Source: an uncultured Prolixibacteraceae bacterium (GTDB lineage: Bacteria; Bacteroidota; Bacteroidia; Bacteroidales; Prolixibacteraceae). Taken from it: 64,000 nucleotides of DNA. A program made the position numbers and the translations under genes. The notes under the pieces are model-generated. The model was not told the DNA's origin, ran no database searches, and saw only the letters and a list, made by a program, of their open reading frames with translations. Where the stretch lies: NCBI GenBank assembly GCA_913063265.1, contig CAJXZG010000015.1, forward strand, positions 1 through 64,000. Direction: 5' to 3'. Position 1 is the first letter of the stretch. Every line of letters begins with the position of its first letter. This document shows, one piece after another, positions 1 through 64,000 of the stretch.

Positions 1-1857
1 TTTGGTAAATGGCACGAAACAGCCGCCTGGGAAACCAGTGTTTCAGGACCGTTTGACCGATGGCCAACGCATCAGGGATTTGATAAGTTTTATGGATTTA
101 TTGGTGGGGAAACCGATCAGTGGGCACCATTGATTTATGATGGAGTCAAAAAAGTAAATCCTCCGAAGATGGAGAACTATCATTTTACTACCGATATGAC
201 CAACCAGGCGATTAACTGGGTAAAAGCACAGCAATCGATGACACCAGACAAGCCTTTTTTCGTGTATTATGCCACAGGAGCTGTTCATGCACCACATCAT
301 GTTTCAAAAGAATGGTCGGACAAATACAAAGGAAAATATGATAAAGGCTGGGATGCCGTCAGGAATGAAACCATGGCTAAGCAAAAGCAAATGGGAATTA
401 TTCCTGCCGATACAAAACTGCCGGAAAAGCCGGAAGATATTAAAGACTGGGATAATCTATCGGACGATGAAAAGAAATTATTTGCAAGGCAAGCTGAGGT
501 TTTTTCAGGATTTATGGAGATGACGGATGTGGAAGTAGGACGTTTATTTGATGCCATTGATGAAATCGGTGAACTGGACAACACACTGTTCATCTACATA
601 GCCGGTGATAATGGTACAAGTGCAGAAGGTGGCATGGTAGGTATGTATAACGAAATGACCTATTTCAACGCCGTATCTGAGAAAGTCGAGGATCTGTTAC
701 CCCTGATGGATGATTGGGGTCTTCCAAATACTTTTCCTCATATGGCAGCGGGTTGGGCTGTTGCTTTCGACTCTCCTTTTAAATGGACCAAACAGGTTTG
801 TTCCGATTTTGGTGGTACCAGGAATGGTATGATTATACACTATCCTGACGGTATTGATGAGAAAAAAGGAATACGTACCCAGTTTACGCATGCCATTGAC
901 ATTGCTCCTACCGTACTGGAGGTTGCCGGACTGCCGGAACCAAAAGTTGTAAATGGAGTACCGCAAATTCCTATAGAAGGAACCAGCATGGCTTACAGCT
1001 TTAACGATGCGGATGCTGCTGAGCAGCATACGATTCAGTACTTTGAAATGTTTGGTAACAGGGCCATTTACAACAACGGATGGTTTGCACGTGCTATTCA
1101 CAGGGCACCATGGCAGGTGACCAATCTTCCGCCATTAGAAGATGATGTCTGGGAATTGTACAATGCGAAAGAAGATTTTAGTTTAACCAATAACCTGGCA
1201 GAAAAATATCCGGAGAAACTGAAAGAAATGGAAAGTCTTTTTATGTGGCAGGCAGAAAAGTACCATGTTTTGCCTATTGATGACAGGGTCATCGAAAGAA
1301 CCAATGCGGCTATTGCCGGCCGGCCTGATATTATGGGGGGAAGGACTTCTCTTACGCTTTACCCTGGTATGGAAGGAATGCTGGAGAATTCATTTATCAA
1401 TATCAAGAACCGTTCATTTTCCGTTACCGCTGATGTTGTTATTCCCGATAAAGGAGCCAATGGAGTAATCCTTGCCCAGGGAGGCCGCTTTGGTGGTTGG
1501 TCTGTTTATATGAAAGATGAAAAGCCGGCATTTATTTACAACTTCCTTGGACTTGAACAATTCGTGATTTCATCTAATTCAAAACTACAGGCAGGAGAAG
1601 TAAATCTTAAGTTCGATTTTGTATATGACGGAGACGGACTGGGTAAAGGTGGAGATTTAACCATCTACGTAGATGATAAATCTGTGGCATCAGGAAGGAT
1701 TGAAAGAACTCAACCCAATTTGTTTTCAGCCGATGAAACCGCGGATGTTGGACTAGATAACCAAACCCCTGTGGCAGTAACCGAAGACATAGGTTATGGA
1801 CCGGAAGAAACCAAATTTACCGGAATTATTGACAAAATTGTTGTCGAATTAAAGTAA
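1..1857 (+). CDS. Sulfatase (arylsulfatase type), 5'-truncated by window edge
   Basis: The reading frame is open from base 1, so the gene starts outside the window and the catalytic C-x-P-x-R motif is not visible. The visible 618 residues begin with FGKWHE, the sulfatase GKWH element, followed by a VHAPHH metal/substrate-site motif near residue 95 and GELDNTLFIYIAGDNGTS near residue 190-208, the conserved GDNG metal-binding block. The last ~150 residues look like an added beta-rich domain. The family hydrolyses sulfate esters, often on algal or host polysaccharides, in the periplasm. I would place it among the large S1_4-like arylsulfatases. The family is clear but the substrate is unknown. 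Confidence 0.92.
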   Translation, partial: FGKWHETAAWETSVSGPFDRWPTHQGFDKFYGFIGGETDQWAPLIYDGVKKVNPPKMENYHFTTDMTNQAINWVKAQQSMTPDKPFFVYYATGAVHAPHHVSKEWSDKYKGKYDKGWDAVRNETMAKQKQMGIIPADTKLPEKPEDIKDWDNLSDDEKKLFARQAEVFSGFMEMTDVEVGRLFDAIDEIGELDNTLFIYIAGDNGTSAEGGMVGMYNEMTYFNAVSEKVEDLLPLMDDWGLPNTFPHMAAGWAVAFDSPFKWTKQVCSDFGGTRNGMIIHYPDGIDEKKGIRTQFTHAIDIAPTVLEVAGLPEPKVVNGVPQIPIEGTSMAYSFNDADAAEQHTIQYFEMFGNRAIYNNGWFARAIHRAPWQVTNLPPLEDDVWELYNAKEDFSLTNNLAEKYPEKLKEMESLFMWQAEKYHVLPIDDRVIERTNAAIAGRPDIMGGRTSLTLYPGMEGMLENSFINIKNRSFSVTADVVIPDKGANGVILAQGGRFGGWSVYMKDEKPAFIYNFLGLEQFVISSNSKLQAGEVNLKFDFVYDGDGLGKGGDLTIYVDDKSVASGRIERTQPNLFSADETADVGLDNQTPVAVTEDIGYGPEETKFTGIIDKIVVELK

Positions 1858-2173
1858 CATTTTCTATTATAACAAATATTATCGGCTCTGTGGGGATACA
1901 ATTTTATAGCTTGGTTGGTGTGTAGTATTGTTGCGTACAAACATAGTCCGCAATTAAAATGATAAAAATATTTAGTCGGTTAAATATATTTCCTATTACC
2001 TGCATGCAATACTGAAGATAGAAAAAGGATAAATTTCAAATCAGATTCAAAAAAAAAACAGGCATTATTTGTTTTGCACAGTAAATCATATGACTAAGCA
2101 ATTATAATATTTTAAGATTTGATTTGACATAAAAAATCAACTACTTTTAAGGATTACAAATAAATGTAGTTCG
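1858..2173. other. Intergenic region, no gene seen
   Basis: This is a 316-bp A+T-rich spacer between the sulfatase and the NIF3-like gene. I find no open frame with family resemblance and no RNA structure I can support. Its only readable signal is a promoter-like pair near the right end, listed separately. Confidence 0.6.
2118..2149 (+). promoter_or_regulatory. Candidate Bacteroidota promoter for the NIF3-like gene
   Basis: TTTG at 2118-2121 is followed after 20 bases by TACTTTTA at 2142-2149, one mismatch from the Bacteroidota -33/-7 consensus (TTTG, ~N19-20, TAnnTTTG). The start codon at 2174 lies 24 bases downstream. The match is by eye only. Confidence 0.4.
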
Positions 2174-3019
2174 ATGAAACGTATTTTCCTTTTTGTGTTT
2201 TTATTAGGTTCGCTATCTTGCTTTAGCCAGCCTGAAACCCCCATTGAGGTAGTTGATTTAATCAAAAAGAATGTTACCTGCAGTTGGGCAGACAAAACCG
2301 TTGACACTTTTAAAGCAGGAGATCCGGAGACTCCATTAAAAGGAATTGCTGTTTGTATGTTTGCCGATATGGCAACCTTAAAGGAAGCAGTTCAACAAAA
2401 ATGCAATTTTATCATTACACACGAACCCGTATTTTATAATCATTTAGACGAAACAAAGGCTTTTGATAATGATACCGTTTATCAGGAAAAAATGGAATTT
2501 ATAGACAAACACGACCTTGTGATTTTTCGTTTTCATGACCATATTCACCGTACCGAGCCCGATGGTATTTATGAGGGAATGTTAACCAAACTGGATTGGA
2601 AAAAGTATGCATTAAATGGCTCACATTTTCTGTTTGAATTTAAGCAAACCAGGTTGTCCGATTTTTCAAAAGAAATAAAAGAAAAACTTGGTTTGGAAAC
2701 GGTACGAATTATAGGTGATCCAAAAATGATATTTACTAAAGTAGGATTGGCGGTCGGAGCCCCGGGTGGTCAAAGTCACATCAGAATGCTTCAAAATCCC
2801 AGGGTAGAAGTTTTGGTTGCCGGTGAAGCCCCTGAATGGGAAACTTATTTATACGCCAACGATGCCGTTGAACAGGGTAAAAAGAAAGCTGTGATTTTTC
2901 TGGGACATATTAAATCGGAAGAAGCCGGCATGGAATATTGTGCAGATTGGTTAAAAAACTTTGTTCAAGGTGTACCGATTAAATTTATTGAAAACGAGGC
3001 TAATTTTACGGAACTTTGA
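2174..3019 (+). CDS. Exported NIF3-like dinuclear metal protein
   Basis: This 281-residue protein opens with a Sec signal peptide (residues 1-19, SLSCFSQ at the cleavage region), which is unusual because NIF3/YbgI proteins are normally cytoplasmic. The family's metal-site elements are recognisable: ITHEP at 81-85 where the classical form is HHP, a His-rich HDHIH at 121-125, and GHxxSE with H245 and E249 near the C-terminus. NIF3 proteins form hexameric rings with a dinuclear metal centre; their reaction is poorly defined despite GTP cyclohydrolase-like annotations. It appears monocistronic. Fold family is likely; export is inferred from the leader, and the function is unknown. Confidence 0.8.
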   Translation: MKRIFLFVFLLGSLSCFSQPETPIEVVDLIKKNVTCSWADKTVDTFKAGDPETPLKGIAVCMFADMATLKEAVQQKCNFIITHEPVFYNHLDETKAFDNDTVYQEKMEFIDKHDLVIFRFHDHIHRTEPDGIYEGMLTKLDWKKYALNGSHFLFEFKQTRLSDFSKEIKEKLGLETVRIIGDPKMIFTKVGLAVGAPGGQSHIRMLQNPRVEVLVAGEAPEWETYLYANDAVEQGKKKAVIFLGHIKSEEAGMEYCADWLKNFVQGVPIKFIENEANFTEL

Positions 3020-3058
3020 TCTGTAAAAGTTTTAGAGAAAAAGATAAGAAATATTTTA

Positions 3059-3237
3059 TTGAAAAGATTCTTTCGCTACATTACATTTCGCTCAGAATGA
3101 CAATGATTTAGGCTATTTCATGCTGTTGAGAGGTGGGGAGCTTAGCCTCATGATTTGGGGCTAAGCTCCCCACCTCTCAACAGCTCGCGCATCTTTAAGG
3201 CCCTGTCATTCCCAGTGTAACGAGGAATCTCTTTCAA
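3059..3237. repeat. Nested palindromic (MITE-like) intergenic element
   Basis: A perfect 26-bp inner inverted repeat (3122-3147 and 3159-3184) closes an 11-base loop. It is nested inside an imperfect outer inverted repeat: TTGAAAAGATTC at 3059 pairs with GAATCTCTTTCAA ending at 3237, and GAATGACA near 3096 pairs with TGTCATTCC near 3205. The outer arms resemble the 'gattcctcg...ggaatgaca' repeats common in Bacteroidota intergenic DNA. No transposase is encoded. It could be a non-autonomous mobile element or a transcribed hairpin. Confidence 0.65.
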
Positions 3238-3277
3238 ATTAGCCAGAATGTTTTAATTGAAGCAATAAAATTCTAAC

Positions 3278-4564
3278 ATGACAAACTTTATCCAGGAAAT
3301 ACCGGAATTGTTTATCCAGTTTTTACTGACTGCAGTGTTTTCATTTTTAATCGGACTGGATCAGCGAAAACAACAATCGGAGAAAGAAGATCAACAAACC
3401 TTTGGTACCGACCGCACTTTTCTTTTTATTGGATTATTGGGTTTTGTTTTGCTTATTTCTCAACCTGAAAACCTGGTTCCGTATCTTGTCGGAGCCGCTA
3501 TTATCAGTCTGTTTCTGGCAATTTTCTATTATCAGAAAATCAGATTTCAGAATAGCTACGGATTAACCACAGTTTTACTCGCTCTACTCACTTATGTAAT
3601 ACCATTAATTGTAATCACACAACCCAATTGGCTGACCATGTTATTTTTTGTTTTGGTATTGGTGTTGAGCGAATCAAAAAGTAAAATAAAAGGTTTTTCA
3701 AAAAAAATCGACCGTTCGGAATTTATTACCGTTGCAAAATTTATTCTTATCGTTGGTATTATTTTACCTGCTCTACCCGACAAACAAATTTTAACTTTTC
3801 TAAATCTTTCTCCATATAAAGTATGGCTTGCAGTGGTTGTTATATCAGGCATTTCATACTTAAGTTATATTTTAAGAAAATTTGTTTTCCCAAATGCCGG
3901 ATTATTGTTAACCGGCGTTTTTGGCGGTTTATACAGCAGTACCGCAACCACAATAATCCTGTCGCGAAAAAGCAAAGAAACAGATTCAAACCCAAAAGAA
4001 TATGCAGCCGCAATACTGATAGCAACATCAATGATGTTTTTAAGGATATTTATTCTGCTTTTTATTTTTAATCCGGAAGTCGGAAAAACCATAATCCACT
4101 GGTTTATATTAATGTTTATCCTTTCGTTGATAATCGCATTATATTATTCAGGAAGATTTAAAAAAGAAAAAAATAACGAAACTGCTGCCGTAAATATTCT
4201 GGAGGATAAAAATCCGCTTGAATTTAAAGTGGCAATTGTTTTTGCACTATTATATGTTTTGTTCTCCTTTATTACACAATTTACATTGGAAAATTTTGGG
4301 TCGAACGGATTAAATATCCTCTCATTTATTGTTGGAGTTACGGATATAGATCCATTCTTGCTGAATCTTTTTCAGGGAAAATACGAGGTTACAAAACTGC
4401 TTATTGGCATAGCCACTTTTCAGGCTATTTTAAGTAACAATATTCTGAAAATGTTATATGCTAAAGTAATTGGAGTAAATACAATGTGGAAATATATTTT
4501 CAGAGGATTTGCAATTATTATTGTGGTAAATCTGGCAGTAGTCCTTATTCTGCATTTTCTTTAA
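3278..4564 (+). CDS. MgtC/SapB-type membrane protein with DUF4010 domain
   Basis: This 428-residue polytopic membrane protein has an N-terminal MgtC/SapB-like part (residues ~10-140, with FLIGLDQRKQ followed by FGTDRTFLFIGLLGF) and a C-terminal DUF4010 part (~170-428) with many hydrophobic segments, including the GGLYSSTATTIILSRKSKE stretch. MgtC proteins are linked to Mg2+ homeostasis and intracellular survival in enterobacteria, but the role of MgtC-DUF4010 fusions is not established. It follows the palindromic element directly and appears to be a single-gene unit. Confidence 0.85.
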   Translation: MTNFIQEIPELFIQFLLTAVFSFLIGLDQRKQQSEKEDQQTFGTDRTFLFIGLLGFVLLISQPENLVPYLVGAAIISLFLAIFYYQKIRFQNSYGLTTVLLALLTYVIPLIVITQPNWLTMLFFVLVLVLSESKSKIKGFSKKIDRSEFITVAKFILIVGIILPALPDKQILTFLNLSPYKVWLAVVVISGISYLSYILRKFVFPNAGLLLTGVFGGLYSSTATTIILSRKSKETDSNPKEYAAAILIATSMMFLRIFILLFIFNPEVGKTIIHWFILMFILSLIIALYYSGRFKKEKNNETAAVNILEDKNPLEFKVAIVFALLYVLFSFITQFTLENFGSNGLNILSFIVGVTDIDPFLLNLFQGKYEVTKLLIGIATFQAILSNNILKMLYAKVIGVNTMWKYIFRGFAIIIVVNLAVVLILHFL

Positions 4565-4754
4565 AAAAACATTCATAACTTTCATTTAATTCCTCCAGTT
4601 TTCGTCAATCCAATATTATATGATTTACTGATAAAAGCAGATATTATTTTTATAGTATGATTTAATTAATAATTCTGAATCTGCACAAACATGTTCGTTT
4701 GTTTCGGTTTTTTATTTTGTACATTTTTACAGTACCTAATTAAAACCTAACATT

Positions 4755-5900
4755 ATGAAAAGGATTTTTCAATGTTTTTGGATACTGCTGTTTATTTTTT
4801 CTTCACATTTTTTATTGGGTCAGGATTCAATATCGGTAAAAAAGGAAAAGAAATACGCAAAATATATTGATGTACGTTTTGAAAACGGAGCCATGCTTGG
4901 CACATCAAAAGAAATTGGACAGCAACTGGTTGATGCATCATACTACAATGGTTTTGATATTCGTTTAGGTTTCAGGAAAACAGATCCTTATGATGTATAC
5001 GGCAATGTTTATCGTCGTCCTTACCTGGGAGTCGGCTATTATCAATCAACTTTTCATAACGAAGCAGTAGGTTACCCAACCGCGATGTATTTTTTCCTGA
5101 CTATGCCCTTTACTTTTGAAGAAAACAAAAAATTTAACTTAGCCTACACCGGAGCATTTGGTTTGTCGTATAACTTTAATCCTTACGACTCCATTGGGAA
5201 TCCAACCAATATTTTTATTGGCTCTGTCAGAAACTGTTATGTACACCTCGGAATTGAAGCGAAATATAAATTTAACGAGAAATGGGCACTAAAAGGGACT
5301 TTTGGTTTTAAACATTTCTCAAATGGATCATTCAAACAACCAAACCTGGGCATTAACCTTTTCCCGTTAACCATTGCCGGAAGTTATAAGTTTGGAAAAA
5401 CAGAAATCGACCATTATAAAAAACCAATTCCAAAGTATATCAAACACAACTTATACAACATTACTTTTTCCGCGGGAAGTAAAAATTACGAACACGGAGA
5501 ACCCAACCATTTAAAAACTGCATTGGGTTTTAATTACCTGCGACAAATAAATTACAAATACCGTTTGGGGATTGGAACCGATATATTTTACTCGGCAGAT
5601 GCTGAAGAAAGAAATACATCGGATGCTTCAAATTTCTCAAAATCCTTTTCTTTTGGAATTGTTGGTTCATGGGAATGGGTAGTTAGCCCCCGGGTTTATG
5701 TTCCGCTTGGTGTTGGGGTTTACCTGCACAGAAATGAGGAAAACAATGAAAAAGATCCGGTTTATTTACGTGCCGGAATCAGGACAAGAATTACTGAGCA
5801 TTTTAATGCAGGAGTAACCATCAAAGCGCATAAGGGTGTGGCAGACTTTTTTGAGTGGACGCTGGCTTACACCATTCATCAAGACCCTAATAAATACTAA
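4755..5900 (+). CDS. Acyloxyacyl hydrolase / lipid A 3-O-deacylase (PagL-like)
   Basis: The protein has 381 residues with a Sec signal (cleaved near LLGQ at 20-23). The middle carries the PagL signature HFSNGSFKQPNLGIN, giving catalytic-type H187 and S189 with N190. The alternating hydrophobic strands after the leader suit an outer-membrane beta-barrel. PagL enzymes remove the 3-O acyl chain of lipid A at the outer membrane. At 381 residues it is roughly twice the size of the ~170-residue Pseudomonas-type PagL, and the C-terminal ~170 residues look like a second barrel-like half. It stands alone. Family assignment is good; activity on this organism's lipid A is inferred. Confidence 0.85.
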   Translation: MKRIFQCFWILLFIFSSHFLLGQDSISVKKEKKYAKYIDVRFENGAMLGTSKEIGQQLVDASYYNGFDIRLGFRKTDPYDVYGNVYRRPYLGVGYYQSTFHNEAVGYPTAMYFFLTMPFTFEENKKFNLAYTGAFGLSYNFNPYDSIGNPTNIFIGSVRNCYVHLGIEAKYKFNEKWALKGTFGFKHFSNGSFKQPNLGINLFPLTIAGSYKFGKTEIDHYKKPIPKYIKHNLYNITFSAGSKNYEHGEPNHLKTALGFNYLRQINYKYRLGIGTDIFYSADAEERNTSDASNFSKSFSFGIVGSWEWVVSPRVYVPLGVGVYLHRNEENNEKDPVYLRAGIRTRITEHFNAGVTIKAHKGVADFFEWTLAYTIHQDPNKY

Positions 5901-6255
5901 AATGGATGTCCTTTTATTTACCTAAATCGCAAATTGATTCTCTCGGAAAACCACGTCCCTGAGCAGGCTTTGTGAAAATAAATTTTATAAAGGATTGAAC
6001 TTGCGACTTGAACCACCTTATTTTGCCCCCCTTTAATTCCCCAAAAAGGTGAAAATCCCTCTCCGCCAGTTGGCGGAAGGTATGGTGGGGTCAAACTTTC
6101 AAATTGAAACTTATAGTTCATATCATTTTCTATTTTCACACAGCCTATGAAAGGAGCAGAGACAATCCCTGTCTGCCGAACAGGCAGGAATTCGCTCCCT
6201 TCAGGGCAAAGGGTAAACGAATTGATATTCAGAAAAATCATTAATATTTCAGGTG
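5901..6255. repeat. Repeat-rich intergenic spacer with short palindromes
   Basis: No credible gene is present. A perfect hairpin TCCGCCA-gt-TGGCGGA lies at 6062-6077, flanked by cccctttaattcccc and ggtggggtc segments typical of dispersed Bacteroidota spacers. A second small palindrome (CTGCC/GGCAG) lies near 6176-6187. The minus-strand open frame through this stretch is probably an artefact of the repeat. The spacer lies between two convergent genes and may also aid termination. Confidence 0.55.
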
Positions 6256-7221
6256 TCAATACGGATATTCATTTATACCATTTGAAGGCCTAAATAATCG
6301 TCCTTGCCAGGTGTTTCTTTGTTCAAGGCGTTTTTCTACTTTTGCAACAAATTCAAAGTTTTTTAATCCCCATTTTGGTGCAATAAGTTGTTCTCTTGGA
6401 GCCTGGCTGATAAACCTTTCAATAATAATTTCCGGATTTAATAGTTCAAGATAATCGACCACCAATTCTGTGTATTCATCAACAGAAAAAATATTAAAAT
6501 CTGCGGGATTGTTTTGAAATTGTTTTTCTAGCACAGTATTTTTATGAATTTGTAACTGGTGAAGTTTAAGGTTTTTTACCGGCAATTCTGAGATTACTTT
6601 TGCCTGCTCCAGCCAATCGTTTCTGTTTTCTCCCGGCAATCCTAAAATCATATGTGCGCAGTTATTTATTCCCCTGTTTGAGGTTTCATAAATTGCTTCA
6701 ACTGAGTCATTAAAAGTATGCCCGCGATTAATTCTTTCCAGCGATTTATCTAAATGAGATTCCAGTCCAAATTCCACCATTATATAAACCTTTTTCTGAA
6801 GTTCCTGTAAATAATCCAGTATTTCAGACGATATACAATCCGGGCGTGTTGAAATTACCAGCCCAACAATTTTAGGATGTTCCAATGCCTGATTGTAGAG
6901 GTTTTTTAAATCATCCAATGGAGCATAAGTATTTGTATAAGCCTGAAAATATGCCAAATACTTCATCGAATTGTATTTCTTTGAAAAAAATGCTATACCC
7001 TGATCAATCTGCTGTATCACACTTTTTTCAAGGTTTGTATAAGAAGGTTTAAAGTTTTTATTGTCGCAATAAGTGCACCCTCCCCTGCCTTTTGTACCAT
7101 CACGATTTGGGCATGTAAATCCGGCATCAACCGAAACTTTCTGAACCCGCTCAGAAAATCTCCTTTTAAAATAGGTTGAAAAATCGTTGTACCTCCTATG
7201 GTGTCCCCAAATAAAATCCAT
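6256..7221 (-). CDS. TIGR01212-type radical SAM protein (YhcC-like)
   Basis: This 321-residue radical SAM protein has a C-X11-C-X2-C cluster motif at C37, C49 and C52 (TCPNRDG then GGCTYC), the atypical spacing that marks the YhcC/TIGR01212 group rather than the classical CxxxCxxC. A GLPGE motif follows in the middle, near residue 195. The family binds a [4Fe-4S] cluster and S-adenosylmethionine and probably starts 5'-deoxyadenosyl radical chemistry; its substrate is not established in my knowledge. It is transcribed alone on the minus strand, facing the PagL-like gene. Confidence 0.9.
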   Translation of the reverse strand: MDFIWGHHRRYNDFSTYFKRRFSERVQKVSVDAGFTCPNRDGTKGRGGCTYCDNKNFKPSYTNLEKSVIQQIDQGIAFFSKKYNSMKYLAYFQAYTNTYAPLDDLKNLYNQALEHPKIVGLVISTRPDCISSEILDYLQELQKKVYIMVEFGLESHLDKSLERINRGHTFNDSVEAIYETSNRGINNCAHMILGLPGENRNDWLEQAKVISELPVKNLKLHQLQIHKNTVLEKQFQNNPADFNIFSVDEYTELVVDYLELLNPEIIIERFISQAPREQLIAPKWGLKNFEFVAKVEKRLEQRNTWQGRLFRPSNGINEYPY

Positions 7222-7393
7222 TTCTGCTCTTCAATTTTTAAAAATTTCAAAAGTAGGTAAAAATCTATGGTTCAGGAAATCACAATGCCCGTGTTGAAAA
7301 ATATTGATAAATATTAATCAAACTGTATCAAAAAGATGTTTGGTTATATAAGAAGATTTATAATTTTAGTTACATCAAATAAAAGTACAGTTT

Positions 7394-8926
7394 ATGTTCT
7401 CATCAAAAGACAAGAAACAGATTGAAAACCGTGGCAGCGAGTTACATACCGTTCTCGTACAGATTGAAAATTTTAAATCCGGATTTCCTTATTTGCAGTT
7501 AGCTGATGCTGCAACAGTTGGAAACGGAATAATAAAACTGGACAAAGCCGGATTGGAAAAGGCTATAAGTTTGTATGAAGAAAAGGTAACACATGGTGTG
7601 AGACCGTTAAAATTTGTTCCGGCATCGGGAGCTGCAAGCCGTATGTTTAAAGCCCTTTACGAAGCATTGGAAGCCATGGAAAAATCAGTTCCGGCAGAAA
7701 AGGTTTTAGAAAGCAATAAAGGTGCAAAACAATATATTGAGGGCCTTGAGAAATTTGCATTTTATACTGAGCTAAAAGAGGCTATAGAAAAAAATGGAAA
7801 CAAAATGGATGAGAAGAACAAAATAGATTTCCTCTTAAACATTAACGGGTTAAACTATGGTTCTCTGCCGAAGGGTCTCTTAAAATTTCATAAATATCCG
7901 GAAGGAGAAAGAACTCCGTTTGAAGAACATCTGGTTGAAGGAGCAGCTTACGCAAGGGATAACAAAGGAAATGTAAAACTTTCATTTACGGTTTCACCGG
8001 AACATCAGCCGGGATTTGAGTTGTTATTGGAGCAAATTAAAGGGAAATATGAAGAAGAACTTGGTGTAAGTTTTAATGTGAGTTTTAGCCAGCAAAAACC
8101 GTCAACAGATACCATTGCAGTTGATTTAAATAACGAACCTTTCCGTGAAAAAGATGGAAGTTTGCTATTCAGGCCTGCAGGACACGGTGCATTAATTGAA
8201 AACCTTAATGATATAAATGCTGATATAATTTTTATAAAAAATATCGACAATGTTGTTCCTGACAGATTAAAAAAAGCAACAATTGATTATAAAAAAGCAC
8301 TTGCCGGAGTTCTCTTAAAACAACAGGAAAAACTTTTCTTTTATCAAAAAGAGTTAAACGAAAAACATGCGGTTGCGTTGGATAGTGCTTTTTTAGCTGC
8401 AGCTTCCACATTTCTTGAGAATACATTAAATACCAAACCCGAAAAAAACCAGTACTACACCGAGAAAGATGAATTGTATCAGTACCTGAAGGAAAAATTC
8501 AACCGTCCGTTGAGGGTATGCGGAATGGTGAAAAATGAAGGAGAACCGGGTGGAGGGCCATTTTGGGCTAAAAACAGCGATGGAACAATTTCCTTACAGG
8601 TTGTGGAAAGTTCGCAAATCGATCCGGAAAGTGTACAGCAACAAAATATGGCAAAAAATGCAACGCATTTTAATCCGGTAGACTTGGTCTGTGCTGTTAA
8701 AAACTACAGAGGAGAGAAATATAATCTTATCAATTTTACTGATCCTGCAACCGGTTTTATATCACAAAAATCGAAAGACGGAAAGGATCTAAAAGCACAG
8801 GAATTGCCGGGTCTTTGGAACGGTGCTATGAGTAACTGGAATACACTTTTTGTAGAAGTACCAATTGAAACTTTTAATCCGGTAAAAACAGTGAACGATT
8901 TGCTTCGTGAACAACATCTTGGGTAG
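7394..8926 (+). CDS. DUF4301 family protein, nucleotidyltransferase-like motifs
   Basis: This 510-residue cytoplasmic protein matches the Bacteroidota DUF4301 family as I know it. Three segments resemble UDP-sugar pyrophosphorylases: PASGAASRM at 76-84 (compare the nucleotide-binding G-x-G-T-R loop), GHGAL at 263-267 (compare GHGDL/GNGGL) and IKNIDNVVPD at 281-290 (compare NIDN/VDN plus the metal-site Asp). This is my inference from motif order. There is no signal peptide. The gene is separated by only ~50 bases from the following TPR gene, although a promoter-like box lies in that gap. Confidence 0.8.
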   Translation: MFSSKDKKQIENRGSELHTVLVQIENFKSGFPYLQLADAATVGNGIIKLDKAGLEKAISLYEEKVTHGVRPLKFVPASGAASRMFKALYEALEAMEKSVPAEKVLESNKGAKQYIEGLEKFAFYTELKEAIEKNGNKMDEKNKIDFLLNINGLNYGSLPKGLLKFHKYPEGERTPFEEHLVEGAAYARDNKGNVKLSFTVSPEHQPGFELLLEQIKGKYEEELGVSFNVSFSQQKPSTDTIAVDLNNEPFREKDGSLLFRPAGHGALIENLNDINADIIFIKNIDNVVPDRLKKATIDYKKALAGVLLKQQEKLFFYQKELNEKHAVALDSAFLAAASTFLENTLNTKPEKNQYYTEKDELYQYLKEKFNRPLRVCGMVKNEGEPGGGPFWAKNSDGTISLQVVESSQIDPESVQQQNMAKNATHFNPVDLVCAVKNYRGEKYNLINFTDPATGFISQKSKDGKDLKAQELPGLWNGAMSNWNTLFVEVPIETFNPVKTVNDLLREQHLG

Positions 8927-8930
8927 TTTT

Positions 8931-8959
8931 TTTGTATGTCGGCTGAATTACTAATTTTG
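8931..8959 (+). promoter_or_regulatory. Candidate promoter for the TPR gene
   Basis: TTTG at 8931-8934 and an exact TAnnTTTG box, TAATTTTG, at 8952-8959 lie 20 bases before the start codon at 8980. The 17-base spacing is slightly short against the usual 19-21, so the -33 half is the weaker part. Confidence 0.45.
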
Positions 8960-8979
8960 CAAACTGAATTTTTGGTTTT

Positions 8980-10395
8980 ATGAAGGAAGAAAGAGAAGAT
9001 TTCAGGGATGAAGATATAATTGGAGCAGTAAACCGGTTCAAAAATTCTCTTATTTCAGGCAGAACAAAGTATTTCGATGTGGCAGAATTTGAAGGGATTG
9101 TCGAACAACTGCTTGAAGAAGGAGACTTACAAAGCTCTGAAATTGCAGCAAAACAGGGAATAAGAATTCACCCCAATGCAATTCCACTTCAACTTAAGTA
9201 TGCACAGATTCTGATAAGTAAAGGAAGTTATGCAAAATCATTAAGTTATTTAAAAACAGCTGAACAGGTTGATTCTACCAATCCCGATGTTCATTTGTTA
9301 AAGGGATCGGCACAAATGATAATGGGTAATGAAACCGATGCCTTGTTATCATTCAGAACAGCAATAAAGTATGCCGGTGCAGATGTTGATGAAATCTTAT
9401 ACCAGATTGGTTCAGTTTATGGTCAAATAGGAAATTTCAGGAAAGCTGTTAAATATCTTGATAAAGCTGTTCAGGCAAATCCTAAAAATGAATCTGCTTT
9501 GTACGATTTAGGATTTTATTTCGACCAGGATAATCAGCTTCATAAAAGTATTGAGTTTTACAACAGATACCTTGATATCGATCCTTTTAATCAGTATGTA
9601 TGGTTTAATCTGGGTTCGGTTTATAACAAAACAGAAAATCATAAGCAAGCTATCGAAGCATTTGAATTTGCCTATGCCCTAAATGATAAATTTTACATGG
9701 CATTATTTAATATTGGAAATGCCCTGGCAAATGCCGAAAAGTTTAATGAAGCAATTGAGAAATATCACGAATTTCTGGCTCACGAACCGGAAAATGATGA
9801 AGCCTATTGCTACATTGGCGAATGTTATCTGAATACAGAGGATTATTCTAAATCAAAAAATAATTATTTAAAAGCCATCGAACTCAATAAAAACAACGAT
9901 ACTGCCTGGTTTGGTGTCGGTTTAATTTATTGGATTGAACAAAATTTTGAAAAAAGTATATACCACGTTAAAAAAGCGATCAAACTGGATGACGAAAATT
10001 CGGAATATTGGCTGACTCTTGGTAAAATTTCAAAAGATTCCGGCGAAAAAAATAAAGCAATTTATGCTTTAAAAAATGCGATTCGTCGTGAACCTGAAAA
10101 TAATGAAATATGGTTAACGTGGACCGATACCTATTTGAAATTTGAAGAATCCGGAAATGCCATTCGTATTCTTAAGAAAGCAATAAAAAATAACGCCGAC
10201 GTTTTGCTTAAATACAGACTAATTGCACTGTATTTTGAACTCGACAAAAAAGAAGAAGCTTTTGAATTGCTTCCAATCGCTCTTATGCAGGATTATAAAA
10301 AAGTAGAGTTTCTTTTTGATTTGAATAAAGAGCTGAGAAATGATAAAAGGATAAAGAAAGTTTTGAAAGAATTCGAGATTTACGGGCGGAATTAG
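8980..10395 (+). CDS. Tetratricopeptide repeat protein
   Basis: This 471-residue soluble protein consists of tandem ~34-residue helical TPR units from about residue 50 to 440. Typical TPR positions recur (A at 8 and 20, P near 32), as in ALYDLGFYFDQDNQLHKSIE and AYCYIGECYLNTEDYSKSK. There is no signal peptide or membrane segment. TPR arrays mediate protein-protein contacts, and nothing in the sequence identifies the partner. It follows DUF4301 in the same direction and is followed by aroE. Confidence 0.9.
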   Translation: MKEEREDFRDEDIIGAVNRFKNSLISGRTKYFDVAEFEGIVEQLLEEGDLQSSEIAAKQGIRIHPNAIPLQLKYAQILISKGSYAKSLSYLKTAEQVDSTNPDVHLLKGSAQMIMGNETDALLSFRTAIKYAGADVDEILYQIGSVYGQIGNFRKAVKYLDKAVQANPKNESALYDLGFYFDQDNQLHKSIEFYNRYLDIDPFNQYVWFNLGSVYNKTENHKQAIEAFEFAYALNDKFYMALFNIGNALANAEKFNEAIEKYHEFLAHEPENDEAYCYIGECYLNTEDYSKSKNNYLKAIELNKNNDTAWFGVGLIYWIEQNFEKSIYHVKKAIKLDDENSEYWLTLGKISKDSGEKNKAIYALKNAIRREPENNEIWLTWTDTYLKFEESGNAIRILKKAIKNNADVLLKYRLIALYFELDKKEEAFELLPIALMQDYKKVEFLFDLNKELRNDKRIKKVLKEFEIYGRN

Positions 10396-10492
10396 AACTT
10401 GCGCATGCCAATCCTAACATTATTTTCAATAAAATTAAAACCACTGGATGCATGGTTTAGACCATAAAATTAAGAATAAGCTTAACAACAAT

Positions 10493-11236
10493 ATGAAAAA
10501 ATACGGACTAATCGGTTATCCTCTTACTCACTCTTTTTCAAAAAGATTCTTTTCAGAAAAATTTGAAAAAGAAAGAATTAATTCGATCTACGATAATTTC
10601 GAGATTGATACAATAAACAAGTTTCCGGAGATCATAAAAAACAATCCTGAACTGGTTGGCCTAAATGTAACGATTCCTTACAAAGAGCAGGTTATTCCTT
10701 TTTTAAATGAGCTAAACGATTCGGCTCAAAAAATTGGTGCGGTTAACACAGTAAAAATTATCAGGGAAGATTCCAAAATAAAACTAAAAGGATACAATAC
10801 AGACACTTACGGATTTGAAACATCATTATCGCCGCTTCTAAAAGCATACCATAAAAAAGCATTAATTCTTGGCACAGGTGGAGCATCAAAAGCCTTAAAA
10901 TATGTACTGAACAAATTGGGTATTGATTTCGTTTCAGCTTCAATTGAAGAGTTAAAAGAAAATGAAATCAGGTACGAGGATATTGACCAAAAGATGATGT
11001 CTGAAAGACTGCTGATTATTAATGCAACACCTCTTGGAACTTATCCTAAAACTGATACTTTTCCCAATATCCCTTACGAGTATATTTCAGATAAACATTT
11101 TCTTTTTGATTTGGTATATAATCCTGAGGTTTCTCTCTTTCTGGAAAAAGGACGGGCTCAGGGAGCTACCATAAAAAATGGCTATGAAATGCTCTTGTTA
11201 CAGGCAAAAAAATCCTATGAAATCTGGGAAAAATAA
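10493..11236 (+). CDS. aroE: Shikimate 5-dehydrogenase
   Basis: AroE reduces 3-dehydroshikimate to shikimate with NADPH in aromatic amino-acid and chorismate biosynthesis. The 247-residue protein shows the substrate site YPLTHSFS near the N-terminus, NVTIPYKE (catalytic Lys) near residue 55-62, the NADP-binding GTGGASKA near 125, and NATPLGT. I chose the ATG at 10493 because MKKYGLIGYPL is the usual N-terminus; an upstream in-frame ATG at 10448 would add 15 unconserved residues. The cytoplasmic product is slightly short for the family (~270) but all motifs are intact. Confidence 0.95.
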   Translation: MKKYGLIGYPLTHSFSKRFFSEKFEKERINSIYDNFEIDTINKFPEIIKNNPELVGLNVTIPYKEQVIPFLNELNDSAQKIGAVNTVKIIREDSKIKLKGYNTDTYGFETSLSPLLKAYHKKALILGTGGASKALKYVLNKLGIDFVSASIEELKENEIRYEDIDQKMMSERLLIINATPLGTYPKTDTFPNIPYEYISDKHFLFDLVYNPEVSLFLEKGRAQGATIKNGYEMLLLQAKKSYEIWEK

Positions 11237-11278
11237 GTTGAATAATCAATTATACAATATATTACAAGGTTATTTTAG

Positions 11279-11764
11279 ATGGAGAAGTTAATTAGTATGG
11301 AAGCAAAAAAAATCCTCTTTGTATGTATGGGCAATATTTGTCGGTCGCCAAGTGCTGAAGCTGTTTTTGAAGGCATAGCGAAGAACCGCGGCCTTAATAA
11401 TTTTACAATTGATTCAGCAGGAACCATTGCCTATCATGCAGGTGAAAAGGCTGATCGCAGAATGCAAAAACATGCGACAAAAAGAGGATACAAGCTTACC
11501 AGTATTTCCAGAAAATTTAATGCTGATAAGGATTTTGAAAACTTCGATCTTGTTATTGGAATGGACGACGAAAATGTTGCATCACTTAAAAGTTTTGCCA
11601 GGAACGAATCCGATCTTCAAAAAATTTATAAAATGACCGATTTCAGAAAGGAATGGAGTTACGATGAAATTCCCGATCCGTATTACGGTGGAGAGGAGGG
11701 TTTTGAACTGGTTTTGGATTTACTTGAAGATTCCTGTGAAGGCTTAATTGAAAGAATAAGCTAA
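11279..11764 (+). CDS. Low-molecular-weight protein tyrosine phosphatase
   Basis: The P-loop CMGNICRS (the CX5R catalytic motif) near residues 16-23 and the acid motif DPYYGG near residue 138 identify a low-molecular-weight phosphotyrosine phosphatase of the Wzb/YfkJ type. The protein has 161 residues from the ATG at 11279; the ATG at 11297 (MEAKKILFVC) is an equally good start and gives the usual 155-residue length. It lies 42 bases after aroE and is probably co-transcribed with it. No polysaccharide-export genes adjoin it, so its target is unknown. Confidence 0.92.
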   Translation: MEKLISMEAKKILFVCMGNICRSPSAEAVFEGIAKNRGLNNFTIDSAGTIAYHAGEKADRRMQKHATKRGYKLTSISRKFNADKDFENFDLVIGMDDENVASLKSFARNESDLQKIYKMTDFRKEWSYDEIPDPYYGGEEGFELVLDLLEDSCEGLIERIS

Positions 11765-11770
11765 TTTCAG

Positions 11771-12235
11771 TTATTTAAAATGATACAGGAAAGTGGCAAA
11801 TGCATCGTAAGCCGGTTTTCTTTGCCCCTCAATTTCCACAACAATTTTCACGGTAACTTTAGCAATTCCACGGAGGTTTTTAATCTCGTGTAACGAAACA
11901 GTGGCTCTTATTTTATCGTTTACCAGAACTGGCTGCTGAAAACGTAAATTATCAAGACCATAATTCACAATCATTTTTACATTACGAACTTCAACAATCG
12001 AATACCAAAGATAGGTTAACATTGATACGGATAAATATCCATGTGCAATTGTAGATTTAAAAGGTGACTCTTTTGCGGCTCTTTCCGGATCTGTGTGAAT
12101 CCATTGATAATCAAGGGTCGCATCTGCAAATTTATCTATCTGTTCCTGAGTAATGGTTATAAACTCCGAAACTCCGATTTCTTTACCAAGTAATGCTTCA
12201 AACTCTTCGTAGCTGTTGATTATTCTTTTCGTCAT
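11771..12235 (-). CDS. MaoC family (R)-hydratase/dehydratase
   Basis: The 154-residue protein is a single hot-dog domain of the MaoC type. The hydratase motif is FADATLDYQWIHTD followed by AHGYLSVSM, with the catalytic-type Asp and His in the FAD...H spacing. The family hydrates enoyl-CoA or acts on related thioesters. I prefer the ATG at 12235 (MTKRIINSYEEFE); the ATG at 12295 would add 20 unconserved residues. It converges tail-to-tail with the phosphatase gene, six bases apart. The physiological substrate cannot be read from context. Confidence 0.9.
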   Translation of the reverse strand: MTKRIINSYEEFEALLGKEIGVSEFITITQEQIDKFADATLDYQWIHTDPERAAKESPFKSTIAHGYLSVSMLTYLWYSIVEVRNVKMIVNYGLDNLRFQQPVLVNDKIRATVSLHEIKNLRGIAKVTVKIVVEIEGQRKPAYDAFATFLYHFK

Positions 12236-12413
12236 GTTATAAAAATTAGTAAGTCCAAAAGTATCATTATTAATTTCAGCCTCATTTGAATTCAAGTCAA
12301 ATCATTCAATTTTTTTCCCCGAATTTAAATTAAAACAGAATTTTAAGCCCAATCGTTCTATTTTTAAAGAGAAGCAACAAAGCATCGACTATTTTTTACA
12401 CCTTTGCAGACCT

Positions 12414-13331
12414 ATGGCAAACAAACAGAATATTTTAAAGAGTACAACTTTTTTGGCAATCATAGCCTGTTTGTTATGGTCAACCGCTTTTGTAAATGTA
12501 AAAATTGGTTTGCGATATAATTCTCCTTTTCAGTTTGCAGGTATCAGATTTATGATTTCCGGTATTCTGCTATTTATTTATATCGGAAAACCCAAATCGG
12601 TAATTCAAGAAATTAAAGCTTATTGGAAATTTATATTGTTACTGTCCTTTTTACAATTTTTTGTTCAATATTCGTTTTTCTACCTTGGCATGACTTATGT
12701 CCCCAGTGCACTGGGTGCAATGATTATTGGTTCATCTCCCTTATTTATTGCTGTTGTAGCTCATTTCTGGATGCACAACGACAAAATGACCTTTATTAAA
12801 ATATCAAGTATTTTTATTGGAATTACCGGAATTGCCATTATTAGCCTTGGTCGTACCAAAGTAGAAATAAAGGATAATCTCGAGTTTCTTGGAATTGGAT
12901 TGTTACTGGCCAATAATATTGTCTCCGGCATTTCAAATGTATTGGTATCTAAATACAGAAAGGGAAGGTCGCCATTAGTTTTGAGTTCCACTACCCTGTT
13001 TATTGGAGGGTTGATGCTTTTTGTTGTTGCCATTCCGCTTGAAGGAATAAACCGGGGCCCCTTTCCTGCAGAATATTATTTTACCTTGGGATGGTTAAGT
13101 TTTCTTTCGGCTGCTGCTTTTGCCATTTGGTTTACACTTCTGCAGCGCCCGGGGGTAAAAGTTTCTCTGCTCAACATCTGGAAATTTCTTATTCCCGCTA
13201 TAGGTGCGGCGCTTAGTTGGATTATTATTTCCGAGGAACAACCCGATTTAATATCAATAGTTGGTATGTCGGTGATAACCCTTTCATTGGTAATTCTTAA
13301 TTATGCCAACCGAAAGGCACAAAAAAACTGA
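12414..13331 (+). CDS. EamA/DMT family permease
   Basis: This 305-residue membrane protein has ten predicted helices in two EamA halves (about 10-145 and 155-298), starting with AIIACLLWSTAFVNVKIGL, a typical DMT N-terminus. Such proteins export amino acids or other metabolites; the substrate is unknown. A -7-like CACCTTTG at 12399-12406 sits only eight bases before the start codon, so the message may have almost no leader. The stop codon lies within the stem of a strong terminator. Confidence 0.9.
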   Translation: MANKQNILKSTTFLAIIACLLWSTAFVNVKIGLRYNSPFQFAGIRFMISGILLFIYIGKPKSVIQEIKAYWKFILLLSFLQFFVQYSFFYLGMTYVPSALGAMIIGSSPLFIAVVAHFWMHNDKMTFIKISSIFIGITGIAIISLGRTKVEIKDNLEFLGIGLLLANNIVSGISNVLVSKYRKGRSPLVLSSTTLFIGGLMLFVVAIPLEGINRGPFPAEYYFTLGWLSFLSAAAFAIWFTLLQRPGVKVSLLNIWKFLIPAIGAALSWIIISEEQPDLISIVGMSVITLSLVILNYANRKAQKN

Positions 13332-13354
13332 TTTTTGCGCAAATCAGTTTTTTT
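13321..13354 (+). terminator. Rho-independent terminator after the EamA gene
   Basis: AAAAAAACTGATTT (13321-13334) pairs perfectly with AAATCAGTTTTTTT (13341-13354) around a six-base loop, and the right arm ends in the T-run. The TGA stop codon at 13329-13331 lies inside the left arm. The A-tract/T-tract symmetry would allow action in both directions. Confidence 0.85.
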
Positions 13355-13466
13355 ATCTATTTAATCACAGACAATTAGATGATAAGACTTAAGCATAGAG
13401 CTTTGGATATCAAGATTCAGGAATCCAAAATCCTGTAGCGAGCATCAAGAATTCAGTATAAAAAAT

Positions 13467-14285
13467 TTACTCTTCCAAAACCAGCAATTCAATCTTTCTG
13501 AAATCGGTATCATGACTTTCAGCTTGTAATGATATTGTTCCTTTTGAAACTATTGTGTCGCCATGAATTTGCAGCATTTTTTCAAAGTTGGCATCTTTTG
13601 GATCCAGTTGAGGCAACTCGTAATACATTACCTCTTCACCTTCAACAAAATGCCTGATAATTTCTCCGCCCTTAACTTCCACTTCAACAGACACCCAATC
13701 ATCTCCGCGATAGGTATCAGACTTTGAATTGATACAATGTGTTTCAACCAGCTTGCCTCCCATCACAACATTGGTTCCGGGTGTACACAAATTCATAGTA
13801 GACCGTTCTCCGGTTGGCGCACCTCCTAACAACTGAACTTCAATTGAAACCGGAAAATCCTGATCCAATTCCATGGTTTCAGCAGGTTGACCATGTAACA
13901 TTAAGCCATTATTTCGATAAGCCCAATTCGGACCATTTTTTACCTGGTCGTTTAAAAAACGGTATTCCACTCTTAATTTGTAATGGGAAAATTCGCCTTT
14001 GTAAAAAATGTGCCCAAAAGTACCTGTCCATTCTTCCCAGTTTTCATACGAAACCCGCAACATTCCATCTTCAACTCTAAATGTATTCAGGTGGTTTTCA
14101 CCGAGTTCATAACCTTTAAACTTAATTTGCCAGTCGTTTAAATCCTTTCCGTTAAAAAGTTGAATCCAGTTTTCTTCTGCTGACTTTTCTTCAACCTTAT
14201 CCTTTTTTGGTTGAGAAGTACAGGCAGCCAGTAAAACAATAAATCCCATTAAAATTGTTCGGGTAGAAAAGAGTAGAGTACGCAT
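13467..14285 (-). CDS. 3-keto-disaccharide hydrolase domain (DUF1080) lipoprotein
   Basis: The 272-residue protein has a lipoprotein signal ending LLAAC (Cys ~22), then a DUF1080/3-keto-disaccharide hydrolase beta-sandwich: WIQLFNGKDLNDWQIK near residue 40 is its standard opening. An NGLMLHG segment (about residues 125-131) and IEVQLLGG are typical internal motifs. The family is abundant in Bacteroidota and Planctomycetes, and some members hydrolyse 3-keto-glucosides. It is likely anchored at the outer membrane or periplasm. It stands alone between divergent and convergent neighbours. Confidence 0.9.
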   Translation of the reverse strand: MRTLLFSTRTILMGFIVLLAACTSQPKKDKVEEKSAEENWIQLFNGKDLNDWQIKFKGYELGENHLNTFRVEDGMLRVSYENWEEWTGTFGHIFYKGEFSHYKLRVEYRFLNDQVKNGPNWAYRNNGLMLHGQPAETMELDQDFPVSIEVQLLGGAPTGERSTMNLCTPGTNVVMGGKLVETHCINSKSDTYRGDDWVSVEVEVKGGEIIRHFVEGEEVMYYELPQLDPKDANFEKMLQIHGDTIVSKGTISLQAESHDTDFRKIELLVLEE

Positions 14286-14535
14286 ATCGGATAATTTTTG
14301 AATTATGATTTGATTTAGTTTTATAAAAGTATAAGAAATTCTTTGAGTGCAATTTAAATTCCAATAAAATTAAATGGATACTAATTAATCATAATGTCAG
14401 GATTTTCAACTAAGAATATCAGGGAAAGGATATAATGTAAAGATTAAACATCATTGAATCAAAATTTTTCGATAAATATTTATTGTTTTTCAATAATTTA
14501 TTATCGATATTTGAAAATAATTTAAACATAAATAA

Positions 14536-15069
14536 ATGAACACACTTCGGATTTTAAAAATTATCAACGTTTTTGTTTGGCTAATATTTATTGGATTATG
14601 TATTGCTACAGGAGCATTTATATATACCACGATATTAAGCCTGACAAAGAATCCGCAGGCAGCCGAAAACCTCTATATGGGCATAGGTGCATCAAACCTG
14701 TTAGCGTACAGTAGATTTCATTTTGTTTCTCTGCTTACATTAGTAATAATTTCATATGGCCTAAAAGCAACCTTGTTTTATTGTATCATAAAAATAATCT
14801 CAAGAATTAGTATGGTACATCCTTTTCGTATGGAGATTGCTATACTTATAACCAACATAAGTTACATTTCTCTATTCATAGGAATTTTCTCAATCTTATC
14901 CGAGGCTTATATAAGATGGATAATGTCAAAAGGAGTGGAATTGTCGAATTATGATATCATGACCAGCGGTTCATTGGAATTTCTGTTGCTGGCCGGAATT
15001 GTTTTTGTAATTGCCCAGATATTTAAACGAGGAATTGAGCTTCAAAACGAAAACGAATTAACCATCTGA
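14536..15069 (+). CDS. DUF2975 membrane protein
   Basis: This 177-residue protein has four hydrophobic segments (about 10-35, 62-88, 98-122 and 145-165) in the pattern of DUF2975. It is directly followed, two bases after its stop, by a small HTH gene. This DUF2975-YozG pairing is widely conserved and suggests a membrane-linked transcription switch, although the signal sensed is not known. Confidence 0.85.
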   Translation: MNTLRILKIINVFVWLIFIGLCIATGAFIYTTILSLTKNPQAAENLYMGIGASNLLAYSRFHFVSLLTLVIISYGLKATLFYCIIKIISRISMVHPFRMEIAILITNISYISLFIGIFSILSEAYIRWIMSKGVELSNYDIMTSGSLEFLLLAGIVFVIAQIFKRGIELQNENELTI

Positions 15070-15071
15070 TT

Positions 15072-15278
15072 ATGGCAATTATTGTAAACCTGGATGTAAT
15101 GATGGCGAAAAGAAAAATGTCGTTAAATGAGCTTTCGAAAAAGGTCGGGCTGACATTATCCAATTTATCGATACTAAAAACCGGAAAAGCAAAAGCCATT
15201 CGTTTTAGCACGCTGGATGCCATTTGCAAAACTCTGGAGTGCCAACCCGGTGATATTCTCGAGTTTAGTGAGGAATGA
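15072..15278 (+). CDS. YozG-like Xre-family HTH regulator
   Basis: This 68-residue protein is essentially one helix-turn-helix domain: MSLNELSKKVGLTLSNLSIL is the recognition region and TLDAICKTLECQPGDILEF is the Cro/CI-type C-terminal part. It lies two bases after the DUF2975 gene and is surely co-transcribed with it. By family precedent it may regulate its own operon in response to the partner membrane protein. Confidence 0.9.
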   Translation: MAIIVNLDVMMAKRKMSLNELSKKVGLTLSNLSILKTGKAKAIRFSTLDAICKTLECQPGDILEFSEE

Positions 15279-15311
15279 AAACCTGTTATTTTCGTTATAC
15301 TCATTCAATTT

Positions 15312-17837
15312 TTAAAACCGAATATTAAAAAACAAGGTGGGTGTAAAAGGCACGGCATTCGTATAAATACTCACCAAACTCACATCATCAACTGAAGTAC
15401 TTCTCAGATTTGAATATTTTAGATTATCTGTATCAAAAACATTGAGCACCGAAACTCCCAGTTCCGTGCTTACTTTTCCGGGTCTGAATTTATATACCAA
15501 AGCAATATCAAATCTGTTGTAAGGTTTATCCCTTTCCAATCCCTGACCGGTTTCTATATTATATCTCTCAAAACCTGAACCATAAACATAATTAGCTGAA
15601 AACCAGAACGACTTAAAATTTAAAATTCCTGCAAATTTTAATTCATGTTTTTGATGATGGGGAGCCAAAAGGTATTCCTCCCGAATATAAAACGGAAAGT
15701 GTTCTTCGGTTTTACTCAAAGTATATGAAGCCCAGGCCATATGTTTTTTATACTCTTTTTTAATAAACAGGTCGAATCCTTTGCTTCTGGAATTTCCAAC
15801 ATAAAAACCTTTGCCTAAACGGTTTCCACCATTGTAAAAACGGGTTAAACCATCGGTGGTTTTATAAAAAAGTTCTCCAGATATTGTCAGTCCTTTTTTA
15901 TTGTAGGAAACTCCACCAACCCAGTGTTGTGCATTTAGTACCGGAATTGTTTCTTCATCACTGTTTATCCAAAACCAGGCGTAGTTTAAAGAGCTGTCCA
16001 CAATCGATGTTTTATTCATGTATTGGTTATAAAGTCCCCATGCTGCATTTAGTTTTACATCTTGCGTTAAACGTGCTGAAACGGAAATTCTGGGTTCGAT
16101 ATATGTTTTGTTCATTGATGTTGAATAAACAAACCGAATGCCGGTATTTAAATCTAAAAATTTCCCTAATGGCAATTCATCCTGAATAAAACTTACTATC
16201 CGTGGGGAACGTGAGTCCAGATCAATAACACTTTCCTCGAAAGAATTCCGGATTAGTTTCACATTATTATTAATTGCACTGATTCCTAAAACAAGATTAT
16301 GCCCTTTTCTTAAGGAGAATGTATGTTCCGCATTAATGGCAATTTCATCAACCTTGTTTTCCGAAGTAATATTTTTTGTTATTCTTTCTCTTCCATTTCT
16401 TTTGTTTTCGGTTTGGTTTTGTTCGTAAGCATTTCTTTCGTATACTGAGTAACTACCGGTTATACTTGTTGAGTTTCCATTTTTCCAGGGTTGAAATAAC
16501 CTGACAGAACTTCCCAGTTGCTGGTTTTGTTCATCCTCTGTTCGGATTAATATATTGTTTGCAACTTCGCCTTCCATATGATAATTAAAATTATCACCTC
16601 CTCCATACATGCTCACAGAAAACTGCCCACCATTATCTTCTCTGTATACATATTTAACATTGGCATCACGAAATTTATAATCAGGAGATACATCAAATAA
16701 TAAATTATTTCCCGAACCCGGATTTTTATCATTCCCCCCCCTTAAATTAAGGCTGGTAGGGTCATAAAGTTGATGGTAAGTCTGCCTGTATGCAGCCAAA
16801 ACAGAAGATTTTTTTGATATTGGAATTTCGGCAACCGTGTTTAACGTTGTATTGTTAATATTGAAAGCAAATGATGGTTTCTGCAGTGTACCGTTTTTCC
16901 CTGTAATATCAACAATCCCGCCAACTCTTTCACCATACCTCGCTTCGTATCCGCCCTTCAATACTTCAATATTTTTAACCACAAACGGATTCACAACATT
17001 GATGTCATCATTAAAGTTTTTAAGTCCGAAAATCGTAAAACCGTCAAACTGAATTTTACTTTGACTTTCATAGCTTCCCCAAATTAACAGATCATTCGAT
17101 GATTCACCGGACGCCAGAATACCGGGCATTAAACGTAATAAGTTATATATTGTATTGTCACCATATCCGGGAAGAACAGGTGCAATTCGGTGATTTATTT
17201 TCATTCTGCCCGGTTTGTCGCCAATTAAAGTAGACTGCTCCACAAGGTTTGAAATTACTTTTATTTCTTCAATTTGTTCAATTTCAGGAACAAGCAAAAA
17301 TTTAGAATGCAGACTTTGATTTAATACGGTGTCGTAATAATAATATCCCAAATGAGAAATGCGTAAATTCAAAGAGGTGTCAGCAGAAGCGATAAAATTA
17401 AAATATCCCTGTTGATCGGACTGAATATATCTATCATTAATACTTATATACGAAAATGGAAGGGGTTCTAAAGTTTGTGATTCAAGTACCTGTCCTGAAA
17501 CCTGATTAAATGCCTTTGGTTGAACAGCTACTGTATCTTGTGAAATTGGTATAATAATAAAAATATCTCCTGATCTTTCAAGTTCAACAGGGATATTCTG
17601 CAGTAAGTAAGTTAATGCCTCTTCCTCGGTATTAAAAGTTTGATTGATTGATATTTTGTACTGTGAAAGAAAATCATTGTCAAAAGCAAACTGAATTCCA
17701 TAATTTTCCTTCAAGTCAAGCAGAACCTGACTTAAGGGAGTTTTTTGAGCATTAATTCTTATTTTTTTTACTGTTTGTGCTGTTATCTGAATTACAGAAA
17801 GAAATAACATTACAAACAGCCAGATTGTCTTTGTCAT
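15312..17837 (-). CDS. TonB-dependent receptor with STN and carboxypeptidase-like domains
   Basis: The 841-residue outer-membrane receptor has a signal peptide (1-20), an STN domain (about 22-95, as in FecA-type transducers), a carboxypeptidase-regulatory-like domain (about 113-190), a plug domain with the VLKGGYEARYGERVGGIVDI segment (about 295), and a C-terminal barrel ending in an aromatic residue (FFNIRF). With FecR and sigma upstream it forms a cell-surface signalling unit in which ligand binding would release the sigma factor. No SusD partner is present, so the ligand is not necessarily a glycan; iron chelates are equally possible. It overlaps fecR by four bases. An eight-G tract lies within the gene. 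Confidence 0.92.
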   Translation of the reverse strand: MTKTIWLFVMLFLSVIQITAQTVKKIRINAQKTPLSQVLLDLKENYGIQFAFDNDFLSQYKISINQTFNTEEEALTYLLQNIPVELERSGDIFIIIPISQDTVAVQPKAFNQVSGQVLESQTLEPLPFSYISINDRYIQSDQQGYFNFIASADTSLNLRISHLGYYYYDTVLNQSLHSKFLLVPEIEQIEEIKVISNLVEQSTLIGDKPGRMKINHRIAPVLPGYGDNTIYNLLRLMPGILASGESSNDLLIWGSYESQSKIQFDGFTIFGLKNFNDDINVVNPFVVKNIEVLKGGYEARYGERVGGIVDITGKNGTLQKPSFAFNINNTTLNTVAEIPISKKSSVLAAYRQTYHQLYDPTSLNLRGGNDKNPGSGNNLLFDVSPDYKFRDANVKYVYREDNGGQFSVSMYGGGDNFNYHMEGEVANNILIRTEDEQNQQLGSSVRLFQPWKNGNSTSITGSYSVYERNAYEQNQTENKRNGRERITKNITSENKVDEIAINAEHTFSLRKGHNLVLGISAINNNVKLIRNSFEESVIDLDSRSPRIVSFIQDELPLGKFLDLNTGIRFVYSTSMNKTYIEPRISVSARLTQDVKLNAAWGLYNQYMNKTSIVDSSLNYAWFWINSDEETIPVLNAQHWVGGVSYNKKGLTISGELFYKTTDGLTRFYNGGNRLGKGFYVGNSRSKGFDLFIKKEYKKHMAWASYTLSKTEEHFPFYIREEYLLAPHHQKHELKFAGILNFKSFWFSANYVYGSGFERYNIETGQGLERDKPYNRFDIALVYKFRPGKVSTELGVSVLNVFDTDNLKYSNLRSTSVDDVSLVSIYTNAVPFTPTLFFNIRF

Positions 17838-18700
17838 CCATTTTCTTTAACAACCAAAAATACATTTTCTGATTGTTTTACATATTTTAACTGCATTGAT
17901 TTACAAATATATTCCAAAACATCTTCTACATGATTTGGAATTGTAAAATTGCTTGAAAAGTTTCGATTATATAATTCCGGCTGTAAACGAATATTTACGT
18001 TATACTGTCTTTCAATTTCTTTAAAAACCTCTTTTAGAGGCCTCCCTGAAAAAACAAACTGATTCAATTTCCAGTCAATAGCTTTTTCGGTTTTATAATT
18101 GGTTTTCATTACAAGTTTTCCTTCCTCAAGTTCAACATGACTATCTGGTTTTAACAAAACCGATTCATTGCTTTTTGATATAACTTCAACAAGGCCACTT
18201 AAACAAGTAACCCTGTAATTATCATCATAAGAGAATATGTTAAAAGATGTCCCTAAAACCCTTGTTGTTCCGTTAGCTGAAATTACTTCGAAGTTTTCAC
18301 CTTTCTGGATATTAAAAAATCCTTCGCCTTCAAAGAATACTTTACGCTTGAAGATCCATTTGCCAGGATAGTATTTTAAGGTTGAGCCTGAATTAAGTTC
18401 AACATTGGAACCATCCGGCAATTCAGCAACAAGTTTTTCGCCGGGTAAACTAATTATGGTTTTTGAATAGAAAAAGAAAATGCCGCTCACTCCAATCAAA
18501 ACAAGAAACATTGCAGCTACCGACCATTTTAGTATCATTGGTTTTAAAGAAATTGTTTTTCCAACGTTATCAGCGCTGATTTTATTTTCCAATTCCGACC
18601 AAATTTCAGATTCAGACTTTTTCCATTCTATTTTCCCATTGGAAAAAAATAAATCCTCTTTCTGACCTCGTTTATTAATATGTAGATGTTTATCATCCAT
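17834..18700 (-). CDS. FecR-family anti-sigma factor with DUF4974 domain
   Basis: The 288-residue protein has a cytoplasmic N-terminal region, one membrane helix (about 53-75, SVAAMFLVLIGVSGIFFFYS), a periplasmic FecR domain with LPDGSNVELNSGSTLKYYP (about 92-110), and a C-terminal DUF4974 domain (about 210-285). It would hold the adjacent ECF sigma factor and receive the signal from the receptor's STN domain. Its start overlaps the sigma stop by one base and its stop overlaps the receptor start by four, so translation is probably coupled. Confidence 0.93.
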   Translation of the reverse strand: MDDKHLHINKRGQKEDLFFSNGKIEWKKSESEIWSELENKISADNVGKTISLKPMILKWSVAAMFLVLIGVSGIFFFYSKTIISLPGEKLVAELPDGSNVELNSGSTLKYYPGKWIFKRKVFFEGEGFFNIQKGENFEVISANGTTRVLGTSFNIFSYDDNYRVTCLSGLVEVISKSNESVLLKPDSHVELEEGKLVMKTNYKTEKAIDWKLNQFVFSGRPLKEVFKEIERQYNVNIRLQPELYNRNFSSNFTIPNHVEDVLEYICKSMQLKYVKQSENVFLVVKENG

Positions 18701-19209
18701 TATTGTTTTATAAAAATTCTCAAATGTGCAATAGCCTTTGACATTCTTTTTTCTACAGCTTTAACACTGATTCCCAACATTTCAGCGATTTCTGTGTATT
18801 TAAGGTTTTCTGCCCTGCTTAATAAAAAAACTGTCCGCTCTTTCTCTTTCATTTTATCCAGGGCCTTTTTATAGGTTTCCTTAAGTTGTTCAAACTCAAG
18901 CTCGTCTTCAGGCGATTGTGAGTCTCCGTTAAATACATAACTGGCAAAAAATTCAAATGAACGTTTTTCTTTTCGATAATAGGTTACAAACAAGTCACCT
19001 GCAATTTTAAACAATAAGCCCTTAACCTGTTTTGATTTTACCTGGTTCTGTTTTTCCCAGATTTTCAAAAATGTTTCCTGTGCAATATCAGTGGCAAGTT
19101 CGACGTTTCCCGAACGATAAAAAACATAGTTGCGAACTTGTGCAAAATGCATGTCAAACAAATTTTTAAATTCTTCCCGGGTCAAAACTTTTAAGATTTG
19201 TGAGCGCAA
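18700..19209 (-). CDS. ECF RNA polymerase sigma factor (FecI-like)
   Basis: The 169-residue protein has region 2 (about 20-85, with ELATDIAQETFLKIWEKQ) and region 4 (about 115-165, with LKYTEIAEMLGISVKAVEKR as the -35 recognition HTH). The start is a TTG at 19209; the first in-frame ATG at codon 20 would cut into region 2, and no upstream ATG is in frame. It heads the sigma-FecR-receptor operon, directly downstream of a terminator-like hairpin. Its likely target is this operon itself. Confidence 0.92.
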   Translation of the reverse strand: MRSQILKVLTREEFKNLFDMHFAQVRNYVFYRSGNVELATDIAQETFLKIWEKQNQVKSKQVKGLLFKIAGDLFVTYYRKEKRSFEFFASYVFNGDSQSPEDELEFEQLKETYKKALDKMKEKERTVFLLSRAENLKYTEIAEMLGISVKAVEKRMSKAIAHLRIFIKQ

Positions 19210-19230
19210 TTCAAATATAAAGAAGAGTTT

Positions 19231-19268
19231 AAAAAGTACCCGAAATTAAATGTAATTTCCGGGTACTC
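19231..19268 (-). terminator. Terminator between the lipoprotein gene and the sigma operon
   Basis: Read on the minus strand, AGTACCCGGAAATTA pairs with TAATTTCGGGTACT (one bulge) and runs into TTTTTAAA. It follows the stop codon of the 309-residue lipoprotein gene at 19277 and ends about 20 bases before the sigma start, so it should separate the two units or attenuate read-through. Confidence 0.65.
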
Positions 19269-19276
19269 TTTACCAA

Positions 19277-20206
19277 TTAATTTTTGCCGTTCTGTTTTCT
19301 TTGTTGCTTTTGATTTTGGCTTTCTTTTCTTTTAAAATTTGACAAATCAACCTCTACTTCCACTCCGTCAGCCTGAGTCAGCACAGCAACAGCATCGCAT
19401 TCACCTTCACCGTAATTCATAGTCGAAGCCAATTCTCCATTTAATTTAACTTCTACAATTCCTTCTACAATAAACCTGCAATCCCTTAATTTTTTTAATG
19501 GGCTGACAATTTCTTTCGAATAGTTATCTCCTTCAGAATTGCTCGCATTGACAACACCTTCTATTTGTATCACATCATCAGTTTGATCATCTGTTGTTTC
19601 CATTCCTTCGATCCATGTCCATGTTCTTACGGATGAGCGTGTGATTTCAGTAACATCATTTATTGTAATTGTTAGATCACTTTTAAAATTTCTGTAAGTA
19701 GCATTTTGTCTGTCAACGGTAATTAGTGAGGTTCCTGAAATATTTATGGTATCAACTCCAAAATCGCTGTAAGTAACAGTTCTGGTGTAGCTTCCGCTTT
19801 TCTTTGGTGCGGAAATTTCAATAACTATTATTCCGCTTAAGACCTTTTCATTGTTTAACACTGTTCCATCACCATAATCCAAAGTAATTACTTTTGGATA
19901 TCCATCAGTTTCTCCTTCTTGTATATCCACATTCGGACAATGACGTAATTTGTAATGTGTTTTATTTGTCCATTGCCACATTTTTCCCATTCTCCACCAA
20001 CGGGTTAGCATATGTTCAGCATTTGCATAAAACTCTACTTCGTATTCAGAAACAGTTGCAACAGCCTCCAGATTTGCTTCAGTTAAGGTAATTTGAGCAG
20101 ATTTTTCAGAAAACAAATCCCCGGCAGGATTTTCCACATTTTCATTCTGACAGGAGAAAAGCGCAACAGTCAATACTATAAACGTAATTCCAATAATTTT
20201 TTTCAT
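19277..20206 (-). CDS. Uncharacterised lipoprotein
   Basis: The 309-residue protein has a lipoprotein signal (VALFSC, Cys19). I do not recognise a named domain. It is notable for a Trp-rich patch near residue 70 (TRWWRMGKMWQWTNK), a DYGDGT element near 110 of the kind seen in PKD-like or calcium-loop domains, and a Lys/Gln/Asn-rich C-terminal tail. The middle (120-270) is beta-rich with repeated hydrophobic alternation. It is transcribed toward the ECF sigma operon but separated by a terminator. It could be a surface-exposed partner of the receptor or unrelated. Confidence 0.75.
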   Translation of the reverse strand: MKKIIGITFIVLTVALFSCQNENVENPAGDLFSEKSAQITLTEANLEAVATVSEYEVEFYANAEHMLTRWWRMGKMWQWTNKTHYKLRHCPNVDIQEGETDGYPKVITLDYGDGTVLNNEKVLSGIIVIEISAPKKSGSYTRTVTYSDFGVDTINISGTSLITVDRQNATYRNFKSDLTITINDVTEITRSSVRTWTWIEGMETTDDQTDDVIQIEGVVNASNSEGDNYSKEIVSPLKKLRDCRFIVEGIVEVKLNGELASTMNYGEGECDAVAVLTQADGVEVEVDLSNFKRKESQNQKQQRKQNGKN

Positions 20207-20411
20207 GATTTTTACTTTTAAAATTTAATGTAGTTGAATGTAATCCGTTTGAAACACAAACTACCCTACCAAATTTTTACAGTTTTTTCAAAATTCTTTT
20301 GATTGTTATTGTAAATATATGTTAATGTTGATTTTATATGTCTTCGATACGCAAAAAAATTTTTCTTATCACATTACTTTTTGCTACTTTGGCGACCTAA
20401 TTTTTTGACTT

Positions 20412-22055
20412 ATGAAGTTGACAAAGATAATTTTATTGTGTGCATTTGTTCTTTTATTTTCTGGTCTGACTAAAGCCCAGAAAAGTCCTGTTGAACCGGC
20501 AAAGGCGCCAAAAGTTGTTATAGGTATTGTTGTGGAAAATATGCGTCCGGATTATATTCAGCGTTATTGGAACAAATTTTCAGATAACGGATTTAAAAAA
20601 TTATATACCGATGGTGCTGTATGCACAAACGTAAGGATGAATATTCAGGTTCAGAATTATGCATCCGGAACAGCCACGCTGTTCACGGGGGTAAATCCAT
20701 CATCTCACGGAATTATTAATAACAAATGGTACGATAGATTCAATGAAAAAGAAACAGATTGTGCCAAGGACAATTATTACATTACCGTAGGGTCGGATAC
20801 AAAAGCAGGAAGTGCATCTCCCAAAAAACTTTTATCAAATACCATAACTGATATTTTAAAAGTATATTCAATGGGAAAGTCAAAAGTTTTCAGCGCTGCT
20901 TTAAATCGTGAGTCTGCAATTTTTGCAGCCGGACACGCTGCTGATGGAGCTTACTGGTTCGATATTGAATCAGGAAGAATGGTATCAAGTTCATTTTACG
21001 TAAATATGTTCCCGGATTGGGTTCGTTTGTTTAACAGCGAAAATTATGCTGAAAAATACAGCTACAGAAACTGGGTTACACTGCATCCCGAAGATTCTTA
21101 CACAGAGAGCCTGCGAGATGATTATTTACTTGAAAAAGGTTATTTTGGAGCAAACAATACTTTTCCTCATACCATAAGTAAATACATCAAGGAAACTGGG
21201 AATTTCAATCCTTTCAAAACTACTCCTTCAGCCAATTTAATGGTTAAGGATTTTGTTCTCCAGATAATGGAAAGTGAAGATATCGGAACAGATGAATCCA
21301 CGGATTTCGTTACAGCTGTTTTTTCTTCGATGGATTACGAAAATGGTTCTTTTGGGCCTGCCTCTGTAGAAATGCAGGACAGCTATCTTCATCTCGATAT
21401 GTATATAGCTCAACTTATTGAAGCAAGTCAGTCTAAATATGGCGAAGACAATGTTCTTTTCTTTTTAACTGCCAATACTTCATCATCTTACCCGGTCGAC
21501 TATTTAAAAGAGGAATTCCATTTACCCGTAAATAATTTTAATATCGAAAGTACATTGGCACTTTTAACTTCTTATCTTAATATTACTTTTGGAGAGGCTA
21601 AATGGATTGAATATTATGACGAGCATCAAATTTACTTAAACCAAAAACTAATAGAAAAAAACAATTTCGAAATTGAGGATTTTCAAAGAGAAGTTGCCGC
21701 TTTTATAAACGAATTTGAAGGTGTTCTCGTAGCGCTTCCTTCATACGTTTTGGAACAGGGAATCCAATCCAATGGTATGATGAAGCCATTATATAACACA
21801 TATGTAAAATCGAGATCCGGTGATTGCCAGTTAATTTTAAAAGAAGGGTGGCAACCCGTTTATAAATACAAAAAAGTTAATTATACAGATCAATCCCATA
21901 TTCCAATGGTATTTTATGGTCCTAATGTAAGACCGGGAATAATAAAGGGAAATTACGATGCTACTGATTTGGTACCTACTTTGTCTGAGTTACTTAAAAT
22001 TCCATTCCCCGATAAAAGCCAAGGCAGAATAATTGAAGAAGTTGTTATTAACTAA
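20412..22055 (+). CDS. Alkaline-phosphatase-superfamily protein with degraded active site
   Basis: The 547-residue exported protein (signal 1-22) has the PafA-like phosphodiesterase/phosphatase fold: VVENMRPDYI at 40-49, TGVNPSSHGI at 92-101, KWYDR at 105-109, YLHLDMYI at 325-332 and HIPMVFYG at 496-503. Compared with the family pattern, the metal Asp is E42, the catalytic Thr of T-A-P-G-H is Y83, the following His is T87, the GH pair of D-Y-x-G-H is N311-G312, and the DH of TADHG is N355-T356. Only D308 and H496 remain. It is therefore probably a pseudoenzyme with a binding or structural role. The frame is intact and not decaying. Confidence 0.85.
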   Translation: MKLTKIILLCAFVLLFSGLTKAQKSPVEPAKAPKVVIGIVVENMRPDYIQRYWNKFSDNGFKKLYTDGAVCTNVRMNIQVQNYASGTATLFTGVNPSSHGIINNKWYDRFNEKETDCAKDNYYITVGSDTKAGSASPKKLLSNTITDILKVYSMGKSKVFSAALNRESAIFAAGHAADGAYWFDIESGRMVSSSFYVNMFPDWVRLFNSENYAEKYSYRNWVTLHPEDSYTESLRDDYLLEKGYFGANNTFPHTISKYIKETGNFNPFKTTPSANLMVKDFVLQIMESEDIGTDESTDFVTAVFSSMDYENGSFGPASVEMQDSYLHLDMYIAQLIEASQSKYGEDNVLFFLTANTSSSYPVDYLKEEFHLPVNNFNIESTLALLTSYLNITFGEAKWIEYYDEHQIYLNQKLIEKNNFEIEDFQREVAAFINEFEGVLVALPSYVLEQGIQSNGMMKPLYNTYVKSRSGDCQLILKEGWQPVYKYKKVNYTDQSHIPMVFYGPNVRPGIIKGNYDATDLVPTLSELLKIPFPDKSQGRIIEEVVIN

Positions 22056-22064
22056 ATAACAGAT

Positions 22065-22442
22065 TTATTTCAGTTTTGGCATAAGCTGAGCAGTATTTCT
22101 GCCATCACTGTTCTTATTCTTTGATTTTAAATTGGCGATGGGTACAAGATTTACAGCAACTGTTGTATCGTTTTTCAGCATCAGTTTTCTTGAGAATTCT
22201 TTAAATTCAGGATGGGTTATTACAAGTTCAGCTTTTCCGGGTTTTAACATTAAACTAAAAGCTCCTTCGGCATTACTAATTGTACCGATTCCTGAGTTTA
22301 ATTCCAGGATATTTACACTTTGAATGATATTTCCCGTTTTCTGGTTTGTAATCGTACCGTTTAAAATTGACAACTGTCCACTGCTTATAATAGGAATCAA
22401 CGTTAAGAATAATATGGCATTAAAAGATAAAAATGTTTTCAT
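22065..22442 (-). CDS. Small exported carboxypeptidase-regulatory-like domain protein
   Basis: The 125-residue protein has a Sec signal (about 1-22, ending SSGQ) and a single CarboxypepD_reg-like beta-sandwich: LNGTITNQKTGNIIQSVNIL then GIGTISNAEGAFSLML, the arrangement found at the N-terminus of TonB-dependent receptors but here as a free-standing domain. It converges with the pseudo-phosphatase gene ten bases away. Function unknown. Confidence 0.8.
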   Translation of the reverse strand: MKTFLSFNAILFLTLIPIISSGQLSILNGTITNQKTGNIIQSVNILELNSGIGTISNAEGAFSLMLKPGKAELVITHPEFKEFSRKLMLKNDTTVAVNLVPIANLKSKNKNSDGRNTAQLMPKLK

Positions 22443-22855
22443 GGGTTAAAAAATGTTTAATGTTTTCCGGCTACTATTAAGAACAGGTTTTTTTCAAAAA
22501 GGTTGCTTCTGTGGTCATATTTTTTTAACTATTTTTTTATTCTTATTTAGACTAGACTATGTTATAAAACAGTGTTATAAAAAACATTGTTTATTTTACC
22601 ATTGTTCACAAAAACTATTTCAATCAGCTAAATAATTCACACTCATTTTAAATAAATACAAACATGCTGAATAACAATAATGTTAAGCAACATTTTTATG
22701 TGTTTTAAAATTAGTATGTGTGTACTTTTGTAGTGAAAAAAAGAAAAAAGAACTACTAAAAAACAGAAATAATAATCCATGATTTGTGCCTGCCTTAACT
22801 GGCTCTCTATTTAACATATAAACCTTTAACTATTATTTAATTCAAAACTACCTTT
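22443..22855. other. 412-bp upstream region of the hydrogenase operon
   Basis: No credible gene is present; the only open frame here (60 codons) lacks family features. The stretch is strongly A+T-rich and contains repeated TGTTATAAAA words (around 22560-22580). A promoter-like -7 box lies at 22723-22730, leaving a long untranslated leader of about 125 bases before the first hydrogenase gene. That leader could hold regulation, but I see no recognisable riboswitch. Confidence 0.5.
22699..22730 (+). promoter_or_regulatory. Candidate promoter of the hydrogenase operon
   Basis: TACTTTTG at 22723-22730 is an exact TAnnTTTG -7 box. The -33 position holds TGTG (22699-22702), a three-of-four match to TTTG at N20 spacing. 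It is the best box in the region. Confidence 0.45.
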
Positions 22856-23338
22856 ATGAATCCGATTAAGTCTTTAATAAAAGACATGACAAAGAAACAC
22901 GGCAAAACCAGAGAAAGCCTGTTGCCAATAATGCAAGCCGTGGTTGAAAAAGAAAAATATCTTTCGGAATATTCAATGATCGAGATAGCTCGTCAGGTTG
23001 ATATTCCGGCAGCAGAAGTTTACGGAACGGCAACATTTTATTCTTTTATTGAAACAAAACCAACCGGCAGATACATTATAAGAATCTGCAAAACTATTAC
23101 TTGCGCCATGAAGGGTAAAAACCAGGTCCTTTTTGCAATACAGAATATGCTTAAAATAAAACTTGGAGAAACTACACCTGATAATCGCTTTACGCTGCTC
23201 GAAACCAATTGCCTTGGATGGTGCCATAAGGCACCTGCTATGATGATTAACGATGAAGTATTTACTGAACTTACTCCGGAAAAAGTAAGGGATATACTTA
23301 CCAGTTATATGAAAATGAGTCAAATAAATGTAAATTAA
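22856..23338 (+). CDS. hydC: NuoE/HydC-like [2Fe-2S] subunit of NAD-linked hydrogenase
   Basis: The 160-residue protein is of the NuoE type: an N-terminal helical part and a thioredoxin-like domain. The four cluster cysteines are seen as CKTITC and NCLGWC (C-x4-C and C-x3-C, near residues 80-85 and 121-125). It would pass electrons between the NADH/FMN subunit and the hydrogenase catalytic subunit. It is the first gene of a three-gene operon; the next start codon is five bases after its stop. Confidence 0.92.
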   Translation: MNPIKSLIKDMTKKHGKTRESLLPIMQAVVEKEKYLSEYSMIEIARQVDIPAAEVYGTATFYSFIETKPTGRYIIRICKTITCAMKGKNQVLFAIQNMLKIKLGETTPDNRFTLLETNCLGWCHKAPAMMINDEVFTELTPEKVRDILTSYMKMSQINVN

Positions 23339-23343
23339 AAATC

Positions 23344-24528
23344 ATGGCAGTTACACATCAGTTAAAAAGAGTTGATTTTATCTTTAGCAATGAAAATGAT
23401 TGGGAAAAGGTACTTTCAACAACAATAAATAAAAAACCAACCGATTTAATTAACGAACTTATCAGTTCCGAACTAAAAGGACGTGGAGGTGCAGGATTTC
23501 CCACAGGACTAAAATGGAAACTTGCTGCAGAAGCAAAAGCGGATTCAAAATATATAATTTGTAACGCCGATGAAGGTGAACCGGGGACTTTTAAAGACCG
23601 TGAGATTTTATCCAAAGTCCCTTACAAGGTTTTAACCGCAATGGCCGTATGCGGGTATATCACCGGTGCAAAAGAAGGATTTATCTACTTACGGGGAGAG
23701 TATAAGTTTTTAACTCCCGAATTAAATAAAGCAATCAAGGAATTTGATTATTACTGCAAAGAAATAAAATTCGATTTCAAAATATCAATTTTTATGGGTA
23801 GCGGGGCTTACATTTGTGGAGAAGAAACTGCCTTAATGGAATCAATGGAAGGCAAACGTGGTGAACCCCGTAACAAACCTCCATTCCCTACACAAAACGG
23901 ATATCTTGATAAACCAACTGTTATTAACAATGTTGAAACGCTTGCTCATACTTATACAATATTTAAATATGGAGCAAAAAAGTTTTACGATTTAGGTGTT
24001 CAGTATTCCCGGGGAACAAAATTGTTCTCAGTATCGGGAGATACTCCAAAACCAGGAATTTATGAACTTGAACTGGGAATGAGCCTTCAGGATTTTGTTT
24101 ATGAGTTTGGAGATGGTGATACAAAAGCAGTACAGGTTGGCGGAGCATCCGGATTCCTTGTCCCTCGCAAAAAATTTAAGGATGCGGCTATTGGCTTTAA
24201 AGGAAAACTGACCGGTATTTCACTTCCTACAGGAGGTTCGATGATGCTGTTTAACAGCTCCCGTTCGATGTTCAATGTCCTCGACAATTACCTGGAATTC
24301 TTCAGGGAAGAATCTTGCGGACAATGTACGCCCTGTCGGGTAGGTTGTCAGCAATTGCTACTTGGTATTAAGGCAGTAAAACGTGGTGAAAAACCTGCTT
24401 CCTATCTTTCAAAACTATTGCGTTTAACTGAAACAATGCAATACACAGCAAAATGTGGATTAGGCCAGTCGGTAGCAAATTCGTTTTCTTCAATTGTAGA
24501 AAACTTTCACGAAGAAATGATCTATTAA
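23344..24528 (+). CDS. hydB: NuoF/HydB-like NADH-binding flavoprotein, short form
   Basis: The 394-residue subunit has the FMN/NAD motif GRGGAGFPTGLKW near 50-62, GAYICGEETALM near 158-169, and the [4Fe-4S] motif SCGQCTPCRVGC near 327-338 with a fourth Cys in AKCGLG. It would oxidise or reduce NAD(H) through FMN. Compared with the ~620-residue Thermotoga HydB it lacks both the N-terminal thioredoxin-like domain and the C-terminal double [4Fe-4S] ferredoxin domain. That makes it resemble simple NAD-linked versions more than the classic electron-bifurcating one. Confidence 0.93.
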   Translation: MAVTHQLKRVDFIFSNENDWEKVLSTTINKKPTDLINELISSELKGRGGAGFPTGLKWKLAAEAKADSKYIICNADEGEPGTFKDREILSKVPYKVLTAMAVCGYITGAKEGFIYLRGEYKFLTPELNKAIKEFDYYCKEIKFDFKISIFMGSGAYICGEETALMESMEGKRGEPRNKPPFPTQNGYLDKPTVINNVETLAHTYTIFKYGAKKFYDLGVQYSRGTKLFSVSGDTPKPGIYELELGMSLQDFVYEFGDGDTKAVQVGGASGFLVPRKKFKDAAIGFKGKLTGISLPTGGSMMLFNSSRSMFNVLDNYLEFFREESCGQCTPCRVGCQQLLLGIKAVKRGEKPASYLSKLLRLTETMQYTAKCGLGQSVANSFSSIVENFHEEMIY

Positions 24529-24549
24529 TAACAGGAAAAATCTAAAATT

Positions 24550-26340
24550 ATGTCAAAAAATATATCTATATCAATAAACGGTTTTCCTGTTGAAATTGAG
24601 AAAGGGAAAACAATACTTGAAGCAGCTGAATCACAGGGAATAACTATTCCTACTCTCTGCTATCATAAAGATTTATGTGTTGCCGGGAATTGCAGGGTTT
24701 GTGTTGTTGAAATAGCAGGGCAAACAAGGTTATCGGCAGCATGTGCTACTCCCTGCGAAGAAGGCATGGAAATTTTAACCAATAGCCTGAAAGTTCGAAA
24801 TTCAAGAAAGCACATCATAGAATTATTACTTTCTGAACACAATGCTGATTGTACAAAATGTTACCGTAATGGAAACTGTGAGTTACAAAAGCTTTCTTCT
24901 GAATATAAAATAATGACTCAGGACTTTATTGAACTGGTTCCGTTAAAAAAATATTCAGTGGATATGTACTCTCCATCTATTATGAAGGATGACAGCAAAT
25001 GCATTCGTTGTCAGCGTTGCGTCAGGACCTGTGCAGAGTTGCAGGGTGTAAACGCCTTAACCGTAGCTCACAAAGGTGACGAGATGAAAATCACTACATT
25101 TTTTGAAAAACATATGCGCGATGTAGTTTGTACCAACTGTGGACAATGTGTAAATCACTGCCCGACCGGAGCATTGGTTGAGAAAAACTATATCGAAGAA
25201 GTTTGGGAAGCAATTGCCGACGCTAACAAGCACGTAGTTGTTCAGACGGCTCCTGCTGTTAGAGTAGGTTTGGGCGAAGAATTGGGCTTAGAACCAGGAA
25301 CAAGAGTTACCGGCAAAATGGTTGCAGCATTAAAAAGACTGGGATTCGATGCCGTTCTTGATACTGATTTTACTGCGGATTTAACAATTTTGGAAGAAGG
25401 AACTGAACTTCTGACAAGATTAAAAAAAGCACTTGTAGATAAAGATAAAACAGTAAAACTTCCGATGGCAACCTCATGTTCTCCGGGATGGATAAAATAC
25501 ATTGAACATCTTTATCCTGAATACCTTGATAACCTTTCTACCTGTAAATCGCCACAGCAAATGTTTGGTGCTTTGGCAAAAACTTACTACGCAAAGGCAA
25601 GAAATATTCAACCGGAAAATATTATATCCGTATCGATTATGCCTTGTACAGCCAAAAAGTTTGAAGCTTTCCGGCCTGAGATGCATGATAGCGGGTACCG
25701 CGATGTTGATTACGTACTCACAACCCGGGAGTTAGCTATTTTAATAAAACAGGCCGGCCTGGATTTCAATAAGCTGGAACCGGTAAAATATGATCGTTTA
25801 ATGGGTGAATCTACCGGCGCCGGAGTAATTTTTGGAGCAACAGGAGGTGTAATGGAAGCGGCATTAAGAACTGCATATGAGTTAGTAACAGGAAGAGATG
25901 TTCCGTTTAAAAATCTTAATATTGAGCCGGTAAGAGGAATGGAAGGAATAAAAGAAGCCTCTATTAAAATTGAAAAACCACTTAAAAAATGGGCTTTCCT
26001 CGACGGAGTTGAACTAAAATGTGCAGTTTCACATGGATTGGTAAATGCAAAAACTATTATGGAAGCTTTAAAGTCGGGAAAAGCAAACTACCATTTTATA
26101 GAATTTATGGCATGCCCCGGAGGATGTTTGGGAGGTGGAGGCCAACCTATCCCTACTAATTCAGAGATTCGCAAAAAACGTGCTGATGCAATATATGCTG
26201 AAGATGGGGATCTGCCACTCAGAAAATCCCATGAAAATCCGGAAGTTCAAAAACTTTACAAAGATTTTCTTAAAGAACCACTTAGTGATATTTCTCATCA
26301 TTTGTTACATACGAAATATACTAAACGAGAACATTATTAG
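24550..26340 (+). CDS. hydA: [FeFe] hydrogenase catalytic subunit
   Basis: In order, the 596-residue protein has an N-terminal [2Fe-2S] domain (C37, C48, C51, C65/69), a His-Cys cluster (H97, C101, C104, C110), two [4Fe-4S] clusters (C151/154/157/161 and C194/197/200/204), and the H-cluster domain: TSCSPGW (C310), MPCTAKK (C366) and MACPGGCLGGGGQP (C522, C526). A small-subunit-like C-terminal helix region closes it. It would make or consume H2 in the cytoplasm with HydBC supplying NADH electrons. L1 has Ser where many enzymes have a second Cys. The maturases HydE, HydF and HydG are not in the window. Confidence 0.95.
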   Translation: MSKNISISINGFPVEIEKGKTILEAAESQGITIPTLCYHKDLCVAGNCRVCVVEIAGQTRLSAACATPCEEGMEILTNSLKVRNSRKHIIELLLSEHNADCTKCYRNGNCELQKLSSEYKIMTQDFIELVPLKKYSVDMYSPSIMKDDSKCIRCQRCVRTCAELQGVNALTVAHKGDEMKITTFFEKHMRDVVCTNCGQCVNHCPTGALVEKNYIEEVWEAIADANKHVVVQTAPAVRVGLGEELGLEPGTRVTGKMVAALKRLGFDAVLDTDFTADLTILEEGTELLTRLKKALVDKDKTVKLPMATSCSPGWIKYIEHLYPEYLDNLSTCKSPQQMFGALAKTYYAKARNIQPENIISVSIMPCTAKKFEAFRPEMHDSGYRDVDYVLTTRELAILIKQAGLDFNKLEPVKYDRLMGESTGAGVIFGATGGVMEAALRTAYELVTGRDVPFKNLNIEPVRGMEGIKEASIKIEKPLKKWAFLDGVELKCAVSHGLVNAKTIMEALKSGKANYHFIEFMACPGGCLGGGGQPIPTNSEIRKKRADAIYAEDGDLPLRKSHENPEVQKLYKDFLKEPLSDISHHLLHTKYTKREHY

Positions 26341-26356
26341 TTCTTAAATCTGTCTT

Positions 26357-26391
26357 AAAAAAATCCGGTATATTTGATACTGGATTTTTTT
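26357..26391 (+). terminator. Terminator after hydA, abutting the ogt start codon
   Basis: AAAAAAATCCGGTA (26357-26370) pairs with TACTGGATTTTTTT (26378-26391) around a seven-base loop, with one G:T pair. The last T of the T-run is immediately followed by the ATG of the next gene at 26392. Confidence 0.8.
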
Positions 26392-26880
26392 ATGGCAAAT
26401 ACTTATAAAACTTTAATCGAATCACCCCTGGGTTATCTTGAAATAAGCACTGACGAATATTTTCTGCTGTCAATCGTGTTTAAAGAGGAATTTTCCAAAA
26501 CACCGGAATTTGTACCCGAAATATTAAAAAAAACTGTTTCTCAATTGAATGAATATTTTACAGGAAAACGAAAAACATTTGACATCAAATTAAAACCACA
26601 AGGGACTGATTTTCAACAAAAAGTATGGAATGAGGTGAAATTAATTCCATTTGGAACCACGCAGTCATATCTTGAATTAGCTGTAAAAACAGGCTCAAAA
26701 AACAATACAAGAGCTGTTGGAATGGCTAATGGAAAAAATCCGATTCCTATAATTATTCCTTGTCACAGAGTAATTGGCACAAGCGGAAAACTAACGGGAT
26801 ACGCCGGAGGAATAGAAAGAAAAAAATGGTTATTGCAACATGAGCTTAAATATTCAAATCGATCTGATTTACTTTTTTGA
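26392..26880 (+). CDS. ogt: Methylated-DNA-protein cysteine methyltransferase
   Basis: This 162-residue protein carries the methyl-acceptor motif IIPCHRVIG near residues 121-129 followed by GYAGGIERKKWLL, the Ogt/Ada-C signature. It repairs O6-alkylguanine by irreversible transfer of the alkyl group to the cysteine. I start at the ATG at 26392 because MANTYKTLIESPLG begins the domain; a TTG at 26374 also lies in frame but sits in the loop of the upstream terminator. That arrangement leaves no leader if the hairpin ends transcription, so the true promoter is unclear. Confidence 0.93.
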   Translation: MANTYKTLIESPLGYLEISTDEYFLLSIVFKEEFSKTPEFVPEILKKTVSQLNEYFTGKRKTFDIKLKPQGTDFQQKVWNEVKLIPFGTTQSYLELAVKTGSKNNTRAVGMANGKNPIPIIIPCHRVIGTSGKLTGYAGGIERKKWLLQHELKYSNRSDLLF

Positions 26881-27043
26881 AATCTCAAAATCAACAAGCA
26901 ATTCCCATTTTCGGACAAGCAATCAAATTTAACAAAACATAAAATCCTCATAAACTGGTACTTATGAAATTGGTCTGAGGTTTGCAAAATTTCTGGCAAG
27001 GCAATATAAAATTTGGGAAGGTTTTTAATGGGTCCCAATTTAG

Positions 27044-27074
27044 GATGGAGTTCAGAGGAACTCCATCTTTTTTT
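27044..27074 (+). terminator. Rho-independent terminator downstream of ogt
   Basis: GATGGAGTT (27044-27052) pairs perfectly with AACTCCATC (27059-27067) around a six-base loop and is followed by seven T residues. It lies about 165 bases after ogt and 50 bases before the next start codon. Confidence 0.8.
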
Positions 27075-27126
27075 GGATTCAAACTATATCATTGATCATT
27101 TTATCTTTATATTCACGCAAAAAAAG

Positions 27127-28083
27127 ATGACTCGAAAATACTTTCCATTTGTCCTTATTTTATTCTTATCTCAGGTTCTATTTGCTCAGGAACGATATTC
27201 AGAATATTGGTTTGATGAAATTAACACCGAAACATATACATATGCCACAAAAGGCGGGGAAGAATTACTATTGGATATTTATTTACCCCAATCTGATCCG
27301 GAAATTAGCCGGGCGACCATAATTTTTGTTCATGGCGGTGGATTTAGCGGTGGATACAGAGACGATGAAAGAAGCAAAGTATTTTGCAATCAATTGGCCG
27401 GATATGGTTATGTGGTTGCCTCTATTTCTTATCGATTAACCCGAAAAGGAAAGGAAGGAGGATTTGGATGCAATTGCCCGGCAACTGAAAAACTCAACAC
27501 CTTTAATATGGCAGTTGAAGATGTTCAGGATGCTTCATTCTTTCTTATCCAAAACAGGGAACAATTTGGTATCGATCCTCAAAAAATAATTTTAGCCGGA
27601 AGCAGTGCGGGTGCAGAGACTGTGCTTAATACAGCGTACCTGCCTCCGATGTGTTATGGACTGGACTCCGGGCCGGTTTCATATGCCGGAGTAATTAGTT
27701 TTGCAGGCGCAATACCCGACACAGTTGCTATTTACGATGAGTCTGCTGTTCCTTCTTTACTTTTCCATGGAACAGATGATAATTTAGTCCCCTACGCAAC
27801 TGCCTCCCATCATTATTGTAAAGCAGATAAACCCGGCTTTTTAATTTTGCATGGTTCGCATACAATATCAAAAAAACTGAACGAATTGAATATTGCGAAC
27901 TGGCTGCATACTACCTGTGGTGGAGGGCATGAAATTGCCAGTACTCCAATGACAGATTACTTTGATATAATAACTGAATTTTGTTACGAGGTTGTCATTC
28001 AGGGTAATTCCCAATCCAGAACAACAATAATACCAGGAGATCAAAAGGATAATTATTCGCAATTTGATTTCTGTAATGATTAA
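27127..28083 (+). CDS. Secreted alpha/beta hydrolase (esterase-like)
   Basis: The 318-residue protein starts at 27127 with a signal peptide (cleaved near LFAQ, residue ~20); an upstream in-frame start at 27013 would bury the leader and cross the terminator. The hydrolase features are HGGGFSGG near 61-68 (oxyanion hole), AGSSAGAE near 158 (nucleophile Ser), an Asp in FHGTDDNLVPY near 220, and a C-terminal His in GGGHE. It resembles BD-FAE/carboxylesterase-type enzymes. It overlaps the next gene's long frame but not its chosen start. The ester substrate is unknown. Confidence 0.88.
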   Translation: MTRKYFPFVLILFLSQVLFAQERYSEYWFDEINTETYTYATKGGEELLLDIYLPQSDPEISRATIIFVHGGGFSGGYRDDERSKVFCNQLAGYGYVVASISYRLTRKGKEGGFGCNCPATEKLNTFNMAVEDVQDASFFLIQNREQFGIDPQKIILAGSSAGAETVLNTAYLPPMCYGLDSGPVSYAGVISFAGAIPDTVAIYDESAVPSLLFHGTDDNLVPYATASHHYCKADKPGFLILHGSHTISKKLNELNIANWLHTTCGGGHEIASTPMTDYFDIITEFCYEVVIQGNSQSRTTIIPGDQKDNYSQFDFCND

Positions 28084-28093
28084 GCCTAAAACA

Positions 28094-28927
28094 ATGAAAA
28101 AATATTTAATCGTAATCGTTTTCCTTATTCCAATTTCAGTTTTTGCACAAGAACTAAAAATAATGTCCTTTAATATCAGGTATGCAACAGAAAATGATGG
28201 AATTAACGCATGGTCAAATCGAATTGAAATGGTAAATGGATTATTTAAGTTTCATGAACCTCAAATATTTGGATTACAGGAGGCTTTAATAAGTCAAATT
28301 GAAGATATTTCTAATGAATTGCCGGATTTTGGATGGATTGGAGTTGGCAGAGATGATGGAAAGAAAGGGGGTGAGTTTTCGCCAATCTTCTTTAATAAGA
28401 AAAATTTCATTTTAGTAAAAAACGGTACTTTCTGGTTATCGGAAACTCCCGAAAAACCAAGTATGGGTTGGGATGCTTCATACAAGAGAATTGTTACCTG
28501 GGGGAAATTTAAATCGAAAGTTTCAGGGAAACATTTTCTTGTTTTTAATACACATTTTGATCACCGTGGAGATAAAGCAAGAAAAAACTCGGCAATTTTA
28601 ATAAAAGAGAAAATTAAGGAAATCAGCAATAATTCAGGATTACCCGTAATTTTAACCGGTGATTTGAACCTTGAGCCGGATTCAGAACCAATTCAATTGA
28701 TAAAAACTTTTATGAAGGATAGCGGGGAGATTACTGAAACCGAACCTTACGGACCGGTTGGTACATTTAGCGGTTTTAATTGGGATGCAACACTGGACAG
28801 ACGTATCGACTATATTTTCATACAGGGTGGTATTAAAGTATTAAAATATGCCGTAATATCAGATTCAAAAGAACAACGTTGGCCATCAGACCATTTACCC
28901 GTTTTTGTTAAAGTTCAACTGAAATAA
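28094..28927 (+). CDS. Secreted endonuclease/exonuclease/phosphatase family protein
   Basis: The 277-residue protein has a signal peptide (about 1-19) and the full EEP motif series: MSFNIRYAT, a metal-binding LQE, NTHFDHRG, GDLNLEP, IDYIFI and SDHLPV at the C-terminus. The family includes DNase I, sphingomyelinases and inositol phosphatases; with this periplasmic or extracellular form the substrate cannot be assigned. It lies ten bases after the esterase gene, so the two are probably co-transcribed. I use the ATG at 28094 because it starts the leader peptide. Confidence 0.9.
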   Translation: MKKYLIVIVFLIPISVFAQELKIMSFNIRYATENDGINAWSNRIEMVNGLFKFHEPQIFGLQEALISQIEDISNELPDFGWIGVGRDDGKKGGEFSPIFFNKKNFILVKNGTFWLSETPEKPSMGWDASYKRIVTWGKFKSKVSGKHFLVFNTHFDHRGDKARKNSAILIKEKIKEISNNSGLPVILTGDLNLEPDSEPIQLIKTFMKDSGEITETEPYGPVGTFSGFNWDATLDRRIDYIFIQGGIKVLKYAVISDSKEQRWPSDHLPVFVKVQLK

Positions 28928-28986
28928 AGCGGAGAAAGTTTTTTTCCTGTTCATTAAATTCTAATTTAAAATATTTACTTTTCCCG

Positions 28987-30372
28987 ATGCTTGAATTTCT
29001 TAGCGAACTTATAATAAAAATTTCCAATGGCATTTGGGGTGCGCCTATTCTTATTTTACTTTTAGGAGGAGGATTTTATTTTCTGGTTTATTCACGTTTG
29101 GCACCATTACGTTATTTTGGACATGCTATAAAAATTCTTAGCGGAAAATACGATGATCCAAACGAACCCGGGCAACTCAGGCATTATCAGGCGCTATCAA
29201 CAGCACTGGCAGGCACAGTTGGAATGGGAAATGTCAGTGGTGTCGCCGTTGCCATTACTATGGGCGGTCCGGGCGCAATTTTCTGGATGTGGATCTCAGC
29301 ACTTTTGGGCGTAAGTACCAAGTTTTTTACCTGTTCCCTTGCTGTAATGTTTCGCGGTAAAGATGATTCAGGAGTAATACAAGGTGGCCCGATGTATTAT
29401 ATTACTGAAGGACTGGGCAAAAACTGGAAACCTGTTGCCATTTTTTTTGCCATCATGGCTATGATTGGTGTTTCACCACTTTTTCAGGCCAACCAACTTA
29501 CACAAATGATCAGCGATGTTGTGTTGGTTCCCAATAATATTCCGACTTCATTTTCTACAAATATTGTCATTGGAGTTGTAATTGCAATTATTGTGGCAAT
29601 GGTGGTGATAGGTGGAATTAAACGAATTGGGACAGTAACCGGAAGTCTGGTTCCAACTATGGTTGTCATTTATACCATAACAGTTTTGTATATTATTTTC
29701 TCCAATTCTTCCGAAATAATTCCGGCCTTTAAAACCATTTTTCATGATGCATTTACAGGAGATGCTGTTCTGGGAGGCTCGCTTGGAGCAATAATAATAA
29801 CGGGAGTAAGACGGGCGGCATTTTCTAATGAGGCGGGCCTTGGTACTGCCCCAATGGCTCATGGTGCCGCAAAAACAAGCGAACCGATTCGTGAAGGGTT
29901 GGTTGCTATGCTTGGTCCGGTGATCGATACAATCATTGTTTGCACAATGACTGCTCTTGCTATTATTATTACCAATACATGGGTTGAAAGTAGTGCTGAT
30001 GGAATTACCTTAACCGCTCATGCTTTTGATGCTTCCATTCCGGTTTATGGAAAGTATATTTTGGCCACCTGCGTTATTTTCTTTTCTATGTCAACCATGT
30101 TTGCATTTCCATATTACGGAGTAAAATGCCTTGGTTTTGTCGCAGGAACAAAATACCAGAATATTTACAATTACCTTTTTGTGATTGTTGTGGTAGTTGG
30201 TGCGGTATCTAACTTACGTGTGATTATTGGATTAATCGATATCGCTTTTGCACTGATGGCCTTTCCAACGGTAATTACAGCCATTCTTCTCTCGCCACAT
30301 GTAAAAAAAGCTGCAAAAGATTATTTTGTAAGATTGAAAGAGAAAAAAGTTCAGGAAAGAAATCATGTTTGA
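28987..30372 (+). CDS. Sodium:alanine/glycine symporter (AgcS family)
   Basis: This 461-residue inner-membrane transporter has about eleven helices and the AgcS motifs: GTVGMGNVSGVAVAI near 78-92 and RRAAFSNEAGLGTAPMAHGA near 276-295. It imports alanine, glycine or a related amino acid with Na+. The start at 28987 begins MLEFLSELIIKISNGIWG, usual for the family. A -7-like TACTTTTC lies only three bases before it, which is too close to be its promoter. Confidence 0.93.
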   Translation: MLEFLSELIIKISNGIWGAPILILLLGGGFYFLVYSRLAPLRYFGHAIKILSGKYDDPNEPGQLRHYQALSTALAGTVGMGNVSGVAVAITMGGPGAIFWMWISALLGVSTKFFTCSLAVMFRGKDDSGVIQGGPMYYITEGLGKNWKPVAIFFAIMAMIGVSPLFQANQLTQMISDVVLVPNNIPTSFSTNIVIGVVIAIIVAMVVIGGIKRIGTVTGSLVPTMVVIYTITVLYIIFSNSSEIIPAFKTIFHDAFTGDAVLGGSLGAIIITGVRRAAFSNEAGLGTAPMAHGAAKTSEPIREGLVAMLGPVIDTIIVCTMTALAIIITNTWVESSADGITLTAHAFDASIPVYGKYILATCVIFFSMSTMFAFPYYGVKCLGFVAGTKYQNIYNYLFVIVVVVGAVSNLRVIIGLIDIAFALMAFPTVITAILLSPHVKKAAKDYFVRLKEKKVQERNHV

Positions 30373-30410
30373 ATTATTTAAACATTAATATTAAATTCTT
30401 TCTCATTTGC

Positions 30411-30418
30411 TATTTTTG
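30411..30418 (+). promoter_or_regulatory. Candidate -7 promoter box for the YkgJ-like gene
   Basis: TATTTTTG matches TAnnTTTG exactly and lies 25 bases before the start codon at 30443. No clear -33 TTTG is seen at the expected spacing. Confidence 0.35.
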
Positions 30419-30442
30419 TTTAAAAAGCAGATTATTATTTAA

Positions 30443-31105
30443 ATGAGTTTTGACCAAAAACAATTGGAAAAAGCATTTTACAAAGATGGCTTTAGTCTGG
30501 GCATGGAAGCGGTGCAAGGAGGAATATCCCAACAATCTTTATTTATTGCACTAAATAAAATGTACAGGGCCATCGATGATTTTATTGACAGTTTAACGGT
30601 TTACGCACAACAACAAGGCCAAAAACTAGACTGTAAAAAAGGATGCGAATGGTGTTGCCATCAACCAATATATGCTTTGTCATACGAAATGCAATATCTG
30701 AATGCCTTTATAAAGGATAATTTTAACAAAAGCGACCTGAAGCAAATTAAAAACCGGGCTGAAATTAAAAATAACAAATTCAAAAAATTGGCAGGCGATT
30801 CCCTGCTAAATGCCAAACATCCATGCCCCCTGCTGGAGAATGGCACCTGCATAGCCTATAATGCCAGGCCAATGGCTTGTCGAATTTATCTTTCGACTAA
30901 TGTGAAATCGTGTATTGCTTTTTACAAGAATCCTGAAAATGAGAAAAGCATTCCTGCCCTTCTGGACTTCCCCCTAAAAGCAGGAAAAATGATGAATGAA
31001 GGATTTAAAGCAGCCTTAAAAACAGGTGGATTATCAACTGTTGAATTTCGAATTGAAGAAATTTTACTTGTTCCTCCGGCTAAAGCAATGGGTAAGGTCA
31101 CTTAA
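30443..31105 (+). CDS. YkgJ family cysteine-cluster protein
   Basis: This 220-residue cytoplasmic protein has the YkgJ pattern of conserved cysteines: CKKGCEWCC near 54-62, then HPCPLLENGTCIAYNARPMACR near 119-140. The family is thought to bind Fe-S or zinc; its function is not established. It converges with the thioesterase gene, overlapping it by eight bases at the 3' ends. Confidence 0.87.
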   Translation: MSFDQKQLEKAFYKDGFSLGMEAVQGGISQQSLFIALNKMYRAIDDFIDSLTVYAQQQGQKLDCKKGCEWCCHQPIYALSYEMQYLNAFIKDNFNKSDLKQIKNRAEIKNNKFKKLAGDSLLNAKHPCPLLENGTCIAYNARPMACRIYLSTNVKSCIAFYKNPENEKSIPALLDFPLKAGKMMNEGFKAALKTGGLSTVEFRIEEILLVPPAKAMGKVT

Positions 31106-31529
31106 CCTTTTCTTCAGGAACATTTATTCCGGCCAATTTAAACTTGTCAAGCAAAATTTCATGAGGCAAAGGTCTGCCATCTTTAGTTAAAACTGCTGTA
31201 ATTTTTGCTTTAACCATCAATTGGTTATCCCTTTTTCTTATTATTTGCTGATTAAAAATCACACGCAGTCGTCCTTGTTTTCCAATTTTCAATTTCACCA
31301 CAAAATCATCGCCCGGTCGTAATGGAAACTTGTAATCCAGTTCGGCCCGGATTACCACTGCATCAATACCCTGGTTATGCAATTCAGCAAAATCCAATCC
31401 GACGGAATTTAAAAATTTATGCCGACAGTGCTCCAGGTAATTTTGGTATACAGCATTATTGACAATTCCCTGCAAATCACACTCATAATCCCTAACCTGC
31501 AGTTCCAACTCAAAATCAAATTCCTTCAT
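31098..31529 (-). CDS. Acyl-CoA thioesterase (YbgC/4HBT hot-dog family)
   Basis: The 143-residue protein is a single hot-dog domain with the 4HBT motif VRDYECDLQGIVNNAVYQNYLE near 12-33, where the Asp-x-x-G-x-V-x-x-x-x-Y pattern marks the active site. It hydrolyses acyl-CoA thioesters; chain specificity is not readable. It is followed, upstream on the same strand, by a CoA-binding protein gene seven bases away, so the two are likely co-transcribed. Confidence 0.92.
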   Translation of the reverse strand: MKEFDFELELQVRDYECDLQGIVNNAVYQNYLEHCRHKFLNSVGLDFAELHNQGIDAVVIRAELDYKFPLRPGDDFVVKLKIGKQGRLRVIFNQQIIRKRDNQLMVKAKITAVLTKDGRPLPHEILLDKFKLAGINVPEEKVK

Positions 31530-31535
31530 AAATTC

Positions 31536-32006
31536 TTAATTTGCAGAATAAACCAACTTTGGATACCTGCCAAAAGCTTTTACAAAAAAGCGATGAAATG
31601 CATGAAAACTTTTTACAGGACTGGCAAACATCATGATACATTTTTTATAAATCAGTGGTATACCTGCTTCCCGGATAGTTTCCACAGCTTCAGGGGTATC
31701 TGACATTTGTTGTATCCAAATCATTTTTATACCCTTTTTAACAGCAAGCTTTGCAACCGCATCTGTTTCCTTTTTTGGCGTAACAATAAAAAGATGTTCT
31801 ACATCGGCTGGTAAATCCATAACCGACTTATAACACTTAACTCCCTGAATCTCTTCAGCATTAGGATTTATTGGATATATAACAAATCCCTTTTCCCTAA
31901 GTTCTTTAAAAACGCTTGCACCAAATTTTTTAGGATTTCTTGATACACCTGCAATTGCAAATTTGCGTGGTTCCAAAAATTTCTGAATGTCATTTAAGGT
32001 AATCAT
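31536..32006 (-). CDS. CoA-binding (YccU-like) domain protein
   Basis: The 156-residue protein is a Rossmann-fold CoA-binding domain: FAIAGVSRNPKKFGASVFKE near 16-35, YPINPNAEEIQG near 43-54 and IWIQQMSDTPEAVE near 91-104. It resembles the CoA-binding half of succinyl-CoA synthetase alpha but has no ligase part. The role of such stand-alone domains is unclear. It lies in a minus-strand pair with the thioesterase. Confidence 0.9.
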   Translation of the reverse strand: MITLNDIQKFLEPRKFAIAGVSRNPKKFGASVFKELREKGFVIYPINPNAEEIQGVKCYKSVMDLPADVEHLFIVTPKKETDAVAKLAVKKGIKMIWIQQMSDTPEAVETIREAGIPLIYKKCIMMFASPVKSFHAFHRFFVKAFGRYPKLVYSAN

Positions 32007-32077
32007 GGTTTGAAGTTTTTAGTTTTCCACCGGGATACTGATATTCATAAACAGAACAGTGTATTCTGTTTTCCCGG

Positions 32078-32692
32078 CTATTTAATTATAAAATCAAGCA
32101 GCTTTTTATCTTCCAGATATCCTTCCAGACGATCTCCTATTTTTATCGGTCCAACACCTGCAGGGGTACCCGTATATATTAAATCTCCTATTTTCAAAGT
32201 TACGTATTTCGACACATAAGAAATAATTTCGTCGAAACTAAAAATCATCAATTCCGATCTTCCATTTTGTACTTCGTTTCCGTTGATTTTCAATTTAAAT
32301 CCAATATTCTCAGGATCAGGAAACACGGTTTTATCGATAAAAGTATTACTCAAAACAGCTGCCTGATCAAATGCTTTTGACTTCTCCCACGGTAATCCTT
32401 TTTCTTTTAGCTGATTTTGAACATCGCGCGCAGTAAAATCAATCCCAAGTCCGATTTCATCATAATATCGATGAGCAAAACGTTTTTCAATATTTTTCCC
32501 CAACCTGTTTATTTTTATCACAAGTTCAATTTCGTGATGTACTTCTTTTGTCCAGTTTGGAATATAAAAAGGATCGTTATTTCGTAATAATGAAGAATCC
32601 GGTTTCATAAAAAACACAGGTTCTTTCGGAATATCATTTTTTAATTCGTGAACATGTGCCACATAATTTCGGCCAATGCAAATAATTTTCAT
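32078..32692 (-). CDS. Fumarylacetoacetate hydrolase family protein
   Basis: The 204-residue protein is a compact FAH-fold enzyme: CIGRNYVAHVHEL at 5-17, FFMKPDSSLL near 28-37, the metal ligands in HHEIELVI near 52-59, and IYTGTPAGVGPI near 171-182. The short type acts as acylpyruvase, oxaloacetate tautomerase/decarboxylase or isomerase on small 2-oxo acids. No aromatic-degradation genes adjoin it, so a housekeeping oxaloacetate or acylpyruvate role is the more likely reading. Confidence 0.92.
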   Translation of the reverse strand: MKIICIGRNYVAHVHELKNDIPKEPVFFMKPDSSLLRNNDPFYIPNWTKEVHHEIELVIKINRLGKNIEKRFAHRYYDEIGLGIDFTARDVQNQLKEKGLPWEKSKAFDQAAVLSNTFIDKTVFPDPENIGFKLKINGNEVQNGRSELMIFSFDEIISYVSKYVTLKIGDLIYTGTPAGVGPIKIGDRLEGYLEDKKLLDFIIK

Positions 32693-32770
32693 ATTCAGAT
32701 CGATAAGAATTTGTTGATAGAAAACACAAATTTAGGGCTTTGGGTTAACAATAAAAAACCTGATTGATGA

Positions 32771-32795
32771 TAAAACCGGATAATTCAAAATCCGG
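32771..32795 (-). terminator. Terminator at the end of the methyltransferase operon
   Basis: On the minus strand CCGGAT and ATCCGG (32790-32795 with 32776-32781) form a perfect six-base-pair stem over an eight-base loop, followed by TTTTATC. It lies 64 bases after the methyltransferase stop codon and before the FAH gene, marking the end of the signalling operon. Confidence 0.6.
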
Positions 32796-32858
32796 ACTTA
32801 ATTGGTGGTTTTTCTTAAAGGCTCCATTTAAGATACCCGAAATTATTATTTTAATAAA

Positions 32859-33773
32859 TTACTTTTTAATCCGTAAAAACAGGTTAATGCCGAGTGGCTC
32901 CTGAATAACTTCAATTTTCTCTTCCTTGATTCCGGCCTGCACAGCAAAATCTTTTAGTTCATTTGCGGAACGATGATACAGGAACCAGTCACCCATTATT
33001 TCCATACTTCGCCGGGAAGGATTCTCCACATTAAAATTGCCTATTATTATCTCACCACCTTCATTCAGATATTCGTAATATTTTTTCAGAAGATAAACAA
33101 AGTGTTTGCCCTTAAAATAATCAAATAAGCCTGCACTCCAGATTAAATCAAATTTTCGCTCAGGGCTAAACCGGATTACGTTGGCGCTATAAAAAGTCAT
33201 CCTGTCCAAATAATTCCGGTTTTTTGCTTTTGCATAAGCAATTGCTCTTTTATCTAAATCCAGCATTTCAAAAATTAATGAACTGTCTGGATTTTTTTCA
33301 AAAAACTCAAATGTTTCTGTAACCGGTCCACTTCCAAGAATCATCACATCTTTTCGCAAACCCATTGCTTTTTTATTCAGCTCTTCAAATATTTGTACAG
33401 CCAGTTTTTTTCTGTTTCGTACAGCAATTACAGCTCCTGCCGAGTGCAAAAATTCATCCCACTTCCGGTATTTCTCATCGGGACTTACGTAATACTGGTA
33501 AATCTTTTCAATAATAAAAAAATCGCCACTGTATCCGAAAGGTTTGGTATAACAAAATCCAAAAAGTGAATTGGGATTTAAAATCGGACTAATTTTTTTT
33601 CTAAAAACATCTATTTCTTCAGCCTTAACTTTTGATACCACACTGTAAAAAACCGGATAATCTTCCTTATCCGGACCGTTTTTGGCAAAAATTTCCCTGA
33701 TATAGGAATCGACGTCGATGTTCTCGACTTCCATTACAAGGCTGTCGGTGTTGAATTCAGAACTATTCATCAT
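32859..33773 (-). CDS. SAM-dependent methyltransferase, PhcB-like candidate
   Basis: The protein has ~304 residues. The N-terminal part carries KPFGYSGDFFIIEKIY near 77-92, resembling the R-P-x-G-Y-x-G-D-x-x-x-x-x-x-I-Y motif of proteins annotated for 3-hydroxypalmitate methyl ester synthesis (PhcB). The C-terminal part is a class I methyltransferase fold: motif I VMILGSGPVTET near 143-154, an acidic EMLDLD after strand 2, and FDLIWSAGLFDYF near 208-220. There is no signal peptide. The start is an ATG at 33773 or 33770, within ten bases of the preceding gene's stop. As the last gene of a phosphorelay operon it may make a signal molecule; this is an inference from motif and context. Confidence 0.8.
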   Translation of the reverse strand: MMNSSEFNTDSLVMEVENIDVDSYIREIFAKNGPDKEDYPVFYSVVSKVKAEEIDVFRKKISPILNPNSLFGFCYTKPFGYSGDFFIIEKIYQYYVSPDEKYRKWDEFLHSAGAVIAVRNRKKLAVQIFEELNKKAMGLRKDVMILGSGPVTETFEFFEKNPDSSLIFEMLDLDKRAIAYAKAKNRNYLDRMTFYSANVIRFSPERKFDLIWSAGLFDYFKGKHFVYLLKKYYEYLNEGGEIIIGNFNVENPSRRSMEIMGDWFLYHRSANELKDFAVQAGIKEEKIEVIQEPLGINLFLRIKK

Positions 33774-34542
33774 CAACAATTTCACCAAGTTCGCTATTAA
33801 TGTTTTTTATAGCTTCCCTGTATTCTTCGTCAACCGAAATTACACTCATTTTATCTGCAATAATTACTTCCGGAAATTTAACTGCAAATACTTTTACAGT
33901 ATTAATTACAAAAAATTCACTAACCTGAATAAAATATTTTTTAGGGAACATTTCCACCAATTCCTCAAATTTTCTGTCGGTAACAACTTCATCTTCCAAC
34001 AAATGGATTACCGTATTTTCGCCGTCCTTTTCTATAAAATATACTTCATCGATATTTATTTTTTCGAGCCCCTGTGCTGCATGAACAATAATTTGGTTTT
34101 TTTCATGATCTTTTAAATCGAAAAAAGTATTAAACTGTTCGCTCTCCATTTTCAATTTTAAATCGTTGCCAAATTTAAATATGGCTATTTCAATGTTCGT
34201 TTGAAGATCCTTATCAGCAAAAGGTTTGATAATATAACCATAAGGCAGGGCAACTTTGGCTTTATTTACTGTATCAATATCCGCATTAGCTGTTAAATAA
34301 ATAATTGGGACATCATGTTTTTGTGTAATAATTTTAGCCGCTTCTATTCCGGTCATTTCTCCTTTTAGATTTATATCCATCAAAACCAAATCTGGTAGTT
34401 CTTTTTCAACTGCCTCTATTGCCTTTAATCCCGTATCAGCTGTTCCCTGAACGATATAGCCTAAACTTTCCAAACTCTCTTCGATATCTGTTGCGACTAA
34501 AATTTCGTCCTCAACGATTAATATTTTATACTGCTGGCTCAT
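33763..34542 (-). CDS. Response regulator with LytTR-like output domain
   Basis: The 259-residue protein has a receiver domain (1-125) with phospho-acceptor D56 in VLMDINLKG, YLTANAD and YIIKPF, then a linker and a LytTR-like domain (about 155-250). The receiver is of the type usually paired with HisKA_2 kinases, and such a kinase is the preceding gene. In the output domain the normal F-x-R-x-H-R-S-Y-x-V-N motif reads FIQVSEFFVIN, and the later P-x-S-R reads SVDEEY, so key DNA contacts appear lost. It may act by protein contact. It overlaps the long frame of the methyltransferase gene. Confidence 0.88.
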   Translation of the reverse strand: MSQQYKILIVEDEILVATDIEESLESLGYIVQGTADTGLKAIEAVEKELPDLVLMDINLKGEMTGIEAAKIITQKHDVPIIYLTANADIDTVNKAKVALPYGYIIKPFADKDLQTNIEIAIFKFGNDLKLKMESEQFNTFFDLKDHEKNQIIVHAAQGLEKINIDEVYFIEKDGENTVIHLLEDEVVTDRKFEELVEMFPKKYFIQVSEFFVINTVKVFAVKFPEVIIADKMSVISVDEEYREAIKNINSELGEIVDDE

Positions 34543-34577
34543 TTTATGGTTTTTTTTTAAGATTTTTATTAATTGGG

Positions 34578-35654
34578 TTATAATGTTGATTTAAAAGTCA
34601 TTGTAAATTTGGTTCCGTTTGAGAAATCACTTTGCAGTTCCCCTTCAATCTGCTGTACCAGTTTATGCAGGATTTTCATTCCCAGCGACTTGGTTTTTTT
34701 AATATTTACTTCTGCGGGTATTCCTACCCCATCGTCGGCAACGGTTAATACATATTGTTTATCTTCAAGATTATCAAAATGAATACTTATAATTCCTTTT
34801 GTCTTATTTATAAAAGCATATTTAAAGGAATTTGAAATTAATTCATTTATTATTAATCCACATGGAATTGCCAAATCCATTGGAAGATAAGCATCATCAA
34901 TCTGATAATCGAATTTAATTTTGGCCTGTTGATTCGCATAAGTCCTGGCAATATTCCCTGTTAAACTTTTCACATAAGACGAAAACATAATATTTGCAAG
35001 GCTTTTATGATTATAGAGGTTTTCATGAATCAGAGCCATAGAGTGAATCCTGTTCTGGCTTTCCTGCAAAACCTCCTTCAACCGCGGATCATCAATATTC
35101 CTGCTTTGCATGCTTAAAATACTTGAAATAATCTGCATATTGTTTTTCACCCGGTGATGAACTTCCCTTAGTAAAACGTCTTTTTCCTCGAGTGATTTTT
35201 TTAAATATTCTTCGGCTTCCCTTCTTTTTTTCTCTTTTCTTTCGAGCTCCCATTTCATTAAGGTTATGCCCGCAAATTCATCGATTAATGATAAAAGTTT
35301 TTTGGCTTCAACGGGTTTCATAAGGTAGCCGTCGACGCCCAAATGAATGGATTCTACAAAACTGTCTTTCTCACTGTAGGCCGACATCACCACAAATTTC
35401 GCTTCGGGTTCAATTTTCTTGATTTCTTTTACCATTTCCAAACCATTCATTACAGGCATTACCATGTCGGTAATAACCAAATCAGGTTTGTGTTTTCGGT
35501 ACAGCTCCAAACCATGGGAACCATTTTCGGCGATGTATAAATAGTTTACATGCTTCTCCAGAATCCTCCTGTAAAGCTGTCTTATTGTATCATTGTCGTC
35601 AACAAAGAGTACTGAAATATTATACCGTTGTCCAGGATTCTGTTCTCTTATCAT
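34578..35654 (-). CDS. Receiver protein with histidine-kinase (HisKA_2) output domain
   Basis: The 358-residue protein joins a receiver (about 13-130, phospho-acceptor D63 in LVITDMVMP, Lys in LMKPVE) to a coiled coil and a HisKA_2/HATPase kinase: [16 protein letters not shown] with phospho-His about 167, [13 protein letters not shown] (N box) and DDGVGIP. It has no membrane segment. A response regulator with kinase output resembles PhcR of Ralstonia. I start at the ATG at 35654, eight bases after the previous stop; an ATG at 35684 would overlap it. Its likely partner is the LytTR-like regulator next in the operon. Confidence 0.9.
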
Positions 35655-35661
35655 TTTGTGG

Positions 35662-36042
35662 TTATTTATTAAATTGTTTAGCAATTATCTCTCTTAATTT
35701 AATTGCATCAATGGGTTTAAAAATGGTGTCATCACATTTTGACTGAGCAATTTCTTCATATGCATCACCCATTACACTTGCGGTTTGAATTATTATTGGA
35801 ATTTCAGGTTTTATCTCTTTAATACGGCGCGATGCCTCAATTCCGTCAACCACCGGCATTCTTACATCCATTAGTATTACATCAGGTTCATTCCCATTTT
35901 GCACATAGTCAATGGCCTCTTGCCCATTCTCAAGCCAGGAAATATTTGCATTCGTTTTTCTCAATTGAGTTTTTAGAAGTACAAAATTCATTTTTGTATC
36001 ATCCACCACAAGTATATTTTTACCTTCCCAATTATACTCCAT
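35662..36042 (-). CDS. Stand-alone receiver-domain response regulator
   Basis: The 126-residue protein is a lone CheY-like receiver: acidic pair in LVVDD at 11-15, phospho-acceptor D59 in ILMDVRMP, T in IIQTAS and K in IFKPID. It has no output domain, so it probably shuttles phosphate between the upstream membrane kinase and the downstream kinase-linked receiver. Its start overlaps the end of the kinase gene by eleven bases, implying translational coupling. Confidence 0.92.
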
Positions 36043-37534
36043 TATTTGCTAAAACTTTGCTTTTTACAACAACACCTGGTAATGTAAAATAAAACTCAGA
36101 GCCCTCGTTTAACTTACTTTTTACCGAAATTTCACCGCCCATCAAGTTCAAATATGTTTTTGAAATGGCCAGTCCCAGTCCTGTGCTTTCTCTTCCCGAT
36201 GTTCTGCCGACCGTAGCCTGCATAAATCTGTCAAAGATATATTTTTGTGCTTCTTCACTAATTCCAATTCCCGTATCTGTTACTTTAAAGAAAAGTCCAT
36301 CATCCTGAATTGTATAATAAAACTCAATACTTCCCTCATCGGTATATTTACATGCGTTGTTAACAAGATTTATCATTATCTGTTTTAACCTCATCCTGTC
36401 TGTAAATATTAAACAATCATCATCGGCAAGATCGTTTTGATAAGTGAGTTTCAGATTTTTATTTACAACATTGGAATCAACACTGAACATATCGTAAATT
36501 TCCTTGGTTAAGGTATTTAATTCAAATTTCGATTTTTCAATTTTTAAAATTCCAGCTTCAATTTTTGATAAATCAATAATATCGTTTATTAAATTCAGTA
36601 GATGTTCCCCGCTATTTATTATGGTATTGATAAATTCATCAAGTTCTTCTTCACTTTCTGCTTCTTTTAACAGATTGGCAAAACCCAGAATTCCATTCAT
36701 CGGAGTTCTGATTTCGTGACTCATATTGGCTAAAAATGCAGATTTTAGCTTATCCGATTCTTCTGCTTTTTCTTTGGCGGCGATTAACTGTTTTTCAACC
36801 AATGCCCTGTGCTTAACTTCTTCTTTTAATTCCTTGTTTCTTGAGTTTAAAAGTTTAGTCCTGGCTGCAACTTTTTCTTCCAGGTTTTTATTTGCCTGTT
36901 CGATTTGCCGGTTTGTTTCACCAATCTTTACAATCAAATCAAAATTCTGGCGGTTAAAAATTTCCGTACGGTAAGCAGCAAACATACCAATCAGATTTGC
37001 TCCTATAAAAAAGAAACTATTCGAAATAATTATCGTACGATCGATATTCCAGACAATCCCAGCAATAATGTATACAAATATTACGATCCAACTTGCCACA
37101 GATACTGCAAACGACCTAAGTTTAATCAATACAGAACCGGCCAGGAAAACAAGAATTAATCCACTGCTGTAAATTATAACATCAGGCATCATAATCAGCA
37201 TTACAATTATTCCTACTGCTCCAATAAAATATGAAATAAACAACGAGGTTTGCCAGTTGTTTTTAAACTTTTTTGAAAAGGAAAAAAAGAATACTGCCAA
37301 TAAAACTGCAACAACTACTATTCTGATGGAAATAAACAGCTGTAAAAAGTCTTTGGCCACAATACTATCCAGATATCCAAAAAAACCATAGAGAAACGCC
37401 AAAATCAGATATGCAACTCTGGTAGTTTTAAATGAGCGTACAAAATAGTATTCCCTATATTTTTCTTCTCTTTCGTCAGGAAAATTCAGGGTTACCCTAT
37501 GTAACTCATTTGTAAAGTGCGTCCCAAAAATCAT
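36032..37534 (-). CDS. Six-TM membrane histidine kinase
   Basis: The 500-residue protein has six hydrophobic helices (about 39-57, 66-85, 96-116, 119-137, 143-163, 171-189), a coiled coil (200-265), a HisKA domain with H273 in ANMSHEIRTPMNGIL, and a HATPase domain (about 380-490: VNNACKYT, DTGIGI, GLGLAI). There is no large periplasmic sensor, so the ligand is probably lipophilic or sensed within the membrane, as in PhcS/LqsS-type receptors. It is the first gene of the five-gene operon and would start the relay. Confidence 0.9.
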   Translation of the reverse strand: MIFGTHFTNELHRVTLNFPDEREEKYREYYFVRSFKTTRVAYLILAFLYGFFGYLDSIVAKDFLQLFISIRIVVVAVLLAVFFFSFSKKFKNNWQTSLFISYFIGAVGIIVMLIMMPDVIIYSSGLILVFLAGSVLIKLRSFAVSVASWIVIFVYIIAGIVWNIDRTIIISNSFFFIGANLIGMFAAYRTEIFNRQNFDLIVKIGETNRQIEQANKNLEEKVAARTKLLNSRNKELKEEVKHRALVEKQLIAAKEKAEESDKLKSAFLANMSHEIRTPMNGILGFANLLKEAESEEELDEFINTIINSGEHLLNLINDIIDLSKIEAGILKIEKSKFELNTLTKEIYDMFSVDSNVVNKNLKLTYQNDLADDDCLIFTDRMRLKQIMINLVNNACKYTDEGSIEFYYTIQDDGLFFKVTDTGIGISEEAQKYIFDRFMQATVGRTSGRESTGLGLAISKTYLNLMGGEISVKSKLNEGSEFYFTLPGVVVKSKVLANNGV

Positions 37535-37748
37535 AATAAAATTATGAATAAAATACCATCCCTTTTACTTACAAAAAAATATTACACGGAATTCAACTTC
37601 AACTGAAGCTACTCATCAGTTCCATAGTGTGGGTTAGTTAAATAAAGAGGGTAGCCTCAAAGATAAAAAAAATGACCTAAATCCATTCAAAATCACCTAC
37701 TAAACGATAAATTAGAGCCATTCTACATAACCAATATATAGATTGAAT

Positions 37749-38555
37749 CTATTGATTCATCATATTAAGCTTAATCCTGGTTAATACTTTTTTTGTATAA
37801 AGCGGAAATTCGCTATCCATCATCCAACCATAATAACCGGGTTGTTCTTTGAGAACTTTTTCGACCGGCACCCCTTTGTTTTTGCCAAAATTAAATACTT
37901 CTACCCCCTTATCGTTATATACGATTCTTCCAACAAAATCTACATTTTTATCATAAGATGAAAACTCACTTAACTTTTCTATTTCGTTTACAATGGGCTT
38001 CGATTTTACACCTTTTGAGTCCTCAACTTCAGTATTTTCATACATATCAAGTTGAGATTTTAAAACCTCATAAGTTGCTTTTGTATCAGCCATGGCTGAG
38101 TGAGCATCAACCAATTCTTTGCTACAGTAAAACTTATATGCAGCTGAAAGTGTTCGTTTTTCCATTTTATGAAAAATTGCCTGAACATCAACAAATTTAT
38201 GTTTCTTCAAGTCAATATCCACATCGGCACGTAAAAATTCTTCAGCAAGTAATGGAATATCAAATCGGTTTGAATTAAATCCGCAAAGGTCGCAACCTTC
38301 AATAAACTTTGCCAGCGTTTTGGCTACTTCTTTAAAAGTTGGTTTTTCCTTTACATCCTCGTCTTTGATTCCATGAATTTTAGAAACCTCCGGAGGTATT
38401 GGCATTTCAGGATTAATCAACAATAGTTTCTCTTCTTCCGAATTGTCAATATTAATTTTTAAAAGTGCAATTTCAACGATGCGATCAGTTGCAATATTCA
38501 TTCCCGTTGTTTCCAAATCCAGTACAACCAGGGGATTCTTCAAATTAAGTAACAT
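37749..38555 (-). CDS. 3'-5' exonuclease, DEDDh family (DnaQ-like)
   Basis: The 268-residue protein has an N-terminal DEDDh exonuclease domain: ExoI LDLETTG at 13-19, ExoII CGFNSNRFD near 92-100 and ExoIII HSAMADTKAT near 151-160. The C-terminal ~90 residues, with FVGRIVYNDKGVEVFNFGKN, form an additional domain found in Bacteroidota homologues. It removes 3' nucleotides, possibly as a proofreading subunit. It lies 85 bases after dnaN on the same strand, but a terminator-like hairpin lies between them. Confidence 0.9.
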   Translation of the reverse strand: MLLNLKNPLVVLDLETTGMNIATDRIVEIALLKINIDNSEEEKLLLINPEMPIPPEVSKIHGIKDEDVKEKPTFKEVAKTLAKFIEGCDLCGFNSNRFDIPLLAEEFLRADVDIDLKKHKFVDVQAIFHKMEKRTLSAAYKFYCSKELVDAHSAMADTKATYEVLKSQLDMYENTEVEDSKGVKSKPIVNEIEKLSEFSSYDKNVDFVGRIVYNDKGVEVFNFGKNKGVPVEKVLKEQPGYYGWMMDSEFPLYTKKVLTRIKLNMMNQ

Positions 38556-38570
38556 AAGTTTTATTTAAAA

Positions 38571-38619
38571 GAAAAGGTATCCCGAAACCTTTTAGGATTT
38601 TAGCTTCCGGATACCTTTC
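38571..38619 (-). terminator. Terminator after dnaN
   Basis: On the minus strand GAAAGGTATCC (38609-38619) pairs with GGGATACCTTTTC (38571-38583) around a ~25-base loop and runs into TTTTCTTTTAAAT. It lies about 20 bases after the dnaN stop codon. The large loop makes it a moderate-strength candidate. Confidence 0.65.
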
Positions 38620-38639
38620 AAAATGTTTATAAAATATTT

Positions 38640-39770
38640 TTATGCGTTTATCATCATTGGCATCAATAACATTAACATTTCCTCATCATCATCATCATTT
38701 TCTGATGGCAGTAACAATCCGGCACGTGTAGGATCGCTTAATTCGACCCTTACATCACCAGTTGAAATATTGGTTAGAATTTCCTGCAAAAATGTTGATT
38801 TAAAACCAATATCCATTTCTTCGCCTTCGTATTCACAATTTAACCGTTCTACAGCTGAAATAGAAAAATCAATATCCTGCGCAGACACCACCAATTGATT
38901 TTCGTTAATGTTCAGTTTAATCAGGTTACTTGCCTGGTTTGAAAATACAGAAACCCTTTTAACTGTATTATAGAAATTTAAGCGATCAATTGTCATCACA
39001 TTTGGATTTTCAGTTGGAATTACTGAATTGTAACTTGGATAATTTCCTTCCACTAAACGACAGATTAACCTATAATTGCTTAAAGTAAAAAATGCATTTT
39101 TATCATCAAATTCCACTTTTACATCGAACTCTTCTTTTGGAAGCAGGTTTTTCAATAATCCTGCCGGCTTTTTTGGAAGAATAAATGATGATTCAAAATC
39201 AGCTTTTGCATCGGTTCTTCGGTAACGTACAAGTTTATGAGCATCGGATGCCACAAAACTCATATAATCGGGTGAAAGTTCTATAAATATTCCATTCATT
39301 ACCGGACGGAGTTCATCGTCGGCAGTGGCAAAAAGCGTTTTTTCAATTCCCTTTTTTAACGCCACATGACTTACATTAATGGTTGAAGTGGTTTCCGAAT
39401 CGAGTGTTGGCAATTCAGGAAAATCTCCTGCATTTTGACCCGTAATACTGAATTTACCATTGTCAGAGAAAATTTCCACAGTAAATGATTCAGCATCTAT
39501 CTGGAATGTAAGCGGTTGTTCCGGAAATTCTTTTAATGTATCGATAAATAATTTTGCCGGAACAGCGATTGAGCCCTCACCCTCAATATTGTCCAGTTCT
39601 AAACCGGTAATTAAAGTCGATTCCAAATCGGAAGCAGTAATGGTAAGTTCCGATTCTGAGATCTGAAATAAAAAGTTATCCAGAATTGGCATGGTACTTT
39701 TACTGCTAATTACTCTGCTAAGTGCTGCCAAGTGGCTCAGTAATTCGGTACTTGATACTACAAATTTCAT
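38640..39770 (-). CDS. dnaN: DNA polymerase III beta sliding clamp
   Basis: This 376-residue protein has the three-domain clamp layout and family length. The N-terminus MKFVVSSTELLSHLAALSRV, the STMPILDNFLF segment and the C-terminal LLMPM element near residues 368-372 (the usual VLMPMR-type end) are characteristic. It forms the ring dimer that tethers replicative polymerase to DNA. It follows gldFG on the same strand with a ~210-base gap, and no origin-type sequences or dnaA are seen nearby. Confidence 0.95.
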   Translation of the reverse strand: MKFVVSSTELLSHLAALSRVISSKSTMPILDNFLFQISESELTITASDLESTLITGLELDNIEGEGSIAVPAKLFIDTLKEFPEQPLTFQIDAESFTVEIFSDNGKFSITGQNAGDFPELPTLDSETTSTINVSHVALKKGIEKTLFATADDELRPVMNGIFIELSPDYMSFVASDAHKLVRYRRTDAKADFESSFILPKKPAGLLKNLLPKEEFDVKVEFDDKNAFFTLSNYRLICRLVEGNYPSYNSVIPTENPNVMTIDRLNFYNTVKRVSVFSNQASNLIKLNINENQLVVSAQDIDFSISAVERLNCEYEGEEMDIGFKSTFLQEILTNISTGDVRVELSDPTRAGLLLPSENDDDDEEMLMLLMPMMINA

Positions 39771-39982
39771 TCGTTTATATTTTTTAATTTTTTAGCGGTA
39801 ACTCATGTAACTCGCATAATCATGCTTCTTTGTTATAAAAGCGTTTTTATTATGCTCGTTTCATATTATTTAGTTTTTCTCTTTTTAAAAATTGGGATGA
39901 ACTCTTTTCTGTGTCTAAGAACACGAATATACAAACTTTAATTATAAATCACTACGCTGAAAACTTGGATTTTTTCAGTCAT

Positions 39983-42397
39983 TTATAAACGTGAGTAACG
40001 AAGTCTTCTAATGATGTTATAAGCCAGTCCGAACAAGAAAACCAAAGCCAGGGGAGTTAGCACATTCAGCCATTGCCAGAATCCCTTTTCTTCCCGCAAT
40101 TTTACTTTATCCAGCAGCCTTAGTTGTACTGTCCGGTTTCGTAACTGCATAATCCCGGTTTCATCATTCAGATAATAAATTGTGTTTAATAAAAACTCTT
40201 TATTCCCAAAAACCTGTTGCGAAACTCTGTCGTATCCCATTTCCTGAATTGCAGGGGGTTGTTTTGAATAATTTACCCTGTTTGAAATAAGACCGGCATC
40301 AGCAATAACGACCATCTTTGTCGGCTCACTTAAAGTAATAAAACCGGAAGTTTCTACTCCCAGATTGTCAATCATTCTGTTTTGGAATACAGAACCAAAT
40401 ACACCTTCTATCAGAACTCCTGCTGTAATAAACGATTGATTAAAAAGTTCTCTGGCAGGAGGATTCTTTATGTTTTCGAGACTTACAGAAGAAGGTGACT
40501 TTACTCTTCTGGCATACGGAGAAGTCGAAAGTATCACCGACTTTTTTAAGGTTTTACTTCCGGAAAGTGTGTCCAGTGAAGAAACAAACTCAGTATACAA
40601 TCGATTCAGATTTTTACTCAGGGGATGATTATCTGCAGGAATTAAAAGCGGTGAATAATACCATGGATGTAAACTCCATTGAGGCTGACTGCCGGCAGGA
40701 GCTGTGTTCACCTGTATCCGGGCACAATCAACATCCTGTAAAAGTTCGTAATTTAACCGAACACCATAACGGAAAAGCTGATCTTCAAGATTTAAACTGC
40801 GTGGAAATGCAAAAGTCTGATAACCTTTTGACAAACTGTCAAGACTTACTGTCACCGGATCGATTAACCACACTACTTTTCCTCCCTGCATTATGTACTG
40901 GTCAACTATATATTTATCTTTTTCAGGAAAAGCTTCTTCCGGCCCGGCTATAATTAAAATATCGATTTGTGAACTTTCTTCATATAATTCATCCGGTGTA
41001 ACTCTGTCCACCTCAAAACTGCTTTGTAAGGCCATTGAAAAATCCATCACTTCAAACTGATTAAATTCGCCATGTCCTTCAAGAAAAGCCAGCCTTGATT
41101 TTTGATTTCGCCCCAATCCCTGAAAAGCGTTGATTAATTCAAATTCAACACTTTCCACAGAATGATTAAAATTTATTTCATAAGAAAAATCAGGATTGTT
41201 TTTTAAAAAATTAACCGCTGTTTCTTTTCCATCGATTCGAACCAATGCTCCGGGAAATATATATCTTGTACTTACTCCTTCGTTGGTTTTTCTGTTAAAA
41301 CTGATTGGATTTACTCCTTTTTCCACCAGCTGATTCTGAAATTCTTTACGTCTTTCGGCATTTGAAAATCCATAAGGATCGGTCACTTTTATCCGTATTG
41401 GTTTTGGTGAATAGACATTCAAAACTGCAATTTTCTCAAAAATTTCACGTTGCAGTTTTTTTAAACCTGGTTCCAGTTCACCTTCAAGAAATAATTCAAC
41501 TTCAATTATTTTGTCAATTTCCGAAACAATCTCCTTACTTACACCAGATAAAGAATATCGTTTATCAGCGGTAAGATCGGCCCGAAACAGAAAATTATTT
41601 GATATAAAAAAGAGGCCAAAAACAAGAACAAAAAATACGCCCAGATAAATTTTTGTTTTGTGAAATTTCCATTTTCCTGCTCTCAAAAAAGTAGCGGTTA
41701 AATAAATAAAAACCAGGGTCATTCCAATAAAATATACCACATCCCGCATGTCAACAATACCACGCGAAACCGATTGATAATGGGTATCAATACTAAAATA
41801 GGAAAGCAATAATTCCAGGAAATATGGAACTCCCGAAGAAGCCACAAAATCGAGCCCTAAATAAAATATAAACGAAAGGGCCAGTGCCAGAATAAAAGAG
41901 ATAATCTGATTATCGGTTAACGAGGATGCAAAAACACCAATAGCGACATAAATTGCAGCCAATAAGAAAAGACCAATATAAGAGCCCCAGGTAGCACCAA
42001 CATCAATGCTTCCGACAGGATTTCCCAACAAATAGACTGATAGAAAATATATTAACGTAGGCAACAAGGAGAATAGCACCAAAGCAAGTCCCGCCAAAAA
42101 CTTGGCTAAAACCAACTGAAAATCGGTAACGGGACGAGTGAGTAAGGTTTCAATGGTACCCGATCGTTTTTCGTCTGCAAACAAACGCATGGTTATTGCC
42201 GGTACAAGAAAAAGATAAACCCAGGGTGCCAGCGTAAAAAGGCCATCCAAAGTTGCATAAGCATTATCCGGGATATTATACATACCCGGAAAAACCCATA
42301 AAAACAACCCTGTTAGTAAAAGAAAAACAATGATAACAAGCGTACCTATCAGAGAACCTAAAAATGCTTTTATTTCTTTTTTGTATAAACTATACAT
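39983..42397 (-). CDS. Fused GldF-GldG gliding-type ABC transporter protein
   Basis: The 804-residue protein joins a GldF-like permease (1 to about 240; six helices, FADEKRSGTIETLLTRPV near 70-87) to a GldG-like part: a membrane helix (about 250-268, VFFVLVFGLFFISNNFLFR), a large periplasmic ABC_transp_aux domain (about 275-740) and a final helix near 770-790. In Flavobacterium these are two genes, gldF and gldG, and with the ATPase GldA they are needed for gliding. The ATPase is not in this window. Fused homologues occur in other Bacteroidota, including non-gliding ones, so gliding is not implied. Confidence 0.9.
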   Translation of the reverse strand: MYSLYKKEIKAFLGSLIGTLVIIVFLLLTGLFLWVFPGMYNIPDNAYATLDGLFTLAPWVYLFLVPAITMRLFADEKRSGTIETLLTRPVTDFQLVLAKFLAGLALVLFSLLPTLIYFLSVYLLGNPVGSIDVGATWGSYIGLFLLAAIYVAIGVFASSLTDNQIISFILALALSFIFYLGLDFVASSGVPYFLELLLSYFSIDTHYQSVSRGIVDMRDVVYFIGMTLVFIYLTATFLRAGKWKFHKTKIYLGVFFVLVFGLFFISNNFLFRADLTADKRYSLSGVSKEIVSEIDKIIEVELFLEGELEPGLKKLQREIFEKIAVLNVYSPKPIRIKVTDPYGFSNAERRKEFQNQLVEKGVNPISFNRKTNEGVSTRYIFPGALVRIDGKETAVNFLKNNPDFSYEINFNHSVESVEFELINAFQGLGRNQKSRLAFLEGHGEFNQFEVMDFSMALQSSFEVDRVTPDELYEESSQIDILIIAGPEEAFPEKDKYIVDQYIMQGGKVVWLIDPVTVSLDSLSKGYQTFAFPRSLNLEDQLFRYGVRLNYELLQDVDCARIQVNTAPAGSQPQWSLHPWYYSPLLIPADNHPLSKNLNRLYTEFVSSLDTLSGSKTLKKSVILSTSPYARRVKSPSSVSLENIKNPPARELFNQSFITAGVLIEGVFGSVFQNRMIDNLGVETSGFITLSEPTKMVVIADAGLISNRVNYSKQPPAIQEMGYDRVSQQVFGNKEFLLNTIYYLNDETGIMQLRNRTVQLRLLDKVKLREEKGFWQWLNVLTPLALVFLFGLAYNIIRRLRYSRL

Positions 42398-42404
42398 TAC
42401 TCAG

Positions 42405-42439
42405 TTCAAAGTTTAAAGTTTAAAGTTTAAAGTTTAAAG
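42405..42439. repeat. Heptanucleotide tandem repeat (TTTAAAG) upstream of gldFG
   Basis: Five tandem copies of a 7-base unit run from 42405 to 42439: one TTCAAAG followed by four exact TTTAAAG units. The array fills most of the 47-base gap between the lpxB stop codon and the gldFG start codon. Copy-number change would alter the spacer without touching a reading frame. Confidence 0.9.
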
Positions 42440-42444
42440 TTGGT

Positions 42445-43575
42445 TTAATTCTTTAAAAGTTCCATCATTTTTTGTGCTGTTCTTTTTGAACAACCGGCTT
42501 TGCCCATCATTTCAATTAAACGAGAATAATCTTTGAATATTTTTTCACGATACTCCTCCTCAAACAACAGTTTTTCCATTTCGGCTTTTACATTTTTTAC
42601 CGTCATTTTCACCTGGATATATTCGCTGATGATTAACTCATTCATTATAATATTTGGCAAGGAAACTCCTATGGTTTTAATCACAAAATTTCTCATTACA
42701 AAATCTACCGGCGCACCACCTTCAACTTTATAAATTACAGTTTGAGGCACATTAAACAACGCTGCTTCCAGTGCCGCAGTACCGGATGCGACCAATGCAG
42801 TATGTGAATGATTTAACAAATCATAGGTCTGGTCAAAAATCAATTTTACCGGCGAACCTGAAATGTATTTTTTGTAAAGTTCAATGTCAATGCTGTTTAC
42901 ACCTGCAATTACAAACTGAAAATCCGGAAAGCTTTCGGCTACTTTGGTCATTACAGGCAAGGTACTTTTAATTTCCTGTACCCGGCTTCCGGCCATTAAA
43001 GCCACCAGTTTTCTGTTATCCAGACTATTTTTTTTATAAAACTCCTTGTTCGAAACAGCATTTGTTTTGAATTCTGAAATTGAATCTAAAAGCGGATTTC
43101 CCACATAATGAACATCAATATTAAATTTCTTAAAATACGAGGTTTCAAAAGGAAAGATAACAAACAACTCATCTGTAAAATTCCTGATTTTTTTTACCCG
43201 GTATTCCTTCCATGCCCAGACTTTTGGAGCAATGTAATAGTAAACTTTAATGTTATGTTTTTTGGCAAATTCGGCCAGACGAAGGTTAAAACCCGGATAA
43301 TCAATTAAAATCAGCACATCGGGATTGAATTCGAGCAAATCCTGTTTGCAGAAATTCATATTCCTTTTGATGGTTTTCAGGTTTAGTAAAACATTTAAAA
43401 TTCCGATAAAAGCCATTTCGCGGTAATGTTTTACCAAATCACCACCAACCTCTTTCATTAAATCGCCGCCAAAAAATCTGAATTCCGCATTTTGATCGAC
43501 CAGTTGCAGTTCCTTCATGAGGTTGGAACCGTGTAAATCTCCCGATGCTTCTCCTGCTACCAGATAATACTTCAT
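42445..43575 (-). CDS. lpxB: Lipid-A-disaccharide synthase
   Basis: This 376-residue GT19 enzyme condenses UDP-2,3-diacylglucosamine with lipid X to form the lipid A disaccharide at the inner membrane. It starts MKYYLVAGEASGDLHGSNLM, the LpxB signature, and contains YYIAPKVWAWKEYRVKKI near 120-137, LMAGSRVQEIKS near 192-203, and VASGTAALEAALF near 262-274. It sits in a minus-strand run from surE to gldFG. The PagL-like gene elsewhere in the window would act on its downstream product. Confidence 0.95.
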   Translation of the reverse strand: MKYYLVAGEASGDLHGSNLMKELQLVDQNAEFRFFGGDLMKEVGGDLVKHYREMAFIGILNVLLNLKTIKRNMNFCKQDLLEFNPDVLILIDYPGFNLRLAEFAKKHNIKVYYYIAPKVWAWKEYRVKKIRNFTDELFVIFPFETSYFKKFNIDVHYVGNPLLDSISEFKTNAVSNKEFYKKNSLDNRKLVALMAGSRVQEIKSTLPVMTKVAESFPDFQFVIAGVNSIDIELYKKYISGSPVKLIFDQTYDLLNHSHTALVASGTAALEAALFNVPQTVIYKVEGGAPVDFVMRNFVIKTIGVSLPNIIMNELIISEYIQVKMTVKNVKAEMEKLLFEEEYREKIFKDYSRLIEMMGKAGCSKRTAQKMMELLKN

Positions 43576-43641
43576 TTTTAAAAAAGAAGTTAATTTTGTT
43601 TAGTTCAAATTAAATTGACCTTTGACAGTTCACTGTTTTGT

Positions 43642-43944
43642 TTAAAAGGCTTTTGAAACAAGAACAATAAAAGCATAAATAATGGTTGCCCCTAAAATTC
43701 CGCGTGCAGTTTTCTCCTGTTTAAGTTTTATCATTCCCATAAACGCACCACTGTTAACAAAAACGCATAAACTACCAAGTTTGATAAAAACATTTAGTTG
43801 TTGCAAACTCTTTGTATATTCCACTATCGAAACATCACGGTTACCCACATAATATACAAAAGCAAAAACTATGACCGGTAAAATAAAACCGATAAGAAAA
43901 CCAATTCCTACATTATCAAATCTATTTGCTCTTCTTCTTAACAT
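43642..43944 (-). CDS. Small membrane protein of unknown function
   Basis: The 100-residue protein has three hydrophobic segments (about 13-33, 53-72 and 82-98) after a basic N-terminus (MLRRRANRF). I do not recognise a family. Its start codon overlaps the surE stop codon by one base and lpxB follows, so it is part of a surE-lpxB operon and may be linked to envelope biogenesis; that is context only. Confidence 0.75.
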   Translation of the reverse strand: MLRRRANRFDNVGIGFLIGFILPVIVFAFVYYVGNRDVSIVEYTKSLQQLNVFIKLGSLCVFVNSGAFMGMIKLKQEKTARGILGATIIYAFIVLVSKAF

Positions 43945-44705
43945 TAAAATTTCCAGTCTTTAATTTGAGAAAGCGTTTTGTAACAAGTCATGTCAGTGGT
44001 TACCGGAACTACAGATGCATAATTATTATCCAACGCATACATATCGGTCTCCAGGGCATCGGCCTCAAAGTTTTTAAAATAACCCGATAACCAGTGATAT
44101 TCCCTCCCATGTGGATCCGTTCTTTTTTCAAATTCTTCCACCCACTTGCCATGTGCCTGCCTGCATAACTTTATCCCTTTTGGTTTTCCTTTCGGAATAT
44201 TAACATTTAAACAGGTAAACGGAGGTAATCCGTTTTCGAGTACACTTTGAAAAACTTTTGCCACCACAATTTTAGCTTTTGAAAAATCGGCATCCCTGCT
44301 GTAATCATCCAGCGAAAAGCCTATGGAGGGGACACCGTGTAAACTTCCTTCGATTGCGGCTCCCATAGTTCCGCTGTAAATAACACTGATGGAAGCATTG
44401 GTGCCGTGATTAATGCCGGAAATCACATAGCCGGGTTTTCGGTTTAGTAAACCATTAAAACTTAATTTAACACTGTCAACCGGGGTACCGTTACTCCGGT
44501 ACGTTGGCACGCCCAGTATTCGTTCAACAGGAACTGCACGCAAAGGATGATCGACTGTAATTGCACACGATTTCCCTGACATTGAAGTTTCTGATGAAAC
44601 AACAACAATATCCCCAAAAAACTGAATCACCTCTACCAATTCACGTAAACCCTTGGCGTGAATTCCATCATCGTTTGTAACTAATATTAATGGTTTTTCT
44701 GACAT
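43944..44705 (-). CDS. surE: 5'/3'-nucleotidase SurE
   Basis: The 253-residue enzyme is a metal-dependent nucleotidase acting on nucleoside monophosphates. NDDGIHAKGL near 11-20 contains the metal-binding Asp pair; SGINHGTNAS near 93-102 (Asn ligand) and YSGTMGAAIEG near 107-117 complete the site. I use the ATG at 44705 because MSEKPLILVTNDDG is the standard N-terminus; the ATG at 44726 adds seven residues. It is the first gene of the surE-lpxB run. Confidence 0.95.
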   Translation of the reverse strand: MSEKPLILVTNDDGIHAKGLRELVEVIQFFGDIVVVSSETSMSGKSCAITVDHPLRAVPVERILGVPTYRSNGTPVDSVKLSFNGLLNRKPGYVISGINHGTNASISVIYSGTMGAAIEGSLHGVPSIGFSLDDYSRDADFSKAKIVVAKVFQSVLENGLPPFTCLNVNIPKGKPKGIKLCRQAHGKWVEEFEKRTDPHGREYHWLSGYFKNFEADALETDMYALDNNYASVVPVTTDMTCYKTLSQIKDWKF

Positions 44706-44836
44706 ACTTTTTCGAATTGGAAACAAATATAATTCAATTTTAGAACCGAATACAATGGATTTAATATTTCACACTAAATAAATGGCAAAAATTAAATAAC
44801 ATAACTCACCCGGTTTTAAATATTGTGGTCATTTAC

Positions 44837-44844
44837 TAAATTTG
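44837..44844 (+). promoter_or_regulatory. Candidate -7 promoter box for the FG-GAP gene
   Basis: TAAATTTG is an exact TAnnTTTG match 23 bases before the start codon at 44868. The expected -33 position has only a TTTT run (44814-44817). Confidence 0.4.
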
Positions 44845-44867
44845 ATTTCAACATTAAATAAATCAAA

Positions 44868-46004
44868 ATGAAGTTTTCCAATACCCTTTTAGTTTTACTG
44901 TTTTGTTCTTCAACCCTGTTTGCCCAGTTTCCGGATTTTGAATTTCATAAAATAGGTGAACACGGATTAAGAATGGGACAAACCGCATTGCTGGATCTGG
45001 ATGAAGACGGAGATTTGGACTGGATTTTTGGCGAATCCGGTAAAATGTCGTGGTTTGAATATGTTTCAGCGGACAATTGGATTTATCATACTTTGGGCGC
45101 GGGTGCCAAAACCGATGTTGGTGGTTGTGCTGTTGATATTGACGGCGATAGCCGGATTGATTTAATGGTTGGAACAGGTTGGTATAAAAACAATGGAGAT
45201 CCTAAAGAAACTCCTTTTTCGTTTAATGAAAGTTTTACTATTTCCTGCCACGATAATGTTGCCGCCGATATTAACGGAGACGGAAAACAGGATATTATAG
45301 CAAACAGTAATGACCACCGGAATCCATATCTTATGTGGTATGATATAAATGTAGATGTCCAAAAACCCTGGTCGAAAAATATGATACATGACGGGATTCA
45401 TGGAGGAACCGATCCAAATGGAGTTGGAGATTTGGATGGTGACGGTGATACAGATATTGTTCGAGGTAATGTTTGGTTTGAGAACACTGATGGAGATGGC
45501 AAAACATGGATTGAACATGCCTTGGTTCCTGATGGTGGCTCAAGACCGGGAAAATATGGACTGGCATTAAAAGCGTGGGTAACCGATTTGGATAAAGATG
45601 GTGATTTGGATATTATTGAAGCAGAATGCGATACTTCTGACACCCGGGTATTTTGGTTTGAAAATATAAAACAGGGCAAAGAATGGAATTTTCATTTAAT
45701 TTCCGAAAACTCAACCAGCCAGGATTTTCATTCACTTGCAGTTAGTGATTTTGACAACGATGGCGATGAAGATGTTTTTAGTGGTGGCGGCCCAATGACC
45801 ACAGGCAAACATCAATGGATTATCTGGGAAAATGCCGGAGGAAAAGCACAAAGGTGGAATAAACATGTTATTTTGGATGGATACAGATGTCACGAAGCTA
45901 AAGTGGCCGATGTGGATGGAGACGGGGATATAGACATCTGCTCAAAACCATGGAGTGGGAATGTACATGTTTATTTGGAAAACAAGTTGATTGACAGGGA
46001 TTAG
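44868..46004 (+). CDS. Secreted FG-GAP/VCBS repeat protein
   Basis: The 378-residue protein has a signal peptide (about 1-19) followed by about seven calcium-loop repeats of the D-x-D-x-D-G-D-x-D type: DLDEDGDLDW, DIDGDSRIDL, DINGDGKQDI, DLDGDGDTDI, DLDKDGDLDI, DFDNDGDEDV and DVDGDGDIDI. These form a beta-propeller of the FG-GAP class. Such proteins bind calcium and often accompany polysaccharide or cell-surface adhesion systems. There is no catalytic motif and no T9SS C-terminal domain that I can see. It is not linked to an obvious operon. Confidence 0.9.
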   Translation: MKFSNTLLVLLFCSSTLFAQFPDFEFHKIGEHGLRMGQTALLDLDEDGDLDWIFGESGKMSWFEYVSADNWIYHTLGAGAKTDVGGCAVDIDGDSRIDLMVGTGWYKNNGDPKETPFSFNESFTISCHDNVAADINGDGKQDIIANSNDHRNPYLMWYDINVDVQKPWSKNMIHDGIHGGTDPNGVGDLDGDGDTDIVRGNVWFENTDGDGKTWIEHALVPDGGSRPGKYGLALKAWVTDLDKDGDLDIIEAECDTSDTRVFWFENIKQGKEWNFHLISENSTSQDFHSLAVSDFDNDGDEDVFSGGGPMTTGKHQWIIWENAGGKAQRWNKHVILDGYRCHEAKVADVDGDGDIDICSKPWSGNVHVYLENKLIDRD

Positions 46005-46162
46005 TTGGAAACCGGAAGTCAGATAGAGCCACACGGAACGTAGCAGTGTGTATTTTAACATTTTTCTTCGCCTGCAGGAAAAAAACATTACAAGTATGGA
46101 AACTATGAATATCAATTCTTAAATTACCAATATTAAAAGCATTACATTGAATATCTGAATTT

Positions 46163-46486
46163 ATGAGAGAAGAAAAACTAAAAATATACGATGAACTTGT
46201 TGCACAATGCAGCCGGTTTGAACGAAAAGGAAAAACCATGCCTTATACCTCAGCTAACGGACATATGTTTTCGTTGTTCAACAAAGAGAATGAAATCGGC
46301 ATCAGGATCTCAAAAGAGGTTCAGGAAAAATACATCAAAGAGTACAATACCACCATTTTTAAATCATACAACGCTGTAATGCGCGGTTATATTCTGATAA
46401 ACGATAAAATGTTAGAAGACAAAAACAACATTGTCAGGCTTTTAAATGAAAGTTATGATTATGTAATGAGCCTGGAAGCAAAATAA
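46163..46486 (+). CDS. TfoX N-terminal-domain-like small protein
   Basis: The 107-residue soluble protein resembles the TfoX N-terminal fold: NGHMFSLFNKENEIGIRISKE near 33-53 and YNAVMRGYILINDKML near 73-88 fit the 'F-G...R...M-x-G' pattern of that family. The competence role of TfoX in proteobacteria does not carry over to such single-domain proteins. It stands alone; the family call is tentative. Confidence 0.65.
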   Translation: MREEKLKIYDELVAQCSRFERKGKTMPYTSANGHMFSLFNKENEIGIRISKEVQEKYIKEYNTTIFKSYNAVMRGYILINDKMLEDKNNIVRLLNESYDYVMSLEAK

Positions 46487-46585
46487 CATTTCACATAAAT
46501 TGCTCAAAAACCAAGCATTATAACTTCCCCAAGATAAAGAATATCATGAGATGATAAAAACATATTAATTCACTTATTTGCTCAG

Positions 46586-46623
46586 ATGACATAATTTATA
46601 TAAATTGCGTCATAGAAATGACG
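46586..46623 (+). promoter_or_regulatory. Palindromic operator-like sequence upstream of the DUF4143 ATPase
   Basis: A 28-bp imperfect palindrome (46586-46613; ATGACatAATTTAT against ATAAATTgcGTCAT, 12 of 14 pairs) shares its right half-site with a second inverted repeat, CGTCAT-agaa-ATGACG (46608-46623). The three ATGAC/GTCAT half-sites end six bases before the start codon at 46629. This looks like an autoregulatory operator or a structured 5' end. Confidence 0.5.
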
Positions 46624-46628
46624 GAATT

Positions 46629-47762
46629 ATGAAATATTTAGTCAGAGAATTGTCGGAAAAAATATTTAATAAACTTCAAAGCAATACAGTAGTAATACTT
46701 TATGGAGCCCGACGCGTAGGAAAAACATTCCTTGTTAAAGCACTGTTAAAAAAAATAAAAGAGCCGGTTTTAACCCTGAACGGAGAAGATATAAATGTAC
46801 ACGATAAACTTGCAGTAAGAAGTGTTGAAAATTTCAGGCAGATTTTGGGTTCTTATAAAGTTCTTTATATCGACGAGGCCCAGAAAATTCCGGAAATAGG
46901 ATTAAAACTTAAATTAATGATTGATGAAATCGAAGGCCTGAAAATTATCATTTCCGGATCTTCTTCATTCGATATTAATAACAATACAGGTGAACCATTA
47001 ACAGGTAGAAAATACACATTTAATTTATTTGCTTTATCCGAAAATGAATACAACCAAATCGAAAATCCCATTTCAAAACCGGATAAAGTGCGTGAAAGGC
47101 TTGTGTATGGAAATTATCCTGAACTTTTGCATCTACCCGACAAAAAAGACAAAGAAGACTACCTTAACGAAATGATTAGCTCTTACCTCTTAAAAGATAT
47201 TTTGATTTATGAAAACATAAAAAACTCCCAAAAGATTTTCAACTTATTACGACTGATTGCTTTTCAGATTGGGAGTGAGGTATCGATGCAGGAATTAGGG
47301 AAACAACTGGGAATGAGCAAAAATACGGTAGAGAAATACCTGGATTTATTAAACAAGGTTTTTATCCTTCACAAAGTTGGTGGTTTTAGCCGCAACTTAA
47401 GAAAGGAGATTACAAAAAATTCCCGTTGGTATTTTCTCGATAATGGAATAAGAAATGCCGTAATTGCCAATTTTAACTCAGTTGAATCGAGAAATGATGT
47501 TGGACAACTTTGGGAAAACTACATGATTTGTGAAAGACTAAAATATCAGGAATGCAGACGAATTTCATCCAACAATTATTTTTGGCGAACGTATGAACAA
47601 CAGGAATTAGATTGGGTTGAAGAAAGAAATGGTTTGCTATTTGGATATGAATTTAAATACCGGAATACCAGGGTTAAAATTCCACCTCAATGGAAAAAAG
47701 CTTATCCCGATGCAACTTTTGAAGTAATAAACATTGATAATTTTAGTGAATGGTTAAAGTAA
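46629..47762 (+). CDS. AAA ATPase with DUF4143 domain
   Basis: The 377-residue protein has an N-terminal AAA_14 ATPase (Walker A GARRVGKTFLV near 25-35, Walker B VLYIDEAQK near 78-86, sensor-like IISGSSSFD near 108-116) and a C-terminal DUF4143 part with a winged-helix linker (LGKQLGMSKNTVEKYLDLL) and a nuclease-like ELDW...YEFKYR stretch. The ATG at 46629 begins the conserved part; a TTG at 46605 is upstream in frame. These ATPases are common multi-copy proteins of unknown role, sometimes suspected in mobile or toxin-related loci. No mobile gene is adjacent here. Confidence 0.9.
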   Translation: MKYLVRELSEKIFNKLQSNTVVILYGARRVGKTFLVKALLKKIKEPVLTLNGEDINVHDKLAVRSVENFRQILGSYKVLYIDEAQKIPEIGLKLKLMIDEIEGLKIIISGSSSFDINNNTGEPLTGRKYTFNLFALSENEYNQIENPISKPDKVRERLVYGNYPELLHLPDKKDKEDYLNEMISSYLLKDILIYENIKNSQKIFNLLRLIAFQIGSEVSMQELGKQLGMSKNTVEKYLDLLNKVFILHKVGGFSRNLRKEITKNSRWYFLDNGIRNAVIANFNSVESRNDVGQLWENYMICERLKYQECRRISSNNYFWRTYEQQELDWVEERNGLLFGYEFKYRNTRVKIPPQWKKAYPDATFEVINIDNFSEWLK

Positions 47763-47809
47763 ACCAATATTTGTAATTTGTTTACTATTAATCCTTTAAT
47801 AACTTATTT

Positions 47810-48208
47810 ATGAACAAAGAAACAACGCAACGCCCCAATCTTTTAAGTGCCCTTTGTATCCTGTCTTTTATCGGCAGCGGACTGGGATTTATCGGCTATT
47901 TTCTGGCATCGGTATTTTTTACAAAAACTTCGGAGTTGATTATCCAATATTCCAACTGGCACACTGTTGAAGCCATATCTCCCATGTATTTTACACTGTT
48001 TATGGCACTTTCGGCAGCTTCTTTAATCGGGGCTATCAGAATGTGGAAACTGCACCGCGATGGATTTTTTATTTATACTGTTGCCCAGATAATCATGTTG
48101 TTTCTCCCTGTAATCTGGATTGGTAATAACTCATTTTCGGTTACCGGTGCAATTTTTACAGCGATATTTATTGGTGGGTATGCTTTGAATTTTAAGTGGT
48201 TGAAGTAG
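47810..48208 (+). CDS. Small four-helix membrane protein
   Basis: The 132-residue protein has four hydrophobic segments (about 12-34, 55-75, 85-105 and 110-128). I do not recognise a named domain. It is 47 bases after the DUF4143 ATPase gene in the same direction, but co-transcription is uncertain. Similar short polytopic proteins are common in Bacteroidota; function unknown. Confidence 0.75.
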   Translation: MNKETTQRPNLLSALCILSFIGSGLGFIGYFLASVFFTKTSELIIQYSNWHTVEAISPMYFTLFMALSAASLIGAIRMWKLHRDGFFIYTVAQIIMLFLPVIWIGNNSFSVTGAIFTAIFIGGYALNFKWLK

Positions 48209-48371
48209 GGGAATTCAATCTAATTAGCAAATTTTATCCGAACCGTAATTTGTAAGATTAGAGCCAAATAAAAAACCTGCAATTTAACATTATCGAAATG
48301 AATGAGATTCAGTTACTTTAAATTTATCACTTTCTACCACATTTCAGTTGTACAAAGTTTTAAATAAATTT

Positions 48372-49358
48372 TTATTCCTTCGATTGCATAAATAACCAAT
48401 CTCTTAAAGGTTTCAATTTATATGCATAATCAAATGAATACATATGTTCCGGACCTCCACCCGAAACACCTTCTGGTGTCACTGTTTCCGGTTTGAATTG
48501 AACAAAATTGATAGAATAATCCTTAGCAATTAAATCTTCCACTTTTTTATCTTGCTCTTTTTGTGGCAGTTGAGCTGAAAATTCTGTTGAGCCATATTTT
48601 ATGTTGCTTCCTGTTAATAAATTTCCAACTTCATTCATTCCTGCCGAAGCCTTTTTATCACCTGCCGAAACGATATAGAAAAATCTATCGTTTAACAACG
48701 GTTGTAAAACTGTAATATCCCATTGACTTCCAACATAAATTGAAGCAGCAAAGATGTCAGGATAAGTAGCATTATAATAAAACGATATCATGCCACCCAT
48801 AGACTGTCCGGTGGCATAAATTCGATTTTTGTCAATGCTAAAATTTTTGATAACACTATTCATTAAACGAAAAGCAATTCCAACCTCATCGCTTGTTTCG
48901 TGTTTGTCGTTCACAGCCCAATCAGGTCCTGCAAAAGAAGGTACTAAAACAAAACTTGGATTTTCTTTCTGGCTTTCATCTGTAGCCCAGATTATTCCGC
49001 CATAACCTTGCATTAAAGGTGCTTTTGCACCTTTGCCAACCGTACTTGCATCGGCGATGAATTGAATCAGTGGATAGCTTTTCGTTTTATCATAATCTTC
49101 TGGAATAAACAAATTATAGATCATTGTTTTTCCTGTTACACTATCCTTAAAATCCAATGTTTGAAACCTGGAAGCAATTTCATCCCGAAGTTCCAGAAGT
49201 TCTTTGTCATAAGATTTGTTAACGCCGCCATAAGAATTGTCCCAGGTCTTAGTTTGTTCAGAAGTAGTTTTTTTACTTAAACTTTCAACTTTTTTACTAT
49301 CAGTTTTGCAGGAAACTATTAGTGCAAATACAAGGCTTAGTCCAATTAAATTATTCAT
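48372..49358 (-). CDS. Lipoprotein alpha/beta hydrolase (esterase/PHB depolymerase-like)
   Basis: The 328-residue protein has a lipoprotein signal (ALIVSC, Cys17), then an alpha/beta hydrolase domain with nucleophile elbow GQSMGG near 188-193, YNLFIPEDYDKTKSYPLIQF near 82-101 and a candidate catalytic His in GGGPEHMYS near 304-312. It resembles the dienelactone/feruloyl-esterase-like proteins with a short binding groove. It is likely anchored in the outer membrane or periplasm. Its substrate is unknown. Confidence 0.85.
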   Translation of the reverse strand: MNNLIGLSLVFALIVSCKTDSKKVESLSKKTTSEQTKTWDNSYGGVNKSYDKELLELRDEIASRFQTLDFKDSVTGKTMIYNLFIPEDYDKTKSYPLIQFIADASTVGKGAKAPLMQGYGGIIWATDESQKENPSFVLVPSFAGPDWAVNDKHETSDEVGIAFRLMNSVIKNFSIDKNRIYATGQSMGGMISFYYNATYPDIFAASIYVGSQWDITVLQPLLNDRFFYIVSAGDKKASAGMNEVGNLLTGSNIKYGSTEFSAQLPQKEQDKKVEDLIAKDYSINFVQFKPETVTPEGVSGGGPEHMYSFDYAYKLKPLRDWLFMQSKE

Positions 49359-49656
49359 TTGTTTTTTATTGTTTCTTCGTTCGTTGACATTAATTATTAG
49401 GTTAAATTGATTTATAGTGACAGATTGTATATTGCTATCTGGTTAAACCAAATGGCAGTTTGAGTGGACCGCAAGCCATCTTAATAATTTACAACATCAA
49501 TTGTTATCACTTAAATAAAATGTAATACCAAATTGACCACAAAATGCCGCATATAAATTAATTACTTCCAGCAAAATACAAAAAAAATTCTGCCCGGAAT
49601 CCTTCAGATTTTATAATCTTATGGTAACAAGCAGAATTATTTAAATGTAAGAATAA
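49359..49656. other. Intergenic region, nothing recognised
   Basis: This is a 298-bp A+T-rich gap between the lipoprotein hydrolase start and the end of the NmrA-type gene. I see no conserved motif, palindrome or credible open frame in it. Confidence 0.6.
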
Positions 49657-50499
49657 TTAAAGTGCTAATTTCACCGATGCTGCCAATGATGTTGTAGGCC
49701 TGCCTATTAACTTTGAAAGTTCTCCGGAATCGTCGAACAAGTCACCTTTGGAGGCACTTATATCCCAACCGGCAATTGCCTGGGCAAAGGATTTTGGAAT
49801 ATTAAAACTTTCAAGAATTTTAGCGTATTCTTCCTGCGGCAAATTTCTGTATGGCAAATCTTTACCTGTTTGCTTTGATATCTCTGCCGCCAAATCATCA
49901 AGAGTGTAAGCAATATCTCCGGCCAACTCAAACACTTTTCCTTTAAAGTTATCACCTGACAAAACAACCGCAGCTGCTTCGGCATAATCAATTCTTGCAG
50001 CAGAAGATATTTTCCCGGCACCGGCACTACCTTTAAATGCACCTCCGGCTATGGCTCCACCAATTGAAGCTGTATAATTTTCAGTATACCATCCATTTCT
50101 AAGTATGGTATAATCAATACCCGATTCTTTTAACTCCTTTTCTGTTGCCAGATGCTCTCCTGCAAGATTTATTGTTGTGGTATCAGCGTGCAATAAACTC
50201 GTATATACTATCCATTTAACCCCGGCTTTTTTGGCTGCCTGAATTACATTTTTATGTTGTCTTTCACGCTGTCCAATCTCATTTGCTGAAATCAGTAAAA
50301 GTTTATCAATTCCTATTAGTTGTTTCGGAAGTTCATCTGCATTGTTATAATCAAACGGGCGGGTTTCAACTCCCGGTACTTTTGCTTTTTCAGGTGTTCG
50401 AACTAATGCTACAATGTTTTCAGCTGACACTTTTCCTTTTAATTGTTCAACTACCAGTTTTCCTAACTGACCTGTTGCTCCTGTTATTCCTATTTGCAT
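49657..50499 (-). CDS. NmrA-type NAD(P)-dependent reductase (quinone oxidoreductase-like)
   Basis: The 280-residue protein has the Rossmann motif GITGATGQLGKLV at 3-15, YTSLLHAD near 99-106, and a hydrophobic NGWYTENY stretch near 139-146. It is an atypical short-chain dehydrogenase of the QorB/YtfG type, which reduces quinones or senses NADPH/NADP+. It lies 140 bases downstream of the DODA-type gene and ends a run of redox-related minus-strand genes (Crp, YceI, dioxygenase, reductase). Confidence 0.88.
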   Translation of the reverse strand: MQIGITGATGQLGKLVVEQLKGKVSAENIVALVRTPEKAKVPGVETRPFDYNNADELPKQLIGIDKLLLISANEIGQRERQHKNVIQAAKKAGVKWIVYTSLLHADTTTINLAGEHLATEKELKESGIDYTILRNGWYTENYTASIGGAIAGGAFKGSAGAGKISSAARIDYAEAAAVVLSGDNFKGKVFELAGDIAYTLDDLAAEISKQTGKDLPYRNLPQEEYAKILESFNIPKSFAQAIAGWDISASKGDLFDDSGELSKLIGRPTTSLAASVKLAL

Positions 50500-50639
50500 A
50501 TGTTTAAAATTATTTGTTTTTAAAAGTAAAATTTGTAACTCGCATGTTCCTACGGCTATCGGAATTAATCATCCTTTTGGATGTGTAACTTTTTCATGCT
50601 CGTCCATTTTTTATTTTTTTGAATCTTACTTTATCATCA

Positions 50640-51518
50640 CTAATTTCCGATTTTAACCGATGTCATTGTTAATGATCCTGCAACCGGCTCATCATTAAAA
50701 ATTTTCACTTCCTCATTAATATCGCAGAGCGCCAGCGCATACAGTAAAGGCAGATAATGCTCCGGTGTTGGTATCGATAAGTTAAAGGCATTACCTTGTT
50801 TTGAATAATTGATTAAAGCCTGACAATTTCCTTCCAAAATGAATTGTTTCATTTTTTCATTTGCTTCAATCGCCCAGTCGTATCCAAAGTTTTCATTTAA
50901 CTTTTGCCAACTCACCATTCTCAGATTATGCACCATATTGCCACTACCTACCAATAAAATACCTTTATTCCGCAATTGATGGAGTTGCCTGGCAAATTCG
51001 AAATGCTGTTTTGGATTTTTGTTGTAATCCAGGCTCAACTGTATTACCGGGATATTTGCTTTGGGATACATGTGTCTTATCACAGTCCATGCTCCATGGT
51101 CCAGTCCCCACTTTTCATCCAACAATACATCGGTATTTGCTGACATGCTTTTAATATCTTTTGCCAGTTGCGGCAGTCCCGGAGCCGGGTACCGGATTTC
51201 ATACAATTCTTTCGGGAAACCGCCAAAATCATGTATTGTCCGCGGGTTTTCCATTGCCGTAACCTGTGTGCCTTTTGTTTCCCAATGCGCCGAAATAACA
51301 ATAATCGCCTTTGGTGTTTCGATTTCGGCAGATACCTTTCTAAATCCCTGAACAAATTCGTTTTCTGCAACAGCATTCATAGGGCTGCCATGCCCAAGAA
51401 AAAGTACGGGCATTTTTGGTGTATTTTCCCAATTCTCCAGTATCGTATTTAATTTCATTACTCCAAATGTTAACGGCATTGCCGATATTATTGTTTTTAG
51501 AAATGCCTTCCGTTTCAT
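50640..51518 (-). CDS. 4,5-DOPA dioxygenase extradiol family protein
   Basis: The 292-residue protein is a class III extradiol dioxygenase of the YgiD/DODA type: metal-ligand H43 in FLGHGSPMNAV, H78 in ISAHWE, and a GSGNMVHNL segment near 206-214. An unusual basic/hydrophobic N-terminus (MKRKAFLKTIISAMPLTFGV) could be a signal peptide, although most members are cytoplasmic. The family cleaves DOPA-like catechols. It is 17 bases downstream of yceI and likely co-transcribed with it. Confidence 0.88.
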   Translation of the reverse strand: MKRKAFLKTIISAMPLTFGVMKLNTILENWENTPKMPVLFLGHGSPMNAVAENEFVQGFRKVSAEIETPKAIIVISAHWETKGTQVTAMENPRTIHDFGGFPKELYEIRYPAPGLPQLAKDIKSMSANTDVLLDEKWGLDHGAWTVIRHMYPKANIPVIQLSLDYNKNPKQHFEFARQLHQLRNKGILLVGSGNMVHNLRMVSWQKLNENFGYDWAIEANEKMKQFILEGNCQALINYSKQGNAFNLSIPTPEHYLPLLYALALCDINEEVKIFNDEPVAGSLTMTSVKIGN

Positions 51519-51535
51519 TTTTATACCTGAATTTC

Positions 51536-52099
51536 TTAAAGAGTAAGTTTGATGTCAAGTATAAAAATGTCATCAATTGCTTTGTCTCCCAGGTTGTCAA
51601 AAAATGAATCTGAACCATATCGAACATCGAATTTTGAACGGTCTACTTCAACCTGAGCAGAATATTCAAGATCATTTTTTGATACATCGAAAGTTATGTC
51701 TTCGGTTTTCCCTTTAATGGTAAGTTTACCGCTTACGCTGGCTTTTCCATTATTAAATTGAGTAGATTTTATAACTTCAAACGAAGCTGTTGGGTATTTT
51801 TCTACAGCAAAAAAGTCATCCGATTTTAAATGTCCGACAAGTTTTTGTTTGTAACTTTTATCTTCAAGGTCGGTGTTTGAAATGGTTGTCATATCCAATA
51901 ATACGGTGCCACCAACGATTTCACCATTTTTTAAATCCAGGTAAGCACTTTTAATCTTTACTTCGCCCTTGTGTGCTCCACCAATTTTTTTACCTGTCCA
52001 TTCAACAACTGATTTACCAATGTTGATTTCACTTTTTTGAGCTGAAACATTTAATGCCCCTGCTAAAAACAGAACCGCTAAAATTTTAATCGTTTTCAT
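51536..52099 (-). CDS. YceI family lipid-binding protein
   Basis: The 187-residue protein has a Sec signal (about 1-21, ending VSAQ) and a YceI lipocalin-like fold: INIGKSVVEWTGKKIGGAHKG near 25-45, LKSDDFFAVEKYPTASFEV near 90-108 and DRSKFDVRYG near 153-162. The family binds polyisoprenoids or other hydrophobic ligands in the periplasm. It lies between the Crp-family regulator and the dioxygenase gene. Confidence 0.93.
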   Translation of the reverse strand: MKTIKILAVLFLAGALNVSAQKSEINIGKSVVEWTGKKIGGAHKGEVKIKSAYLDLKNGEIVGGTVLLDMTTISNTDLEDKSYKQKLVGHLKSDDFFAVEKYPTASFEVIKSTQFNNGKASVSGKLTIKGKTEDITFDVSKNDLEYSAQVEVDRSKFDVRYGSDSFFDNLGDKAIDDIFILDIKLTL

Positions 52100-52233
52100 A
52101 TCGCAATAATTTTAATCTTTAATTATTAATGTTTACGATACAAAAGTAGGTCAGCACAGAGGCTTCAACACTTGACCTATGGTAAGAAATAAAATTGATG
52201 TATGTTAAGAAAATAGCTTTAAATACTATTGAA

Positions 52234-52809
52234 TTATTTCTGCTTTCTTATTCTGCTAAGGCTTTCAGGAGTAATGCCAAGGTAAGAGGCAATGTGTACA
52301 AGAGGAACCCGTTGAAATATTTCCGGGTGCTCTTTAAGCATTTCATTGTACCTGTCAACAGCTGTTTCCCACATGGTTGCACTTAACCTGTTTAATGCAT
52401 TTATATATGCCTTCTGAAAAAGAATACGGAAATACCTTTCCAGGCCCGGTATTTCAATTAATAACTGCTCCAGGCGATCCACCGGAATTCTCAGCAAATC
52501 GGAATCTTCAAATGCCTCAATATTGTATTTTGAGTTTTGCCGGGTAAAATAGCTGTCAATGTCACCTATCCAGTTATTATCCATTCTAATTTGGTAAACA
52601 TGTTCCACACCCTTTGTATCAACATAAAAAGAGCGCAGACAACCTTTTTTAATAAAATACAGGTAATTACAGACCTGCCCTGAAACCAAAAGGTCTTTCT
52701 TTTTTTTTATAGACACAGGTTCAAAGGCAGATAAAATTTTAGCTTCGTCCTGTTTATTTATATTCGACCACTTATTTATGTAGTATATAAGTTTGTTTTC
52801 TTCAGGCAT
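52234..52809 (-). CDS. Crp/Fnr-family transcriptional regulator
   Basis: The 191-residue protein has a cyclic-nucleotide-binding-like beta-barrel (about 20-115) and a C-terminal helix-turn-helix, HIASYLGITPESLSRIRKQK, at its very end. There is no Fnr-type cysteine cluster, so an Fe-S oxygen sensor is unlikely. Its position before yceI, dioxygenase and reductase genes on the same strand suggests it regulates that group, as in similar Bacteroidota loci. Confidence 0.9.
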   Translation of the reverse strand: MPEENKLIYYINKWSNINKQDEAKILSAFEPVSIKKKKDLLVSGQVCNYLYFIKKGCLRSFYVDTKGVEHVYQIRMDNNWIGDIDSYFTRQNSKYNIEAFEDSDLLRIPVDRLEQLLIEIPGLERYFRILFQKAYINALNRLSATMWETAVDRYNEMLKEHPEIFQRVPLVHIASYLGITPESLSRIRKQK

Positions 52810-52976
52810 TATTGAATAACCTTACTAATTTTTAGCTGCAAATTTAATTGAAAGTGGCGAATTACAAATCTCTGTGTTCAAATTGCACCTTACAGTTGAT
52901 GTAAATACAGGTAGCAGTTTCCCGTAATGAGTTCCAGTCCAACACCGTAGATTTATATTACGGTTTAAATTGAAAT

Positions 52977-53086
52977 ATTCGTATAATTTTGGATTTGATT
53001 GAAAAATGGAAACTAAAAAAACTGAGTTCCGGAACAAATTGATTCGGGATTTCAGCGCTGTGAAATGGTTTAATCGTTACAAGCCG
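52977..53086. repeat. Dispersed intergenic repeat, copy A
   Basis: About 110 bp alignable with copies at 56743 and 61928. Shared words include ATAATTTTGGATT, AAAACTGAGTTCCGGA-like text, TTGATT-CGG and TTTCAGCG, and the copy ends in AGCCG. It lies between the Crp gene and a downstream lipoprotein gene. The remainder of this 352-bp gap holds a hairpin (53114-53144) and no credible gene. Confidence 0.75.
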
Positions 53087-53113
53087 TATTATAAATTGAA
53101 TTACGTTAATATA

Positions 53114-53144
53114 AACTACCTCGTGTTGGAAAGTTGAGGTAGTT
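53114..53144 (-). terminator. Hairpin downstream of the 188-residue lipoprotein gene
   Basis: AACTACCTC (53114-53122) pairs perfectly with GAGGTAGTT (53136-53144) around a 13-base loop. On the minus strand it follows the stop codon at 53163 and is succeeded by TTATATTAA rather than a strong T-run, so termination is probable but weak. The plus strand has the better T-run (ATTTTTTG). Confidence 0.5.
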
Positions 53145-53162
53145 CATTATTTTTTGTTCGTT

Positions 53163-53729
53163 TTAATATACTATTACTCCTTCTCCATTCAAATCAAAAA
53201 TACCATTTACCCAGTCAACCGTGCCATGCAATTCATAAGAACCTTTAGCTCCGTCAAATTTTCCTGTTCCTCCCGTTATTAAATACTGAAAGTGTGTTGT
53301 TTCATTTTCTACATAATAATTAATCACCATAACGTAAATTACATCTCCATTTGCAGCTGTTATTATACCTGTGATGTAAGCCGGAGTTCCTTCCGGAGGC
53401 ACGCACCATGTATTTATTACATGAAATTTTCCTGTATGAGTAGCATTTCCGTTACCCTCACTTATTCCTTGCAATCCAAGTAAATCATTACAATTTGCAT
53501 AGGGTACTACCTTCAAAATTCCGGTTGCTTTTTGGATTTTAAAGTTTTTCTCAACTGACTTACCAGATTTTAACTGAAATGCAGAAGGTGTAAGATCAAA
53601 TTCAGAAAGCGGATAAAGAGCGATTTCTTCTGATTTAAAACTATCAGAATCGGTCAGGTACTCATGATTTTGTTCCTCACAAGCAAATACAAGTACCAAA
53701 AGAATCGAAATACCTAAGATTTTTTTCAT
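53163..53729 (-). CDS. Uncharacterised lipoprotein with AOC/dirigent-like barrel
   Basis: The 188-residue protein has a lipoprotein signal (LVFAC, Cys16). The C-terminal half contains TGGTGKFDGAKGSYELHGTV near 151-170, reminiscent of the GGTG-x-F-x-x-A-x-G motif of allene-oxide-cyclase/dirigent-type beta-barrels. Two cysteines (near 79 and 109) might form a disulfide. It is transcribed toward the Crp gene but separated from it by the repeat and hairpin. The family link is tentative and the function unknown. Confidence 0.7.
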   Translation of the reverse strand: MKKILGISILLVLVFACEEQNHEYLTDSDSFKSEEIALYPLSEFDLTPSAFQLKSGKSVEKNFKIQKATGILKVVPYANCNDLLGLQGISEGNGNATHTGKFHVINTWCVPPEGTPAYITGIITAANGDVIYVMVINYYVENETTHFQYLITGGTGKFDGAKGSYELHGTVDWVNGIFDLNGEGVIVY

Positions 53730-53819
53730 GATTGATAATTTTAATTAATACTTAACTAAAATTAGATCAAGAATAAAAACCTTACTTTGCTATTTGTCTC
53801 AATTGTTTTATCATTTGTC

Positions 53820-55964
53820 TCAAACATTTGATTTCTTCTCACTTGGCCTATAGCCAAATTCTTTATAAAACGAGGTACTGAAATGGGATAAATTTTTAAA
53901 TCCCACCCGGAATGCCACCTCCGAAACATTAAAATCCTCATTTGTAAGTAATTCCTTCGCCTTGTTCAATCTCAGCAATTTAATATATCTGCCGACTGAA
54001 ATGTTAGTTAGAGCATTGAATTTACGGTATAGCTGGGCGCGGCTGACACCAATTTCTCTACAGATTTCACCTATGCCATATTCTTCATTATCAAGATTAT
54101 GAACTAAGATCTCTCTTAGTTTTAACATAAAGGTGTCTTCTTTGTAAATGGCCGGATTCTTTGTTTCCGGGATATCAACAGCAGAATTGTATCTTTGATA
54201 AAGCTGTTGCCTGATTTCCAGGAGCTTCCTGATCCTGATGAATAACTCTTGCTGATGAAAAGGTTTGGTTAAATAAGCTTCAGCTCCGTATTCCAGTCCC
54301 TCCAATCTGGATTCCATATCAACTTTTGCAGTGAGAAAAATTACAGGTATATGACTGGTTCGGATATCTTTTTTCAGGCGCTTAACCATTTCATATCCAT
54401 TCATTTGGGGCATCATAATATCACTTATTATGATATCCGGTATTTTGCTGATTGCTGTTAAAAGTCCATTCTCTCCATTTTTTTCCAAAACAACATTGTA
54501 ATTCTCTTCCAGTATGGAAATTAAAAATTCAGCTACATATTCATTATCTTCTACAATAAGAACAAGAGGTGATTTATTACCAACTTTCTTCGTAATATTT
54601 CTTACATCTTCTTTATTTGCTTTAACTGCAGTAAAATCAATTCCGTTTTCCTTTTTAGCCTTATTCATCCACGGCAATTGAATGGTAAATTCAGTTCCCT
54701 CTCCTAAAGTACTCTTTACCGAAATATTACCTCCAAGAAGATTAACCAACTCATAAGTAATATTTAATCCAATGCCTGTTCCTCCTGATTCATAGGCCCC
54801 ATCAAATGCCCGATAATACCTTTTAAACAAATTTTGGAGATGCTCCGGCTCAATACCCCTTCCATTATCTGAAACCCTGAGAATTACATTTTTTTTATTT
54901 TCATTTCCTTCCAATGACATTGTAACAGTACCATTTTCCCTTGTATATTTTATTGCGTTTGAAAAAAGGTTATAAATGATCTGGCGAATTTTATCCGGAT
55001 CAAAATCCATTATAATTTTTTCTCTGCCTGAATGAAATTTTAAACCAATATTTTTAGTTTTTGCCATAAAAGCAAAACTATCCATCAGGTATTTTGTATA
55101 TACCAGAATATCCCCCTGGATAAGTTGCACAGACATAGCCCTGGCTTCCATTTTATTATAATCCAGTATTTGAGTAATCAAGTTTAATAAAATCCTGATG
55201 TTTGTCCTTATTTTCTCAATTCCCGGCTTAAGCCATTTTCTTGGATTATTCTCGATTTGAAATACAACACCGTCAATGACGGTTAGCGGAGTTCTGAATT
55301 CATGTGTTACATTCGTATAAAGTTTTGTTTTAAATTGATCCAATTCTTTTAATTGCTTGGCTTCTTTTCTTTTTACTTCTTCAAGTTTCCTGCGTTGGTC
55401 TAGAAAACTTATAACCAGAAATAAAATATATCCGGCCTGCCACAAACAATTAATAGTGAAAAACAAAATATTCTGCTGCGGTGTCAATAAAGACATCCCT
55501 TTCATATCAGGTTTGAGAACTACTACCATAATTATGGAAAGCAGGTAAATGATAAACAAGGAAAAAGTATATTTTGTGTTTTGGTAACTGATTGATACGA
55601 TAATTACTGTCATTCCTGTAAATAAAAGGCCCGCAGAATGTAACAGTCCTCCCATCCTGATCATATAAAAACAAGTTACCAATAATACCATCACCTGAAT
55701 AAGAAAAACCAGAAGATCGACTCTTTTCCGAATAAAAGGTATTATAATTAATGCAGGAAACACCAGTACGAACAGGATCAGCCCAAATTCAAAAATTATT
55801 GAAATATGCAAAAAAAGAGCCAGTAAGGTTAATCCAACAACAGCAAGTAAAGTTCCAAAAGAACTTAACCAGACATTTCTTCGTAAGATCAATTCATCGT
55901 CCGTAATTCCCGGAAAGGATAATATAAAATCTAATTGATTTTTTACACGACTAAACACTTTCAA
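53820..55964 (-). CDS. Hybrid two-component regulator: six-TM sensor, kinase, receiver, AraC
   Basis: The 714-residue protein has membrane helices in residues ~30-195, a HisKA domain with phospho-His in NVTHEFRTPLT (about 219-229), a HATPase domain (NLFSNAIKYT, DNGRGI, GTGIGLNI), a receiver (about 470-585, Asp in IIISDIMMPQ) and a C-terminal AraC HTH (about 615-710, ISVGRYIKLLRLNKAKELL). It joins sensing and transcription in one chain, as in Bacteroidota HTCS proteins, but lacks their periplasmic beta-propeller and has an integral-membrane sensor instead. Its likely targets are the nearby pectate lyase and hydrolase genes. Confidence 0.93.
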   Translation of the reverse strand: MKVFSRVKNQLDFILSFPGITDDELILRRNVWLSSFGTLLAVVGLTLLALFLHISIIFEFGLILFVLVFPALIIIPFIRKRVDLLVFLIQVMVLLVTCFYMIRMGGLLHSAGLLFTGMTVIIVSISYQNTKYTFSLFIIYLLSIIMVVVLKPDMKGMSLLTPQQNILFFTINCLWQAGYILFLVISFLDQRRKLEEVKRKEAKQLKELDQFKTKLYTNVTHEFRTPLTVIDGVVFQIENNPRKWLKPGIEKIRTNIRILLNLITQILDYNKMEARAMSVQLIQGDILVYTKYLMDSFAFMAKTKNIGLKFHSGREKIIMDFDPDKIRQIIYNLFSNAIKYTRENGTVTMSLEGNENKKNVILRVSDNGRGIEPEHLQNLFKRYYRAFDGAYESGGTGIGLNITYELVNLLGGNISVKSTLGEGTEFTIQLPWMNKAKKENGIDFTAVKANKEDVRNITKKVGNKSPLVLIVEDNEYVAEFLISILEENYNVVLEKNGENGLLTAISKIPDIIISDIMMPQMNGYEMVKRLKKDIRTSHIPVIFLTAKVDMESRLEGLEYGAEAYLTKPFHQQELFIRIRKLLEIRQQLYQRYNSAVDIPETKNPAIYKEDTFMLKLREILVHNLDNEEYGIGEICREIGVSRAQLYRKFNALTNISVGRYIKLLRLNKAKELLTNEDFNVSEVAFRVGFKNLSHFSTSFYKEFGYRPSEKKSNV

Positions 55965-56191
55965 TAATATTAGCTTGCCTTTTTGTCTTTTAGCAATTTT
56001 AAAATCTTATCATTTATAATATTTATTCACTTTATAAACTATGTTGGCAATCTTATGAACTCCCGATGTCTGAATAAATCGAATTCAAATGAGGATTATT
56101 ATTCAGCATGAATACCCCGGTCAAAATCTGATTCTTAAATTAACACCGGGCACGGATTTTTTAGTTGCCAAATTGTACTGAACACAGGGCC

Positions 56192-56584
56192 TCAGTTCAA
56201 TACTGGCTTTATAAAAGCTGTTCCTTTTACATTATTAATTCTTTCGACTCTCTTTTTACCCGTAAGGTTTGCAGGTATCCCTACTGCAAATGAAGCAGTG
56301 CCCAGTATAAGTCCACTTCCACCGATGACAATTAAAGAATAACTGTCGACTCCAAATCCCCAATCAGAACCAAGAATCATTGTTAACACTGCTGTCCCAT
56401 AAGAAATACCCCCTATAATATTAAGTGTTCTGCCTGTCTTTTGCAGTTTCAATGCTTTGTTCATGTACGTATTCAGTTCTTCCTGAGAGGCATTTTGGAG
56501 ATTATCCATCGAATATTTTTCCTGCGCCTGACCTGCCACAACAACTAAAAAAATCAAAAAAATAATCATCTTAATTTTTTTCAT
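56192..56584 (-). CDS. Small exported or membrane protein of unknown function
   Basis: The 130-residue protein has an N-terminal signal (about 1-20, VVAGQAQ), a short helix (NASQEELNTYMNKALKLQKTG) and two Gly-rich hydrophobic segments (about 55-72 and 82-105). I recognise no named domain. The gene sits between the hybrid regulator and another small membrane protein, all on the minus strand. Confidence 0.7.
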   Translation of the reverse strand: MKKIKMIIFLIFLVVVAGQAQEKYSMDNLQNASQEELNTYMNKALKLQKTGRTLNIIGGISYGTAVLTMILGSDWGFGVDSYSLIVIGGSGLILGTASFAVGIPANLTGKKRVERINNVKGTAFIKPVLN

Positions 56585-56742
56585 GATGTTTTGGTTTTTA
56601 TTAATAAAATTACAAAAAATAATGCACTAATCCCCTAATTGTATGGCATATACGGTAAGGGAATGAATAAATTTTTGCAGCAGATTACCGGATTGATCTC
56701 AAGTCAGGCACCTAAGATTTAAATTTTGGTTTTGATTGTAAC

Positions 56743-56815
56743 GCTCGGGTAATTCCGGATTAAATTGAAAACAGGATACTAAAATGAGTTCCGGATTTTA
56801 TTGATTTGGAAATTA
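56743..56815. repeat. Dispersed intergenic repeat, copy B (shorter)
   Basis: GCTCGGGTAATTCCGGAT followed by TAAATTGAAAACAGGA and later GAGTTCCGGA and TTGATTTGGAAATTA matches copies A and C. The similarity stops at 56815, where the stop codon of the downstream-reading membrane protein gene lies inside the repeat edge, so this copy may contribute the end of that gene. Confidence 0.75.
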
Positions 56816-57193
56816 GTTGATTGCAACAATCAGGCTTGTGATTAGCTGAATTAAAGCCACCGGAGCCCAGATACGTTCAATCTTGCTGGGTGTAATTGTA
56901 TTCATAAATGTACTAATGCCAAAAAATGCTACGACAAACCAAATTCCAATCCGCGTAAATGTTTTAAACTGACTAAGAAGAAGTTCAGCTTCTGATAAGA
57001 CAATTAATGCAATAAATGACAGTATAAACATATTTAGAATTGCCACAACTCTCATTTTAGGTGGGTATTTCCCGGGATATCTGCCACCCATAGATGCTTC
57101 TCCCCATGGCACTCCGGCAGCTAAACATCCCTGAAAAATGATTACAATCCCGGTTAATATGCTAAAAACTACAGCTGATATATGTTCCGGCAT
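56813..57193 (-). CDS. Small four-helix membrane protein with G-x-PWG motif
   Basis: The 126-residue protein has four hydrophobic segments and a striking polar loop, GVPWGEASMGGRYPGKYPPK followed by MR, near residues 27-48. I recall this 'PWG...MGG...PG.YP..MR' loop from a widespread family of bacterial membrane proteins without assigned function. Its 3' end coincides with copy B of the dispersed repeat. It precedes the 130-residue gene on the same strand. Confidence 0.75.
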   Translation of the reverse strand: MPEHISAVVFSILTGIVIIFQGCLAAGVPWGEASMGGRYPGKYPPKMRVVAILNMFILSFIALIVLSEAELLLSQFKTFTRIGIWFVVAFFGISTFMNTITPSKIERIWAPVALIQLITSLIVAIN

Positions 57194-57356
57194 ATTATTA
57201 CATTTATAAATTCCATTCAGTATTTGACTAAAATTTTAAAACGCACTGATATTTGGTTTGTTCAAAAATTGTAAAAGTAGTGGCAGTCCCAATAGCTTTT
57301 GGAAGTGTGATAATTTTCTGTTAATCTGCTAAACAATTTGAGCGCCTGTCTGCTAA

Positions 57357-57382
57357 AATGCAGTCCAGGCAAGGACTGCATT
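57357..57382 (-). terminator. Hairpin downstream of the pectate lyase gene
   Basis: AATGCAGTCC (57357-57366) and GGACTGCATT (57373-57382) form a perfect ten-base-pair stem with a six-base loop. On the minus strand it lies 60 bases past the pectate lyase stop codon and is followed by TTTAGC. The rest of this 248-bp gap shows nothing else. Confidence 0.65.
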
Positions 57383-57441
57383 CTTCTATACCCGGCACTT
57401 TCCATGTTATTGTTTTACAAAATGCTGTGCCGTTATGAATT

Positions 57442-58821
57442 TTATCGTATGCTGTTTAAATATTTTTCCAACATCGTATATCCGTCTGAACCAATGTTAT
57501 TTCTGTCCTCAGGATTTTTTTTATCAAGCTTGTTTTTATCTTCCCAAACATCAGGCATACCATCATGGTCGGTATCTTTTGGCGCTTTTTTATTTTTTAG
57601 TTCAGGCCATCCTCCCACATCTTCCTGTGTATCAATAATACCGCATATTTTTGTATTATCTGCGACCTGATGTTCTGTTTTATAGCTTTTTCCTTCAAAA
57701 GTTGCATAACCGCCACGTACTTCTTTTAGTATACGTTCATCTGTCGCATCTCTTTTTGGCAATTTTGCTCCGGCATTTTCAAGTACTATTTGATATGCTT
57801 CTTCTGCTGTCTGCTGGTTAACGGGCATTGATGGCCAGGGCTCTTCAAGTTTGATTTTTTTAAAAGACATTTTGGTTTGTACTCCGCCATTCCAGTTGTC
57901 TGACGAAACATCTTTGTTGCCTTCAACTCTATTTTCTGCTATATACCATTTGCTATAGTCATCCTCACTTCTGAATGAAGGATTTGCAATTCTGTGCATT
58001 ACCTCACCCGGTCTTGTTGCCGGGCCCGGTTTATAATAGTTGGCCACTATATTTAAGTTTGTAAAATTGAATTTATCATTTCCACTTTGAAACTTTTCGC
58101 CACCGTAAAGACTTTGATAGCCCCAGTTGTAAATAACATTATTTCTGTAATCTGTATTTCCGCATCCTGACGCCATGCGGGGATTACGACTTGAATGGTG
58201 GGCCAGTAAATTGTGATGGTAAGTACTGTAATTACTTCCCCAGATTCCGCCAAATCCGTGAGAACCTTTAACATGATTGGAATGGCTCATACTTTCAGAA
58301 ACAATACACCATTGCACAGTGATACTGTCACAATGATAAACCGACATACACTCATCGACACTCCAACTTGCAGATATATGGTCTAAAATAACGTGCTTAC
58401 AATATCTGCCTGACACTGCATCATAATCATTACCTGATTCATCTCCCAACCTTACCCGTAAATATCTTATTATTACATTATCTGCTCCGATATTAAGCGG
58501 ATGTCGCCGTATACAAATGCCATCTCCGGGTGCAGTCTGACCCGCTATGGTAATAAAAGGATTTCTGATGGTTAAAGCACTTTCAAGAATAATCGTTCCT
58601 GATACTCTGAAAACAACCGTGCGGGGTTCTGAAGTTTCAATTGCCGCTCTCAAACTGCCTTCCCCGCTATCATTTAAATTGGTAACTTCATATACAACTC
58701 CACCCCGACCACCTTTGGTATATTTACCATATCCTTCGGCGGTTGGAAAAGCCAATTGCTGAGACCATAAATTGAAAACGGTCAATATCCAAATTAGTCC
58801 TGTAAATAATGTTTTTTTCAT
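57442..58821 (-). CDS. Secreted pectate lyase-like polysaccharide lyase (PL1 type)
   Basis: The 459-residue protein has a signal peptide (1-20) and a right-handed beta-helix. Typical PL1-related motifs are TAGGRGG-like YTKGGRGGVVYEVTNL near 34-49, TIAGQTAPGDG near 89-99, VILDHISASWSVDEC near 146-160 and the Arg-containing HHSSRNPRMASG near 208-219. The C-terminus has a calcium-loop segment (DTDHGMPDVWEDKNKL near 416-431) of the thrombospondin type-3 kind. It would cleave pectin or related uronic-acid polysaccharides outside the cell. It lies in a hydrolase cluster near a hybrid regulator but with no SusC/SusD pair in view. Confidence 0.9.
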   Translation of the reverse strand: MKKTLFTGLIWILTVFNLWSQQLAFPTAEGYGKYTKGGRGGVVYEVTNLNDSGEGSLRAAIETSEPRTVVFRVSGTIILESALTIRNPFITIAGQTAPGDGICIRRHPLNIGADNVIIRYLRVRLGDESGNDYDAVSGRYCKHVILDHISASWSVDECMSVYHCDSITVQWCIVSESMSHSNHVKGSHGFGGIWGSNYSTYHHNLLAHHSSRNPRMASGCGNTDYRNNVIYNWGYQSLYGGEKFQSGNDKFNFTNLNIVANYYKPGPATRPGEVMHRIANPSFRSEDDYSKWYIAENRVEGNKDVSSDNWNGGVQTKMSFKKIKLEEPWPSMPVNQQTAEEAYQIVLENAGAKLPKRDATDERILKEVRGGYATFEGKSYKTEHQVADNTKICGIIDTQEDVGGWPELKNKKAPKDTDHDGMPDVWEDKNKLDKKNPEDRNNIGSDGYTMLEKYLNSIR

Positions 58822-58932
58822 AATAACGATTTTAATTAATTGCAGAATGTGTTATTGGATGAATCAAAACGGCTGGTATTTTTATACTGCATATGTTTTG
58901 GTAAAATTATCACATATCCATTGTTGGGCGCT

Positions 58933-59739
58933 TTACAATTTACCAATTTTTTTCACGATTTCCCCGCTTGGCTGAACGGTTAGAAAATCAATTTTTATTA
59001 AGCGTCTGAGCAGATTGTCCAGATAAGTGGTACTAACCGGTCCCCACCCTTCTTCATCCAATCCATGAAGATTTAAGATTAGCCAGCCTCCTTCTCCTGC
59101 CAAAAAATTATTAATCTCCTTCTCAACATAATCATCACAAAAGTCAGGACCATGCCCCCAACAACCTAAACGCAACGGGAACTCTCCAGCAGGGAAATCA
59201 TTTACCATAGAATCTTTCAATACCAGCCATCCACCTGTACGAATTGCTGACACTTTGGACAACACAAATTTTTCCAGCTCAGGCGTGGAAGCGTTGTAAG
59301 CGAAGTTGTAAACTGCTCCTTTAGCCTTGTATCCCGATAAATTCTCTTCAAAATAAACCAGACATTTTTCAATATTGTCCTTTGCTTTTTCAATGGGGAT
59401 TTCAGTAAGATTCAGATGCTCCCATGTATGCGGCATAATTTCATGTCCGCGTTCTTTCAATTTATTCCAGTCATTAAAATCCCCCAGCAGATTTTGCGGA
59501 ATCCATTGTGGTTCAGTATTAAAACTTTTCAAATGCCCTGTAGCAATAACATTCAAACAGGCTTTTAAACCATAATATTCATGAATTTCCGCAATTTTGT
59601 AAAACGATTTTTTGAACCCGTCATCAAAACTCAAGGTTAATGCATGAGTCTTTTCAGGTTCAGCCACGATGCCCATGGAACCAAGGCTAAAGGTTCCGGC
59701 AACAGCAGCAGTATTTTTGATAAAGTTTCTGCGATCCAT
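58933..59739 (-). CDS. Polysaccharide deacetylase (NodB-fold) protein with Tat-like leader
   Basis: The 268-residue protein opens with MDRRNFIKNTAAVAGTF, a twin-arginine-type leader. The NodB motifs are LSFDDGF with D39/D40, and MPHTWEH giving the H104-x3-H108 metal pair. The C-terminal LNLHGLDEEGWGP supplies a further His. The family deacetylates chitin, peptidoglycan or xylan. It is eight bases away from the next alpha/beta hydrolase gene and is likely co-transcribed with it. Confidence 0.88.
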   Translation of the reverse strand: MDRRNFIKNTAAVAGTFSLGSMGIVAEPEKTHALTLSFDDGFKKSFYKIAEIHEYYGLKACLNVIATGHLKSFNTEPQWIPQNLLGDFNDWNKLKERGHEIMPHTWEHLNLTEIPIEKAKDNIEKCLVYFEENLSGYKAKGAVYNFAYNASTPELEKFVLSKVSAIRTGGWLVLKDSMVNDFPAGEFPLRLGCWGHGPDFCDDYVEKEINNFLAGEGGWLILNLHGLDEEGWGPVSTTYLDNLLRRLIKIDFLTVQPSGEIVKKIGKL

Positions 59740-59746
59740 TGATAAC

Positions 59747-60685
59747 TTATTTAAAATGAGAATTTATCCAATCTGTAAGCTCCCTGTCGAAATGCTGACT
59801 TTCTTCCATCTGGGGGGTATGGCCGCTTTTTTCAAAAAGTACAAGTTTAAAATCAGCAATGTTCTCATAGGCAGGGTGCCAGAGTGTATAGGGTATTACA
59901 TAATCATACTTTCCCAGTCCGACAAACATCGGAACTTTGATTTCTACGGCAGGATCAAACATATTGTATTCGTGAAACACTTTTGTAAACAGGTGCTGCG
60001 TCACTTCTGAATGTACTGTCATATCTTTCCAGAGCCAGGCTGCATCATATTCCGGATTAAACCAATATTGTGGCGACATGTTGTTGTATCTGGCAGAAGC
60101 CTCTTCCTGTCCGGTCAGCCGATCAAGTTCCTGTACTTTTCCCCAGTTTTCTTCCTGAAGTCTTTTTCGTTCCGGTGAAGCACTTGCCCAAAGTGCTTCG
60201 GCCTTTTTGGTATAGGTGTCATTGCCCCATTCAGCGGGAGAGCCAATTACAATTAATCCGGAAACCTTGTCTCCAAATTTTTTGACATATTCAGTGGCGA
60301 TGGTACCATGAATACTATGGCCCATTATCAAAGGCATTTCCAGACCCAGTGCCTCCCGTATCTGTTCCACATCCTGTACAATAGATTCAATGTTTACCTT
60401 GTCAAGATTTTCTGCCGCATAAGCTTTTGCAAACCATTTCATATCTACAAAATACATCTTTAAATGCTGCCTTAAGCTGGTGGAAAAAGTTCGGGGATAA
60501 TAAATGGAAGAACCGATAACCAAACAGGGTTTCCCCTCCCCTTCAATTCTATAACTTAGCAAGCTGCCATCTACTTTTATTTCGCCTGAATCGGCACCTG
60601 GGCATTTGCTGTTCGACTGTGCAACCAGACTAGTAGCCAGAAAGAAGAAAACGACACAAACTATTTGTCTTTTAGTTATTCTCAT
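59747..60685 (-). CDS. Secreted alpha/beta hydrolase
   Basis: The 312-residue protein has a signal peptide (about 1-22, ending SLVAQ) and an alpha/beta hydrolase fold with nucleophile elbow GHSIHGT near 122-128, an Asp near 260 in GKYDYVIPY, and a C-terminal His in KSGHTPQMEES near 288-298. The family covers esterases, lactonases and epoxide hydrolases; the substrate is unknown. It heads the deacetylase-hydrolase pair on the minus strand. Confidence 0.88.
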   Translation of the reverse strand: MRITKRQIVCVVFFFLATSLVAQSNSKCPGADSGEIKVDGSLLSYRIEGEGKPCLVIGSSIYYPRTFSTSLRQHLKMYFVDMKWFAKAYAAENLDKVNIESIVQDVEQIREALGLEMPLIMGHSIHGTIATEYVKKFGDKVSGLIVIGSPAEWGNDTYTKKAEALWASASPERKRLQEENWGKVQELDRLTGQEEASARYNNMSPQYWFNPEYDAAWLWKDMTVHSEVTQHLFTKVFHEYNMFDPAVEIKVPMFVGLGKYDYVIPYTLWHPAYENIADFKLVLFEKSGHTPQMEESQHFDRELTDWINSHFK

Positions 60686-60762
60686 TTTATTGATGTGTTG
60701 AACTTAACATTCATTCATAGATAAACTGTAAAACCCTGAACAGATACTACTGCGACAGGTGA

Positions 60763-61881
60763 TTAATTTTTAAGAAAAATCGTTTTATTGAATTCTGCAC
60801 TTTTTTTAGCCGCGTCCAGAATTTCAACAACAAGCATATTATTCTCCAAAGCATTCAAATCATAATCCTCAGGTTTTATTTCATTTCTGACAACTGCTGC
60901 CAGAAATGCAAAAGGGTCATCAAAAGGCGCTTTTCTTTCTTCTAATTTTAAAATTTCTTCATTATATCCATCGTAACCTTCCGAAATACGCACACGCATA
61001 TCATGTCTGTTATCTGCATAAATCACCCCATTTACTCCATAAATCTCCATGTCTTTTCTACCAATAGGCCAGTTCCACGAGCCCTGTATAACAGCCACAG
61101 CGCTGTCGTATTGCAAAATAATAATAGACTCATCATTTACTTTTGGGTTGTTTTCAGCCTGTAATTGTTGTGAAACCGCAGTTACACTGTTCGGGCGTTC
61201 CCCATCCATAAACCACGTCAGTAGGTTAGCCCCGTAACAGCCAAAATCTACTTCAGCACCGCCACCATTTTGGACAGGGTCGGTGAGCCATTCCAGAAAT
61301 TCCTGATTCACTCCTATTTTTTTAGGCCCTTTATGTCCTGATTGTACCATTATTTTTCGAATCCCTCCAATGGCATTCTCCATTTTAGCCAACTTGTAGG
61401 CTTTGTGTGTAGTTGGATACCAGGTAGTTTCGTAATTTGTGAGCAAATGAATATTATGCTTTTGGGCTAATTCCTGCATTTTTATTGCATGCTGCATATT
61501 TACTGCAAGCGGTTTTTCTACCATTACGTGAACTCCCCGGGGTGCTGCTGCCTCCACCACTTCCAAATGTTCGTATATAGTTCCAAAGGCAGCAACAGCT
61601 TCCGGTTTGGTTTTGCTTAACATTTCTTCTATTGAGGAATATACTACTTCCATTGAGAACTTGTATTGTTTCGCATATTGCTCAGCGAGTTCTTTATTGG
61701 GTTCTACTATTCCAACAATTTTTATCTCACCCCTGGGTTCGCTGCCAAAAATCCAGTGCACATGGGTGTGGGTTAATCCAATTACACCTATTGTTAAAGG
61801 TTTTTTATGCTCCTGACCATAACTATTTGTAATTAAAAAACTCAGAATTATAACAAACAGCATTTTATATTTCCACATCAT
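60763..61881 (-). CDS. Exported Gfo/Idh/MocA family oxidoreductase
   Basis: The 372-residue protein has a signal peptide (about 1-22, ending NSYGQ) followed by the NAD(P)-binding Gfo/Idh/MocA fold: IGVIGLTHTHVHWI near 32-45, VEKPLAVN near 122-129 and a C-terminal GFO_IDH-like domain with YEVD-type GGGAEVDFGCYGANLL near 211-226. It belongs to the secreted members that act on sugars or sugar acids in the periplasm. Its place within the hydrolase cluster fits carbohydrate processing. Confidence 0.9.
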   Translation of the reverse strand: MMWKYKMLFVIILSFLITNSYGQEHKKPLTIGVIGLTHTHVHWIFGSEPRGEIKIVGIVEPNKELAEQYAKQYKFSMEVVYSSIEEMLSKTKPEAVAAFGTIYEHLEVVEAAAPRGVHVMVEKPLAVNMQHAIKMQELAQKHNIHLLTNYETTWYPTTHKAYKLAKMENAIGGIRKIMVQSGHKGPKKIGVNQEFLEWLTDPVQNGGGAEVDFGCYGANLLTWFMDGERPNSVTAVSQQLQAENNPKVNDESIIILQYDSAVAVIQGSWNWPIGRKDMEIYGVNGVIYADNRHDMRVRISEGYDGYNEEILKLEERKAPFDDPFAFLAAVVRNEIKPEDYDLNALENNMLVVEILDAAKKSAEFNKTIFLKN

Positions 61882-61927
61882 TTTATCAGATTAAATTATT
61901 TTTTAATTTCTGCTATTTGTTGATAAA

Positions 61928-62035
61928 GTTCGGATAATTTTGGATTAAACTAAAAACAGGAACCAAAAAACCGAATCGGGGAAGAAAATGATTTGGAAAT
62001 TACAGCGTGTACAATTTTACCGTTATTGTGAGCCG
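61928..62035. repeat. Dispersed intergenic repeat, copy C
   Basis: This 108-bp copy has ATAATTTTGGATTAAAC, AAAAACAGGAACC and TGATTTGGAAATTACAGCG, then ATTTTACCGTTAT and AGCCG, colinear with copy A. It ends seven bases before the stop codon of the alpha/beta hydrolase gene at 62042. With copies A and B it defines a repeat family spread over ~9 kb. Confidence 0.75.
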
Positions 62036-62041
62036 CCATTT

Positions 62042-63160
62042 TTATTCATTATTATTCCGCTTATCCGGTTGACTTAATATCCAGTTATATAATTTATCTA
62101 AAAAAGATTTTGACATCGTCTCTCCGGTTTTGTTATACTCCAAAGGTGAGCCGGATTTGCTCTTTTGGAAAAGATGATTCATGCCTTTCAGCGTTTTTAT
62201 GGTGTAATTTTTATTCTTCCCTGCTTTTAATGCCATTTCAATTGCTTCCTGGTTCGGCCCCGGCCTGACCTGCAAATCATTTTCACCAATTACTGATAAT
62301 ACAGGGTATTTTAAGTGCTTATAAATTGTCCCGGGATCAAGCGTGTAAAACTCATGCCAAAAGGGCATTTTAATCAGCCGGGCATACAGCTGTGCATCCC
62401 GTTGAAAAACATACCCCGTACTACTCATGGCTTCAATTTCAGCATCGGTAATCTGCCTGATTTGTCTTTTATACATCTCTTCAATCTTTTCAGATTGTAT
62501 CTCAGAATTTTCTTTGGAAGACAGTAAAATCATGGTGCTATCAATGATTACCTGAAATTTTTCTATCGTCGATTCATCAACACCAAAAGTTTTTGGTATA
62601 TCTGATAATTGCTGACTGACAATCTCACCCTGTTTAATGCCGGGACTTGCCATTAAAACAACAAATGATACTGAAGGAAGGCCTTCTGCAACTTTTGCGG
62701 CCACTACACCTCCGTAGCTATGCCCTATTAAACCCAAATGTTTTTTGTCTGCTATTGGATTATTATTTAAAAAATCTATGGAGGCTTTAATGTCTGAGGC
62801 CAAATCTGCCAGCGTCGTATTAAAATCGAGGACTCCTTCTGATTCACCCACTCCTCTTTTGTCACAGCGTAATACCGCCATTCCGTTTGTACTTAAATAA
62901 CGGGCAATTTCAAACAAGGGCCGATGTATCGTATTGTCTGAACCATCGCGGTTGGCAGTGCCACTTCCGGGTATCAGGACTACCGTTGGGAAAGGCCCCT
63001 TCCCTTTCGGATAGGTAAGTGTACCGGCTATTTTTATGTTTGCCGTTTTATTGTAAAAATTAATGTTTTCAGTAATGTAAGTTGTATCCGACGATTTTAT
63101 ACTACATGAGAACAATGCCAATACCAATGTGATGATTACTATTTTAAGCTGTTCAAACAT
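62042..63160 (-). CDS. Lipoprotein alpha/beta hydrolase
   Basis: The 372-residue protein has a lipoprotein signal (LALFSC, Cys19), then IAGTLTYPKGKGPFPTVVLI near 45-64, LRCDKRGVGESEG near 98-110, nucleophile elbow GHSYGGVVAA near 147-156, an Asp in IGENDLQVRPG near 299-309 and a catalytic-type His in KGMNHLF near 331-337. It resembles the secreted S9-like/dienelactone hydrolase group. It is the upstream member of the minus-strand hydrolase series. Confidence 0.88.
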   Translation of the reverse strand: MFEQLKIVIITLVLALFSCSIKSSDTTYITENINFYNKTANIKIAGTLTYPKGKGPFPTVVLIPGSGTANRDGSDNTIHRPLFEIARYLSTNGMAVLRCDKRGVGESEGVLDFNTTLADLASDIKASIDFLNNNPIADKKHLGLIGHSYGGVVAAKVAEGLPSVSFVVLMASPGIKQGEIVSQQLSDIPKTFGVDESTIEKFQVIIDSTMILLSSKENSEIQSEKIEEMYKRQIRQITDAEIEAMSSTGYVFQRDAQLYARLIKMPFWHEFYTLDPGTIYKHLKYPVLSVIGENDLQVRPGPNQEAIEMALKAGKNKNYTIKTLKGMNHLFQKSKSGSPLEYNKTGETMSKSFLDKLYNWILSQPDKRNNNE

Positions 63161-63222
63161 TTTTCTCTTATTCTGATGTCGAAATTTTTGATTACACAGG
63201 GGTAAGTATCAGATTAACTTAT

Positions 63223-64000
63223 TCAACCCTCAGCATCCAACTTAAGATTTGTGTAATTATCAGTGACTTCATAGTTATAATCCGGGTATTCATATATCGG
63301 AATCCGTTGTTCCGTTTCACCAATTGAGTAACCCCAGATGCTTTCATAATCTGAAATATCTTCACCGATGTCTTCAAGCTGGCGGAGGTATTCACTAAGG
63401 GATTTGGATTCAATAATAATCACTTTATCCATTTTTTTCATGGCAGGACTATGTTTTCTTGTATGATCCAGTTCAAACTCCAGAATTCTTCGCCCGTAAC
63501 GTGTAATGCCAATGGTACGATATGTAAGGCTTTTCCCGACTCCCGGTAAATTAAGGACATTTCTGTCGGTGCCCAAAAATGGCAAAGCACTTTCTTTCAT
63601 CAGTTCCGACATACTTTCAACAATTGAAGCGGCATTATTTGGAAAATCTTTGATGGTTGAATAATATTCTTCAGGAATTTTACCGATCACCTTTTCTTCC
63701 ATCTGTTCCTGAACAGCTCTTTCGTTGGTGGCAAAATTGAAATTATTCTCCATATACCCTTTTACACTAAAAGTATAATAATTGATAATCCCTATTTCGT
63801 TTAATACTTTCCGAAGCTTTGCGGCATGCCCTCTTCTGGAAGCCGCGGTGCTAAAAACATGCTGATTTGTAACGGTCCAGCCTGCGGTATTCAGCCGTCT
63901 GATTGCATCACGTGCCTCTGGTGTTACTTCCATCGGCGATTCAAAATGGGTTTGTATAAAAAATTGTTTTATCCCAATCCCGCTTGCTTTCTTTTTAAAG
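63223..64000 (-). CDS. KamA-type radical SAM protein, truncated by window edge
   Basis: The frame is open to the window end, so the true start and the radical SAM CxxxCxxC motif are outside. The visible ~258 residues begin with QTHFESPMEVTPEARDAIRR and GWTVTNQHVFSTAASRRGHA, the lysine 2,3-aminomutase (KamA) family pattern, and NYYTFSVKGYMENNFNFAT near residue 85. KamA-like proteins shift amino groups with PLP and 5'-deoxyadenosyl radical chemistry. The usual NQ-V-L-x-G-V-N-D block reads NQHVFSTAASRRGH, so it is a divergent member and its substrate need not be lysine. Confidence 0.82.
   Translation of the reverse strand, partial: FKKKASGIGIKQFFIQTHFESPMEVTPEARDAIRRLNTAGWTVTNQHVFSTAASRRGHAAKLRKVLNEIGIINYYTFSVKGYMENNFNFATNERAVQEQMEEKVIGKIPEEYYSTIKDFPNNAASIVESMSELMKESALPFLGTDRNVLNLPGVGKSLTYRTIGITRYGRRILEFELDHTRKHSPAMKKMDKVIIIESKSLSEYLRQLEDIGEDISDYESIWGYSIGETEQRIPIYEYPDYNYEVTDNYTNLKLDAEG

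Follow-up and report, generated by a model that had tools for sequence, protein, structure and literature searches.

Does the five-gene operon at positions 32859–37534 of the window (the whole 64,000-nucleotide stretch of an uncultured Prolixibacteraceae contig that was analysed) encode a circuit of the Phc kind, in which a methyltransferase makes a signal that a membrane kinase reads? The first-pass annotation had raised this possibility from the likeness of the genes to phcBSRQ of Ralstonia. The phc gene cluster has a restricted distribution in Betaproteobacteria (available text of PMC10653808), and the listed titles and abstract openings of the literature searched, outside which most subscription journals fall, describe no phc-like system in Bacteroidota.

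A five-gene phosphorelay operon

Genes for a membrane sensor kinase, a lone receiver, a receiver–HisKA_2 kinase, a receiver with a LytTR-like domain and a methyltransferase run head-to-tail on the minus strand (Table 1). Genes 1 and 2 overlap by 11 bases, 35 bases separate genes 3 and 4, and the remaining distances depend on the choice of start codon: 7 bases lie between genes 2 and 3 if gene 3 begins at ATG 35654 (its 368-residue frame is open from TTG 35684), and genes 4 and 5 overlap by 11 bases if gene 5 begins at ATG 33773 (open from TTG 33788). All five genes of the proposed minus-strand operon are present, and their Pfam domains and spacing agree with the initial description of gaps or overlaps under about 40 bases. 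The description of gene 1 as a six-transmembrane kinase likewise held, with six helices in the structure model and both kinase domains detected by Pfam. We observed that the phospho-acceptors are intact throughout, namely H273 of the kinase, H177 of gene 3 (numbered in the 368-residue frame) and receiver aspartates 59, 73 and 56. No conserved block was seen in the upstream intergenic region in an alignment of the window and eight relatives.

Table 1. Features of the operon and its flanks in the window
Feature	Position	Strand	Assignment
Gene 1, membrane sensor histidine kinase, 500 aa	36032..37534	-	Pfam HisKA + HATPase_c; six predicted TM helices; phospho-acceptor H273
Gene 1 sensor part, residues 1–230	36845..37534	-	Six-helix membrane domain homologous by profile to PhcS sensor; remote MASE8 similarity
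Gene 2, lone receiver, 126 aa	35662..36042	-	Pfam Response_reg; detached hybrid-kinase receiver domain by sequence identity
Gene 3, receiver-kinase, 358 aa from ATG 35654	34578..35684	-	Pfam Response_reg + HisKA_2 + HATPase_c; PhcR-like layout
Gene 4, receiver + LytTR-like domain, 259 aa	33763..34542	-	Pfam Response_reg + LytTR; without basic motif of ordinary LytTR
Gene 5, class I SAM methyltransferase with helical N-terminal cap, ~304 aa	32859..33773	-	Pfam class I methyltransferase
KPFGYSGDF motif of methyltransferase	33519..33545	-	KPLGYAGDY at same place in PhcB-type proteins
Upstream intergenic region	37535..37748	-	Alignment of 9 sequences
DNA polymerase III epsilon-like exonuclease gene (flank)	37749..38555	-
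Fumarylacetoacetate-hydrolase-like (FAH) gene (other flank)	32078..32692	-

The operon is a conserved unit

Nine same-genus loci carry an operon of this type. Six of them have the five genes whole (in one, L024, the receiver–LytTR frame is short, at 208 residues), and the other three are cut by contig ends. The operon is a discrete block, present or absent as a unit at the exonuclease/FAH site: of 30 loci, the 27 from the same genus were compared, and in 17 of these the exonuclease gene directly adjoins the FAH gene and the operon is absent from that site.

The association between methyltransferase and kinase extends far beyond the genus. The first-pass annotation had considered that homologues elsewhere might never occur with kinases and receivers, and we found the opposite. 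In a survey of 81 methyltransferase loci, which were the best matches, 70 have a same-strand kinase or receiver neighbour, compared with 3 of 236 background genes. This linkage is found in three different layouts. The receiver–LytTR gene directly precedes the methyltransferase gene in layout A (30 of 81 loci), the order methyltransferase, hybrid kinase, receiver occurs in 31 of 81, and the last protein of layout B is a bare receiver. In a scan of the phylum, the methyltransferase was present in 11 further genomes; eight loci from seven of these (L151–L158; G075, G127, G209 and G241 were set aside) include four with a hybrid kinase beside it. Across 61 genomes, made up of 60 relatives and that of the window, the sensor is present in 12 of the 14 with a methyltransferase match and in 7 of the 47 others. 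A related arrangement occurs in a Desulfobacterales genome, where a methyltransferase of PhcB length shares an operon with two kinases carrying the window-type sensor and a receiver protein.

Because the five genes recur together in the same genus and the methyltransferase–kinase link is kept far beyond it, the operon is not a chance assembly. An unrelated biosynthetic methyltransferase that merely shares an operon with a phosphorelay is, by the same conservation, disfavoured, and we regard it as very improbable: it would have to accommodate the excess over background, the three layouts and the presence or absence of the whole block at one site. What such coincidence would explain is that the sensor also occurs alone and that some methyltransferases of the window's clade stand apart from kinases. 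Eleven of these lack an adjacent same-strand kinase (L088, L106, L120, L123, L028, L142, L143, L152, L153, L154 and L177). Some of the eleven are situated at the ends of contigs, and two-component genes occur within a few genes of L120, L152 and L153.

The kinase carries a PhcS-type membrane sensor

Our phc comparison set consisted of presumed phcBSRQ operons from a P. graminis plasmid and seven other genomes. Profile–profile comparison matched the sensor of gene 1 to the PhcS sensor with a probability of 97.8 (E 6.8e-13), and in a ranking all eight PhcS sequences scored above 65 genuine multi-TM controls; these remained from 69 after the four top scorers, identified as partner kinases from the same operons that contig ends had truncated, were set aside. 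Sensor profile A3 also matched 8/8 intact PhcS proteins, at E values from 8.6e-14 to 1.6e-6. As judged by these profiles, the six-helix sensor of gene 1 is homologous to that of PhcS.

In the structure model the last of the six transmembrane helices extends as a long helix, and the model is similar to the membrane domains of ImcA and adenylyl cyclase 9 (AC9), which also have six helices. Six helices with a long last one are what the window sensor shares with MASE8, the adenylyl-cyclase sensors and, by description only, CqsS and LqsS, six-TM quorum receptors with lipophilic ligands (available text of PMC4821796). The window sensor differs from MASE8 (PF20968) in scoring below its cut-off, at 11.7 versus 26.2 bits; among 18 family sensors, eight match MASE8 at E values up to 1, the best at 5.5e-6.

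The sensor is not an exclusive partner of the methyltransferase. In 20 fetched loci it occurs with no methyltransferase beside it, one of them giving only a weak methyltransferase match of 14 bits. In another Bacteroidota family (L155–L158), kinases lie beside the methyltransferase and the sensor profile found nothing in them even at an E value of 10. Together with the methyltransferases that lack an adjacent kinase, these loci count against a phc-like circuit.

The methyltransferase is a relative of PhcB outside its clade

Curated families (Pfam, NCBIfam and PHROGs) gave generic methyltransferase matches alone for gene 5, with Methyltransf_25 just above the Pfam cut-off and Methyltransf_12 below it. 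Methyltransferase profile A2 reached PhcB-type proteins at an E value of 8.8e-40 in a whole-genome search (G564) and at 3e-45 and 2e-42 in a small set. The KPFGYSGDF motif that had first drawn attention to the gene was located and has its PhcB-type counterpart in the alignment, which has K-P-x-G-Y-x-G-D and A-G-L-F-D-Y positions common to both groups. By these alignments, the methyltransferase is a homologue of PhcB-type proteins over their catalytic half.

Strict orthology to PhcB is rejected by a quick tree, in which 9 rows of PhcB-type proteins and 49 rows of the window's clade form two distinct groups, both supported by an SH-aLRT of 100. A position within a clade of known unrelated substrate, which had been named as a possible objection, was not seen. 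The methyltransferase profile scored higher against a PKS-terminal methyltransferase from an Enterobacter plasmid (179 bits) than against the P. graminis PhcB-type protein (145), and this, like the position outside the PhcB clade, counts against a phc-like circuit.

Among the 50 listed of 1941 structure matches, the model's highest query TM-score, 0.58, was to 3OCJ, with the rest reaching up to 0.50; the two share a class I methyltransferase fold with a helical cap. 3OCJ is an ortholog of FmtB, a fatty-acid methyltransferase, with a cavity that most likely holds palmitic acid (available text of PMC5426589). FmtB raises methyl fatty acids, and the same text describes no signalling role for it. 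Its activity could not be shown in vitro (available text of PMC5426589), which weakens the case for a phc-like circuit. So does the sequence comparison with PDB entries, in which profile A4 matched phosphoethanolamine methyltransferases (E 1.3e-7) better than 3OCJ (E 0.001, over profile positions 102–238 only). When single sequences were searched against the PDB, the window methyltransferase had generic matches; the PhcB-type protein of L145 had none at E values up to 0.01, a further point against.

One alternative is that the methyltransferase modifies a protein of its own pathway, tuning the kinase or a receiver in the manner of CheR-type adaptation. The close gene coupling and a weak similarity to CheR (E 0.00039, under the family cut-off) point this way. 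We consider it improbable, given that the kinase has no chemoreceptor domain by Pfam, that the methyltransferase is homologous to PhcB-type proteins and that its best TM-score among the 50 listed structure matches is to the FmtB ortholog.

Receivers without an evident ordinary DNA-binding output

The lone receiver is 40–49% identical to the fused C-terminal receiver that 13 sister operons have in its place, compared with 28–36% identity to other receivers among the best 45 rows; by sequence, it is a detached hybrid-kinase receiver. For gene 3, whose layout is that of PhcR, the best long match reached only E 1.9e-11 at 20% identity. In gene 4, we observed loss of the basic motif from the LytTR-like domain, which is degenerate by its sequence: where the HRS motif would lie, 16 of the 17 LytTR domains of the genome have a basic [HN]-[RK] pair, and that of the window has S-E. 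The basic motif is missing in 28 of the 29 layout-A proteins that contain this stretch, the window's included. Therefore no ordinary DNA-binding output is evident, and such a function for gene 4 is disfavoured.

This bears on a second alternative, in which the methyltransferase is the output of the relay and not a maker of signals: the kinase would sense an unrelated membrane-proximal cue, and the relay would switch the enzyme on or off to methylate an envelope lipid, a free fatty acid or another metabolite in the same cell. It would fit the apparent lack of ordinary DNA-binding outputs in every receiver of the operon, the bare receiver that ends layout B, the receiver–LytTR gene directly before the methyltransferase gene in layout A, the kinases of L155–L158 and the properties described for FmtB. 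Set against it is the recurrent pairing of the methyltransferase with a PhcS-type sensor in Bacteroidota, with a related form in phc-type operons and the Desulfobacterales genome. Such pairing is what a signal synthase would predict, and we hold the output alternative to be rather unlikely.

Relationship to phcBSRQ

The likeness to phcBSRQ goes beyond a resemblance of part lists, as the profile homologies of sensor and methyltransferase indicate. Common to the window operon and the Phc system (phcBSRQ with PhcA, in Ralstonia and relatives) are a methyltransferase with the K-P-x-G-Y-x-G-D motif, a kinase with a homologous six-TM sensor in a tight operon, a receiver-kinase protein of PhcR layout without a DNA-binding domain (358 versus 368–374 residues) and receiver proteins without an evident ordinary DNA-binding output. 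By the same sequence comparisons, however, strict membership fails. PhcB has 464–468 residues with an N-terminal part before the methyltransferase domain (available text of PMC8578825), whereas the window methyltransferase is shorter, lacks that part and belongs to another clade. The kinase core is of the MSHEIRTP type, unlike the LLHE(V/L)NNP type of PhcS ((L/M)HE(V/L)NNP in 8/8 PhcS-type proteins). The receiver-kinase carries HisKA_2, there is an extra lone receiver, and the last receiver has a degenerate LytTR-like C-terminus, whereas PhcQ is a receiver with an uncharacterised C-terminus and no DNA-binding domain. The order also differs, with the methyltransferase last. The initial view of the same parts in a different order is accurate for the window, but the layout that starts with the methyltransferase and continues with hybrid kinase and receiver broadly keeps the phc order.

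A candidate lipid-signalling circuit

We slightly favour a phc-like circuit in which the methyltransferase would make a methylated lipid-like signal that the kinase reads. The product would most likely be a methyl ester of the fatty-acid type, and the PhcS-kind sensor may respond to it or to a relative of it. Phosphate would pass from the kinase to the lone receiver, the receiver-kinase or both, and on to the receiver–LytTR-like protein. This last receiver, whose gene overlaps that of the methyltransferase, is the likeliest to act by protein contact, perhaps with the methyltransferase itself, which would provide feedback on signal synthesis. The circuit may serve signalling between cells.

The kinship of the kinase's sensor with the sensor of a methylated fatty-acid signal in Ralstonia suggests that methylated lipids may be sensed by Bacteroidota and perhaps also used by them to communicate. 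More tentatively, and with somewhat less confidence than in the circuit itself, we propose that such cell–cell signalling is widespread in the phylum, built on a sensor of the PhcS type and a methyltransferase that is related but not orthologous to PhcB, and coming and going as a five-gene block; its receivers would be without DNA-binding outputs, whether by loss or from the start, and signal synthesis itself may be what is regulated. If true, the operon would offer a concrete synthase–receptor pair for testing lipid-based signalling in Bacteroidota, and an example of a sensor–synthase pair kept while its regulators were exchanged.

A conserved phosphorelay operon with a methyltransferase

We found that the methyltransferase–phosphorelay operon is real, conserved and modular. 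All five minus-strand genes proposed by the first-pass annotation are present with the domains it described: a kinase whose membrane part is followed by HisKA and HATPase_c, then a lone receiver, a receiver–HisKA_2–HATPase_c protein, a receiver–LytTR protein and the methyltransferase (MT). Neighbouring genes overlap or are separated by ≤35 bases, and the phospho-acceptor residues of the signalling proteins are intact.

We scanned named genomes with an MT alignment of 12 rows, which yielded 148 relatives in 287 candidate stretches. The best 80, which are biased towards the window's kind and among which named Prolixibacteraceae and Draconibacterium were nearest, formed with the window a set of 81 loci. 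The claimed link to two-component genes recurred among these best matches: 70 of the 81 had a same-strand kinase or receiver gene ≤350 bases from the MT, against a background of 3 of 236 non-two-component genes (≥5 positions away, same loci). Five of the 11 misses (L080, L081, L101, L122 and L110) have a contig-cut gene with the sensor domain, L050 starts at a contig end and L086 has its kinase 472 bases off; L088, L106, L120 and L123 had no adjacent kinase or receiver gene within the survey loci. Layout A, ending in receiver–LytTR > MT, was found in 30 loci, with the receiver of its kinases either fused or encoded separately. Layout B (MT > kinase) accounted for 37, a receiver being next in 31, and layout C (kinase–receiver > MT) for 4; 10 were arranged otherwise.

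The MT was present in 12 of 395 genomes of a drawn phylum sample (window counted). Of the 11 other positive genomes, 7 supplied 8 loci for reading, and in 4 of these a hybrid kinase adjoined the MT. In a sample of 369 genomes centred on a gammaproteobacterial member (L110), a broader MT profile matched 10, L110 counted. Loci were read from 8 of the 9 others (all but G797): one, L145, is a full phc-type operon, and in L149 a kinase adjoins the MT on the opposite strand. In Bacteroidota family f43 (L155–L158), MTs of the same clade have as neighbours large membrane kinases that carry two receivers; these kinases did not match the sensor profile.

Features of the window and of related loci
Feature	Location	Strand
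Thioesterase-like gene	window:31098-31529	
FAH-like gene (flank)	window:32078-32692	
Five-gene operon	window:32859-37534	minus
Polymerase III epsilon-like exonuclease gene (flank)	window:37749-38555	
Paraburkholderia graminis plasmid operon	L129:5404-9779 (NZ_CP024936)	
Enterobacter ludwigii plasmid, polyketide synthase MT end	L130:6001-6780 (NZ_CP134637)	
Desulfobacterales operon	L150:1500-7312	
Pseudanabaena plasmid, distant MT relative	L230:3926-6545 (NC_019690)	

Gain and loss within the genus

An MT match (E up to 1e-5) was found in 10 of 36 other same-genus genomes. The window-type operon fits nine; the tenth, G011, carries a divergent MT (42% identity) but no such operon. Six of the nine loci hold the five genes whole (in one, L024, the receiver–LytTR ORF is short), and the remaining three end at contig ends. 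We compared flanks in 27 same-genus loci, window included, found by searching for the FAH-like gene. The MT adjoins this gene in 8, and the polymerase epsilon-like gene adjoins it directly, with no operon between, in 17, one of them in G020, where the operon lies at another place; in two (G006 and G022) the short stretch compared showed no polymerase gene. These empty and occupied sites show that the operon is gained and lost as a block. A thioesterase-like gene, two genes past the FAH-like gene, lies near it in 25 of 27 loci; because it does so with or without the operon, it is not part of the block.

Reference phc-type operons

Reference operons were picked by gene structure and agreement with the literature, and the set contains no named Ralstonia record. 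The P. graminis plasmid encodes an MT of 468 aa, a kinase of 445 and receivers of 134 and 344, annotated only generically. This phcBSRQ-like operon is on a plasmid typed as conjugative; in third position it encodes a receiver alone, lacking the kinase part found in PhcR elsewhere. The further source was genomes of one family, of which 11 of 120 matched, 8 over nearly full length; seven of these 8 have the order MT > kinase > receiver–kinase > receiver, and the eighth (L173) stops at a contig end. Excerpts of the literature give lengths of 464–468 (PhcB), 368–374 (PhcR) and 336–337 aa (PhcQ) (PMC8578825), H230 as the PhcS phospho-acceptor (PMC11960443) and the PhcB residue R22 (PMC6989110). The phospho-acceptor His falls at residue 230 in 3 of 8 phc-type kinases if counted from a possible start, and the R22 equivalent is at residue 22, counted on the N-termini, in L171, L173, L174 and L175. 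Because lengths, H230 and R22 agree with the literature, we take these operons as putative phcBSRQ.

The membrane sensor and PhcS

Sensor profile A3 matched 8 of 8 intact PhcS proteins (E 8.6e-14 to 1.6e-6, database size set to 100,000), and gave no score for the L173 kinase, cut by the contig end. Profile–profile comparison of the sensor with PhcS gave a probability of 97.8 (E 6.8e-13). With two different profiles, all 8 single PhcS sequences scored above 65 genuine multi-TM control stretches. Kinases in which a coiled coil follows the membrane part are scarce among these controls, a possible slight bias towards PhcS. MASE8 matched 8 of 18 sensor family members at E up to 1, and the P. graminis PhcS weakly (0.0044). 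The sensor model has six helices (pLDDT 89.9) and resembles the membrane domains of ImcA and AC9, but every E-value was 0.001 or higher. According to PMC4821796 (in excerpt), a six-TM quorum receptor can stand in for a cyclase anchor, conferring control by its ligand.

Across 61 genomes, made up of the window's and those of 60 relatives, an MT match was found in 14 (in G052 only weakly), the sensor in 19 and both in 12. The window's genome has no second copy of the sensor domain (residues 1–230) at E up to 0.01. In a 98-row sensor tree, a long branch leads to a single PhcS group, and MT-less sensors are scattered among MT partners. Twenty fetched loci (L210–L229) have the sensor without an MT neighbour, which rules it out as an exclusive MT partner; L219 has a 14-bit MT match nearby. 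Several of these kinases are in same-genus genomes, with two in G020 alone. They may detect signals that others make, or respond to something different.

The methyltransferase and PhcB

In the METHYLTRANSFERASE comparison, profile A2 (23 rows) matched PhcB-type proteins both when a whole genome was searched (E 8.8e-40) and within a small set (E 3e-45 and 2e-42). Alignment A6 (18 rows) showed K-P-x-G-Y-x-G-D, R, G, D, A-G-L-F-D-Y, N, W and R common to both; judged by eye, N-x-x-R-x-x-M-E and G-x-N-x-F are also common, and absent from rhizobial relatives. A quick-method MT tree of 72 rows, with SH-aLRT as its only support measure and several long branches, separated PhcB (9 rows) from the clade that holds the window's MT (49 rows, most of them Bacteroidota, with a few Proteobacteria and one Desulfobacterales row), each at 100, and grouped PhcB with other, mostly proteobacterial MTs at 90. 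We therefore rejected orthology: the MT is a cousin of PhcB. The resemblance noted at first pass thus holds as homology, but not as membership of the PhcB clade.

The MT profile scored a polyketide synthase-terminal MT from an Enterobacter plasmid above PhcB (179 versus 145 and 135 bits). On the E. ludwigii plasmid, a type I polyketide synthase has the related MT as its C-terminal end, with recombination genes nearby. The distant Pseudanabaena relative faces a HAMP kinase and a response regulator and has Tn3-type genes upstream of it.

The L150 operon, in the Desulfobacterales genome of L123 (G456), appears to bridge the Bacteroidota and phc types. It begins with an MT of 466 aa, followed by two kinases, the first of 451 and the second of 656 aa, and then by a receiver protein of 335 aa. 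The Bacteroidota sensor profile finds each of the two kinases (E 2.4e-9 and 1.2e-75), and the MT is 26% identical to one PhcB-type protein over 452 columns, nearly its whole length (E 1e-37). By eye, the receiver protein may contain a GGDEF-like region.

The predicted MT structure has a pLDDT of 93.7. Among the best 50 of 1941 PDB matches, mostly generic MTs, 3OCJ had the top query TM-score (0.58); it also matched by sequence (E 0.001 with profile A4, 9.7e-7 with A6). Phosphoethanolamine MTs match the MT profile better than 3OCJ by sequence, and the L145 PhcB-type protein alone had no match in the PDB sequence search. As excerpted, PMC5426589 reports that the 3OCJ structure holds most likely palmitic acid and that cells overproducing FmtB contain more methyl-ester fatty acids; the deletion mutant did not differ significantly from wild type, and in vitro assays were negative. 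The likeness to 3OCJ and the FmtB reports make an acyl substrate plausible, not proven.

Output proteins and a model for the operon

Of the 17 LytTR domains in the genome, the window's scores lowest (35 bits, next 45). At the HRS-motif place, 16 of the 17 have [HN][RK] and the window's has S-E; the pair is absent from 28 of 29 layout A proteins (30 with the window, one cut short), the exception being L067. From the weak score and the missing pair, we infer that canonical DNA binding has probably been lost. Layout B ends in a bare receiver. These last receivers without evident DNA binding parallel PhcR and PhcQ, described in excerpts as lacking DNA-binding domains (PMC8578825), with PhcQ influencing signal production (PMC6989110). 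Compared with phc, the operon has two homologous core parts in common, enzyme domain and sensor, whereas the regulators differ. The main alternative, that the MT is the output of the relay and not a signal maker, seems to us less likely. The best supported reading, unproven and favoured at slightly better than even, is that the MT would make the signal that the operon's own kinase senses.
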